In this document: positions 1 through 64,000 of the stretch, piece by piece | How positions within the stretch are numbered: the stretch's first letter is position 1 | Layout: the number at the start of each line of letters is the position of its first letter | DNA from: Simmondsia chinensis | Taxonomy: Eukaryota > Streptophyta > Magnoliopsida > Caryophyllales > Simmondsiaceae | Assembly: GCA_018398585.1 (NCBI GenBank) | Contig: JAGTTD010000015.1 | Span: 4,903,001 to 4,967,000 of the forward strand | Direction of reading: 5' to 3' | Length of the DNA: 64,000 nucleotides | Notes under the pieces: generated by a model | Seen by the model: the letters and a program-made list of their open reading frames with translations, nothing else | Database searches by the model: none | Told to the model about the DNA's origin: nothing | Program-made: the position numbers and the translations under genes

Positions 1-204
1 AGTAAATTCCATATATGACATATTTATGGCCACTTAAAACTGAAAGCATGCTTATCCATCCTTATCTAAATCCTTATAATGTACAACCCTCTAAAATTAA
101 TTGAATATAAATGCTAAAATTATATTATGAGTATATTCCATTTACCTTTTATTTTCTTTATTTGAATTGAAAAATGTCATTTAAAGTAAATGATGACTTC
201 TCAC
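1..204. other. AT-rich flank, no gene seen
   Basis: AT-rich sequence left of the first Helitron-like element. No open frame, RNA gene or recognisable repeat boundary is visible. Confidence 0.5.
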
Positions 205-962
205 TTAAAATGGACGAGAAGAAAATACATAAAAATTATATACCCATCCCACCCCAAATTCTAAATTTTTAGATTTTTTTTTTCTTTTTTTCAATCCTCA
301 CTTATTTATCCTTATCTTTTTAATTTCTTTTTTTTTTTTCAATCCTCATAAAAAGATAAGACAAGTTCTATTTTAGGCAACAACATTAATAGGAGATTTG
401 ACCTATTAATAGCTTGAGCTCCTGCTTCTCTAACTACACAAGTAAGACTTGAGAAACAAAGAACATGAAAGCATTTGTCAGGTAAGAAAACTTAGTTAAC
501 GATTTAACTCAGCAAGTTACATAACTGATTTGGCCTGTTAGTACCTCTAACACACAGTTCTCTAAATACACAAGTAAGAAAGGCAAAACAAAGTACCCTA
601 TGACCTTTAAAAAAAAAAAACCACAATTTACATTATGTTATGTAAGAATAATAAGTTGAAAAAATTATTTGAAAATAATATTTTAACACAACAAAAGAGA
701 TGCATTTAATTGTCATATATATAAAATAATCCTTACGGTTTACCATATGTTATGTTATTTGTTAAACTTTACTTAAATATGTTTGGATATAACCAAATTG
801 CATCCAAATTTAGGCTTAAAATAATCCTTAATTTGGCTTTCTCTTATATGTCGGTAGTATTGTTATGTATTTGTTAACAATATCATTTATGTGTGAAATT
901 TAACTAAACGAAGGAATATAGAAACCGCAAGGTTCTAATATAAGGTGTAATCCACCTTACAG

Positions 963-2143
963 GAGCTGCAGTCCGCATTGTACCCGAACAACTTCACAAA
1001 GCCATGGACATTCAACAGGTACATGCAACAACTACTCCAAGTTAAATCTTTATCTCTATCATAGTTAAGTTGTACATGTCCTAACAACATTTACCTTAAC
1101 ATTATATGAGGGAATTTGTGTTACTCCTCATTTGCTTGAGATAAAACAGTCTTATCCACTTCATTCATCCTTTGTATTGACATAACGTAGGACTTATCAA
1201 GAAATGCATGACATCTTCGATTAAAGGCTGCAAGATTACATAGGAGATTTCGCCTCTTAGTAGCTCGAGCACCCAGTCCTATACCCACATCAATTACAAT
1301 TGCCAAACAAAGAATACAAAAGGGGGCGCGCTGGATTAGACTAAATATATTACGTAACAAACGAATCGCACTGGCTCGAATAAGGCGTACAGAACACGAA
1401 CCTGCACAGGCGCCTGTGTCCGAAACACCAATGACTACGGAATCCGCATTACGTATTGAGGTGTAGAGTACGTTGATGGACTTTGATATAATCAATGAAC
1501 ACGCGAAAACGGAGCGAGGGCATAACGGGCCAAACAATCAAGAAAATGAAGGCAGATTACTAAACAACGAGGAATGTCTCATACATGGTAAAAACATTGT
1601 GAAATTACATAAACAACATACGTGACATATATACTTCGCAACAAATAATCAGTTGAATGCACACTTTGACCAACACTGCAGATGCTACATCAACATTTTA
1701 ATTAATGAAACACTAACCGACTTACCAAATTTTCAGACATCAGTATGGCGATGGAAGTACAGGGGGAACAACGACAATCGAACCACCCTGCATCACCTGA
1801 ATTCGAAGTGGTCCCTTCTACATATAATGAAGATCGGATGACTCAGGAAGGCAATGCCATTGTGAGGTTGGATATTGCACCAACTATTCACCGGATTGAC
1901 CAGTACAGCAACACAACGATGGAGCATGTCATTCACGGTACCAAAATGTTCAAATTCATATACTATATATGTTTTGCAAAAATAGAATATGCAATTAAAT
2001 AAATGTACTTCATACCATTGTAGATGGCCCCCAAATCAGGGTGGAATATAATTGTATCGTTACAGATCGAGTGCCAGCGGTTCCACTACATAATGCAGTC
2101 CCACCTAATATTGCAGATGCAAGCACGAGCGTAACTGTATCGG
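963..2143 (+). pseudogene. Possible captured exon fragments inside Helitron-like unit 0
   Basis: Two segments look like exons in compatible phase: 1737-1937 (preceded by TTTTCAG, followed by GTACC) and 2024-2143 (preceded by TTGTAG, followed by GTACG). Both lengths are multiples of three and both stay open in the phase that reads MAMEVQGEQRQSN in the first and GPQIRVEYNC in the second. A third candidate is 963-1018 (preceded by TTACAG, followed by GTACAT), but its phase does not settle clearly. I do not recognise the protein. Gene fragments with intact splice sites are typical of Helitron capture. A decayed gene of the element itself is an alternative. Confidence 0.35.
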
Positions 2144-2500
2144 GTACGTTTGTTTATCCCTTTACGCATTAGTCGTTAAGAAAAAAAAAAAATTGCAAAA
2201 AAGGGAAGGATATGTGTAAACACAATTATAATATTAGTGCAAGCCCGATTAGTGCATTAACTTATCGCCCAAACAATCACGAAAATGATGGCAAAATGAA
2301 AAGAATTAAACCTCCAAGAACCAAAAATAAAACAAAAATAAATTTTTTGTTTAAGACTTTCTATTTAATCCACAAAAAAAAAAAAAAAAAAAAACTCTAT
2401 ACAAGAAAAAAGGAAAAATAAATTTTTTGTTAAAGACTTAATGTAGAAAATATGTTGTGTCATATTTTTTATTGAAAACTTATGGTGACCAGTAAATACC

Positions 2501-2529
2501 ACCCGTGCATCGCACGGGAACAAACCTAG
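2501..2529 (+). other. Helitron 3' terminus (hairpin + CTAG)
   Basis: A perfect 7-bp stem (CCCGTGC/GCACGGG) with a 3-nt loop is followed 7 nt later by CTAG and then T. This is the best preserved of four such ends in the window. The next unit begins within a few bases. Confidence 0.7.
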
Positions 2530-2704
2530 TACTCTATATAATAGAGAAGTTGAGAGTCACCTAAAAGCTCCCCACCCCCAATGCTTTTTTTTTTTAGATT
2601 TTTCCTTTTTCTTTATTTACTTTTTTTCAATCCTTTTTTAAATTTTTTCTTTATTTATATATTAAACAACAATAATTATTATTTGTGTGTATATTAAACA
2701 ATAA

Positions 2705-5380
2705 TCTATCTATCTATATACATATAGAGAAGTTTCAACCCCCCTTAAAAACCCTTCCCACCCCAAATACTAAATTTTGAGATTTTTTCTTTTTCTTTAA
2801 TTATCTTTTTCACCTAATCCCTTTTTCTTTAATTTTTTTCTTTTTCCTTAATTTTTTTTCAATCCTAATTCTTACCTATTTACCTTTTTATTTCCCTTTT
2901 TTCTTAAATTTTTTTTTTTGATCACCTGATTAATTTGTGTATTAAACATCAATAATTGTTATTTATTTGTAAATTAAACAACAATAATTAATCTAAAAGT
3001 AGCCCAACTATATCTTAACTTATCAAATGGATGGCAATGGAGCGGTTGGGTATGGCGTGCCTCCTGTATACCTGCCCCATTACCCTAATATGCGTATAAC
3101 ATTGGTAAATAATTTGGATTATTGAATTCAAAGGCATATTTTTTAACTTTAGGATTAACTATATACAAAATGAACCATTGGTGGATATGAGGTGGGCCGG
3201 GGCGAGTATGGAGCATGGCTGGGTGGGTCCTCACTTATACCCGAGTCTGCCCTGTTTAACTTTAGTTTATAAGATGTAAGCATTAGACAACAGAACTAAC
3301 GGTATCCACCACCTGAATCCTGCACCCATACCCACCCCATTACCTGTCACGGGTATGAAATGGATACCCAACAATAATTAATCTAAAAGTAATCCAACTA
3401 TGTCTCAACGTATCAAAGGGAGGGTAATGGGGCGGGGTGGGGCAAGTTGGGTACGGGGTGCCTCCTCCACATCCGCACCTGCCACCCAAATCCTATACCC
3501 GTACCCACCCCATTGCCCTAATGTACGTATAAAATGATTATCTATACCTGCTCATATTAGTTATTTAATACTACTTTATTAAACAAATTATCTCTTTTAT
3601 AACATTAATAAATAATTTAGATTATTAAATTTAAATACATATTTTTTAATTTGAAGTTAACTATGTATAAAATAAAGCGCGAAAGATAGGTATGAGATGA
3701 GGCGAAGTGGTTATGGAGCGGGGCAAGGCAGGTCTCCACTTATACCTGTACCTGTCCCAAACGGGGCACCTACCCACGAGTAGAGGGTTTCAACCGCCTC
3801 ATTGCCACAAAATCAACAGGGTATGGTGGGTATGAAGTTGGATGGGCCGGGTATGGAGCGTCACGGGACGGGTCCCCACTTATACCCATACCTGCCCCGT
3901 TTGACTTTGGTTTATAAGATCTACACACAAGACAATAAAACTAACCACACTCGCCACCCAAAGCCTATATCTATACTCAGCCCATTACCGGCCATGGGTA
4001 TGAAGTGCATATCCTTACCCACCCCGGCCGTTACAGGCCCGTACCCCTACCCGCCTCATTACTCGCGGATATCCATTACCTGCCCTGTGCTTCCTTAATA
4101 TGCGTACAGAACGATTATCTATATCCACTTCTATTAGTTATGTAATACTATTTTTAAAAACAAATTATTTCTTTTATAATATTGATAAAGATTTTGGATT
4201 ATTAAATTTAAACACTTATTTCTTAATTTAAAGGTTAAGTATGTATAAAATAAAACGCGTATGGTGGGTATAAGGTGTGTAAAGTTTGATTTTAGTTTAT
4301 AAAATCTACGCATTCAATAATAAAACTAAGATACAACAAAACTTAATTCATTAAAACATAATCCTTAATTTTGATTCTTGAATTTAAACACATATTTTTT
4401 TTATTTCAAGGTTAACCATATACAAAATTAACCGATTACGATGGGTATGGGGTGGGGTGGGGCAAGTATGAAGCGTGGCTAGGCCGGTCCCCATTTATAC
4501 CCAAGCCGCACTGTTTCAATTTGAAGCCGCCCTGTTTCAATTTGATTTATAAGATCTACGCATTAGACAATAAACTAAATGTAACCGCCACCCAAATCTT
4601 ATACCCGTACCCGCCTCATTACCCGCCACTTGTATGAAGTGTATACCCAACAACAATTAATATAAAAGTATCTCAACGTATCAAATGGATGGCAATGGGC
4701 AGAGGCGGGTGCGGGGTGCCTTCTCCATACCAGTACCCGCCACCCAAATCCTATACCCGTAGCCACTTCATTAGCCTAATGTACGTACAAAATGATTATC
4801 TATACCCGCTCATATTATTTGTTTAATACTATTTTTAAAAACAATTTTTTTTTTAACATTGATAAATAATTTGGATTATTAAATTTAAACCCTTATTTTT
4901 TAAATTTCAAGGTTAACTATGTACAAAATGAGCCGGGTATGATGGGTATGAGGCCAGGCGGGGTGGTTCACCATTTATACCCGTACCCACCCCGTTTGAC
5001 TTTAGTTTATAAGATCTACGTACTACACAACAAAAATAACCGCACCCGCCACCCAAATCCTATTCCGGTACGCAGCCCATGACCCACCATGGGTATGAAT
5101 TGCATACCCATACCCACCCCACCAGTGACTGACCCGTACCCCTACCCACCTCATTACTCGTGGGTATCCATTATCCACCCCGTACCTCTGCGTACAGAAC
5201 AGTTGTCTATACCCGCTCCTATCAAGTGGAGCCTATTGTCATCCCAATATCTCTAAGTCAAAAAATTACCCACCACCAACTTTTTTATCAAAATAAACCA
5301 GAGCATTATTCCATGCGCCATACTGAACCACCAATTCAATATCTTTTAAAATGGAATTATTTGAGTTTGATTATTTTTGA
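2705..5380. repeat. GC-rich diverged subrepeats inside Helitron-like unit 1
   Basis: Blocks of a diverged repeat with two landmarks: a GC-rich part with ATCAAAGGGATGGCAATGGG-like sequence and many TACCCGTACCC words, and an AT-rich part with TTTATAAGATCTACGCATTA. The second landmark occurs near 3270, 3912, 4305, 4547, 5007 and 5643, and again near 13093, 14578, 14983 and 15627. Short open frames here are by-products of the repeat and share no protein motif. Confidence 0.7.
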
Positions 5381-6174
5381 GTTAGAAAAGTTATAGTTGG
5401 GTTATTTTGATAAAAATCCTAACGCATTGTGCCAAACGTATATTCGTGCATAAAGTAGTAAGTACATTTTTTTATTTTAGACTTTTCTTATGTAATCCAA
5501 GAATAGGGCGCGGGTTCGACCTCCGACATAACAAAAAAAATAAAGAATTTTTGTATTTAGTCCACAAAGTGCGACATTTTGCGTGCCTACTACAAGAAAG
5601 GATTTATTTTAACCCTGTGAGGTATATAATTTTGACTTTGGTTTATAAGATCTACGCATTATACAACAAAACTAAGGTACGAAAAAACTTAGTTAATTAA
5701 AGTTCCAAAAATTAAAAAGGAAAACATATTTTCAATTTAAGACTTTTCGTATTTAACCTATAAAAAAATAAAAAGGGTTCTAAAAAAGGCCCTAAGAACC
5801 GAAAATAATAAAGAAAATATTAGGGCAATATATTATTATTTTAGTACTTCTCTTATGTAATCCGAGAATAGGGTACTGGTTACATGTTCAACAATTTCGA
5901 ATTTACACTTTTTGTATTTAGTCCATAAAAGAAAATCAAGTAAACTTCCTATAACCAAAAAATAATAATAATAATAAATTTTTAATTTAAGACTTTCTGT
6001 ATTTAATTCATAAAAAAAAATCTGTAAAAAAAAGAACAAATAAAGTCCATGTGAAAGATTTAAAATATGAAATATAGTTTGTCTTATTTTTTGTTAAAAT
6101 TTTGCAGTTACTGCTATGAGAATTATGTAAATTAAACAATATTATAGACAGCATATCAAATAAGATGTTAGTTC

Positions 6175-6570
6175 TGTTGCATTCCCCATTCGAGCCGATG
6201 CTATTGAGGTCCAGTGTTGGCCTATAGATCATATCGGGTCGGCCCGACTCCCAGGCACATCAGTTCGAGGAGAGGAGGAAGGGTCCGATGGGGCCATAGC
6301 TTCTTTTGCTAGCCCGGGACAGAATATTAATTCTGCAGCAGCTGTGATTTACGACACATAAGTAGTGGATGATAATTTAGTATTTATCTAGCATTTTGCT
6401 CTAGCTAGAGTTTTTGGATGTTTTCTCTTCTTGTGTATCTATATATATGTGTGGATGCTCTTGAACAATGTAATGAAAAGCTTGCCATTTTCTCTCTCTT
6501 TAGCTTAATTTATTTCTCTCGTTATTGTTTTGAGATTTAATCCCCTAAAATATCTAGTGGGATTGCATCA
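6175..6570 (+). repeat. 5' LTR of gypsy element
   Basis: It begins TGTTGCATTCC and ends GGGATTGCATCA; the TG...CA ends are nearly inverted. The same 396-bp sequence recurs at 11772-12167. A TATATATATG stretch and an AATGTAATGAAAAG motif in the 3' half are plausible promoter and polyadenylation areas. Confidence 0.93.
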
Positions 6571-6571
6571 T

Positions 6572-6583
6572 TGGTATCAGAGC
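6572..6583 (+). other. Primer-binding site, initiator tRNA-Met type
   Basis: TGGTATCAGAGC starts two bases after the 5' LTR and matches the 3' end of plant initiator tRNA-Met, the usual primer for minus-strand synthesis in plant LTR retrotransposons. Confidence 0.9.
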
Positions 6584-6958
6584 TAATCGGTGCTCGGATT
6601 GTGGGTATAATGAACACCTGAAGTAGGGCTCAGGCGGAGCCACTAGCTGCACCACCAGGACCGAGGCCACCACCCCTACCACAGCCGGCGAACCCTCCCC
6701 CCCCCAAAACACCCTCCCAGCCCCACCCCAACCTTCCACAACCCTAACCCCCAACACCCCGACCCTCCCCTTCCCCACACCCCACTTCGCACCTTCCCTT
6801 ACAGCCACCCCCAACACCCAACCACCACCACAACCCTAACCCCCAACACCCCGACCCTCCACCAGCCGACCCACCACCACCAGCAACTTCCCTTACCGCC
6901 ACCCCCGCCACCCGCAGCACACCTCACCCAGACCCAACTACCCCCACCGCATGCAGGG
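6584..6958 (+). other. C-rich untranslated leader of gypsy element
   Basis: Very C-rich and A-rich sequence (repeated CCCCAACACCC and CCACCAC words) between the primer-binding site and gag. No convincing frame is present; the opposite-strand open frame at 6554-6817 is compositional. Confidence 0.6.
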
Positions 6959-8288
6959 ATGGAGAACGACCCTCAGAGCTCCATCAATGACCAGACCCAG
7001 CAAGCAATCAACGACATCCGACACATGATTGCGGGGCTCACTGCTCAGGTATCGATCCTAACCAACTCTTCAGGTCAAAATCGAAACCCTAACTCATTTG
7101 CTCACCCCACCGGGGCAGCAACAACATCCTACCCCCAGCCTTTGGGGTCGGACGCAACTTCAACGCCCTTCCGACGCGCCGGCGCCAAAGCTCCGGGCAG
7201 TATTCCGGTGTGGGATAGAACTATTAATTTTGGGTCTTACGGCGGCACAACCGGAGCCCCTATTCTGGGACCCGGAAACTCATCGTTAGGGTTTTCCCAA
7301 CACCCCACCCTTTCAATTCCAACCCCAACCATATCATTGTCATCCCTTCCCTTGACATCCAATTTTGCTCAATCGTCATATGCTAATGTCATACCTCAAA
7401 CCCCCCCTAGCGCAGGTTCAAGCGCATATAGACCCACCCCTCACCCTTTAGGGTCGGTCCCATTATTACCCCAACGACCTCTGACTGAACCTAGTTCTAT
7501 AGGTATCAATCCCAACACATTTCCCCATGACTTCTCACCATCCCCGAGCTCCAATCACCAATTATCAACAAGAATGGCCAAACTCGAATTCCCTCGCTTC
7601 ACAGGTAATGATGTACGAACATGGATTTATAAATGTGAACAATTCTTCCGAATTGATCGCATCGCAAATCATTCTAAACTTGAAATTGCCATTGCGCACA
7701 TGGAAGGTTATACTCATGAATGGTTCCAACACTTTATGCGTAAACACGGCCCATTTGTTATGTGGGACCACTTCAAAGTTGCCGCCCTCGACCGCTTTGG
7801 CGGCGCTTTCGAAGACCCTATGTCGGACTTACTAACTCTCCGACAGTCAGCCACTGTTAGTGACTACATGAATGCATTTGATAGTTTATACGCCCAGGTT
7901 CACTTGCCAGAAGATTATGCCATTAGTTGTTTTTTAAATGGATTGCGTGAGGAAATTGGCATGTCTGTCCGTTCTTTCCTGCCTCAAACACTTCACGACG
8001 CTATGTGTATTGCCAAACGGTAAGAAGTAGTTCTCAGTGCGCAACGACCTCGATCTTACCCACGCCTTTCTTTTCCCAACATGTCATACAACAGTCGACG
8101 CCCAAACCCCGGCACTTAGGCACCACCCGGACCCACGGCACCACGGCTCCAAGGGGGCCTCCCTCGACGCACATTAACTAGCGCCGAAATTGATGACAAA
8201 CGCGCCAAAGGTCAATGCTTCTATTGTGACAAGCAATATGTCTTAGGACACAAATGCACTGCAAGGAAGGGCCGTGGACAATTTTTCC
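6959..8288 (+). pseudogene. Ty3/gypsy gag (capsid + zinc knuckle), two nonsense codons
   Basis: Gag forms the virus-like particle and packages element RNA. Residues 1-210 are a Pro/Ser/Thr-rich N-terminal region. From about residue 210 (KLEFPRFTGNDVRTWIYKCE) the Retrotrans_gag capsid domain follows, ending near AMCIAKR. The frame then meets TAA at 8021 and TAG at 8117 but stays aligned through a zinc-knuckle-like motif, CFYCDKQYVLGHKC, at about 8217-8258, and continues straight into protease. Both stops fit single C-to-T changes of glutamine codons (inference). The start at 6959 is the first in-frame ATG before the capsid domain; it lies downstream of the C-rich leader. Confidence 0.85.
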
Positions 8289-8290
8289 TC

Positions 8291-10579
8291 GTGGAGGTTG
8301 ACACTGACCCACTTGATGATACGACCGATCCCATACCTGACCCTGAACCCAAGGACACCCCTACTATTTCTATACATGCACTTTTAGGGAACACTTCACA
8401 TCAGACACTTCGTGTTATTGGCTACCATGGCAAGCATGCCTTACATATCTTGATTGACTGCGGTGCCACCCATAATTTCTTGGATATTAATTTAGCTAGA
8501 AAAATACGATGCCCCATTTCCAATACCCAACCCTTTTACATCACCGTGGCCGATGGGGGTCAAATGCCCACCACCTCCTCTTGCGACAATTACGAATGGA
8601 CCCTAGACACCACGACCTACCACTCCGATATGATTCTTATCCCTCTTGGAGGGTGCGACATGGTGCTTGGATGCCCTTGGTTATCTCTTGTAGGACCCGT
8701 GTCCTTGGATATGAAACACCTCATTGCTACCTTCACACAAGGCGGTACAACGCACACTCTTCGTGGCCTCACCCACTACCGTATTCGTGAAATCGCTGCA
8801 CGCACAATGACTCGCACTTTAGACAATCCTCATAATTGTGGTACCATTTATACCGCCATTCTTACCTCAAATACACCAACATTTTTCTCCGTCGAGGTCA
8901 CTGCCTCACCAACACATCATCCTCCTGCCCTTACTAACCTACTTGACGAGTTCCAACTTGTCTTTAGCGAGCCGTCACACCTACGGCCATCCCGCCCCCA
9001 ATTTGACCATCGAATCCCACTTAAGGAGGGGTCCTTTCCGGTTAACTTATGCCCATATCGCTATTCTCTTGACCAAAAGAATGTGATAGAAAATATGATT
9101 TCGGAACTTTTGACAAAACATACCATTAGAGAGAGCACTAGCCCCTATGCCTCACCCGTTGTTTTAGTTAAAAAGAAAGATGGCTCATGGAGGATGTGTG
9201 TAGATTATCGTGCACTTAATGCCACCACTATAAAGGATAAATACCCAATTCCTTTAATCGATGAGTTGTTCGACGAATTGCATGGGGCCAAAATTTTTTC
9301 AAAAATTGATCTTCGATCTGGCTATCACCAAATCCGCATGCACGATAACGATATTTTCAAAATGGCTTTTCGCACCCATTCAGGCCATTATGAATTCGTC
9401 GTCATGCCCTTTGGCTTGACAAACGCACCTTCAACCTTCCAATCTCTCATGAATTCCATTTTTCGGCCTCATTTACGCCGTTTCGTCTTAGTTTTTTTCG
9501 ACGACATATTACTCTATAGTCCTGATTGGCAATTGCACATTACTCACCTTCACATGGTTTTTGGACTTCTTTTGCAAAATTCTCTCTATGCTAAACGTAG
9601 CAAATGTACTTTTGGTATGATTCAAATTGATTACTTGGGACATATCATTCGTGCGGGCCACGTTTCAACCGATCCGGCCAAAATTCAAGCCGTTCGTGAT
9701 TGGCCACTTCCAACAACACTTAAACAACTTTGTGGCTTCCTTGGACTGACGGGCTACTATAGACGTTTTGTCCAAGACTATGGGAAAATTGCCAAACCAC
9801 TCACAGAAATGTTGAAACACCCAACACTTGTTTGGACAGATGCGGCACGCACCGCCTTCGATCGCCTCAAAGAGGCCTTGATTTCCACTCCACTACTTGC
9901 TCTTCCGGATTTCACGATGACATTTGAAATTGAAACTGATGCCTCAGGCTTATGCATTGGTGCCGTTCTCATTCAAAAAGGCCACCCCATCGCGTACCTT
10001 AGTAAGGCCCTATCCCCACGTCATCAACACAAGTCCGTTTACGAACGGGAATTGTTAGCTGTGGTTCACGCTGTAAAAAAATGGAACCAATATTTAATGG
10101 ATCGTCACTTTTGCATCCGCACGGACCAACAAAGTCCTAAGCATTTATTAGAGCAACGCATTTCCACCCCCTTTCAACAACAGTGGCTAGCTAAACTCAT
10201 GGGTTATAGTTATGATATAGCTTACAAAAAGGGTAAAGAAAATGTTGTTGCCGACGCCCTTTCCCCTGTAACAAGTGGCGAATTACTATCACTCGCCCTC
10301 TCCACCATCTCCACCGACCTAATGTCTCAATTGCAACAATCATGGAACACTAACCCCCACTTTCAACGCATTATCAACGACCTTGTTCACAACCCACAAA
10401 CCCATCCACACTACACATGGACAAACAACCAACTTCGTAGGAAAGGCCGCTTAGTCATCGACCATGATAGTCCCGTCAAAACCCACATCATGACTTGGAT
10501 GCACGCCTCCCCTACCGCCGGTCACTCTGGAATTACACAAACCCGCAAACGCATTACTACTCTTTTTTTATTGGCGTAG
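8291..10579 (+). pseudogene. Ty3/gypsy pol: protease, reverse transcriptase, RNase H, start of integrase
   Basis: This 762-codon frame is in phase with gag. Aspartic protease: LIDCGATHNFLD at residues 54-65, with Cys in place of the usual Ser or Thr after the catalytic Asp. RT: YRALNATTIKDKYPIP, then FSKIDLRSGYHQI, MPFGLTNAPSTFQ and the catalytic FFDD near 9496-9507. RNase H: ETDASGLCIGAVL near 9933 and YERELLAVVHAVKKW. The frame ends just after the integrase HASPTAGHSG zinc-binding segment, where an extra T in the run near 10563-10569 moves the frame to a TAG at 10577. The family is unambiguous. The shift makes this copy unable to produce integrase. Confidence 0.92.
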
Positions 10580-10662
10580 ACTTAAAAACGATGTGACTAA
10601 CTTTTATTAAACAATGTCCCACTTGTCAAAAATGTAAATATGATTCCGCGGCATTCCCTGGG

Positions 10663-11958
10663 TTGTTACAACCCCTCCCTATTCCCGACTCCATTTGGAC
10701 TAGCATATCCATGGACTTTATTGAGGGACTACCAAAATCCCATGGCAAGGACGTCATCCTTGTCGTCGTTGACCGCCTAAGTAAGTATGCTCATTTCCTT
10801 CCTCTTTCCCATCCTTATACTGCTTTATCAGTTGCTAACATGTTTATGCGAGAAATACACAGGTTACACGGTCTCCCTGAGGAGATCATTTCCCATACGG
10901 ATCCTATTTTTACTAGCAACCTTTGGGAGGAACTTTATCGTATGCAAGCTGTCGATCTCCGTCGCTCGACATCCTATCACCCTCAAACTGACGGACAAAC
11001 GGAGGTGCTTAACCGTTGTTTGGAAAGCTACCTTCGTTGTATGTGTTTTGAATACGAAAAAAATTGGTTTGAATGGATACCATTGGCCGAATGGTGGTAC
11101 AACACTACCTATCATTCGGCCACACACGCTACCCCTTACGAGGTAGTGTATGGACAACCTCCACCGGTACATCTTCCATATTTACCGGGGCAATCTCACA
11201 ATGCCGTTGTGGACCGCAGCCTGCGGGTGCGGGAAGAAGCAATGAAGGTCCTTAAACACCACCTTCATCAGTCTCAAAACCGAATGAAGCAATTGGCGGA
11301 CCAACATCAAAGTGACCGCATGTTTAAACGAGATGACTGGGTGTACTTAAAACTGCACCCCTATAGTCAACACTCGGTTGAACGCCGAACGGTCCATAAA
11401 CTAGCCCCTCGTTACTGTGGCCCATTTCGAGTACTTGATCGTATCGGTCAAGTGGCTTATAAATTGGAGCTACTGGCGACTACCGCCATACATCCCGTAT
11501 TTCACGTCTCGCTGCTCAAACCTCACCATGGTGCCATCCCTCGCTCTCCCACATTGCCTCAAGACTGGGCTTCCCCGCTTGCTCCTACTGTTCCTGAAGC
11601 CATCCTAGATCGACGTCTGGCTCGATACTGCAATGCAGCCGTTACAAAGGTGTTAGTTAAGTGGAAGGAAAAACCCGCAGAAGACGCTACCTGGGAGTTC
11701 TTTCATGACATTCGGGAGAAATACCCGACATTTGACCATTGTGGGCAAGGGTCTTCCGGGGAGGAGAGTATTGTTGCATTCCCCATTCGGGCCGATGCTA
11801 TTGAGGTCCAGTGTTGGCCTATAGATCATATCGGGTTGGCCCAACTCCCAGGCACATCAGTTCGAGGAGAGGAGGAAGGGTCCGATGGGGCCATAGCATC
11901 TTTTGCTAACTCGGGACATAATATTAATTCTGCAGGGGCTGTGATTTACGACACATAA
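10663..11958 (+). pseudogene. Ty3/gypsy integrase core and chromodomain
   Basis: Continuation of pol after two 1-nt shifts; the second is in the CTTTTATTAA stretch near 10602-10607. The integrase Cys pair lies at about 10618-10635. The DDE core follows: MDFIEGLPKS (first D), SHTDPIFTS (second D; the usual form is SDRDPRF) and TDGQTEVLNR (E). GPY/F-like sequence near APRYCGPFRVLDRIG precedes a C-terminal chromodomain, AVTKVLVKWKEKPAEDATWE, at about 11635-11697, typical of chromoviruses, which use it to target chromatin. The frame runs 187 nt into the 3' LTR before stopping at 11958; the tail is probably not functional protein. Confidence 0.88.
11757..11770 (+). other. Polypurine tract of gypsy element
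   Basis: The purine-rich run GGGGAGGAGAGTA ends one base before the 3' LTR. It is the expected plus-strand primer site, and it lies inside the still-open pol frame. Confidence 0.75.
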
Positions 11959-12167
11959 GTAGTGGGTGATAATTTAGTATTTATCTAGCATTTTGCTCTA
12001 GCTAGAGTTATTGGATGTTTTCTCTTCTTGTGTATCTATATATATGTGTGGGTGCTCTTGAACAATGTAATGAAAAGCTTGCCATTTTCTCTCTCTTTAG
12101 CTTAAGTTATTTCTCTCGTTATTGTTTTGAGATCCAATCCCTTAAAATATCTAGTGGGATTGCATCA
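11772..12167 (+). repeat. 3' LTR of gypsy element
   Basis: 396 bp, the same length as the 5' LTR, with no indels seen and about 16 substitutions. It is followed by the AGTTC target duplication at 12168-12172. Confidence 0.93.
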
Positions 12168-12219
12168 AGTTCGATGCAAAAAATAACGGATATAAAAAAA
12201 ATTGACCAATAAATACCGT

Positions 12220-12246
12220 CCGTACATCGCACGGGAATGAACCTAG
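12220..12246 (+). other. Helitron 3' terminus of unit 1
   Basis: CCGTACATCGCACGG (one mispaired position in the stem) is followed by a short spacer and CTAG at 12243-12246, then T. The next unit starts within 3 bp. Confidence 0.6.
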
Positions 12247-12248
12247 TA

Positions 12249-13698
12249 TCTATCTATATACATATAGAGAAGTTCCACCTCTCCTAAAAACCCTTCCCAC
12301 CCCAAATACTAAATTTTGAGGTTTTTCTTTTTTCTTTAATTACCTTTTTCCCCTAATCCCTTTTTCTTTAATTTTTTTCTTTTTCCTTAATTTTTTTTCA
12401 ATCCTAATTCTTACATATTTATTAATTTATTTTTTTCCTTTTTTCTTATTTTGATTTTTTGGTATTTATTTGTAGATTAAATAACAACAATTAATCTAAA
12501 AATAGCACAACTATATCTCAATGTATCAAAAGGATGACAATGGGACGAGTATGATTATCTATACTCGAGTGCGGAGGGTATGGAGCGGGCCAGGTCGGGT
12601 CCCCACTTATACCCATACCATACCATGCGCCACACTGAACTACTAATTCAGTATCTTTTAAAATCAAATTTTTAGAGCTTCATTATTTTTGTGTACAAAA
12701 GTTGTACAAAACGATTATCTATACCCGCTCATATTATTTATTTAATATTATTTTTAAAAATAAATTACTTTTTTATAACATGTACAAAATGATAATCTAT
12801 ACTCACTCACATTAATTATGTAATACTGTTTTTAGAAAAGTTATAGTTGGGTTCTTTTGATAAAAATCCAAGCGCACTATGCCAAATGTAAATTCATGCA
12901 TAAAACAATAATTTTTTTATTTAAGACTTTTCTTATGTAATCCAAGAACAGGGTGCGGGTTAGACTTCCGACAACAAAAAAAAAATTAAAGAGTTTTCGT
13001 ATTTAGTCCACGAAGTGTGATATTTCGCATGCCTGCATGCCTTTTGCAAGAAATAATTTATTTTAACCCGGTATATGAATTTTGACTTGGGTTTATAAGA
13101 TCTACGTATTATACAACAAAACTAAGGTACGAAAAAACTTAATTCATTAAAGTTCCAAAAATTAAAAAGGAAAACATATTTTCAATTTAAGATTTTTCGT
13201 ATTTAACCTATAAAAAGGGTTCTAAAAAAAACAAAAGCCCCCCGAGAACCACATATAATAAAGAAAATATTAAGCCAATATATTATTATTTTAATATTTC
13301 TCTTATGTAATCTGAGAATAGAGTACCGGTTAAACTTTCAACAATTTCGAATTAGGACTTTTCGTATTTAGTCCATAAAAAAAAAAAAAAAAAAGTAAAC
13401 CTCCCATAACCAAAAATAAATTCTTAATTTAAGGCTTTCTGTATTTAATTCGTAAAAAAAATTAATCCATAAAAGAAAAAAGAACAAATAATGTCCCTGT
13501 TAAAGACTTCAAATGAAAAATATAGTTTGTCTTATTTTTTACTGAAAACCTTTACAGTTACTACTATAAAAATTATGTAAATTGAATAATATTATGGATA
13601 GCTGATCAAATAAGATGTTAATTCGATGCAAAAAATCACGAATATAAAATACAGTGATTAATAAATACCATCCGTACATCGCACGGGAACGAACCTAG
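12249..13698 (+). mobile_element. Helitron-like element (unit 2), non-autonomous
   Basis: A 1.45-kb unit beginning TCTATCTATATACATATAGA, the same start as the internal 5'-like motif near 2705, and ending in a hairpin plus CTAG at 13695-13698. It keeps one GC-rich subrepeat (near 12520-12620) and the 3' 800 bp shared with units 1 and 3. It has no coding capacity. As the shortest and uninterrupted unit, it is the best reference copy for the family. Confidence 0.55.
13672..13698 (+). other. Helitron 3' terminus of unit 2
   Basis: CCGTACATCGCACGG followed by CTAG at 13695-13698; the sequence is nearly the same as at 12220-12246. Confidence 0.6.
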
Positions 13699-13879
13699 TT
13701 AATCTAAAAGAGAAGTTGGGAGTCACTTAAAAGCTCCCCACCCCCAATGCTTTTTTTTATAGATTTTTCCTTTTTCTTTATTTACTTTTTTCAATCCTTT
13801 TTAAATTTTTCTTTATTTATATATTAAACAACAATAATTATTTGTGTGTATATTAAACAATAATTAATCTAAAAGTAGT

Positions 13880-15230
13880 TCAATTATATCTCAACGTTTC
13901 AAAGGAATGGCAATGGGGCGGGGCGGGTATGGCGTGTCCCCTCTATACCCGTACCAGCCACCCAAATCTTATACTTGTATCCGCCTTAATACCCTAATGT
14001 GCGTACAAAACGATTATCTATAACTGTACCCGTCACCCAAATCCTATTCCCGGACCGGCCCCATTATCCGCCACAGGTATGAAGTGTATATCTAATAATA
14101 ATTAATCTAAAAATAACACAACTATATCTCAACGTATCAAAGGGATGTCAATGGGCGGGGGCGGGTACGAGGTGCCTCCTCCATACCCGTATCTGCCACC
14201 CAAATCCTATACCCCGTACCAGCCTCATTGCCCTAATGTGCATACAAAACGATTATCTATACCCGCTCATATTAGTTATTTAATACTATTTTTAAAAACA
14301 AATTACTTTGTTATAACATGTAAAAAATAATTATCTATACTCGCTCATATTAGTTATTTAATACTGTTTTTAAAATCAAATTAGTTTTTATAACATTGAT
14401 AAATAATTTCGATTCTTAAATTTAAACACATATTTTTTAATTTCAAGGTTAACTATGTACAAAATGATCTGATTATGGTGGGTATGGGGTGGGGCGGGGT
14501 GGGGCAGGGCGGATCGGGTATGAAGAGTGGCCGGGCCGGTCCCCACTTATACCCGTGCCCGCCCCGTTTCAATTTGGTTTATAAGATCTACACATTAGAC
14601 AACAAACTAACAGTAACCGCCACCCAAATCTTATACCGTACTCGCCCTATTACCCACCACCGGTATGAAGTGCATACCTAACAACAATTAATCTACACCC
14701 AAATCCTATACCCGTAACCACTCCATTGCCTTAATATACGTACAAAATAATTATCTATACCCGCTCATATTATTTGTTTAATACTATTTTTAAAAACAAA
14801 TTTTTTTTTTAACATTGATAAATAATTTGGATTATTGAATTTAAACCCTTATTTTTTAAATTTCAAGGTTAACTATGTACAAAATCAGCCAAGTATGATG
14901 GGTATGAGGCCAGGCAGGGCGGGTATGGAGCGTGGCAGGGCGGGTCCCCACTTATACCCGTACCAGCCCCGTTTGACTTTAGTTTATAAGATCTAAGCAC
15001 TAGACAACAAAAACAACCGCACCCGTCACCCAAATCCTATTCCCGTACGCGGCCCATGACCCGCCAGGGGTACGAAGTGCATACCCATACCCGCCCACCG
15101 GTGATTGACCCGTACCCATACCCCTACCTGCCTCATTACCCGCGGGTATCTATTACCCACCCCGTACCTCTTTAATGTATGTACTAAACAGTTATCTATA
15201 CCCGCTCCTATTAGGTGGAGCTCATTGCCA
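13880..15230. repeat. GC-rich diverged subrepeats inside Helitron-like unit 3
   Basis: The same subrepeat family as at 2705-5380, with ATCAAAGGGATGTCAATGGG-like words near 13890 and 14127 and TTTATAAGATCTA words near 14578, 14983 and 15627. No genes are present. Confidence 0.65.
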
Positions 15231-16094
15231 TCCCAATATCTCTTAGTCACAAAATTATCCACCACCAACTTTTCTATCAAAATAAACCAAAGTGTTACAC
15301 CATGCGCCACACTGAACCACCAATTCAATATCTTTTAAAATCGAATTCTTTGAGTTTGATTATTTTTGAGTTAGAAAAGTTATAGTTTGGTTATTTTGAT
15401 AAAAATCTTAGCGCACTATGCCAAACGTATATCCGTGCATAAAGCAGTAAATTTTTTATTTAAGACTTTTCTTCTATAATCCAAGAATAGAGCGCAAGTT
15501 AGACCTCCGACAACCCACCAAAAAAAAAAATTTTTGTATTTAGTCCACGAAGTGCGACATTTCGCGTGCCTACTGCAAGAAAGGATTTATTTTAACTCGG
15601 TGAGATATATAAATTTTGTCTTGGGTTTATAAGATCTACGCATTACACAACAAAACTAAGGTACGAAAAAACTTAATTCATTAAAGTTCCAAAAATTAAA
15701 AAGGAAAACATATTTTCAATTTAAGACTTTCCGTATTTAACCTATAAAAAAATAAAAAAGGGTTCTAAAAAAAAAAAGGTCCCCGAGAACCAAATATAAT
15801 AGAGGAAATATTAAGCCAATATATTATTATTTTAATAATTCTCTTATGTAATCCTAAAATAGGGTACTGATTACACCTCCAACAATTTCGAATTAAGACT
15901 TTTCGTATTTTGTCCATAAGAAAAAATCGGGTAAACCTCCCATAACCAAAAAAAAAAAAATACATTCTTAATTTAAGACTTTCTGTATTTAATCCTTAAA
16001 AAAAATTAAATCAGTAAAAGAAAAAAGAACAAATAAGGTCCCTATTAAAGACTTCAAATGAAAAATATAATTTGTCTTATTTTTTATTGAAAAC

Positions 16095-16254
16095 TGTGAA
16101 ACAATACAATTGATGATGAATAAAGTGAAGAATACATGCTCTATATATAGAGCTACAAGACATGACAAAGTACTAGAGTGCCCTTACCTCCTTACATATG
16201 GGGGGAGGGTAAGGGAGTCAATATACTAAACCCTAAAAGTACTATACTCTAACA
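16095..16254 (-). repeat. 3' LTR of copia element (left on + strand)
   Basis: Reads TGTGAAACAATAC...ACTCTAACA on the plus strand (middle omitted), so in element orientation it begins TGTTAGAGT and ends TTTCACA. It is repeated at 21176-21335. Confidence 0.9.
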
Positions 16255-16265
16255 GGCCCCCTCAA
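16255..16265 (-). other. Polypurine tract of copia element
   Basis: On the minus strand TTGAGGGGGCC lies directly upstream of the 3' LTR. It overlaps the last codons of pol. Confidence 0.75.
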
Positions 16266-18763
16266 TCTGATGGGGGAGCAGCCATGTGAAGATTGGATTT
16301 GTGGTAGTGGAACAGGGTTGGACCGAGACCTTTGGTGAAGATGTCCGCAACTTGACGAGAGGTGGGGGTGTAATGAACTTGGAGATCACCTTTGGGGACC
16401 TTTTCCTGGACATAGTGAAAATCAACATCAACATGTTTGGATCGATCATTTGAGATAGGATTGGCAGCCAGGTATGATGCAGAGACATTATCGCAGTAGA
16501 TGATAACGGGGCCGGTGTGCCGGAGGCCTAAGTCACGCATGAGGTAGCGAACCCAGGCTGCTTCAGCAGCTGCCTGTGAGACGGCCCGATATTCGGATTC
16601 AGTGGAAGATTTGGAGACCGTGGCTTGTTTCTTAGCTCGCCAGGAGATCAGGTTGGGGCCAAGGAACAAGGCGTAACCAGTGGTGGAACGACGCGTGTCA
16701 GGACAGCCACCCCAATCAGCATCAGCATAGACAGCAACAGAGGTGCAGATACCCGGAAGGATGGTGAGCCCATGATCAGGGGTGCTTTTGAGGTACCGAA
16801 GGATCCGCTTAACAAACTGCCAGTGACTAGTTCTGGGAGCATGCATAAACTGAGAAACAAGATTAACAGCATAACAAATATCAGGACGAGTCATGGTGAG
16901 ATATTGGAGAGCGTCGACGACACTTCTGTATTCTGTGGGGTCAGAGAGGAGGTCAACATCGGTTAGGGAACGATGGGTGCGAGGGGGTAAGGGGGTTTTG
17001 ATGGGTTTTGCATCTTGCATATTGAGTTTGGTGAGAAGATCAATGGTGTAACGATGTTGAGATAGAAAGAGGGAAGACGGAGTTCGGCGCGCCTCAATAC
17101 CGAGGAAGTAGTGTAGGGGACCAAGGTCTTTCATAGCAAATTGAGAGGAGAGGGTGTCGACAAGAGTGTCAAGGGACTGGGTGTTAGAGCCGGTTAAGAT
17201 GATGTCATCAACATATAGTAGTAAGCAAGTGACGTTGTTGGGGGTGCGAAGTAAAAAAAGAGAGGGATCAGCACGACAACAAGTGAATCCTAAGGTGTAG
17301 AGAAAGGTACTGAAGCGTTGGAACCAAGCTCAGGGAGCTTGTTTGAGGCCATAGAGGGCTTTGCGTAGGCGACATACGTGGTTGGGAAATTTGGGGTGAA
17401 TAAAGCCTTGCGGTTGCTTCATGTATACTTCTTCCTTCAGGTGGCCATGTAAAAAGGCATTTTTAACATCAAGTTGCTTGATGGACCACTTGTGAGTGAT
17501 AGCAAGTGTAAGGATGAAGCGGATGGTAGGAGGTTTGACAACCGGACTAAAGGTTTCCTTGAAGTCAATGCCTTCACGTTGGTGAAAACCTTGAGCCACA
17601 AGGCGAGCCTTGAATGGATCAACGGAGCCATCCGCTTTATACTTAACTCGATACTTCCTAGTGCTACCGACAATGTTGTTAGTTGGGTGCGGGGGGACGA
17701 GGTCCTATGTGTGATTATGAAGAAGGGCGTTAAATTCATCAGCCATGGCTGTTTGCCATTGTGGATTTTTGACTGCCTGAGAGTAACAAGTGGGTTTCTG
17801 TATGACTGTTATGGAAGAGAGAGACAAGGGATATTTTGTCTTTCGAATACCATCCTTGAGACGAGTTCGCATGGGGTGCACGTTGGTTGGCAGATTCATG
17901 GGGCCAGGGTCGGTGGGAAACTCGACCCGGATGTGTGGGGAGGGAGGTGCAGCAGCCGAAGCTGCCGGTGGTGGGGGAGAGGTGGGCTGGTCAGTGGGGC
18001 GTCGGGCAAGGTCTTCATGGGAGACCGTGGGTGTGATGGTGGGGCTGGGTGGACTCCAAGGGGAGGGGATAGGGGTGAAGCCCACCGCAGGTGGGGCAGG
18101 GGCTGAGGAGGGCTCGAGGGGGACAGGGGCCGGTAGTGGCGGAGCTCCGGGAGTGATAGAGATTATGAGAGGAAGGTTGACTATACTTGCGGTTGAGCCC
18201 GGTGGAGTGATATGTGTAGGGTTGACTAGTTCTGGGTAGGGGAAGCTAGTTTCATTGAACGTGATGTGCCTGTTTATGTAGACTTTATCCATTTGAGGAT
18301 CTAAGCACCTATAGCCTTTATGGCGGGCAGCATAGCCTATAAAAATGCATGGTATAGAGCGAGGTGCAAGTTTGTGTGGTGCATGAGGTGTGAGATTTGG
18401 AAAGCATGCACAACCGAACATGCAAAAACCGGAGTAGTTTGGTTGTTGTTTAAACAGTTTTTCAAACGGGGATAAGTTATTAAGCATAGGGGTAGGAAGG
18501 CGGTTAATAATAAAGCATGCTGTACAGGCAGCGTCATCCCAATGTGAGTAAGGTAACCGGGCTTGAATAAGTAAAGTCCGAGCCATGCCTATTACGTGTT
18601 GGTGCTTTCGTTCTGCCACCCCATTTTGTTGTGGGGTATCAGGACAAGAAAGGCGAAAGTGTATGCCATGTTGTCGGCATAGGTTGTTCATACGACGGTG
18701 ATCAAATTCACGGCCACCATCACTTTGAAAAATTTTTGATTTTCGTGGAAAATTGGTTTTCAA
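16262..18763 (-). pseudogene. Ty1/copia pol: integrase core, reverse transcriptase, RNase H
   Basis: One continuous reading phase interrupted by two stops. Integrase: SDGGREF and TPQQNGVAERKH near 18575-18725 hold the second D and the E of the DDE triad. A Pro-rich linker follows. TAG at 17705-17707 sits where NHT is normally followed by Trp. [21 protein letters not shown] near 17430, then TGA at 17330-17332 after ALYGLKQAP (the codon expected is Arg), then the catalytic YVDD near 17212. RNase H ends the frame: ADADWGGCPDTRRSTTGY, SKSSTESEYRA and DIFTKGL, closing at 16262. Family assignment is certain; the copy is dead. Confidence 0.9.
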
Positions 18764-19685
18764 CTAGTGCTTTAAATGTGACAAAGATATCAAATACTTC
18801 GGATTTATGTTGCATAGGGTATAACCATGTAAAGCGAGTAAAATCATCAATAAAGTTAACATAGTATTTGTAACAGGAGTTTGACGCTACAGGAGATTGC
18901 CATACATCCAAATGAATTAAATGCAAAGGCGAAGAAGCTAAATGTAAAGCACGTTGAAAGGGAAGTCGGTGAGACTTTCCTAAGTTACAATGTTGACAAA
19001 AATCAGTAAAACGAGAACGAGGAATCAGTTTTTGAGAACACAGAACATTTAACACAGGTTGCCCGAGATGCCTTAACCGTTGATGCCATAGGTTTCCAGA
19101 AAGAGTTTGTGCCATGAGGCCGGTGTAGTGGGGTGAAAGATTGTAAAGTGGCCCATTACTGCGAAATCGAAGCAGAGGGATCCCCGTAGCCTTGTCCTTG
19201 ACAGAGAAAAATTCAGAGTCAAATTCAACAGTGCATGAGTTATCTTGACATAGTTGTTTTATGGATAATAAATTATGGGTGAGTTTGGGAACCAACATAA
19301 CATTGTTAAGTTGAAAAGGACGCATTTTAGTTTGTAAGGTAGTGGAACCAATATGACTAACAGGTAGTAAAGCACCGTTCCCAACTAAAACTCGTTTTTG
19401 ACCACGGTAAGGAAGAGTAGTGCGAAGCATACCAGAGTTGGGTGTCATGTGATTGGTTGCGCCGGAGTCAGGATACCAATTGTAGTCTTGAGATTCGGTG
19501 ATGGACATAGCAGCAAGGGAATGCGAAGGATCTGGAAAGGATGCATGATCAAAGCGGTGGTAACATGATGCAGCACTGTGACCAGGCTTATGACAGATTT
19601 GGCAGGATACCGGTGCAGGGCCGAGAATTCCAGGTGTGGGTGGGCGTGCCTGTGGTGGGTTGGGGTTGTTGGGTCCTGTGTTATG
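18720..19685 (-). pseudogene. Ty1/copia zinc knuckle, protease, pre-integrase and integrase N-part
   Basis: In phase with gag beyond its TAG. A zinc knuckle, CQICHKPGHSAASC, lies at about 19565-19610, followed by aspartic protease WYPDSGATNHM near 19450-19485, the GAG-pre-integrase motif LWHQRLRHLGQ near 19080-19110, and the first integrase Asp in LIHLDVWQSP near 18890-18920. The frame fails in an AAAAATTTTT stretch near 18730-18740, where one base shifts it out of phase with the SDGGREF segment that follows. Confidence 0.88.
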
Positions 19686-21001
19686 CTATTGATTCTGGCC
19701 CCCAGAGCGGCCCCCTCGATTGCCACGGCGATCGTTGTTACGGCCCTTACCTCGACCACGACCCCCACGACCAGAGTTTGACCCTTGGTTACTTGTATTT
19801 GAAGCAACTAAAGCATGTTGTGGGTCAGTGGTGGTGCAGCCCTGGTATCGGCTTTGGGCACTTTCTTCATTAAGCAAGTCAGTTTTTAATTTTTCAAAAG
19901 TAGGGGTTGGAGTGGTTTGGCGAGTTAAAGTAGCAAAAGCGGCATATTGAATAGGAAGCCCATAAAGGGCGTAATGTACTAGTTCTCGATTGGAAATTGG
20001 GGAGTCTATAGCAGCTAGATCATCAACGACGGATTTTAGTTCCGAAAGGTATTGTTGCATTGTTTTGCCATCTTTCTTTAAAGTGGTTAGTTGGGACCTC
20101 AGATCATATTCCTTGGCCAGCGAGTGGTCTCGGAATCGTTTGACAAGGGCATCCCACATGGATTTTGATGTGGGTTGTCGAACAGTATCGTTTAAGAGCG
20201 GGCGAGAGAGTGTTGCAGAAATACAAGATCTGAAACTTTGGTCAGTACGGACCCAATTTAAATAGTCCGGGTTGGGGATGGAGGAGCCAGCACTGTTTAA
20301 TATATGAGTTGGGGGACAGAGGAAAGAACCATCAATGTAACCCATGAGTTGATGGGATATTAAAAGTATGTAAAATTGTTCTCTCCAGGCGGTATAATCA
20401 GTAGCATTTTCAAGTTTTATCGTTATTATACTGGAGATATTAGAAAGGGGAAGTAATAAAGGTTGATTTGTAGTATGAGTTAGGTTAGGGTTTAAAAGAG
20501 GGGTTGTGGGGAGGTGAACACCAAGGGGTGCTGGCTGGTCAGACGCAGCGGCAGCGGGTCCCCACCCATGGTGACTGTACGGTACAGCCGAGTGGGTCCC
20601 ACCGGCGAGCGGGTGGTCGGGGGTTGCAGCGGGGAAGGGTGGGAGTTGAGAGAGGCCCGACCAGCGGTGGTCACCATTTCGAAGGGCGGCACCGGAGGTC
20701 GATTGTAGGGGGAAGGGGGGGAGGGAGGTTGGGATGCCCGAGCCAAAAAATTGAGAAACTTGTGGCCTCGTGGTAACTAACGAAGTACCGGAGATGGAAA
20801 CACCGGCATTAGTTAGACCATTGAGGGGTAGATCCAAGGTCATAGATCCGATATGGGGAAGATCGGGTATGACCATGGAGGAACCGGACACCTGACATTC
20901 GACCGAAGCACCGGCATATGGAGAGCCGGGTTCGGCCGGAACAGGGGCTGCCGGCGCTAGGTAGGGGAACGTGCGGGGGGGGGGGGGGGGGGTGCTGCCA
21001 T
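19686..21001 (-). pseudogene. Ty1/copia gag
   Basis: The likely start is the ATG at 20999-21001, giving MAAPPPPPP encoded by an 18-19 nt G run (C on the coding strand) at about 20974-20992. The length of that run puts the start out of frame with the main gag frame. The N-terminal 230 residues are Pro/Ser/Gly-rich. The UBN2-type capsid domain runs from ITIKLENATDYTAWREQFY to ALYGLPIQYAAFA, and a Gly/Arg-rich RNA-binding tail (SGRGGRGRGKGRN) precedes TAG at 19686-19688. The stop fits a C-to-T change of a Gln codon. Confidence 0.87.
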
Positions 21002-21161
21002 AGATCTTAGGTAAATAAAAAACAGAGAAAAAAAAAATTGAAGAGAGAGGAATGAAATTGATGCGGAAAAAAAAATGAAAAATAATAACCAATTGAGAAC
21101 TAGTACTTTAGACAGGAAAAGAAAATTAAAGAGAAGCGAGAAGAGGAGAGTCTCTTTGAGA

Positions 21162-21175
21162 GGCTCTTGATACCA
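21162..21175 (-). other. Primer-binding site of copia element
   Basis: On the minus strand TGGTATCAAGAGCC follows the 5' LTR directly. It is close to the initiator tRNA-Met site TGGTATCAGAGC, with one extra A. Confidence 0.75.
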
Positions 21176-21335
21176 TGTGAAATAATATAATTGATGATGA
21201 ATAAAGTGAAGAATACATGCTCTATATATAGAGCTACAAGACATGATAAAGTACTAGAGTGCCTTTACCTTCTTACATATGGGGGGAGGGTAAGGGAGTC
21301 AATGTACTAAACCCTAGAAGTACTATACTCTAAAA
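21176..21335 (-). repeat. 5' LTR of copia element (right on + strand)
   Basis: Second copy of the 160-bp LTR, beginning TGTGAAATAATATAATTG on the plus strand. Its far end has decayed into an A run, so the last bases are uncertain by a few nucleotides. Confidence 0.85.
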
Positions 21336-21465
21336 AAAAACAATTCCAGTTATTACTATGGGAATTATGTAAATTAAATAACATTATGGACAGTTGATCA
21401 AACAAGATGTTAGTTCGATGCAAAAAATCACGGATATAAAATACAGTGACCAATAAATATCATCC

Positions 21466-21490
21466 GTACATCAGACGGGAACGAAACTAG
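21466..21490 (+). other. Helitron 3' terminus of unit 3 (decayed)
   Basis: CCGTACATCAGACGG is a weakened hairpin, followed by CTAG at 21487-21490. The adjoining TATATTATAAAAAACAAG could be the start of yet another unit. Confidence 0.5.
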
Positions 21491-21611
21491 TATATTATAA
21501 AAAACAAGTGGGATGCAGTGTCGTTAGATATCGCCACATAACTGGCTCTGGCTTACATGTTTGTCACGCAGCTTGCCACGTAGATATGTGTATATATCCA
21601 TAAAATTATTA

Positions 21612-22292
21612 TTAGGGTAAATTATAAAAAAATTTCTTGTTTTTTACTTTAAAAATAAAAAAATTTCTTACAAATAAAATCAGTCACAAAATTTCCTTAC
21701 TTTTAAATATTTATCACTTAATCTTTATAAAACATTTTTTTGATTATTTTGTCCCTCAAAAGTGAGGGAATTAAATGTTTAATTATATTTTTAGAAGGGA
21801 GTTTTATATTATTAGGCTAAAATAAAAAAAATTTATATTTTTCGCAATAGAATTAAAGAAATTTTATGTATTTATAAAAAAAAATATAATTTTGTAATTA
21901 ATTATAGTAATAATATTATAAGTTTAGAAAATAAAAAATATTTTTAAATTTTTTATAAAAGATATTATAAAATAAAATAAAATATTTTTATTAATATTAT
22001 AATATCACTACTATATAATTAATTAAAATAATAATTTTAATTAATTATATAAAAACCGCTTTTTATAAATATAAAAAATTCTTATTTTTCCTCAAAATAT
22101 AAAATTCTACCTAAAAATAAAATAAAATACTTAATTATTTTATTTTGAGGGACAAAATGGTCCAAAAAAAGTTACTTGGGACAAAGTGATAATTTTTTAA
22201 AAGTGAGGGGGTTTAATGAGTAGTCTTATTTATGAGTGGAGTTTTCTGTTTTTGAAGCAAAAGTCAGAATTATTTTCTGTAACTTATTATTA
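21612..22292. mobile_element. MITE-like element with long imperfect terminal inverted repeats (copy 1)
   Basis: The first about 180 bp (TAAATTATA..., TTACTTTTAAATATTTATCA, TTTTGTCCCTCAAAA) are an imperfect inverted copy of the last about 170 bp (TTTTGAGGGACAAAATGG, TTTTTAAAAGTGAGG). The middle is nearly pure A/T. There is no coding. A second copy lies at 22722-23394. Confidence 0.65.
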
Positions 22293-22413
22293 TTAGGACA
22301 AAAGCTATTATTATAAAAAAAATAATACAATTTATAAATAATAGGAATTATAAAATTGCCTTAAAACTATGATTATATACTCTAACAATAATAATTTTGC
22401 CATATCAAAAATA

Positions 22414-22668
22414 CAACAAGAACAATAACAGATCCAATACCTCAAAAGCTTCCTCATAAGCAGGGTCTGGGAGGGATGAATGTATGCAATCTTACCTCTT
22501 CAGGGTGTAAACCTGCTGAGAGGTCGTTTTCGAGGACCCCCAATCTTATAGGGTAGGCAACACGAGGATGTCCCATGAAGTCACCCATTCTGGTACTACT
22601 CTCACCCTAACACGCTTAACTTCAGAATTCTAATGGGATCCAGTGCCTTAGTGCCTGTAAATGAACCC
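22414..22668 (-). mobile_element. 5S rRNA-headed SINE, full length (copy A)
   Basis: The element is 255 bp, flanked by a perfect 17-bp duplication, TTGCCATATCAAAAATA (22397-22413 and 22669-22685). Read on the minus strand, the first about 119 nt follow plant 5S rRNA from end to end: GGATCCCATTAGAA, AAGTTAAGCGTG (box A), GAGAGTAGTACCAG, ATGGGTGACTTC (box C) and CTCGTGTTGC near the 3' end. A body with CCCTGAAGAGGTAAGATTGC and CCAGACCCTGC follows, then a GTT-rich tail. The long TSD and the tail mark target-primed retroposition, not an LTR element. It keeps the full 5S 3' end, unlike copies C-E. Confidence 0.9.
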
Positions 22669-22721
22669 TTGCCATATCAAAAATATTACCTGAATATAAT
22701 CATACTTAATAAAATATTGAA

Positions 22722-23394
22722 TAAATTATAGAAACCTCTGTCTTTTGCTTCAAAACCAGAAAACTCTCGTTACAAATAAAATTACTCACAAAATTCCTTC
22801 ACTTTTAGAAATTTATCACTTAAACCCAATGCAACATTTTTTGATCATTTTATCCCTCAAAAGTAAGGGGGTTAAATATTTAATTATATTTTTAGAAGAG
22901 AGTTTTATATTATTAGGTAAAAATTAGAAAAATTTTATATTTTTATAGTAGAATTAAGAAAATTTTATATATTTATAAAAAATATAATGATTTTAATTAA
23001 TTAAAATAATAATATTATAAATTTAGAAGATAAAAATTATTTTTAAAATTTTTATAAATATATTATAAGGTAAAATATAATATGTTTATTTCTATTATAA
23101 GGGCACTACTATATAATTAATAAAAATTATAATTTTATAAATATAGAGAATCTCTTTTTTCTATAAATATAAAAAAAATTCTTATTTTTTCTCAAAATAT
23201 AAAATTCTACTCAAAAATAAAATTAAATATTTAACCATTTTATTTTAAGAGGCAAAATAGTCAAAAAAATTATTTGGAGTCAAAGTGGTAATATTTTAAA
23301 AGTAAGGAGATTTAATGAGTGGTTTTATTTGTGAGGAAAGTTTTCTATTTTTAAAGTAAAAATTAAAAAAGTTTTCTATAATTTACTCTAAAAT
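22722..23394. mobile_element. MITE-like element with long imperfect terminal inverted repeats (copy 2)
   Basis: Same family and size as 21612-22292, beginning AATAAATTATAGAAA and ending TTTCTATAATTTACTC. The inner inverted arms include TTTTATCCCTCAAAAGTAAG near 22847. No coding is seen. Confidence 0.65.
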
Positions 23395-23708
23395 ATTATA
23401 CATGAACTAAAAATACGATCCAAAATGAAAAATATATTAAAACCAAAAGAAACCTGTAAAATACTAATAATAAGATCCAAAATAAAAAATATATTAAAAC
23501 TAAAAGAAACTTATAAAATACTAATAATAAAGGAAAAGAACACAAGAGATGGAATTTGATTTGATTGAATTCTTTCCATTACAATACTACACCTACTTAT
23601 AGAATAACTCATTTTCAAGACAGGTAAGATCCACTATAGTACCTATTAATTTGTCATAATACTACACATTCAAATACCTAATTTGAGCAAGTATCACGAA
23701 GAATCACC

Positions 23709-24152
23709 CTAATTCCCACCCTCCTTCTCCTCCTCCACAAAGGTGGCAATCGGGTAAGACCGGGAGATCCCGGTAGCCGTAACGAAACGAACATTCCCAT
23801 TCCCCTCATCCTCCACACAGATCTCATTAACGCCAACCCATATAAACACCTCCTTAGACTTCACCCCAGTGAGCCGCTTCAACCGGCGCGGCTCCAAGTA
23901 TGCCGTCACCTCCTTATCATACCACACCGTTTTACTGATCTTCTCGAAGCGGTGCTGGGTGGGCTGCTTCTGGGTGAGCCAGACGAAGCCGGAGGCGGGG
24001 TTGTAGCCGACCTCGACGACGTCGTTTAAGGGGAGGAGAGAGACAGGGAGGGACATGGAGGAGAGGAGTTGCTTGGACTTTTGAGCGCAGAGGTCGGCGC
24101 CGGTGTAGATCTCGGCGTTTTGGCGGTGGGTTTGGATTATGTGGCCCGCCAT
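23709..24152 (-). CDS. DUF538 family protein
   Basis: An intact single-exon gene of 147 residues from the ATG at 24150-24152 (MAGHIIQTHRQNAEIYTGAD). An in-frame upstream ATG at 24231-24233 would add 27 residues, but it lies almost at the expected transcription start, about 30 bp from a TATA-like motif, so I prefer the inner one. The whole protein is one DUF538 domain: AEIYTGADLCAQKSKQLLSS, VEVGYNPASGFVWL, YDKEVTAYLEPRRLKRLTGV and ATGISRSYPIATF are recognisable. DUF538 is a plant-specific family of uncertain biochemical role; lipid or chlorophyll binding has been proposed. No signal peptide is seen. It stands alone among repeats. Confidence 0.88.
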   Translation of the reverse strand: MAGHIIQTHRQNAEIYTGADLCAQKSKQLLSSMSLPVSLLPLNDVVEVGYNPASGFVWLTQKQPTQHRFEKISKTVWYDKEVTAYLEPRRLKRLTGVKSKEVFIWVGVNEICVEDEGNGNVRFVTATGISRSYPIATFVEEEKEGGN

Positions 24153-24261
24153 TGTTGTTTGATTACGAACCAAATTGTTTGGTAGTAATATAGAGAGGTT
24201 GAATGAAGAGGTGGGGGTTAGAAGTCTGAGCATTTTAAGCGGTGAGTTGGGGGATTAGCTG

Positions 24262-24275
24262 ATGTATATTATAAA
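24262..24275 (-). promoter_or_regulatory. Putative TATA box of the DUF538 gene
   Basis: On the minus strand the motif TTTATAATATA lies about 110 bp upstream of the preferred start codon and 30 bp upstream of the alternative one. Position and sequence fit a plant TATA element. Confidence 0.4.
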
Positions 24276-24286
24276 GTTTTGGGTTA

Positions 24287-24655
24287 TTGACACCAAAATC
24301 TCTGTAATTTATTTATTGTATTAATTTTATATTTATATTTTTAATTATGATAATTTAGTTTTTGAATAATTCAATTTGTGCTCATTTAGTCATTTAGTTA
24401 AATTTATATTATATTAATGACGTAATTTTGAATGATAAAATTATGTGACATGCAAGTAATTTATTATAAATTTATCTGTTTACTTAATTTAACCCAATTC
24501 ATAGTCGAATTATTAAAAATTTCATCAAAAATTTAACATTATTTTTTTCTCTAAGGATTAAATTAACACATTTTAAATTATATAAAGACTAAATTAATAT
24601 AATTAAAAATATAAAAATTAAATTAACATAATAAATAAAATATAAAGATCACTAA
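24287..24655. mobile_element. MITE-like element, 'ACTAAATTGACATAATTAAAA' family, copy 1
   Basis: An AT-rich element of about 370 bp whose ends are imperfect inverted copies (GTATTAATTTTATATTTAT against AAATTAACATAATAAATAAA). The interior shares GACGTAATTTTGAA and TTTCTCTAAGGA with the copy at 50340-50712. It lies immediately upstream of the DUF538 promoter. Confidence 0.55.
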
Positions 24656-25254
24656 AATAAGTAATCTTAAAGTTTTTATGAATAAAGATGTGAGATATTT
24701 AATAAAGTGTGTTGTTGAAGTGTGGGGTGACGCGTGGCACACAAAAGCCACCGTTATGCATGGCATTTTCTTGAGATGTCAACTTGTGTGTATATATTTT
24801 TTTTTATTACGGTAAAGTCAGCGGCGGGAAAATGCTCTAACGAGGATTCGAATTATAATGTCTTTATTGGTAGTCGGGAATTTCAACTACTAGGTTATGT
24901 GCCTTTAGCACGATCAACCATATATATATATTAATGAATACAGTAACATTTAAGTTGAAGTTGATAATGTGACCATAATTAATAGTTACTTTCGATAAAT
25001 GAATAAAGCTGCTGATTAGGCAATAAGACCATGATTAATCTTTACTTTTGATAAGTGAATAAAGCTGCTGATTAAGTAGTGAGATTTTGTTTTCATATTT
25101 CATCGGTTGTTCAATGGTCCTTGATGTCTAACTCAGACCTAGGCTCTGTTATTTTTGTTGATGCACTAGGTAGAGCCTTTCCTAGAAGGCATGCTAAGTG
25201 TTTTTCTCATTACGGTTAAAAAAATACATATACTAGTGTGATTTCATACCAATT
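24656..25254. other. Intergenic, one short tandem duplication
   Basis: No gene is seen. A 58-60 bp segment containing GATAAATGAATAAAGCTGCT is repeated twice near 24991-25080. GATTCGAA near 24846 resembles a tRNA B box, but no cloverleaf is apparent. Confidence 0.4.
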
Positions 25255-25560
25255 GAATTACTTGTGATTACCACAGTAATTACTTGTGATCACCGCAATA
25301 ATTACCATTTATATGATAGTAGTTATTTCTGATCACCTTAGTGGTTATCTATAATTACCACAACAGTTGTATGTGATCAAACACAAGTTAACTGTTATCA
25401 AATAGAGGAGTTGTTTGAGATCATTATTGGAGTTAACCTATGATCATTACTATAGTTGTCTATTATCACCAATGATTACCATAACCAAATATTTACATAT
25501 GTGATCATGACAATAGTCATCTGTGATCACCACAATAGTCATCTGTGATCACCAAACTAT
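25255..25560. repeat. Degenerate 22-bp minisatellite
   Basis: Tandem copies of a 22-bp unit close to GTGATCACCACAATAGTCATCT. The last two to three copies (25500-25555) are nearly perfect; earlier ones are diverged (GTGATTACCACAGTAATTAC and similar). The unit contains the palindrome TGATCA. There is no coding. Confidence 0.75.
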
Positions 25561-26281
25561 TTTACTACAATTACCAAAAGTTGGATATGTTGGCAAAATA
25601 AGGTCACTGTGGGTGATGAAAGTTTGGACGACTTATATGATAAGACTATAATATAGTATGTGAAATGACTTGTCTAGGCCATGTCAATACAAATACGGAT
25701 ATTTGTATTTTTCAATAAGATTGAAATATTGAGTTGAACCACTTAGATTATTTATTTCTCAATTACTATAAAAATAACCGATGACTCTAAATCCTGATAA
25801 TGTCCTGGACTCGTGCATTAGTGTGTGTCACTTAATGTACTGAAAAGTGAAGACTCTTAAAGTGGTCAACATCCTTTTTATGTTAGGTGATAGCATAAAG
25901 TATGGCAGAAACAAACATTCAACAGGGAATATGTTGTCTCTTTTCAAAATAAAGATATCCCCTTAAGTTGATTTGCAAAGTATTTTAAAAATGAATCATT
26001 GGTCAAAGTATTTCAAGTAAATGTCACTAAAATTGATACGAAATATGTTTTTGTATCTTAGAATTTTGGAAAACGGAAAATCGGGCACCTAGAGAAAAGC
26101 TATGAAAAATATTATGATAGTAGTTTAAATTATTATTCTTATGAATATCTCAATCCAGGTATGTTTTACACCTTTTTGCTTTTTCCTTTGTTTTGTTTTC
26201 TACATATTAGGGTCAAAAGGCAACGACACGTGCTCTATTATTGAGATTTCCCGACTTTTCCAAACTATTTATACTAGAGAC
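25561..26281. other. Intergenic, nothing recognised
   Basis: AT-rich sequence with no open frame of note, repeat boundary or RNA gene. Confidence 0.4.
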
Positions 26282-26335
26282 CCCGCTTTTGCGAGAGCCC
26301 CTGAGCCACTGAGATTGTTGTTGTTGATGTTGTTG
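26282..26335 (+). mobile_element. 5S/TS-type SINE, extreme 5' truncation (tail only)
   Basis: Only 54 bp of the 3' end remain (GAGAGCCCCTGAGCCACTGA plus a GTT-rich tail). It is flanked by TATTTATACTAGAGAC (26266-26281) and TATTTATACTAAAGAC (26336-26351), a 15/16 target duplication. Confidence 0.8.
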
Positions 26336-26435
26336 TATTTATACTAAAGACAGACGCGGATCATAATGAATTAGGATTTGTATTAGCATGTTTCCCTATT
26401 GCTTACATGCTTGAGCTTACACCTTTTAAATAGTA

Positions 26436-26675
26436 AAGCAACATTCCTAGTGCCCCAAGGGCTCCCGCCTAAGCAGGGTCCCGAGGGAGGGGGTGGATGT
26501 ACGTAACCTTCCTCTTTCAGGATGAAGGGAGGCTGTTTTCGAGAACCCCGAACCTGAGGGTTGCAACACGAGTACTTCCCAAGAGATCACCCTTCTTATT
26601 ACTACTCTCGCCCAAACATGCTTAACTTCAGAGTTCTAATGGGATCCAGTGCTTACGTGTTAGTACCCTCTTAAG
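26436..26675 (-). mobile_element. 5S rRNA-headed SINE, full length (copy B)
   Basis: On the minus strand a full 5S head (GGATCCCATTAGAACTCTGA, AAGTTAAGCATG, GAGAGTAGTAATAAG, CTCGTGTTGC) joins the body GGTTCGGGGTTCTCG...CCTAGTGCC region (read from the plus strand as GGGCTCCCGCCTAAGCAGGG). Flanking AAATAGTA occurs at 26428-26435 and 26676-26683; this 8-bp match is weaker TSD support than for copies A and E. The tail is short, ATGTTGCTTTA. Confidence 0.8.
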
Positions 26676-27188
26676 AAATAGTATACACCCAATTTTTCCC
26701 TTTCTCAAGAGTGTTGCTTACAAGCTAGAGCTTCCAGCTTCAAGTAGTATACACCCAATTTTTCATGTTTCTTTGCTTAAGAATTGCATTGGACCAAAGA
26801 TCCAACCGTCAACTACGCCTCCAGTTGTTAATTCAGATGGCTCCATGCTAGCCGAGTCCTTGGCAAGTTTTCAATTTCTCAAGAGTCGAATCCCTAGTCC
26901 TTAGTTGACTGAGGTGAAATATGATGAGGAGCTGATGAAATTACCTTAAATATTTTTCCATTAGTGACTGTTAGAAGCTGAAAGGCGCGAAAAGCTATTA
27001 AGAATCGTTAAATGTAGATTTTTGTACCTCTTTTCCGTTATTTTTCATAAATTTCCATTATTTCGTTTTGTAAACACTATAAATAGGGTTAGAATCACCC
27101 TTGAAAGAATTTGATTAATAAAAATTACTTTTGTTTTCCTTTTGATTCCATCTGTTCCTTGCAATTTCTCCTCTCCCTCTCTCTCCCC

Positions 27189-27441
27189 CCAAAGAGGGTA
27201 CCAACACGCTGTCACTGAATCCCATTAGAACTCCGAAATTAAGCGTGCTTGGGTAAGAGCAGAACCAGGATGAGCGACCTCCTGGGAAGTCCTCACCCTC
27301 TGGTTGAGGACACTCGGAAACAACCTCTCTTCAAAAGTAATACCCTCAAAAGGGAAAGCTGCGTACATCCGACCCCCAAACCCCGCTTAGGCGGGAACCC
27401 TTGGGACACTGAGTATGTTGCTTTGCTTTGCTTCGCTTCTT
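27189..27441 (+). mobile_element. 5S rRNA-headed SINE, full length (copy C)
   Basis: The 5S head begins near GGGTACCAACACGC and includes GAATCCCATTAGAACTCCGA, AAATTAAGCGTGCTTGGG, CAGGATGAGCGACCTCCTGG. The 5S 3' end is shortened (AAGTCCTCACCCTC). The body and the tail TATGTTGCTTTGCTTTGC follow. The pyrimidine-rich target gives an 11-bp duplication TCTCTCTCCCC (27178-27188, 27442-27452), which is low-complexity and so only fair evidence. Confidence 0.8.
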
Positions 27442-27985
27442 TCTCTCTCCCCTCTTCTTCCTCCCTTCTCCACTGCAATTCAACTTCCTCTCTCCCTCCT
27501 TTCCTCCATTGATTGCTTGGTTGTTTGTGACAATTGGGTCACGACAATGGCTGGGCCTCGCTCCTAGGGTTCGAGTATTCTCCACTACGAGCCTACTCAA
27601 ATTAGAACTAAACTAGTAGATTTTATTGAGCCTATCAGCCAGCGCGCTTTAATCGATTTTCCACTGTGATCCAAAGGTCTCCAAGAGAGAAAACACTTGC
27701 AAAGTTGGTGAGCCTTTGACAAAATTGCTCATTTCCATAAGGCCCTCCCAAAAAGGAAAAACTAAAGTATTATGACTATTAGCAGAATCAGCATTGTTTT
27801 CATAATATTTGTTAACCCTGCTTAATTGCACATATTAATTGAAATGGCATACATAACATTTTTGAAATAATTTCAAAATTGAGCAGAAGTCCGTAAATAA
27901 ATCTCTCACGTAAATATATCCCTCACATAAATACTCTTTGAACTCAAAAAGTATAAATAAATCATGCATATACCAACCTCATACC
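27442..27985. other. Intergenic, unassigned open frame
   Basis: Pyrimidine-rich DNA, then mixed sequence. A 60-codon minus-strand frame at 27649-27831 (QLSRVNKYYENNADSANSHN...) has protein-like composition but matches nothing I recognise. It may be an exon remnant. Confidence 0.3.
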
Positions 27986-28604
27986 CCCGGGCGGACGCAG
28001 CTTTATGGCACTGGGAGCATGTGCCCCCAGTTAATACTTTATTTTATATTATATTTATTAATGCGTGCCTAAAAGAAACAGTGGGTGCCCCCAACCTAAT
28101 AGTAAAGTTGACCTTAGGGGATATTGAAGGCCCCTAGTTCGATGCCTTGTGCTTCTTTTTTTCCATTGTTTTTTTTAAAATTTTATTTTAGTTTTCTACT
28201 CCTCTTTCATAGGATATTTTATTTTACTTTGAATAAATTTATTAACTTATAAATTATAATCTTTTAATATTATTTTTATATGCTAATATCTCTACTTTTT
28301 AATTAATATCTTATTATAATTGTATTTCAATAATTATATATTTAATCTTAGTTAATTAAGTATGTAATAGTAATTAATAACTATTATATGATAACTAATA
28401 TATTTATGATGTAACATGATATTGCCCAAATCAATGCCATTTCCCCATCCTATCTTCATCCTACTTAATTGATTGAGAGGAAACTATTGATGAAGCTATT
28501 AATCGTTATTTGGTAAGTGAGCATATATCAAGTAAAATTAAACATTTCTTCCGGAACATTAGCGGATTTGTCCAAAAACATAATTGTTTTTAAATTGAGT
28601 AATA

Positions 28605-30655
28605 AACACATACATACATACATAGAGGAGAATGAGGTCTAGATGCTCGCATGATTTTGTCCGGTTTCATAATCCGAGGGAAGCTGCTAGAGCAATTTCA
28701 GCTATGAATGGTAGATGGGTGGTGGAAGCCAAGCTTAGGGTTGAATGGGCTAACCCACCAAAAAGATCAACTGAGTCATTAGCCCGGAGCCAGCATCGTT
28801 CAAGGGTCTTTCAGCAGAACAGAGACACAAGCCGTTTACATGATCAGAATGTGACCCCTCTTACTCAGACCAAAGACTATGTAGGTTCTGACACTCCAAG
28901 GATTGTGGTTTCAAACACCAACGAGAATGTGGAGGAGTGGCTTCAGCGGTCTATTATTGCGCACACATCGGGTGAGGTGAGTCTGGATAGTATTCTCACC
29001 TTTATCACAGAGAACGACCTCCACGGTTTAACCCCTAAAGGGTTAAGCACCAACACTTTCGTCCTGGTTTGTGATTCCTCTGAGACTGTGGAGTCCTACC
29101 TCGGCCCTCATCGCGAGATTCTTCTTAGGAAATTCAGCAAGGTTTCTAAATACTCTGGCGAGATCCTTAGCTCACTTAGCAGAAGAGTATGGATCGAGAT
29201 TTTTGGACTGCCTGTCCAATGCTGGACTAAGGAATGCTTTTCTAACCTCGCGGGATTATGGGGGAAGTTTGTCAGGGCAGACACGAGGATGTCAGCCATG
29301 AAATGCATTGATGCTGCCAGATTCCTTATCGAAACATGCTCACCTTCACTGATTCATCAAATGGTGCAAGTCCATTTTAATGGAGTGACCCGATTGGTCC
29401 TGGTCAAGGAGGGTAGGGCAGAGCTGATTGCAGATTACTCATCTAGTGCTGTTGCTTTAGCTGCATCGACCAGATTAGCGAGAGAACGGGGCGCTTCGTC
29501 AATGAGTCCGCACCCGGAACATCAATGCTCTACCCTAGTGCACCCTACCACACTGACTCAACATTCTTCTGTTCATAGGATAGGAGTCGTGAGTGATGGG
29601 GATCATGGAGGTCGCACTATTAGGCCAGTGTATGACGGAGCTAGCATAGCTGAGCTGTCACGGGGTCAGCTTTCTATCCACATTGAAGGTCAGTATGTTG
29701 GTAGGTGGTCTGTGGAATGCAGCTGGCCGCATGCCTCTCTTCTCCATCCGTCGACACAACGGGGTGATCATATTCTAGTTCAGGTTGTGCGTGAAGACCA
29801 ACATATGCCTCCTCTGCTCCAATGGGTAGAGAGTGACATAGCCAGTTCAGATCAGCCTCACGCTCAGCTATCACACCGTGAGAATGTAACTCGTGACCCC
29901 GCCAGTGAAGATGATTCTGTGTCCTCGGGACCTGAGTTTCCTTCAGGTTTTGAGCCCTTTACCTTGATCAGGTCAGAGGCTTGTATGGAGAGACCCAGCG
30001 GAGGAGGGATGAGAAAAGGAAAAGGACTGCCGACAAATAGGGAGAGAAAAGCACTGAAGCCAAAAAAAAAGAAAGTGAAAAGCGGGAGCTTCAGAAATTT
30101 CTTTAGGACATGTCGCCTAGGAGAAATACGCCGGAAAATAACAAGGCTTCAGGCAAACGAAAAAAGAGGAAGGAGGTGAAATGGGGAAAATCGTCAAAAA
30201 ATACCGGGAATAAGAAGAAACGGAAAAGGGAGAACCGATATGACAAGATCTCGGAAGCAAGATATGATGAGTTGATCCTTCAAGCAGAGCGGGCAATTGA
30301 CATGGGAAGAAGAGTTGGGTTTAATTTCGATGGTTTCGACCCACCCACGGTGGCAGATCTGCTAGCTAAATGAGGTGAGCGGTTTTGTCGTTGAGGTTCA
30401 GTCCTGCTTCGGTTTCCCGTGCTGGTCGTTTGGTTCTTTTTCTTTTGCGTTCCCGGCCTGAGCTTGTTTTGTGCGCGTCTTGGGTAGCGTGTGCTCGGTG
30501 TCTGTTTTGTCGGGTTTGGATGTTTTTGGTTTTGTTGCTTTTTGTTTCACTTTTTGTTCCCCCCTCCATTTACGGAGTGGCCCAGGCCTCGTTTTTTCGA
30601 GCTGCCTGTCTTCGACTTTGCCGATATTTATCACAAAAAAAAAAGATAAATATGC
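28605..30655 (+). mobile_element. ORF1-only LINE-like insertion, 5' truncated
   Basis: The segment starts inside the RRM of a plant L1-type ORF1 and ends, 280 bp after the coding region, in a G/T-rich 3' UTR and the A run AAAAAAAAAA at about 30635-30644. There is no endonuclease or reverse transcriptase between ORF1 and the tail. That fits a non-autonomous, HAL1-like derivative, or internal deletion of ORF2. No clear TSD was found. Confidence 0.55.
28632..30179 (+). CDS. LINE ORF1-like protein (RRM remnant + plant ORF1 domain)
   Basis: 515 codons open. Residues 9-42 (DFVRFHNPREAARAISAMNG, then LRVEWA) are the second half of an RRM, with the RNP1 part as in plant BvL-type L1 ORF1 proteins. 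Residues about 100-260 are the conserved ORF1 domain (EEWLQRSIIA, RRVWIEIFGLPVQCWTKECF, LAGLWGKFVRADT). The C-terminal half is low-conservation linker. The frame probably shifts near the A run at 30061-30069: an overlapping frame at 30110-30373 carries a more protein-like, Lys-rich end (ISEARYDELILQAERAIDMG...). ORF1 proteins bind element RNA. Such a long open frame without RT is unusual. Confidence 0.6.
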   Translation: MRSRCSHDFVRFHNPREAARAISAMNGRWVVEAKLRVEWANPPKRSTESLARSQHRSRVFQQNRDTSRLHDQNVTPLTQTKDYVGSDTPRIVVSNTNENVEEWLQRSIIAHTSGEVSLDSILTFITENDLHGLTPKGLSTNTFVLVCDSSETVESYLGPHREILLRKFSKVSKYSGEILSSLSRRVWIEIFGLPVQCWTKECFSNLAGLWGKFVRADTRMSAMKCIDAARFLIETCSPSLIHQMVQVHFNGVTRLVLVKEGRAELIADYSSSAVALAASTRLARERGASSMSPHPEHQCSTLVHPTTLTQHSSVHRIGVVSDGDHGGRTIRPVYDGASIAELSRGQLSIHIEGQYVGRWSVECSWPHASLLHPSTQRGDHILVQVVREDQHMPPLLQWVESDIASSDQPHAQLSHRENVTRDPASEDDSVSSGPEFPSGFEPFTLIRSEACMERPSGGGMRKGKGLPTNRERKALKPKKKKVKSGSFRNFFRTCRLGEIRRKITRLQANEKRGRR

Positions 30656-30883
30656 AAAATACTTTTGTGTTAATATATTATATTGATTCTTTTTGTTATT
30701 TTTTGGATATTTTTTTTCAAATTACCTCTCAATTTTGTCCTAATTTACGAATGATAGTCTAAAATCTCAGATTTTGTTGATTGCCGCTCAATATGACCAC
30801 CTATATGTGCCCCCAGTGAAAAACGTTTCTGGATCCGCCACTATCCTCTGAGCTAAAATAATATCAAAATTGAGCAGAAGTCC

Positions 30884-30985
30884 ATAAAATTTTGAACTCA
30901 CAACTTCTCAGTCAATAAAGCTCTAATACTATGTTTAATGACAAATTATCCCAAAATCTTAAGCATATAGAAAAAGGTTCAGAAA
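30884..30985 (-). mobile_element. Degenerate TRIM remnant
   Basis: TTGAACTCACAACTTCTCAG, GCTCTAATACTATGT and AATTATCCCAAAATCTTAAG match, in order, the internal region, primer site and LTR of the complete TRIM at 34947-35238. Boundaries are lost. Confidence 0.5.
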
Positions 30986-31454
30986 TAATTTTATAATCTA
31001 AAACTATAATTTTATTCGCACAACGGAATCCAAAATTTTCCTCAGGAATAGAATCACTCAGCTTTCACTTTTTTGAGGCGCTTGCACCAATGCCAATAAT
31101 TAAGACCTGCTAATGCGTAATTAGCTGAGTCAAGGGCAAGTGTTGTCAAATGTTGGCGATTAAGCCTCGAGTCTCACGAGCTCAACCTCACCTTGGCTCA
31201 TTCAAGCTCCTAGGTATTGGAGCCTAGAAGAAATTGCCATTAAAAAATATAATATCATTGGAAAGGATAAATCTCAAAGTCCCAAAATATAATGTGGTTT
31301 AGACGAACCCAAAAAAAAAAATTACTATGGCACAGCCGAAAATCAATGCCAAAAAAACCAACCGAGATGCAATTATCCAAGAATGAACGAGCAATCATAA
31401 GGCTATTTGGAAAGCTCCAAGAATTACAGCCAACAAAGAAAAGGAGGGGAGTAC

Positions 31455-43941
<12,487 letters not shown>

Positions 43942-44090
43942 GGCTGAGATTTGGCGGAGATTCTCGGAGATTGAATCAATTTCTCCGCCCGCTCTCTCTC
44001 TCTCTCTTGACTCCAAAGGACTGTCTAAAGACCAGAGGGGAAGGCTGTAGTAGAATGAGCATGTGATTTTTCTCATTTTATATATGAAAT
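43942..44090 (-). promoter_or_regulatory. Putative core promoter and 5' UTR of the AAA ATPase gene
   Basis: A TATATAAAA motif on the minus strand at 44076-44084 lies about 135 bp upstream of the ATG. Between them is a GA/CT-rich stretch (43991-44012), common in plant 5' UTRs. Confidence 0.45.
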
Positions 44091-44414
44091 GGGGGGTTGG
44101 GGGAGTAGTAGCAGATGCTGCGTGGCTGAGCTGGATATATGCCAGCACGTAAAAGCTTTGGTCCAAGAAAGGATTCAATAGTTTTTCCCCAAATATAAAT
44201 TAACTAATGTTTGAATTTGGAGTCTGAAATTGAGATTAAGATTTAGGGTTGTAAATTTTAAATACATTGTTTAATTTATCTGTTAGAATTAGAATTTTGA
44301 TTCCATTATTTAATTTTATAAAATTAGATTTTAACTAAAAATCATACTTTCTAATTCGTTAGAGTGGAGGTAAGGAATTATAATTTTTCATATTAATTCT
44401 ATTAGTCTGGAATC

Positions 44415-45120
44415 TAAAATGACTTCATTTAATTAGCATAAACTCAAGATGACTCAAAATTGAAAGAAGTAGACTTTAATCTAAAATTTGACCCAAACTT
44501 TGAAATCACCCAACTTGAACGATTCGAACTTGAAATTACTGAAATCAACTTAATGCGAAGCTGGAAGTAACCTAACCAGATTAACCCGAAACTCAATATG
44601 ATTCGAATCTAACAAATAAAAGTATCAAACTTAAATGTAATGTAAACAAGCTGAATTGAAGTGGAAATGACCCTACCAAATTGACCAAAAACTTAATATG
44701 ACTGAAACCTAAAATGATCCAACTCATCTCTAATTCACCTAAAATGACGTGAAATTTGAAGCGAGATAACTTATTTGTTCAAAAACTAAGATGACTCAAG
44801 TTTAGAATAACCTAAATCAACTTAAACTCGATCGATTATAGCCTGAATTCTGAAAAGACTCAACCTGATTAATTGAAAATCCCTTTTTTTTTTCTTTTGA
44901 TTGGAGTTAGAACTGAAAACTGAGATAACTTGAACACCAAATGCCTTGACATGATACTCAACTTGATTTGACTCAAAACTCAAATAACTCGAAATTAAAA
45001 GTGAATCGCTCCGACCATAATAACTCAAATGCAATGTGAACTATTATGACAAAAATCCGGTCATAGTTGATTCAAAACTTGAAATATTCCAACTCGGTTG
45101 ACCAAAAAACTGTGATAATC
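44415..45120. repeat. Degenerate short tandem-like repeats
   Basis: Recurrent diverged words of the type ACTTGAAATGACTCAAA, CCAACTTGATTGACC and AACTCGAAATAACTCGAA fill about 700 bp. The repeat unit is about 20-25 bp but too diverged to phase by eye. No coding is seen. Confidence 0.5.
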
Positions 45121-45206
45121 TCTGCTTTCAATTCCTTTGATGAACCAAACAATAAATTTCAAGTCCAATAGAATTCGAATTCTGCCACAATTGGAATTGA
45201 AATTCC

Positions 45207-45535
45207 AATTCTAATTTTGTCTCCCTCCCCCATGTCATCTGCCATCACTGCCACCGCCATCACTGCCACCGCCATCACCGGCCTCCACACCTTGCTCACT
45301 GTAACCCACTACCGCCGCCGCGACCTTCTTACCTTGCCAACCGTACCCCCACCCCCACTTCCCCGTTGTCTCCACACCTTGCCCAGTGCAACCCCTGACC
45401 TTGAGAAAGTCGTCTCCCTCACCCACATCCACCGCCATCACCTCCGCCTGCCGGCCTACGCCACCTCCCACCACCACCACTATCTCCACCTCCCCCATCC
45501 ACCGCCCACCACCACCTCCGAAGCTACTTGAAATA
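45207..45535 (+). repeat. CCACC/CCATCA-rich low-complexity tract
   Basis: Repeats of CATCACTGCCACCGC and CCACCACCACTA words. Open frames exist on both strands, and their His/Pro/Thr and Gly/Val-rich translations are compositional. It could be the GC-rich 5' leader of the LINE that follows. Confidence 0.5.
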
Positions 45536-45639
45536 TATCTGAACATCAAGAACTAGGTCCGGTGCTTTCTCCAGTGGTGGACTCATTGCCAGTTAGTCGT
45601 CATCCTCATCGTTTCCCCAGCACGGGCAAAAGGAAGTCG

Positions 45640-48034
45640 GAGATGAGTGGAAGAAAGGAAGCCGGAGAATCGAATTCGGAGTCCACGGCTACACCTTGTT
45701 TGTGGATAATCTACCAATGCAGATGTATAATAAGTGGTTGAAAAGAATTTTTTTTTTAATCATGGGCATGCGATAGATACTTTTGTTCCCAAAAAACTAA
45801 GGCAGAAGAAGAGTCCGAGGTTTGGATTCACTAGGTTTTGACACCTAAAGAACGTAGAGGCGGCTGTCAAGAAGGCGAATTGGGTTTGGTTAGGGGATAG
45901 GAAGATTATTGTAAATTGGGTGAAATTCTCTAGAGATCAGAAAAGGAATCAGGAAGCGAGTAAGACTCCAACCCTAAAAAGACGTTGCCGAATCTTCCAT
46001 GGCGCGATGGTAGAACCTTTGTCACATTGTTAGTGGTGTACCACCTCAAAGTAACATCGGGGAGGAAGGGGAGAACAAATTGAGCAGTAATCAAGCAATA
46101 CCAAATAATAACTTAAATAGATTGATGGCCGTTGCTGGAGCAGAGAGAAGGATTGTTGTAGGGAAACAAGAAGAAGGGATTGGGGAAAATTGCGCCGATA
46201 TATTATAATCGAGATTGAGGAGGAGCTAAGTAAAGAATGGCCAAAGGAGATTTTACTAATGGAGGGTGCAATGCAATTTGAAGTACTAAATTTTGGTGGA
46301 AGGAATTTTGTGGTTATCTTTCAAAAGGAAGAAGAAAGAGACTTGTTGTTGGGAAAACATGTTCGATGGGCTGAGTATGGCATCTGTAACATGAGAAAAT
46401 GGACAGAATATGACAAGAATTTAAAAAGGTTAGCCTGGATTGCATGCTATGGTGTACCTTTACATGCTTGGTCATCAGAGAGCTTTAGGAGGATAGTAGG
46501 AGAGTGGGGTAGAATTGTTGCATTGGACGTTGAGTGCGGGCAATTTTCGAATTTTGAAGTTGGACAAGTACTGATTAAGACAGACCAATTGGAGTTGGTA
46601 AAAGATGTTGTTGTCTTGAGAAAAAGCTCGCAACACATTGTCCATGCCTTTGAGGTTGGTCAGGTGGTCTCTGAAAATTTTTTAGAATGGAAGAGTTCAA
46701 CAACAGAGAATGAATACCAAGAGTCTTCTGAGGAAAATAGACAAGATTTGGCCTTGAAGTCTCCGAGAGACGATAGGGTCGACAATGAATCACTAGTGGG
46801 GAAATAGAATGAATCCGTGCCGTTTGTCGCCGAGGAAGTCAAAGTGGTGAAGGAAACCCAAGAGCTGCAGCTTGGTGAAGCTGAGAATACGAGAAATAAC
46901 ATTGTTGAAACGTCGGAGAGCTCAAGTGAGACGTTTTGCCCGAGGTTTGTAAATCTCTTTGAAGTCAAAGTTCAGGAAGTTGATGCGCTGACGACTTCAA
47001 GAATTCCGCAGTCTGAAGGGGAAAGCTTAACAGAGGAGGTTAGAGAGGATTGGTTGGTCCAGTCGGATGACACTAGGCGACGCTTTTCCACCAGTATTTG
47101 TTAATCTCTTTGAAGACTCTACTTTTGCGAGCGCCCTTGCAGGCACTGGGCTTGTCGTTGATGTTGTTGTTGTTGTTGTTTTGAAGTTGTAGTTCAGGAG
47201 GAAGTGAAGGTTCCTTCTTCCGAAAATCAAATGACCAATCCAAAGGCAACCACATGCAATAGAGTTCGATTGAAAAAAGGCATGGAGGATTCGATCTCAT
47301 CAGGGGTTGGGAGCTCGAAGGAGGCCGTCAATGAGAGAGCACTGAAAGTGTTGAAGATAGTGCCTAGGTCTAGTCGGAGCTGGAAGGAAGTAGGCTGTCA
47401 TCATATTGCATCATTTCTGAAACTGAACAAATTAACCTACCTAGCGGGAAGGAAAGAGAAATGTAGGAAGGATAGTGTCCTAACGAGCAGGTTCGACACG
47501 CTAAAGAATGTGGAAAGATGAGTAAAAGACTAGGTTTAAGCTATAGTGGCTTAGAAAGTGATATGATCAACATGTTCTGCGCCATTGAAGCTAGTGCACA
47601 TGGTAATCCAATACGAAAGAAAAAACAAAACCGTATGTCCCGCTTTATTAGCCTATTAATCTCGGATTGATGGTAGAAGTTGTAGTTTGGGTAGGCTCGT
47701 GATTCGATATTGGGAGTTTTTTGGGAGGATTGGTTGTTGCAATGGAGTGGTGCTATCTTGTGTATGTTTCTTTGGTATGCATCTTTGACGATGAGATCTT
47801 CCGTTGTGGTGTTTTATTTGGTGTCTATTTATACTTGTTATTATAGCAAATGAAGATCTATGTCATGAGTTGTGGTTGTAGGTAGATCTTGCTTTTCTTT
47901 TCTTTTTTTTTCTTTTTTTTGGCTACATTTTTGTCTTGATCTGTACCCTCTCATGTATGGTCTTGGGTTCTGGCTTCATGGAACACCAATTTTTTTTATT
48001 GCGATTTTATTGCTAATTATCAAAAGAAAAAAAA
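45640..48034 (+). pseudogene. ORF1-only LINE (plant L1/BvL type), frameshifted
   Basis: The ORF1 start is near ATGAGTGGAAGAAAGG (about 45643). A shifted RRM follows (YTLFVDNLPMQMYNKWLK, then RFGFTRF), then the conserved ORF1 domain in the open frame 46190-46807 (RLAWIACYGVPLHAWSSESF, GEWGRIVALDVECGQF). An acidic/Ser-rich tail in pieces reaches 47521. It is followed directly by a G/T-rich 3' UTR and an A-rich end, TCAAAAGAAAAAAAA, at about 48020-48034. No endonuclease or RT is found. It is the same architecture as 28605-30655 and related in the ORF1 domain, but clearly diverged. Confidence 0.65.
47116..47179 (+). mobile_element. 5S/TS-type SINE, tail only, inside LINE ORF1
   Basis: GCGAGCGCCCTTGCAGGCAC, TGGGCTTG and a GTT repeat; the 3' 64 bp only. 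TTTGAAG flanks it (47109-47115, 47180-47186), splitting an ORF1 segment. Confidence 0.7.
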
Positions 48035-48394
48035 TTTAACCTGTTGTATTTATTTAATTATTGTATTTTAATTGTGTCAATTTAGATTTGTACTATTTAC
48101 TTTGTGCCAATTTAATCCATAGAGTAAAATTAGGATCAAGTTGGTGACAAAATTTAAATGATCAGGTCACAAGCGAGTTTAATTTAAGTTAGTGGGTGGA
48201 TTTATATTGCATCATTTGCATTTTGCATAACCAAATCGTTAAAAAATATATCGTTAACTTCACTTCAATTTTTATTATAGGACTAAATTTACACAATTTA
48301 AATTGTAGACGGCTGAATTGAGGTAATTAAATTATAAGAACTAAATTAATATAATAAAGAAAGTATATAGACCTCTTGTGTAATAGTCCTAGAA
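48035..48394. mobile_element. MITE-like element, 'ACTAAATTGACATAATTAAAA' family, copy 2
   Basis: Starts GTTGTATTTATTTAATTATT and ends near AAAGTATATAGACCTC, with ACTAAATTTACACAATTTAA inside. Ends and order match the copies at 24287 and 50340. It abuts the A-rich end of the LINE. Confidence 0.5.
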
Positions 48395-48744
48395 ATTATT
48401 ATGTCAACAAGGGTTACTGTATACCTTGCATGGATTTCTCTCTCTTTGCCTTAGTAGTTTTTTTTATCCCTTATGAATGTCTCTGTGTTTGCCACATAGA
48501 GTGTATGGTAACCTCAAATTACCTAATAATTTTTCGTCTCAAAACAGGAGGAGGGAATGAATAATAGGATAAAAAAGTACGACCTTGTTCGTTTGCGTGA
48601 AAATTAGATTTTAGAAATTAATGATTCGGGTTTCTGTTATTTGACGTGTATTTTTTGACGGAAAATATTTTTCAAAAGAAAAGGATTCCCCGCAATGGTG
48701 GCAAATGACTTCCCCGTAAAATGAAAGAAGTCATCATTCTAAAG

Positions 48745-48920
48745 TCTCGAGAGTAGTGCCAGGATGAATGACCTCCTGGGAAGTCGTCACCCCTCAGGTA
48801 GGGGGTACTTGGAAACAACCTCTTTTTAGGGTAGCACCCTGAAGGGAGAATGCTGCGTACATTTCCCCCCAAACCCTGCTTAGGCGAGAGCCCTTGGAGC
48901 TAGCACTGAGAATGTTGCTT
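48745..48920 (+). mobile_element. 5S rRNA-headed SINE, truncated inside the head (copy D)
   Basis: The 5S head begins only at the CGAGAGTAGTGCCAGGATG region and includes ATGACCTCCTGGGAAGTC. The junction is the shortened type (GTCGTCACCCCTCAGG). The body (GAAACAACCTCTTTTTAGGG, CTGCGTACATTTCC) and the tail AATGTTGCTTT follow. It shows truncation within the 5S part. Confidence 0.8.
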
Positions 48921-49083
48921 TATGTCAACCAAAAAAATATATAGAATGATTGATGAAAGATGCTTTCTTTTAAAATAAATAAAATCTTAAGGTGGGAATA
49001 TGTTTACCATTGAAACAAACAGCAAAAAAGCTAAAGTGGAATTAGGGGATATTGTTTTTCAGGGGACATTGTTATGCTGGTCC

Positions 49084-49332
49084 CAAAGAGGGCACCAACA
49101 CGCCGTCACCGGATCCCATTAGAACTCCGAAGTTAAGCGTGCTTGGGCGAGAGTAGTACCAGGATGGGTGACCTCCTAGGAAGTCTTCACCCTCAGGTTG
49201 GGGGCACTGGGAAACAGCCTCTCTTTAGGTTAATATCCTAAAGGGGGAAGGCTGCGTACATCCGCCCCCCCCAGACCCTGCGTAGGCGGGAGCCCTTGAG
49301 GCACTGGGTATGTTCCTTTTTTCCTTTCCTTT
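49084..49332 (+). mobile_element. 5S rRNA-headed SINE, full length, best preserved (copy E)
   Basis: ATTGTTATGCTGGTCC (16 bp, perfect) flanks 249 bp at 49068-49083 and 49333-49348. The head starts AAAGAGGGCACCAACAC and keeps 5S landmarks almost unchanged: CGGATCCCATTAGAACTCCG, box A AGTTAAGCGTGCTTGGGC at 49131-49148, GAGAGTAGTACCAGGATGGG and box C GGTGACCTCCTAGGAAGTC at 49167-49185. The 5S 3' end CTCGTGTTGC is missing at the junction. Body: GGAAACAGCCTCTCTTTAGG, AAGGCTGCGTACATCCGC, CCAGACCCTGCGTAGGCGGG, GGCACTGGG. The tail is TATGTTCC plus T/C-rich. The intact promoter boxes and TSD suggest it is the youngest copy here. Confidence 0.92.
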
Positions 49333-49497
49333 ATTGTTATGCTGGTCCGATATTGTAGGTTGTGTTGGTTCAATATTGTTGGTTATTCCCCATTCGGTGC
49401 TTTAGGTGTTGAGGTGTCTTGTGGGTAGTCTATTTGGTTCGAATCATATGTGTGTCTAGTTGATTGTTTTTCGTTCATTTTATATGAATAAATTCTC

Positions 49498-49502
<5 letters not shown>

Positions 49503-49550
<48 letters not shown>
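49503..49550. repeat. (TA)n microsatellite
   Basis: Uninterrupted TA repeat of about 48 bp. Confidence 0.95.
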
Positions 49551-49553
<3 letters not shown>

Positions 49554-50339
49554 TTAATTAGTTTAGGGAATTAATACTTTGAGGTTTGGATACTTATGAT
49601 TTCGGTATTTTAGCATTTTAATATATATAATGGAAATCATGAGATACATAGGAACTTACTAAAATTTTGTTCAAGTCCGATCAATTTTCATCATAAAATA
49701 TCGATGGCTTACATGATTAGAGCAATATATACATGCTATATCAATATTTTCAGCAAAAATTCAACAAATTATGAACAAATTCAGTAAATTATAACAAAAG
49801 ATATTTTTATATTAATGAAATAATGTGTCATGTTAGCATTAAATGACAAAAAATCTTAACATTATGATAAAGAGTTCTTTTTTTGGGTCAAATGATAAAG
49901 AATACTAATGTATTGTTATAACTATATGTTTCACATTAACAATTTCTAATAATAATCCACAAGATATATAATTGACAAAAATCTTAAACCTTATTACCTA
50001 AATGATAAAATTATTAAATCTTAAGTGCCTGATTATATATAATTTAAATATGTGACACTTGGGTTAATAGTCAGGCCTCAAAATACTTAAATAATAAAAT
50101 TTTATTTATTTATGTATTTAGTAATGTGCTAAAATGAAAAAAATTAAATGAAATTATGAAAAGATTTATTAAATTATTATTTCTGTAAATTAACAAATTT
50201 ATGATATAGATAATTAATAAAAATTAAAATATCCAAATTTAGTGTATCCATATCACTTCGAATGGTGTCGTGAATACCTAGTATGGTGCTTAAGTAAATT
50301 TATTAAGTAATACTTAATAATCTTTTTGCATTATTTATG
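49551..50339. other. AT-rich intergenic, nothing recognised
   Basis: Very AT-rich with no open frames, RNA genes or clear repeat ends. Confidence 0.4.
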
Positions 50340-50712
50340 CCAAAGGATCCTATACTTTGTTAATTATATTAATTTGGTTCTTGCACTTTTAATTTGTCAA
50401 TTTTATCCCTGAACGACTCAAAATGTGTCAATTTAACCCTTTGGTCAAAATTAAATTAAGTTAATGTCGTAATTTTGAACAGTAAAATTATGTTAGATGT
50501 AAACAACTTATTATAAATTCATATGTTTACTCTATTTAACTCAATTTATGGTTGAACCATTAAACATTTTATTAAAAACTTAACATAAAATTTTCTCTAA
50601 GGACCAAATTGACATTTTGAATTGTACATGGACTAAATTGACATAATTAAAAGTGTAAGGACTAAACTGACACAATGAATAAAGTACATGGACCTTTAGT
50701 GTAAAATACCTT
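50340..50712. mobile_element. MITE-like element, 'ACTAAATTGACATAATTAAAA' family, copy 3
   Basis: The best preserved copy. The left arm (TATACTTTGTTAATTATATT, TTCTTGCACTTTTAATTTGT) is the inverted counterpart of the right arm (GACATAATTAAAAGTGTAAG, GACACAATGAATAAAGTACA). The interior contains GTCGTAATTTTGAACAG and TTTCTCTAAGGACCAAATTG. Confidence 0.65.
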
Positions 50713-50739
50713 TTTTTTTTAATAAAGGTAAGGTCAGAG

Positions 50740-51010
50740 CTTTACAGCCTTAAGGACACCATTTCAAGAGAGGGAATCTCAAGGCCTTAGCTCGCGAAAT
50801 GGAGAGAAAAGTGCGGAAGGGAGCATGGTCCTAAAGAGAAACATCCACACTCTTAAACAGGCATTTGCTAACCAGTCCGCAAATCTATTTGCCTCTCTAA
50901 AGACACGGGTGAAAGAAATCTACTCAATAAAAGAACTGATAGTTCGAATATCCTCCACAATAGTCACAGTATCCGCAGAAGTGAAGTACAACCGCCCGAG
51001 GAAAGTAATA
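50740..51010 (-). pseudogene. RNase H-like (RVT_3) fragment, probably from a LINE
   Basis: On the minus strand a phase reads TVTIVEDIRTISSFIE, a TAG, then ISFTRVFREANRFADWLANA. This is the C-terminal part of the plant RNase H-like domain found at the 3' end of L1 elements and in free-standing copies. There is one stop and no start or upstream catalytic part. It stops shortly before the MITE copy at 50340-50712. Confidence 0.6.
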
Positions 51011-51196
51011 CTTAATATGGTACTTAATAAATTTAATGTACTTCCCCACCAAATGCCAGTCAAGTTGTTCTATTTAATTTTTAGGTTTTTCTAACAAGTG
51101 TTCAAAAGACGCTCTTTAAGACGTGATTAATATACATATTTATCTATTTTGTATAATAATAAGAAATGTTATTATTCTGCTTTTGTGTAATACATA

Positions 51197-51390
51197 CAAT
51201 ATGTCAGGATCGATCCTGATATTTTCGGAACCTCAAGCAAAAAATTTAAATGAGATCCTTCATTTTATTAATGTTAACAAGTGATACTTTAAAATCATAA
51301 TCCCAAAACTTGGGGGCTCCCAAAATTTGGAAGCCTCAAGCAGTTGCTTGAATCGCTTGAGGTTATGTCTGCTCTTGCAACATACTCCAA
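51197..51390. repeat. Remnant of a TIR element (GGCCTCAAGC type)
   Basis: CGGAACCTCAAGCAAAAAAT near 51228 and GGAAGCCTCAAGCAGTTGCT near 51330 resemble the ends of widespread plant hAT-like elements. It is too short and decayed to classify firmly. Confidence 0.3.
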
Positions 51391-51593
51391 TGAAAATATA
51401 TCACATTAATTAAGAGATATAATACTGTTGTGGATGCGGGCCTAAAATTCGACCCAAACTCAACTTGAAAACTGGATCTTGTTCAAGCATTGAGCAACTG
51501 AAACCCACAATCAAAACCAAGCGGAAATGAACCAGAAAAATGAAAAACATCGAAGAACACGTGATATATATTAAAATCCTAGTACTTGTTTTT

Positions 51594-52620
51594 TCATCTC
51601 GGAGGGTAACCTATCAACTCCAAACACCGCTCTTTGGTGTGCCCCTCTTTCTTACAATGTGTACAAGTAGACCGATTAAAGCGACGAGAAAAATTCCCCG
51701 ACATCGGGGCAGCTGCGGCAGTAGTAGTGGTTGCTGTTTCGGCAGTCAAAATCGCTGCCTCGGGTACAATAATAGTCCCAGCAGCCACGTTTTGCTATTT
51801 CTCTTCCTGACACAAAACAGAGTATGCATTTACCACTGAGGTTAAAGGCTTAGTGTTCATTAACTGAGACCTAACCGTGAAGAAAGAGACATTTAATCCT
51901 ATTAACAAGTCTAAAAGCCTTTCCATATCACAAATTGCTGAAAAAGCTTGTCCGGACCCGCAAGTACAAGGAGGAATGGCAACCAATGTATAAAGCTCGT
52001 TCCACAAGGATCTTAATTTTGTAAAATAGTCAAACACATACAGATTTTCCTGCTTTAAGTGTGAAATTTCACGCTTAATTTTATAGATCCGAGGAACATT
52101 TTCTTGTGAGAAGAGCTCATTTAAATCCAACCAAATATCATGGGTGGTTTCAAAATAAGCTACGCTAGCATTGATTTCTTTCGAAACCGAATTAATAAGC
52201 CAAGAAGAAACCATTGAGTTGCAAGCACTCCAATTTTCAAAATCCAGAGAATTCTCATCCGGTTTAACAATGCTTCCATCAAGGAAGCCAATCTTGCGTT
52301 TAGCTTTAAAAAACTTCAAAAATCGACCGTCTCTATGCAGGAAAATTAGGACCAATCAAAACTTCTTGAACAAACACAAGCCCTGGATGATCCAACAACA
52401 ACAACAACAGTCTCAGTGCCACAGGGGCTCCCGTACGAAGCAGGATCTGGGGGGGTGGATGTATGCAGCCTTCCCCCTTCCGGGTGGAAGAGAGGCTGTT
52501 TCAGAGGACCCCCATCCTGGATGATCCGATGGATGTAAATAATAGGGAGAGTTAGCATCTAGAACTCCCCCAGAAACAACAATTGGTGCCTCAACTTGAT
52601 TGATATTTTATTCCGACACT
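51594..52620 (-). pseudogene. Ty1/copia gag remnant, split by a SINE
   Basis: From the right: ANSPYYLHPSDHP-type N-terminus near 52520-52570, the SINE (52394-52515), then the capsid frame 51795-52355 (KIGFLDGSIVKPDENSLDFE, WLINSVSKEINASVAYFETT, YFTKLRSLWNELYTLVAIPP) and, after one TAG near 51792, the zinc knuckle CTHCKKEGHTKERCLELIGY near 51603-51665. It is a Retrotran_gag_3 type copia gag, a lineage different from the other two copia elements. There is no pol: the element is truncated left of 51594. Confidence 0.8.
52394..52515 (-). mobile_element. 5S/TS-type SINE, 5' truncated, inside copia gag
   Basis: CCTGGATGATCC (12 bp) flanks it at 52382-52393 and 52516-52527, interrupting the conserved HPSDHPG segment of gag. 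Minus-strand body: GGGGTCCTCTGAAACAGCCT, GGCTGCATACATCC, CACTGAGACTGTTG plus a GTT tail. No 5S head. Confidence 0.85.
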
Positions 52621-52744
52621 ATGAAAGAAAACAACAAAATAACACAAATTAAAGCAAGAGATAAAATTTAGAGGAAGCTCACAAAGTGCCGTAAATCTCA
52701 TGGCTGGAAGAGCAGCAGCGAATCAGGATTTTCAGGATCGAACC

Positions 52745-52758
52745 CGCTCTGATACCAG
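52745..52758 (-). other. Primer-binding site of the decayed copia element
   Basis: On the minus strand TGGTATCAGAGCGG, directly upstream of the gag leader. The sequence to its right should be the 5' LTR, though TG...CA ends and a second LTR are not seen. Confidence 0.6.
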
Positions 52759-54350
52759 GTAAAAATCTAAAATCAGAAAACAAATATGGAGAATAATTCT
52801 CACTTTTTACTTGGATAATTAAAATGATGTACAAAATAAATGAGTGTTAAAGGAGGCCATCAATGGCCGGTTACATGAGCCAAGGGAGAAGGAGAGAAAG
52901 AGACTTCTATGTCTTCAACGCAAGACTTGAATGCCTTGAATGACTTTGGGTGCGTTGAATGTCTTCACTTAACTATATTACATGGAAGAATTAGTACAAA
53001 GTAATACATGATAAATACAAAAACAAGTACTAGGATTTTCATGATATATGTGGTTCGGCACCTCAAAACGAGGTCCTACTCCACGGGCCTCCATTTCCAG
53101 AGGAGTCAAATCCACTATCAGTAATTTAGGGTTACAATCATAGACGAGCATCAAGATAAATGAAAACAACAGAGATTAAAGCAAGAAACCAAGAAAGAAC
53201 AAAAGAAAACCATAACTGAACGAGGAGAGTGAAGAACAGCCTAGAGATCCAAACCCTATATGCCTTCAAGTCACCGCCTTAGAACCGAGCATCCCGACCT
53301 CCAGAGATTCACCACCGTCTTCTTCTTCTTCTTCTTCATCAGTTCACCACTCCCTCTCTTCAAGCTTTCTCTCTCTACAAGCTCTTTCGTTCTCTGCGAT
53401 AGCATTCCAAAGAACCTCACAAATGTTTCATTTTGCTCACACCATTTATCACTTTCTCTCTCTTGCGTTTTTCACCCGACAAAAGCAACTCATCCAAAGG
53501 CTGATATAATGATCCGTGTCACGATCCTAGGCACGCAAAACACTGGCATTGGGTAACGGGCAGCCGGGCACGGGAATCCGGGTCGGTTAATAACCAATGG
53601 AACAATAATAACCAAATATTATTTTATCAAAAATAATACAAGATATTTTCTAAATCTTTAATGCTCATTTTAAACAAATTCCCAATTTAAAACCCAATTA
53701 TAAAATCAATAAAATCGTCTATAATTTATATTCCCCAAATTAGAAAATAATCGTCCATGTTTGTCTCCACGAGTCTAAACAAGGCGGGTGGCTAAAACCG
53801 GTAAACAACATCCTAATTTTCCAAATAAAAATTCTCAAACAATTTCAACCTTTATTTTATTCATGACACTCCAGTCTATTTTTACTGATGAACTTACGAA
53901 TCTAATTTACATTCTATAGTAGATATGCAAATTTTGTCGGACCACAATCCAACAAATAGTCTATAACAATTGGTTAAATTATCAAGAGAAATAAATAATC
54001 AATGTAAATTTATTATATTTTACCATGTGTCTTTTGACACTTGATAGAAAAACCCTTAACTTTTTTACTTATATACGATAAAAAATACATTTTAGAAAAA
54101 ACAGATTAGTGCAGTAATAATTGTAAATAAATGATTATTGTTACATCTAAATGAAATTTTAATGGTTACATCTTACTTTCTACTGTAAAATATTTCAAAA
54201 AATAATTTTCTAAAATCAGTGAAATTGCACAGCTAAAAAATAAAAATTTAAATTTAAGCATAACTAATTAAATATTAAATAAATTAATTAAATAACCAAC
54301 TATGAATTTCCTATATTTACTAGTGAGTCCTAGAAAACCTCTCAAAGATT
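52759..54350. other. Probable LTR remnant, then intergenic sequence
   Basis: 52759-53000 is probably the old copia LTR. 53040-53230 contains TGATATATGTGGTTCGGCAC, a phrase typical of plant LTR regions. A CTT repeat lies near 53310-53335. 53560-54350 is AT-rich with nothing recognised. Confidence 0.35.
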
Positions 54351-54754
54351 TGAGGTTCTGGGTATGGACCAATTCACTACGGCCACAATCTTGTTGGGAT
54401 CAGAGTGTTCAACCAAAAAAAAAGAAAAAAAAATCTTGGCGGGATCAGTTGCAACACCGTTTTTAGATATAACATGTCCTAGGTATTCCACTTGCTTGCA
54501 AATAATCGGTTAGCATGCAAAATTTAAAGCACAACATGCAAATGATCAAGATGTTCTGTCCAACGTGGACTTTAAATTAGCACGTCATTATAGAAAACAA
54601 GAACAAACTTCCTCAAATAAGACTTAAACCCATCATTTATCAGGTTTTGCAAGGTAACAGATGTATTAATTAACCCAAATAGCATAACCCTGAACATAAA
54701 GTGGCCGCGATGGGTTTTAAAAGCAATTTTATACACAATTTTCTCTTATATACT

Positions 54755-54889
54755 TCTCATATTGGGGGTCCTTAGAAACAACCTCTCATCAGGGTATCAC
54801 CCTGGAGGGATAAGGCTGTTTACATCTCACCCCTCCTAGAACCTGCTTACGCAGGAGCCCTTGTGGCACTGGGTCTGTTGTTGTTGTTC
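54755..54889 (+). mobile_element. 5S/TS-type SINE, head lost, inside gypsy RT
   Basis: Body: GGGGGTCCTTAGAAACAACC, GGGATAAGGCTGTTTACATC, CTTGTGGCACTGGG and a GTT tail. The flanks CTCTTATATACT (54743-54754) and CTCTTTCATACT (54890-54901) match at 10/12. It splits the RT frame right after HGYHQVSM. Confidence 0.8.
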
Positions 54890-55029
54890 CTCTTTCATAC
54901 TAACTTGATGATAGCCATGTCTAAGATCTATCTTAGGAAAATGCTCAGATCCACATAATTCATCAAGAAGATCATCAATTACTGTTGGAATTGGAAACTT
55001 TTTCTTGATGGTTAAGTCATTCAACCTCC

Positions 55030-55395
55030 AATAATCTATACAAGTACAAGAAGAACTATCTTTTTACATTACTAAAAATGACAGGAGAGATGGTTGTGAC
55101 TTAATAATCTATACAAATACAAGAAGAACTATCTTTTTACATTACTAAAAATGACAGGAGAGATGGTTGTGACTTAATAATCTATACAAATACAAGAAGA
55201 ACTATCTTTTTACATTACTAAAAATGACAGGAGAGATGTTTGTAACTTAATAATCTATACAAATACAAGAAGAACTATCTTTTTACATTACTAAAAATGA
55301 CAGGAGAGATGGTTGTAACTTAATAATCTATACAAATACAAGAAGAACTATCTTTTTACATTACTAAAAATGACAGGAGAGATGGTTGTAACTTA
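55030..55395. repeat. 73-bp tandem repeat, five copies, derived from RT gene
   Basis: Copies start at 55030, 55103, 55176, 55249 and 55322; they differ at only a few positions. The unit begins AATAATCTATACAAATACAA and ends GATGGTTGTGACTT. On the minus strand each unit encodes a piece of the gypsy RT N-terminus: the array replaces the single stretch that normally precedes the conserved Asp-Tyr-Arg-x-Leu-Asn motif. Confidence 0.92.
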
Positions 55396-55904
55396 AATTG
55401 TATTCTTTTGCTTTTGTACTGCTTATTTAGTGTGCAATTCTTCTTTTAAGATGGAATGATTCAATTATCAAAAAAGAAAAAAAGAAAAAAGAAAGGACAG
55501 GAGATGCAAATGGGCATTAACTTTGGACATATGAATAAATTTTGCAATAATTCGTCCACATGTTTTTCCATTTCCCCCATATGATAGTGAGGATGTCTGT
55601 AGGGCCTTAAATTAACAAGGCAGCACCAGATTTAAGTCGAATTCCATGATCTTGCAGATGTTTCGAGGGTAAGGTAGTGGGTCAAGCAAAAAATGTCCAC
55701 ATATTCATCGACCATACTCTATAAATCAAGAGGATAGGAGGGTTGAGAAGGCAAACTAAGATCAATAAAGGGATCTTCGATGCAAGAAATTTGTCCCGAC
55801 CAACAGCACGAAGCCTTAGTTAGGGCCTTTCTGATTTTGCCTCCTTTAACCCAAATACATTAGTAAACGTGTAAGCCTAGTGATCTCTATGAACTAGCTT
55901 CGTT

Positions 55905-56170
55905 GTGCTCCTCTATCCTAAACCGCTATGTCAACTACACGTATTTTAACCTGCCCCTCAGCTCTATCTAATATCATCTTCTCATTTAGGTTAATGTGGG
56001 TGAAGTCATATCTAAATGTCTCCATCTAATTTTTCTTTGGCTTGCCTTTCCTCCGATACATAATACAAAGTTGTTCACATTCTTAATAGAGGCAGTAATC
56101 AGTCTCCTTATAACATGCACAATCATAGCAGACATTGCCCCTTCAACTTGTCCTCAATTAAAACCACACC
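55905..56170 (-). pseudogene. RTE-type LINE ORF2 C-terminal remnant
   Basis: A minus-strand phase with stops reads GKPKKN, then METFRYDFTHINLNEKMILD and RAEGQVKIRVVDIA. This recalls the conserved end of plant RTE ORF2 (a Gly-Arg-Pro-Lys-Lys motif followed by an ALDRAEWRRRIHVADP-like end). Only the terminal portion survives. Confidence 0.5.
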
Positions 56171-57236
56171 TATTTTACTTCTTATAATATCATTAATAAT
56201 CCTATCTATAGTCACTAGTAGGGTAGATGAAAACAAAAATCTTGTATTGATTAAGCGAAAGTCTTATAACTTTGTGAGCTCTTCATTTTATGCCAATTGA
56301 TTTTAGGATTAAAATTTTATCTAATTGTATATTTAAAAACTAAATACTAGATCTCAAGTGTTCCCGATGGTAAGTATCAGACTTTCTTTATCTAAACCTG
56401 TCTTCTCTAATTGTTATTACATACATTTTCCCTTTCCAACACTCCAGCACCCCGTTAAAAGAAAGGGCGTAAATGAGTCATTTCAAGCACAAAGTCGTAT
56501 TGCTCAAAGCTTGGCTGAAAGCTCACTGAGTCTAGGGATCATGGTTCAAGCTCGACTTGTCATAGTTGGAGTTATTGCTTGTTAGTGGCTTAAACCCACT
56601 TATTATAGGCTTGATCTTGATTTGACATTAACTTGAAAACTATTATTATGAAGAGATTAAAAAAAGAGGAGATATTGACCAACTATTTATAATGTAGCAT
56701 AAATAAATTATCCATTTTTACATCTCTCATACTCTAAAATTACCTTATCTCTCATTAGAGTCAATAACCTAAATTTCCTTAATTTGGATCTAAAGGTCAA
56801 TAATGTACTCTTCTCATCTTTCATCCTCTCGTGTGAATCATACCTATATATAAATATAATGCTCATTTACAAGAGGAACAAACTAAACCCGAAAATTCAA
56901 AAATTCAATCAAAAAATGAATAAAAATGAAAACATGAGTCGAACTGATTTCAATAAAATAAACAAACCCGATGCATTGTAGTGTCCATTATCACACAGAA
57001 TATTACAGGAAAATGTCGATTAGCTTAAAAAGATGCAACCTCCACAACTTCAAAATGAGGCCCCCAGTCACCCACACTAGAACTTCAGCCAATCCTAGCA
57101 ATGAGAACCCTGTTTCAAGATGACAAAGATAGTAGTAGTAACAGTACAAAAACATAAACTATAATGCAAATTAAAGCAAGGAAGAACTCCCTTCTCTTGA
57201 TGCTTTTTACACCATCAGCCCAGTTTTTTGGATTCC
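56171..57236. other. Intergenic plus 3' flank of the calcyclin-binding protein gene
   Basis: No gene is seen in 56171-56980. From about 57000 the sequence, including AATAATAT/AATGCAAATT-type words, is likely the 3' UTR area of the gene to the right. Confidence 0.35.
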
Positions 57237-59887
57237 TCAACGATATCCCTTCAGAGGATCGGCTGTTTTGCCTGATCTAGCATCACTCCATGCTTTTGCT
57301 ATTGTTCTCTTCATTTCGTCATCGCCTTCCTCATACATATTCTGCACGTCTATGTTTGTTAGATTGAAGCACAGCAAAGCAGGTTGTGAGGGTCCAACAC
57401 AACATGGGTCCGACACTAGAAATTAGACCCAGCAACTTCGACCCAGCTTGAATGGTTGAGATGAAGCTGACCAGACATAAGTGTTGGGTTGAGGATTTGG
57501 TAACCCAAGATCAATAAGACACGGACCTAAGTGACCAAATCTGATTCAAACAATAGTGGAGATCATGTAGAAAGAAGCTTCTACCAGCTGAAACATGGTC
57601 TCTTGTATTTTCGTTTTCTGGCACACTAATCATTCCTTAATGAGTATAAGATGTAACCTTGTAACTAGTGATATAAATTTGGAAGGCCCTTGATTGGTAA
57701 TTAGATAATCGTTTGCAAGTCACTAGCGTATTGTGTTCATTTATTCAGTTACATTCAGAAATGTTGTATACGGCAATTGAATTTTCAAAGGAAAACGTGT
57801 ACTCTTGGGTCCAACTCAATGTGACGACCTAAACCGAGAATGACAAGGACGCCTACCACCAACCCCCCCCCCCCCGGGCGCAGGTACCCAGTGTTTTACA
57901 AGTCACTAGCATATTGTGTTCGTTTTCAGTGACATTCAGAAATGTTGTATACTGCGATTGAAGTTTCGGAGGAATTTGTGTATTCTCGCATCAAACTCAA
58001 TACATTAACCTAAACCGAGAACGACATGGACCTTTTTTTTTTTCCAGGTAACCAGTGTTTTACGCTATTCTATCCTAACTCAACCTACTCAATTGCTATG
58101 CATAATAGAAATGACCAAAGGAAACGAGAACAAAACATAAAATGATTTGACTCTAAGTTCTAACCCAAAGACAGCGCAATTTACCATTCCATGATCACGT
58201 TTTTTAATTAACATGGTAGTTAGTATTGTCACGTTAGAGGAAACTTCGACCTGGTTAAATATGAGTATACCAACGCAACACTAATATGCTACTTAAGCAA
58301 AAATGGAATCAACACTCCACGTACCTTCATGAGATCCATGATCCCCGCCATAGGATCCTTCTCTTTGTCAAGATTCGGCTTTAACTGCGAAAAGCCATAT
58401 AAAGCAAATCAAAATCCACGGTCTTGCAGGCATCGGTACTTCAACGATCCATTCAGTGAGAAAGATAGTTTTTGTTTTGACAAATATCTCTATAAATATT
58501 TTTAGATGAAGAGAAAATTTCCATAATACTCGTCTTTCTTTCAAGTTGGGAAATTAACTACATTTGAGGTGGACTTAGAAACTAGGTAGTCGAGCTGGGA
58601 TGGGAAGGGTAGCCTATTTTAAATGGATTAGGAATACTATTAATAAGGAAAGGAAAATGATTTTGTCTATTCTAAAAAGGAATTCACTTGTTACTTCAAA
58701 TCATTTTTAGTACTTATTAATGTGAACAAATAAAAGAAACAACATGGAGGACTTCCAACCAAACAAAGCCTAGATGTAAGAAGGTAAGCTTTTACCTTGT
58801 CTTCCTTGTAATGCAGATCTAACCAGTTCCCCTTTGACGCTTTGACCAGGGTGATGATCACCCTCGTTGGCTTGACTGTTACCTTACATTTTTCAGGAAC
58901 GATTTCCTTGTTCAATTTCGGTACGCCAAACTTGTAATTCTTCCCCCCGACGTCATGGAATTTGATATCCAATGACATTGGCTTAAATGTTGTCTCCAAT
59001 TTATCTTCTTTAACCCCCTCAAGGGACACATAGATCTGAAATAAGCGTACATTTAGGTCAGGACTCCAAACAACAGCATTTTGAAATCGGCAAATAAAAG
59101 GAAAGCCTTTATGTAATATATTTCAAGTTAGGAGTTAAAAGGGTATTGTACTAGCCAAAAATAAAGGTGTTAATGCGAAAGCAATCATGTTGTAAAAAGA
59201 TGAGCTTTTGCTTTGACATAAACAAATTTGGACTTGGCAATAACATTACCTTAGTTAAATTATATGATTTCTCAAAAATGTACCTACTTCCAGGATACCA
59301 TGACCGTCAAGCTCAAACTGATTCAATGACTATATAATGAGTCACACAAAGTTGACACAACGTAGAAGATGAACCAACAAGGAAAAGATATGTTCAGAAG
59401 ACGGGCACATCATACTTCCATCCCCAGCAAAGCTGGACCCAAGAGTCAAATTATGGATCGCAGCTGCATTGCAATTAGGAAACAGGGTTTTGCAGGCTTT
59501 ACATAACAGGCGAACACAATCATCTTGGGTTTTCTAGGTTATAATAAGCCAAATTTAAGAGAAATGCCATCAATATATAATAAATCGGCATACAACCTTT
59601 AATTTTAGTATTTAATTGTAGTTTCTAACAGACATCCATCTCTAATTATGTTTCATTAGTAGATACGCGCACAAAGTTGAAGACAAAAGTATTATTATTA
59701 TGTAATCACTAATCGCATAACAAAGCAAGAAGGATGCCAGTACCTTGACTTTGTCATTATCCTGATCCCAGCTAAACGATCCCAGAGTGCAGTAGCTCAA
59801 TGATGGTGTAGCGGGTACTTTTGTTGCCACTGGAACTGGAGTTGCAGGCTGTGCAGCAACAGCAGAAGCGCCATTCTCCTTTGACAA
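57237..59887 (-). CDS. Calcyclin-binding protein (CacyBP/SIP), 3' four exons; 5' end outside window
   Basis: Exons 59744-59887, 58796-59035, 58325-58384 and 57237-57341 join in phase 0 with GT-AG introns into 182 codons plus stop. The CS (p23-like) domain runs from LGSFSWDQDNDKVK through IYVSLEGVKEDKLETTFKPM and KFHDVGGKNYKF to KGNWLDLHYKEDK. The SGS-like C-terminus follows (MAGIMDLMK, NMYEEGDDEMKRTIAKAWSD, SGKTADPLKGYR). Family members bridge SIAH-type ubiquitin ligases or Hsp90 partners. The usual N-terminal helical region of about 40 residues is missing. An intact acceptor AG precedes 59887 and nothing resembling exon 1 occurs up to 64000, so it probably lies right of the window, across an intron holding a copia element. 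Confidence 0.88.
57716..58065. repeat. Imperfect tandem duplication, period 183 bp (intron of CacyBP)
   Basis: CAAGTCACTAGC starts the first copy at 57716 and the second at 57899. Both contain ACATTCAGAAATGTTGTATA, CCTAAACCGAGAA and CCAGTGTTTTAC. The first copy has a C run, the second a T run, at the same place. Confidence 0.8.
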
Positions 59888-60433
59888 CTGTACAGTACAA
59901 GTCAAGCTCAACGGTCCAGACAATGGTTGCAGTGTACCGAATGTTGCATGGTATTGTTAGGCTTTTTAAAGAACCTAAGTTGTTTTTATGTCTTATATTT
60001 GGAAATATTTCAGTGACTAATAACGCAAATTGATTTTTATATTCTTCAGTAGTTTTTAACACAAAGATATAAATGCATTATAAACCCAATACCAAAACAC
60101 CGATTTGTGATGGCCACTTGTGGCCAGCTCAATATGCCACATGAAGGCTATTACATGACGACCTTTATTTGATTCCGTGTGTCGCCGGTATACATTTTGC
60201 CTCACATTTTTGTCAAGATATGGTTACACTTTGCAATTGGACTTTCCATGCATTTGCCATTACAGAGGGGTTAAGCACACCTCCAATGAACGTGCCAAAT
60301 TTGACACTAGCAAATCTGAAGGTGCTGGTTGAATGGGGGAGCCAAAAATGGCATTATTGTCAGAAAAATAGTTCAGTTGATCCAATTTGCGTGCATTTTT
60401 TAAGGAAACTTTTTCAATCCATTCACCAGTGAG

Positions 60434-60596
60434 GTTGTTTTTATGCTTTCATACTTCTCAAGTTGAGGGTCCTCAGAACTAGCCTCTAGTAAGGGTAACA
60501 CCTTCAAGGGGTAAGACTGTGTATATCCCACCCCTCCCAGACCCTGCTTATGGGGAAGCCCTTGAGGCATTGAGTCTGTTATTGTTGTTGTTGTTG
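60434..60596 (+). mobile_element. 5S/TS-type SINE, head lost (CacyBP first visible intron)
   Basis: TCACCAGTGAG (11 bp) flanks it at 60423-60433 and 60597-60607. Body: AAGTTGAGGGTCCTCAGAAC, GGGGTAAGACTGTGTATATC, CCAGACCCTGC, GGCATTGAG and a GTT tail. The 5' about 20 bp do not resemble 5S. Confidence 0.85.
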
Positions 60597-61163
60597 TCAC
60601 CAGTGAGTTGTTACATAGAATGCCAATAATGTAGCTTTAGATGCAAACCCCCTTCACCCACCTTCAAGCCACATCACCACACCCAACCATCAAACTTTTA
60701 CATTTTTGATGCACATATCTAGTTGGTCTTCCCTAAGCTTCAAATTTTCGACTCATAAGTCCTCTTATGCATGATTTCCACATATGTTGTCACCGCCTCA
60801 ACACATGCAGGCGCGTGCACACACAAATATATACCATGAATTTTTTTAATATATCTACACTAAATAAATGTAACCTTTAAAATATAAATACCTCTTATAT
60901 TTTCTTTACATCAAAAATTGCCACGCGACTTAGTTTATGCACATTCTTAGTGTATGTACATCAACCCTCTCTATATATGTACCTATTGTACATAAACCCT
61001 CTCTATATATGTAACTATTATAAAGATCACTATGTAAACCACGCAATCCTATCTCATAATCCACTACGTAATAGCTGTTATATACAACGATCACTATTTT
61101 GGGATTTGAGGGTTTCAATATCGTAGTCTTATAACCCACAAAATAGGAACTAACAGTAGTCAA
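60597..61163. other. Intronic/intergenic, nothing recognised
   Basis: AT-rich sequence. CCCTCTCTATATATGTA is repeated at about 60967 and 60999. No coding. Confidence 0.4.
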
Positions 61164-61168
61164 TTATC

Positions 61169-61240
61169 TATTAGAGTATAAACTTATTCTTAAGCCTTTA
61201 CCTAACAGTTTTAACTTTTGAAATAATTGATTCCTCAACA
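61169..61240 (+). mobile_element. Solo LTR of the TRIM family
   Basis: A 72-bp sequence (TATTAGAGTATAAACTTATT to GATTCCTCAACA) matching the LTRs at 34947-35238 and 42057-42129. It is flanked by TTATC on both sides (61164-61168, 61241-61245), as expected after LTR-LTR recombination. Confidence 0.75.
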
Positions 61241-61263
61241 TTATCAACAAAGAACTTGATATG

Positions 61264-62084
61264 TGTTGATGTATTTTCAAAATATTCGTTGTATAAAATG
61301 TATATATGTGTGTTAAATATTGTTTATATGTATATAAGATGTATTTGAGATTGTCCCGATACTTGTATGAGTGATTAGAGCATTATTGGGAGTATGTGTC
61401 GACACATGGGTCATATGTGTCGACACAAAATCCTATAGAACGCAAGGGAGATAGCTGTGTGTCGACACACATGGCCCGTGTGTCGACACACAGCCCGTTT
61501 CAGGTGCGCACGGAGGAAACCTGTGTGTCGACACACAGGCTTACAGTGAGCCAGTGTGTCGACCTGTGTGTCGACAGTATCGACACACAGGCTTACAGAA
61601 AGCTGTGTGTCGACACACAACTTCGACACACAGGTCGGTTTTGACGGTTTTCTGCGCGGTTTCTTCCCAGTTCTTTTATATATTGATGCTCTTGATTTTG
61701 GGACGTTTTACAGAAGAGAATAATACCAGATATTCTCCCCTCTCATTAAGAAGAAGAAAACATATGAAATGGTAGTGGAATTTCACAAGTAATTTGAAGA
61801 ACATCTTCTTGGTTCTTGTGTTCTATGTGAGTTCGGCAAAGGGTGAGTTCTCTAAATCAACCAATCTCTAGACATCTTCATCAATCTCTTCCCATACACT
61901 TCTTCACTCCATATTTTGGTAGTTGTTGTATCCCCGAGGATATTTCGTATACCAAAATAAACCTTAAGGATAGTGATCACACGCCTCAACACCTGAGATC
62001 GTTTGGATACCCGGTTGCAAGGTTTTGCAAGTATTTTCTGAATTTTTTCTAACAATCTTAAGGTTTATCATTCTGGTTTGGGTT
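61264..62084 (+). repeat. Putative 5' LTR and leader of the right-edge copia element
   Basis: TGTTGATGTATTTTC near 61264 may be the LTR start. TTCTAACA near 62054 may be its end. The 3' LTR is outside the window, so neither can be confirmed, and the following sequence is not a standard TGGTATCAGAGC primer site. It includes the palindrome cluster. Confidence 0.4.
61398..61650. repeat. Cluster of GTGTCGACAC palindromes
   Basis: Eight GTCGAC cores, most inside TGTGTGTCGACACACA, plus two half sites (ATCGACACACAGG, TTCGACACACAGG), within about 250 bp. Units such as CTGTGTGTCGACACACAGGC with a CTTACAG spacer recur. Frames on both strands are open only because the unit is self-complementary. Confidence 0.9.
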
Positions 62085-64000
62085 ATGGCTTCATCACTAA
62101 GGGAGATGACATCCAATTTTGTAAAATTGGACCGGTTTGATGGGGGAAATTTTCGACGGTGGCAGAGGAAGATGAATTTTCTCATAACAACGCTGAATGT
62201 GGTGTATGTCCTGAATACACCGTCTCCATCCCCCGTTTCTGAGGAGGAAGAAACGCTGGCCGAGCAAAGGGCAAGACTGAAGTGGTAAAACGATGATTAC
62301 ATTTGTAGAGGGCACATCTTGAATGGGATGACCGATGCCTTGTTTGACATTGACTCTAACATGTCAACCGCGAAGGAACTATGGGACGCACTTGAGGCTC
62401 GTTACATGGCCGAGGATGCAACAAGCAAAAAATTCCTGGTTAGTCAATTTAATAATTATAAGATGATTTATGGTCGTCCTGTCATGGAGCAATTCCATGA
62501 AATAGAACGTATATTAAATAATTTTAAACAACATAACATGAATATGGACGACACAATCGTTGTTTCTTCCTTAATTGACAAACTTCCTCCCTCTTGGAAA
62601 GATGTAAGGAAAAATTTAAAACATAAGAAGGAGGATATGTCAATTGAGGAACTCGCTAACCATTTACGTATTGAGGAAGGTTACAGGGTGCAAGATGACA
62701 ACAAAGAACGCCCGAGTGATGTTGGTAAAACCAACGTCGCAGAGGAAGGCCAATCTAGTAAGGGACCAAAGAGAACCGGACACTTCCAAAAGAACAATAA
62801 GCACAAGAGGCCGAAAGTTGTTTGTTGGGAGTGTCAGAAGCCCGGTCATATGCGAAAAGACTGTTATCGCCTTAAAAAGAACAAAGGCAAGGGGCTTGAT
62901 CATCGCACTAAAAATTCGAACGAGAGGTTCGTGGCGATGATTTCGGAAGTCAATCTAATCGAGAGTGATAATTCTTGGTGGATTGACTCGGGGGCCACGA
63001 AGCATGTATGTAATGATAGGGGGTTCTTCTCCACTTTTGAGCCCATGGACAACGGAACTGAGTTGTTCATGGGAAATGGGGCGTCGGTACCGGTTAAGGG
63101 GAAGGGAAAAATTGACTTACTTTTCACATCCGGAAAAACCCTTACTTTAACCGATGTATGCTTCGCTCCTGATGTTAAGAAGAATCTTGTATCGGGTGGC
63201 CTGTTGAATAGGTTTGGGTTCAAGTTGGTCTTCGAGGCCGACAAGTTTATTTTGTCAAAGGGTGGTGTATTTGTTGGGAAAGGATACCTATGTAATGGTA
63301 TGTTTAAACTAAATGTTAATAATAAGAACGTTGATTCTGTTTATATGCTTGATTCGTCGTTTTTATGGCATTATAGACTAGGACATGTGAATTTTCGTAG
63401 ATTACATGAAATGAATAATTCTTCGTTGATTCCTCACATAGATAAAGTTGTTGACAAATGCAAGACTTGTATGCTAACAAAAATAACGAAATCTCCATTT
63501 TCTTCTGTGCAAAGAGAGACTAATCTACTTGATCTAGTCCATAGTGACTTATGTGACTTCAAGCGAACACCGAGTTTGGGTGGAAAGAATTACTTTGTTA
63601 CATTTATCGATGATTATTCAAGATTTTGTTATGTTTATTTGATAAGTAACAAAGACGACTCGCTTGATAGGTTTAAAGCATATAAAGCAGAATCTGAATT
63701 ACACTGTGAAACCTTCCTCAAGCGTTTAAGCTCGGATCGTGGTGGCGAATACTACGATCCTAAATATTTTGAATCCACAGGAATAATACATGAAATAACT
63801 GCACCTTATACGCCACAACAAAATGGCGTGGCTGAGAGGAAAAACCGGACTCTAACTGAGATGGTTAATTCCATGTTATCTTATTCCGGTCTCAGTGATG
63901 GATTTTGGGGTGAGGCTATGTTAACGGCCTGTCACATATTAAATAGAGTTCCAAACAAGAGAAATAAAATAACTCCATATGAGTTGTGGAACAAACGAGC
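62085..64000 (+). CDS. Ty1/copia gag-pol, one in-frame stop, continues past window
   Basis: From the ATG at 62085 one phase stays open to the window end except TAA at 62286-62288. Gag: LDRFDGGNFRRWQRKMNFLI, then AKELWDALEARYMAEDATSK. Zinc knuckle: CWECQKPGHMRKDC near 62822-62863. Protease: WWIDSGATKHVC near 62977-63012. GAG-pre-integrase: FLWHYRLGHVNFRRL near 63360-63405. Integrase: HSDLCDFKRTPSLGGKNYFV, SSDRGGEYYDP and TPQQNGVAERKNRTL complete the DDE triad. RT and RNase H must lie right of 64000. The single stop, in a region otherwise free of decay, suggests a young insertion. Same strand as no cellular gene here; it sits antisense in the presumed first intron of CacyBP. Confidence 0.88.

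Follow-up and report, generated by a model that had tools for sequence, protein, structure and literature searches.

SINEs with heads derived from 5S rRNA are known from animals as SINE3, and 5S-related SINEs have also been described in Aspergillus fumigatus. SINE3 elements are reported to have arisen on several occasions (PMC10886601). The element analyzed here resembles SINE3 in its 5S head with an internal promoter, its LINE-derived 3′ end and its lack of coding capacity, and differs from it in host: the named SINE3 cases come from animals and a fungus, whereas the present element lives in a plant and has a head that matches plant 5S. The springhare SINE Ped-1 combines a 5S head with a LINE partner of the RTE clade (BovB/RTE) (PMC3747384), a combination probably found here as well, but in an unrelated host and with an unrelated LINE, which makes it a convergent analogue. 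In tobacco TS, the ~100 nt at the 3′ end, which terminate in TTG repeats, are almost the same as in an RTE LINE (PMC3747384). A 3′ body common to a SINE and an RTE LINE, with TTG repeats, is thus the point of likeness to TS according to that account, and the difference lies in the head, which is tRNA-derived in TS and 5S rRNA here. Au and the Angio-domain superfamily we take to be further plant SINEs with a conserved 3′ body and tRNA-derived heads. Cassandra TRIMs are likewise plant retroelements with a borrowed 5S promoter (PMC10853983); they are LTR elements carrying the 5S sequence inside their LTRs, in contrast to the present copies, which have long target-site duplications and no LTRs seen.

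A 2023 review attributes nearly all plant SINEs to tRNA and recognizes a single plant SINE superfamily (PMC10741241), a 2024 paper on Cassandra gives animal SINEs as the known gain of such genic promoters by retroelements (PMC10853983), and the AnnoSINE paper notes, in a general way, a 5S rRNA origin for the heads of some SINEs (PMC8825457). No plant 5S-headed SINE was found in the passages retrieved from the full-text literature searched, outside which lie most subscription papers including that on the Angio-domain. What would be new here is the plant host, 5S-headed SINEs being already known in animals and a fungus.

The whole stretch of Simmondsia chinensis DNA that was analyzed, called the window below, is 64 kb long. 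We consider it very likely that its 5S-headed copies belong to a plant SINE family mobilized in trans by a LINE, probably of RTE type, of the same genome. With moderate confidence at best, we further favor an abundant 5S-headed lineage that arose by direct fusion without a tRNA-headed ancestor and has been active with only its promoter core conserved.

Copies in the window and across the genome

Copies A, B, C, and E of the window have 5S rRNA heads at Rfam significance, all four scoring above the RF00001 gathering score of 38 (49.1-67.6 bits), which confirms the 5S head on a shared body that a sequence-only reading of this DNA had reported. Copy E, a full-length copy of the young type on the plus strand (49084-49332), consists of a 5S head (49084-49193; RF00001 at 49088-49195, plus strand, 67.6 bits) and a LINE-derived body (49194-49332; body-profile match with E = 3.1e-43 in the window scan). 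It is flanked by the target-site duplication ATTGTTATGCTGGTCC, the 5′ copy of which (49068-49083, plus strand) is identical at 16 of 16 positions to the 3′ copy (49333-49348, plus strand). Copy A, of an older type and on the minus strand (22414-22668; RF00001 at 22670-22552, minus strand, 55.7 bits), starts with GGGT directly after its duplication, like the host 5S gene at +1, has the 5S end GTGTTGC and GTT units in its tail, and lies between perfect 17-bp duplications at 22669-22685 (5′, minus strand) and 22397-22413 (3′, minus strand). The limits that the sequence-only reading had set for E and A are exactly the spans between these duplications, whose perfect 16 and 17 bp it had also described correctly.

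The intermediate copy B (26424-26676, minus strand; RF00001 at 26676-26558, minus strand, 63.1 bits) likewise runs from 5S into the body, and a confident target-site duplication was sought around it and not found. Copy C (27188-27441, plus strand; RF00001 at 27188-27305, plus strand, 49.1 bits) is of the young type and diverged, its only candidate duplication being an 11-bp repeat within low-complexity flank. The truncated copy D (48748-48927, plus strand) retains the last 45 nt of the head, followed by the body (head profile E = 3.2e-8, body profile E = 2.6e-36). The body is thus present in all five copies, A to E, and occurs without a detected 5S head at 10 further places in the window, some of them short fragments. 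Elsewhere in the window, long frames at 6959-11958 and 16262-21092 look by eye like proteins of Gypsy-type and Copia-type LTR retrotransposons.

Across the genome (831 Mb in 35 contigs), a search with copy E gave at least 39 other near-full-length copies at 94-97% among the 40 of 2,884 first-look candidates that were scored. The best 28 matches (L001-L028, E included) were examined for flanks and duplications, counting only duplications that adjoin the 5′ end of the element with at most two mismatches and using paired flanks of different copies as the control. Target-site duplications of 14-23 bp are present in 22 of these 28 best-matching copies compared with 0 of 28 mismatched-flank controls, and the same search gave no confident duplication for the other six. 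The 200-nt flanks of the 28 copies hold no LTRs and no recurrent sequence; they gave four matches in all, two between different loci (19 nt and 39 nt) and two within single loci. In the latter, L023 and L024, sequence from upstream of the element recurs on its downstream side, along 60 nt (97%) and 74 nt (84%), respectively; these repeats are far longer than the usual duplication and represent either an extended duplication or an element inserted in a local repeat. A second head occurs in only two of the eight 3.2-kb stretches L001-L008, namely L001 (copy D) and L005 (a copy on the opposite strand).

The rows of 27 of the 28 best matches deviate by 0.4-3.8% from their majority sequence, a range outside which stands the L005 row, taken from the older, neighboring second copy. 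Because these 28 copies were chosen as those most similar to E, this low divergence describes the youngest layer only and not the whole family. Nine heads were detected in a random sample of 24 stretches of 10 kb each (240 kb, of which 232.5 kb are called bases), drawn from 13 contigs out of 35; in all nine, as in five of five in the window, the body follows within 7 nt, so the pairing of head and body is not due to chance. Scaled from these nine heads, the copy number is ~32,000 (Poisson 95%: 15,000-61,000), with the sample somewhat biased in that its contigs are those known to carry young copies. Two junction patterns searched in IMG/VR gave no matches.

The 5S head and the LINE-derived body

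The best 47 of 51,838 first-look candidates for host 5S fall into two tandem arrays on contig C8 and one match on contig C29, and four array genes served as the host 5S reference. The arrays, at about 4.69 Mb and 6.41 Mb, hold different gene variants with periods of mostly 420-440 bp. The match on C29 (L057, G000:C29:34924600-34925000) is a lone 5S-like gene of 111 bits; 120 nt downstream of it, body positions 1-24 match very weakly (6.2 bits, E = 0.005), in an alignment cut off where the stretch ends. Aligned to host 5S, as the sequence-only reading had proposed, copy B matches without gaps over positions 12-119 (93 of 108) and copy A over positions 12-114 (86 of 103). The majority sequence of the young copies has 16 differences from host 5S in positions 1-25, none in 26-78 and four in 79-107, and the young-type head lacks 8 nt of the 5S 3′ end. 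As in SINE3, the 5S-derived head is at the 5′ end and includes box A, IE, and box C, which by their usual limits lie within 5S positions 50-97.

All four host 5S genes read have A81 and T95, whereas plant 5S generally has G81 and C95. The non-host letter is found in 10 of 14 heads at site 81 (G, against four with the host letter) and in 10 of 14 at site 95 (C, against three with the host letter). The capture of the 5S sequence may therefore be older than the host changes at these two sites, an argument weakened by copy B, which agrees with the host at sites 79, 81, and 95. At site 79, T stands in the host 5S and in plant 5S generally, but C is present in 11 of 14 heads, including all five of the A-type and six of the nine others, which points to a single origin of the head.

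The body consists of the final ~140 nt of a LINE that the same genome carries and that has a reverse-transcriptase domain and a (GTT)n tail; the element thus shares its 3′ end with a partner LINE as SINE3 does. In one such LINE, L050, a 136-aa frame (6321-6728) precedes the 3′ UTR, the body, and the (GTT)n tail; the last 420 nt of L050, used as query, gave at least 39 other copies at 87-93% among the 40 of 4,611 candidates scored. A second, L054, has the same order of 3′ UTR, body, and (GTT)n behind a 258-aa frame, the end of the RT frame, with an RVT_1 match that barely passes the cut-off (30.2 bits against 29.6). The bodies of A, B, E, and one further A-type copy show 70-85% identity to four LINE ends (gaps uncounted), and the alignments start at most some 6 nt from the junction with 5S. 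For E and L050, 115 of 145 positions agree with a score of 75, compared with 15 for the best of 50 shuffles.

The partner LINE is probably of RTE type, an assignment based on the form of its 3′ end, the insertion signature, and sequence motifs. With the longer LINE frame as query, two homology searches gave no homologue at 1e-3, and the shorter LINE pieces had no match above cut-off in Pfam. A 70-aa piece of the LINE matched 22 proteins, and all 12 of those with organism names are from plants. Three of the matched proteins (P0002, P0009, P0016), from orchid records and with names such as isoleucyl-tRNA synthetase and ataxia telangiectasia mutated family protein, contain LINE-like C-terminal pieces and are probably gene models extended into a LINE.

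Headless bodies and the proposed direct fusion

Two of the headless bodies in the window, at 36822-36961 (plus strand, with a (GTT)n tail) and 54759-54897 (plus strand), match the body profile with E = 2.4e-40 each, have no duplication found, and are taken as truncated LINE 3′ ends. A third (60459-60598, plus strand) has the duplication TCACCAGTGAG 25 nt upstream of the body, a fourth (52387-52519, minus strand) has GGATCATCCAGG at the very start of the body, and a fifth (39898-40054, minus strand) has a 16-bp duplication 11 nt upstream. At 36822-36981 and 36986-37134, two headless bodies adjoin in opposite orientation. We tested 16 headless bodies, 11 from the sample and five from the window, a set that excludes shorter fragments and L049-L052. 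Duplications with a score of at least 11 were found in seven of the 16 but in none of 32 mismatched pairings, and the seven 5′ ends are all different, lying 14, 28, 32, 127, 25, −4, and 11 nt before the body. A tRNA-headed SINE would give one common end, so these varying ends lead us to read the headless bodies as truncated LINEs. The 16 include one truncated young-type SINE with the end of the head kept (L048:7518) and two bodies, L029 and L041:258, that may be truncated A-type SINEs.

Three types of 5S-headed copies can be distinguished. In the A-type, the head ends in GTGTTGCCAACCCTTATAAG or close to it and the tail is of GTT; in the B-type, the head ends in GTGTTGCAACCCTCAGG; the E-type is the B-type minus eight bases of the 5S end. 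The fusion point of the A- and B-types is nearly identical, 5S GTGTTGC being joined to LINE AACC. A template switch with microhomology would fit this joint, as TTGC and the AACC-like letters are common to 5S and LINE, and the proposal of an exact jump onto the last 5S base is softened by the same shared letters.

The sequence-only reading had explained the element as a chimeric plant SINE in which 5S rRNA replaced the tRNA head of a TS/Au-type element, or else as a convergent fusion. A plant 5S-headed SINE family is what the data bear out; the exchange of a tRNA head is not supported. The body motifs of Au are presumably similar to those of the present body, and this speaks for an older tRNA-headed SINE with the same body. 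Tobacco TS, which is tRNA-headed, has the same kind of body (PMC3747384). Against such an exchange stand the LINE present in the same genome, whose 3′ end is the body, the differing 5′ ends of the headless bodies with duplications, and the outcome of the tRNA searches, in which Rfam found none in the window or at nine sampled headless-body loci (L049-L052 lying outside the scan) and ARAGORN none in the window. Where TS and Au have a tRNA-derived head, these copies have 5S. We therefore regard the head swap as unlikely, and the data are explained better if 5S was fused directly to the 3′ end of the LINE: the body is a LINE end, the headless 5′ ends differ, and no tRNA-headed version was seen, although a tRNA-headed ancestor may have been lost. 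That the copies could be Cassandra-type LTR elements or fragments of tandem 5S arrays is suggested by the 5S promoter in Cassandra LTRs of many plants (PMC10853983), but we give this practically no weight. The sequence-only reading had itself named LTRs with 5-bp duplications, or tandem 5S arrays without a constant junction, as outcomes that would contradict it, and neither was found for the copies examined. Instead of two LTRs with 5S and 5-bp duplications, the copies have duplications of 14-23 bp and unrelated flanks, and they are dispersed as SINE3 copies are; instead of head-to-tail units with a spacer, all 14 detected heads join the LINE body at a constant junction, and the true arrays lie elsewhere, with no body found in the two C8 array stretches read.

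In the body tree, calculated without one L005 row, a single clade (99/99) unites the ten rows of B/D/E-type, and the five of A-type fall among other bodies, as would be expected had 5S been fused independently to two LINE subfamilies, one giving the A-type and the other the B/D/E-type. Forcing all 5S-headed bodies into one clade is 17 log units worse, yet the p-AU of 0.060 does not reject it at 0.05, and the value rises to 0.363 when two ambiguous short bodies are counted as truncated A-type. The nearly identical fusion point of the A- and B-types also argues against two events, and the sharing of C79 between the types makes them less likely, so two independent fusions seem to us a doubtful, though not negligible, alternative to one direct fusion.

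Proposed mechanism and meaning

A bias in the insertion sites is seen in the 22 copies with duplications, of which 16 have T at −10 and 16 have T at −9, compared with 4-12 at each remaining position between −16 and −1. For RTE LINEs and SINEs of legumes, a run of T some ten bases before the duplication has been described, together with SINE ends of Tn and LINE ends of (GTT)n (Nakatsuka and Ohshima, PMC13295347). The T excess at −10 and −9 is as in this description of the legume elements. Most of the young copies studied here end in T-runs and the old copies in GTT repeats. TTTT is absent before position 234 in 27 of 28 young copies, and it is absent from the element and the next 25 nt in eight of the 28.

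The junction suggests that a reverse transcriptase working on LINE RNA may have switched onto 5S rRNA near the 5S 3′ end. RNA polymerase III is predicted from the sequence to start at 5S +1, with box A, IE, and box C as its internal promoter, and to stop in the T-run at the end of the element. The LINE protein would then recognize the shared 3′ end, and the copies were probably inserted by target-primed reverse transcription. The outer parts of the head would have eroded over time, to the point that in the young type the first ~25 nt have diverged and 8 nt of the 3′ end are missing, while the promoter core would have been kept, as the unchanged 5S positions 26-78 of the young majority indicate. 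If this is true, one can follow from old to young copies how a complete 5S gene was reduced to a promoter that still works.

One practical consequence may be that SINE copies are mis-annotated as 5S genes or pseudogenes. By the sample estimate, natural variants of the 5S internal promoter number in the tens of thousands in this one genome, which also has its true 5S genes. The element is also a candidate for the kind of source from which Cassandra obtained its 5S promoter, an origin for which insertion of a SINE3 has been proposed (PMC10886601). The presence of a type-1 (5S) promoter in a plant SINE of high copy number would mean that the same route to a polymerase III promoter works in plants.
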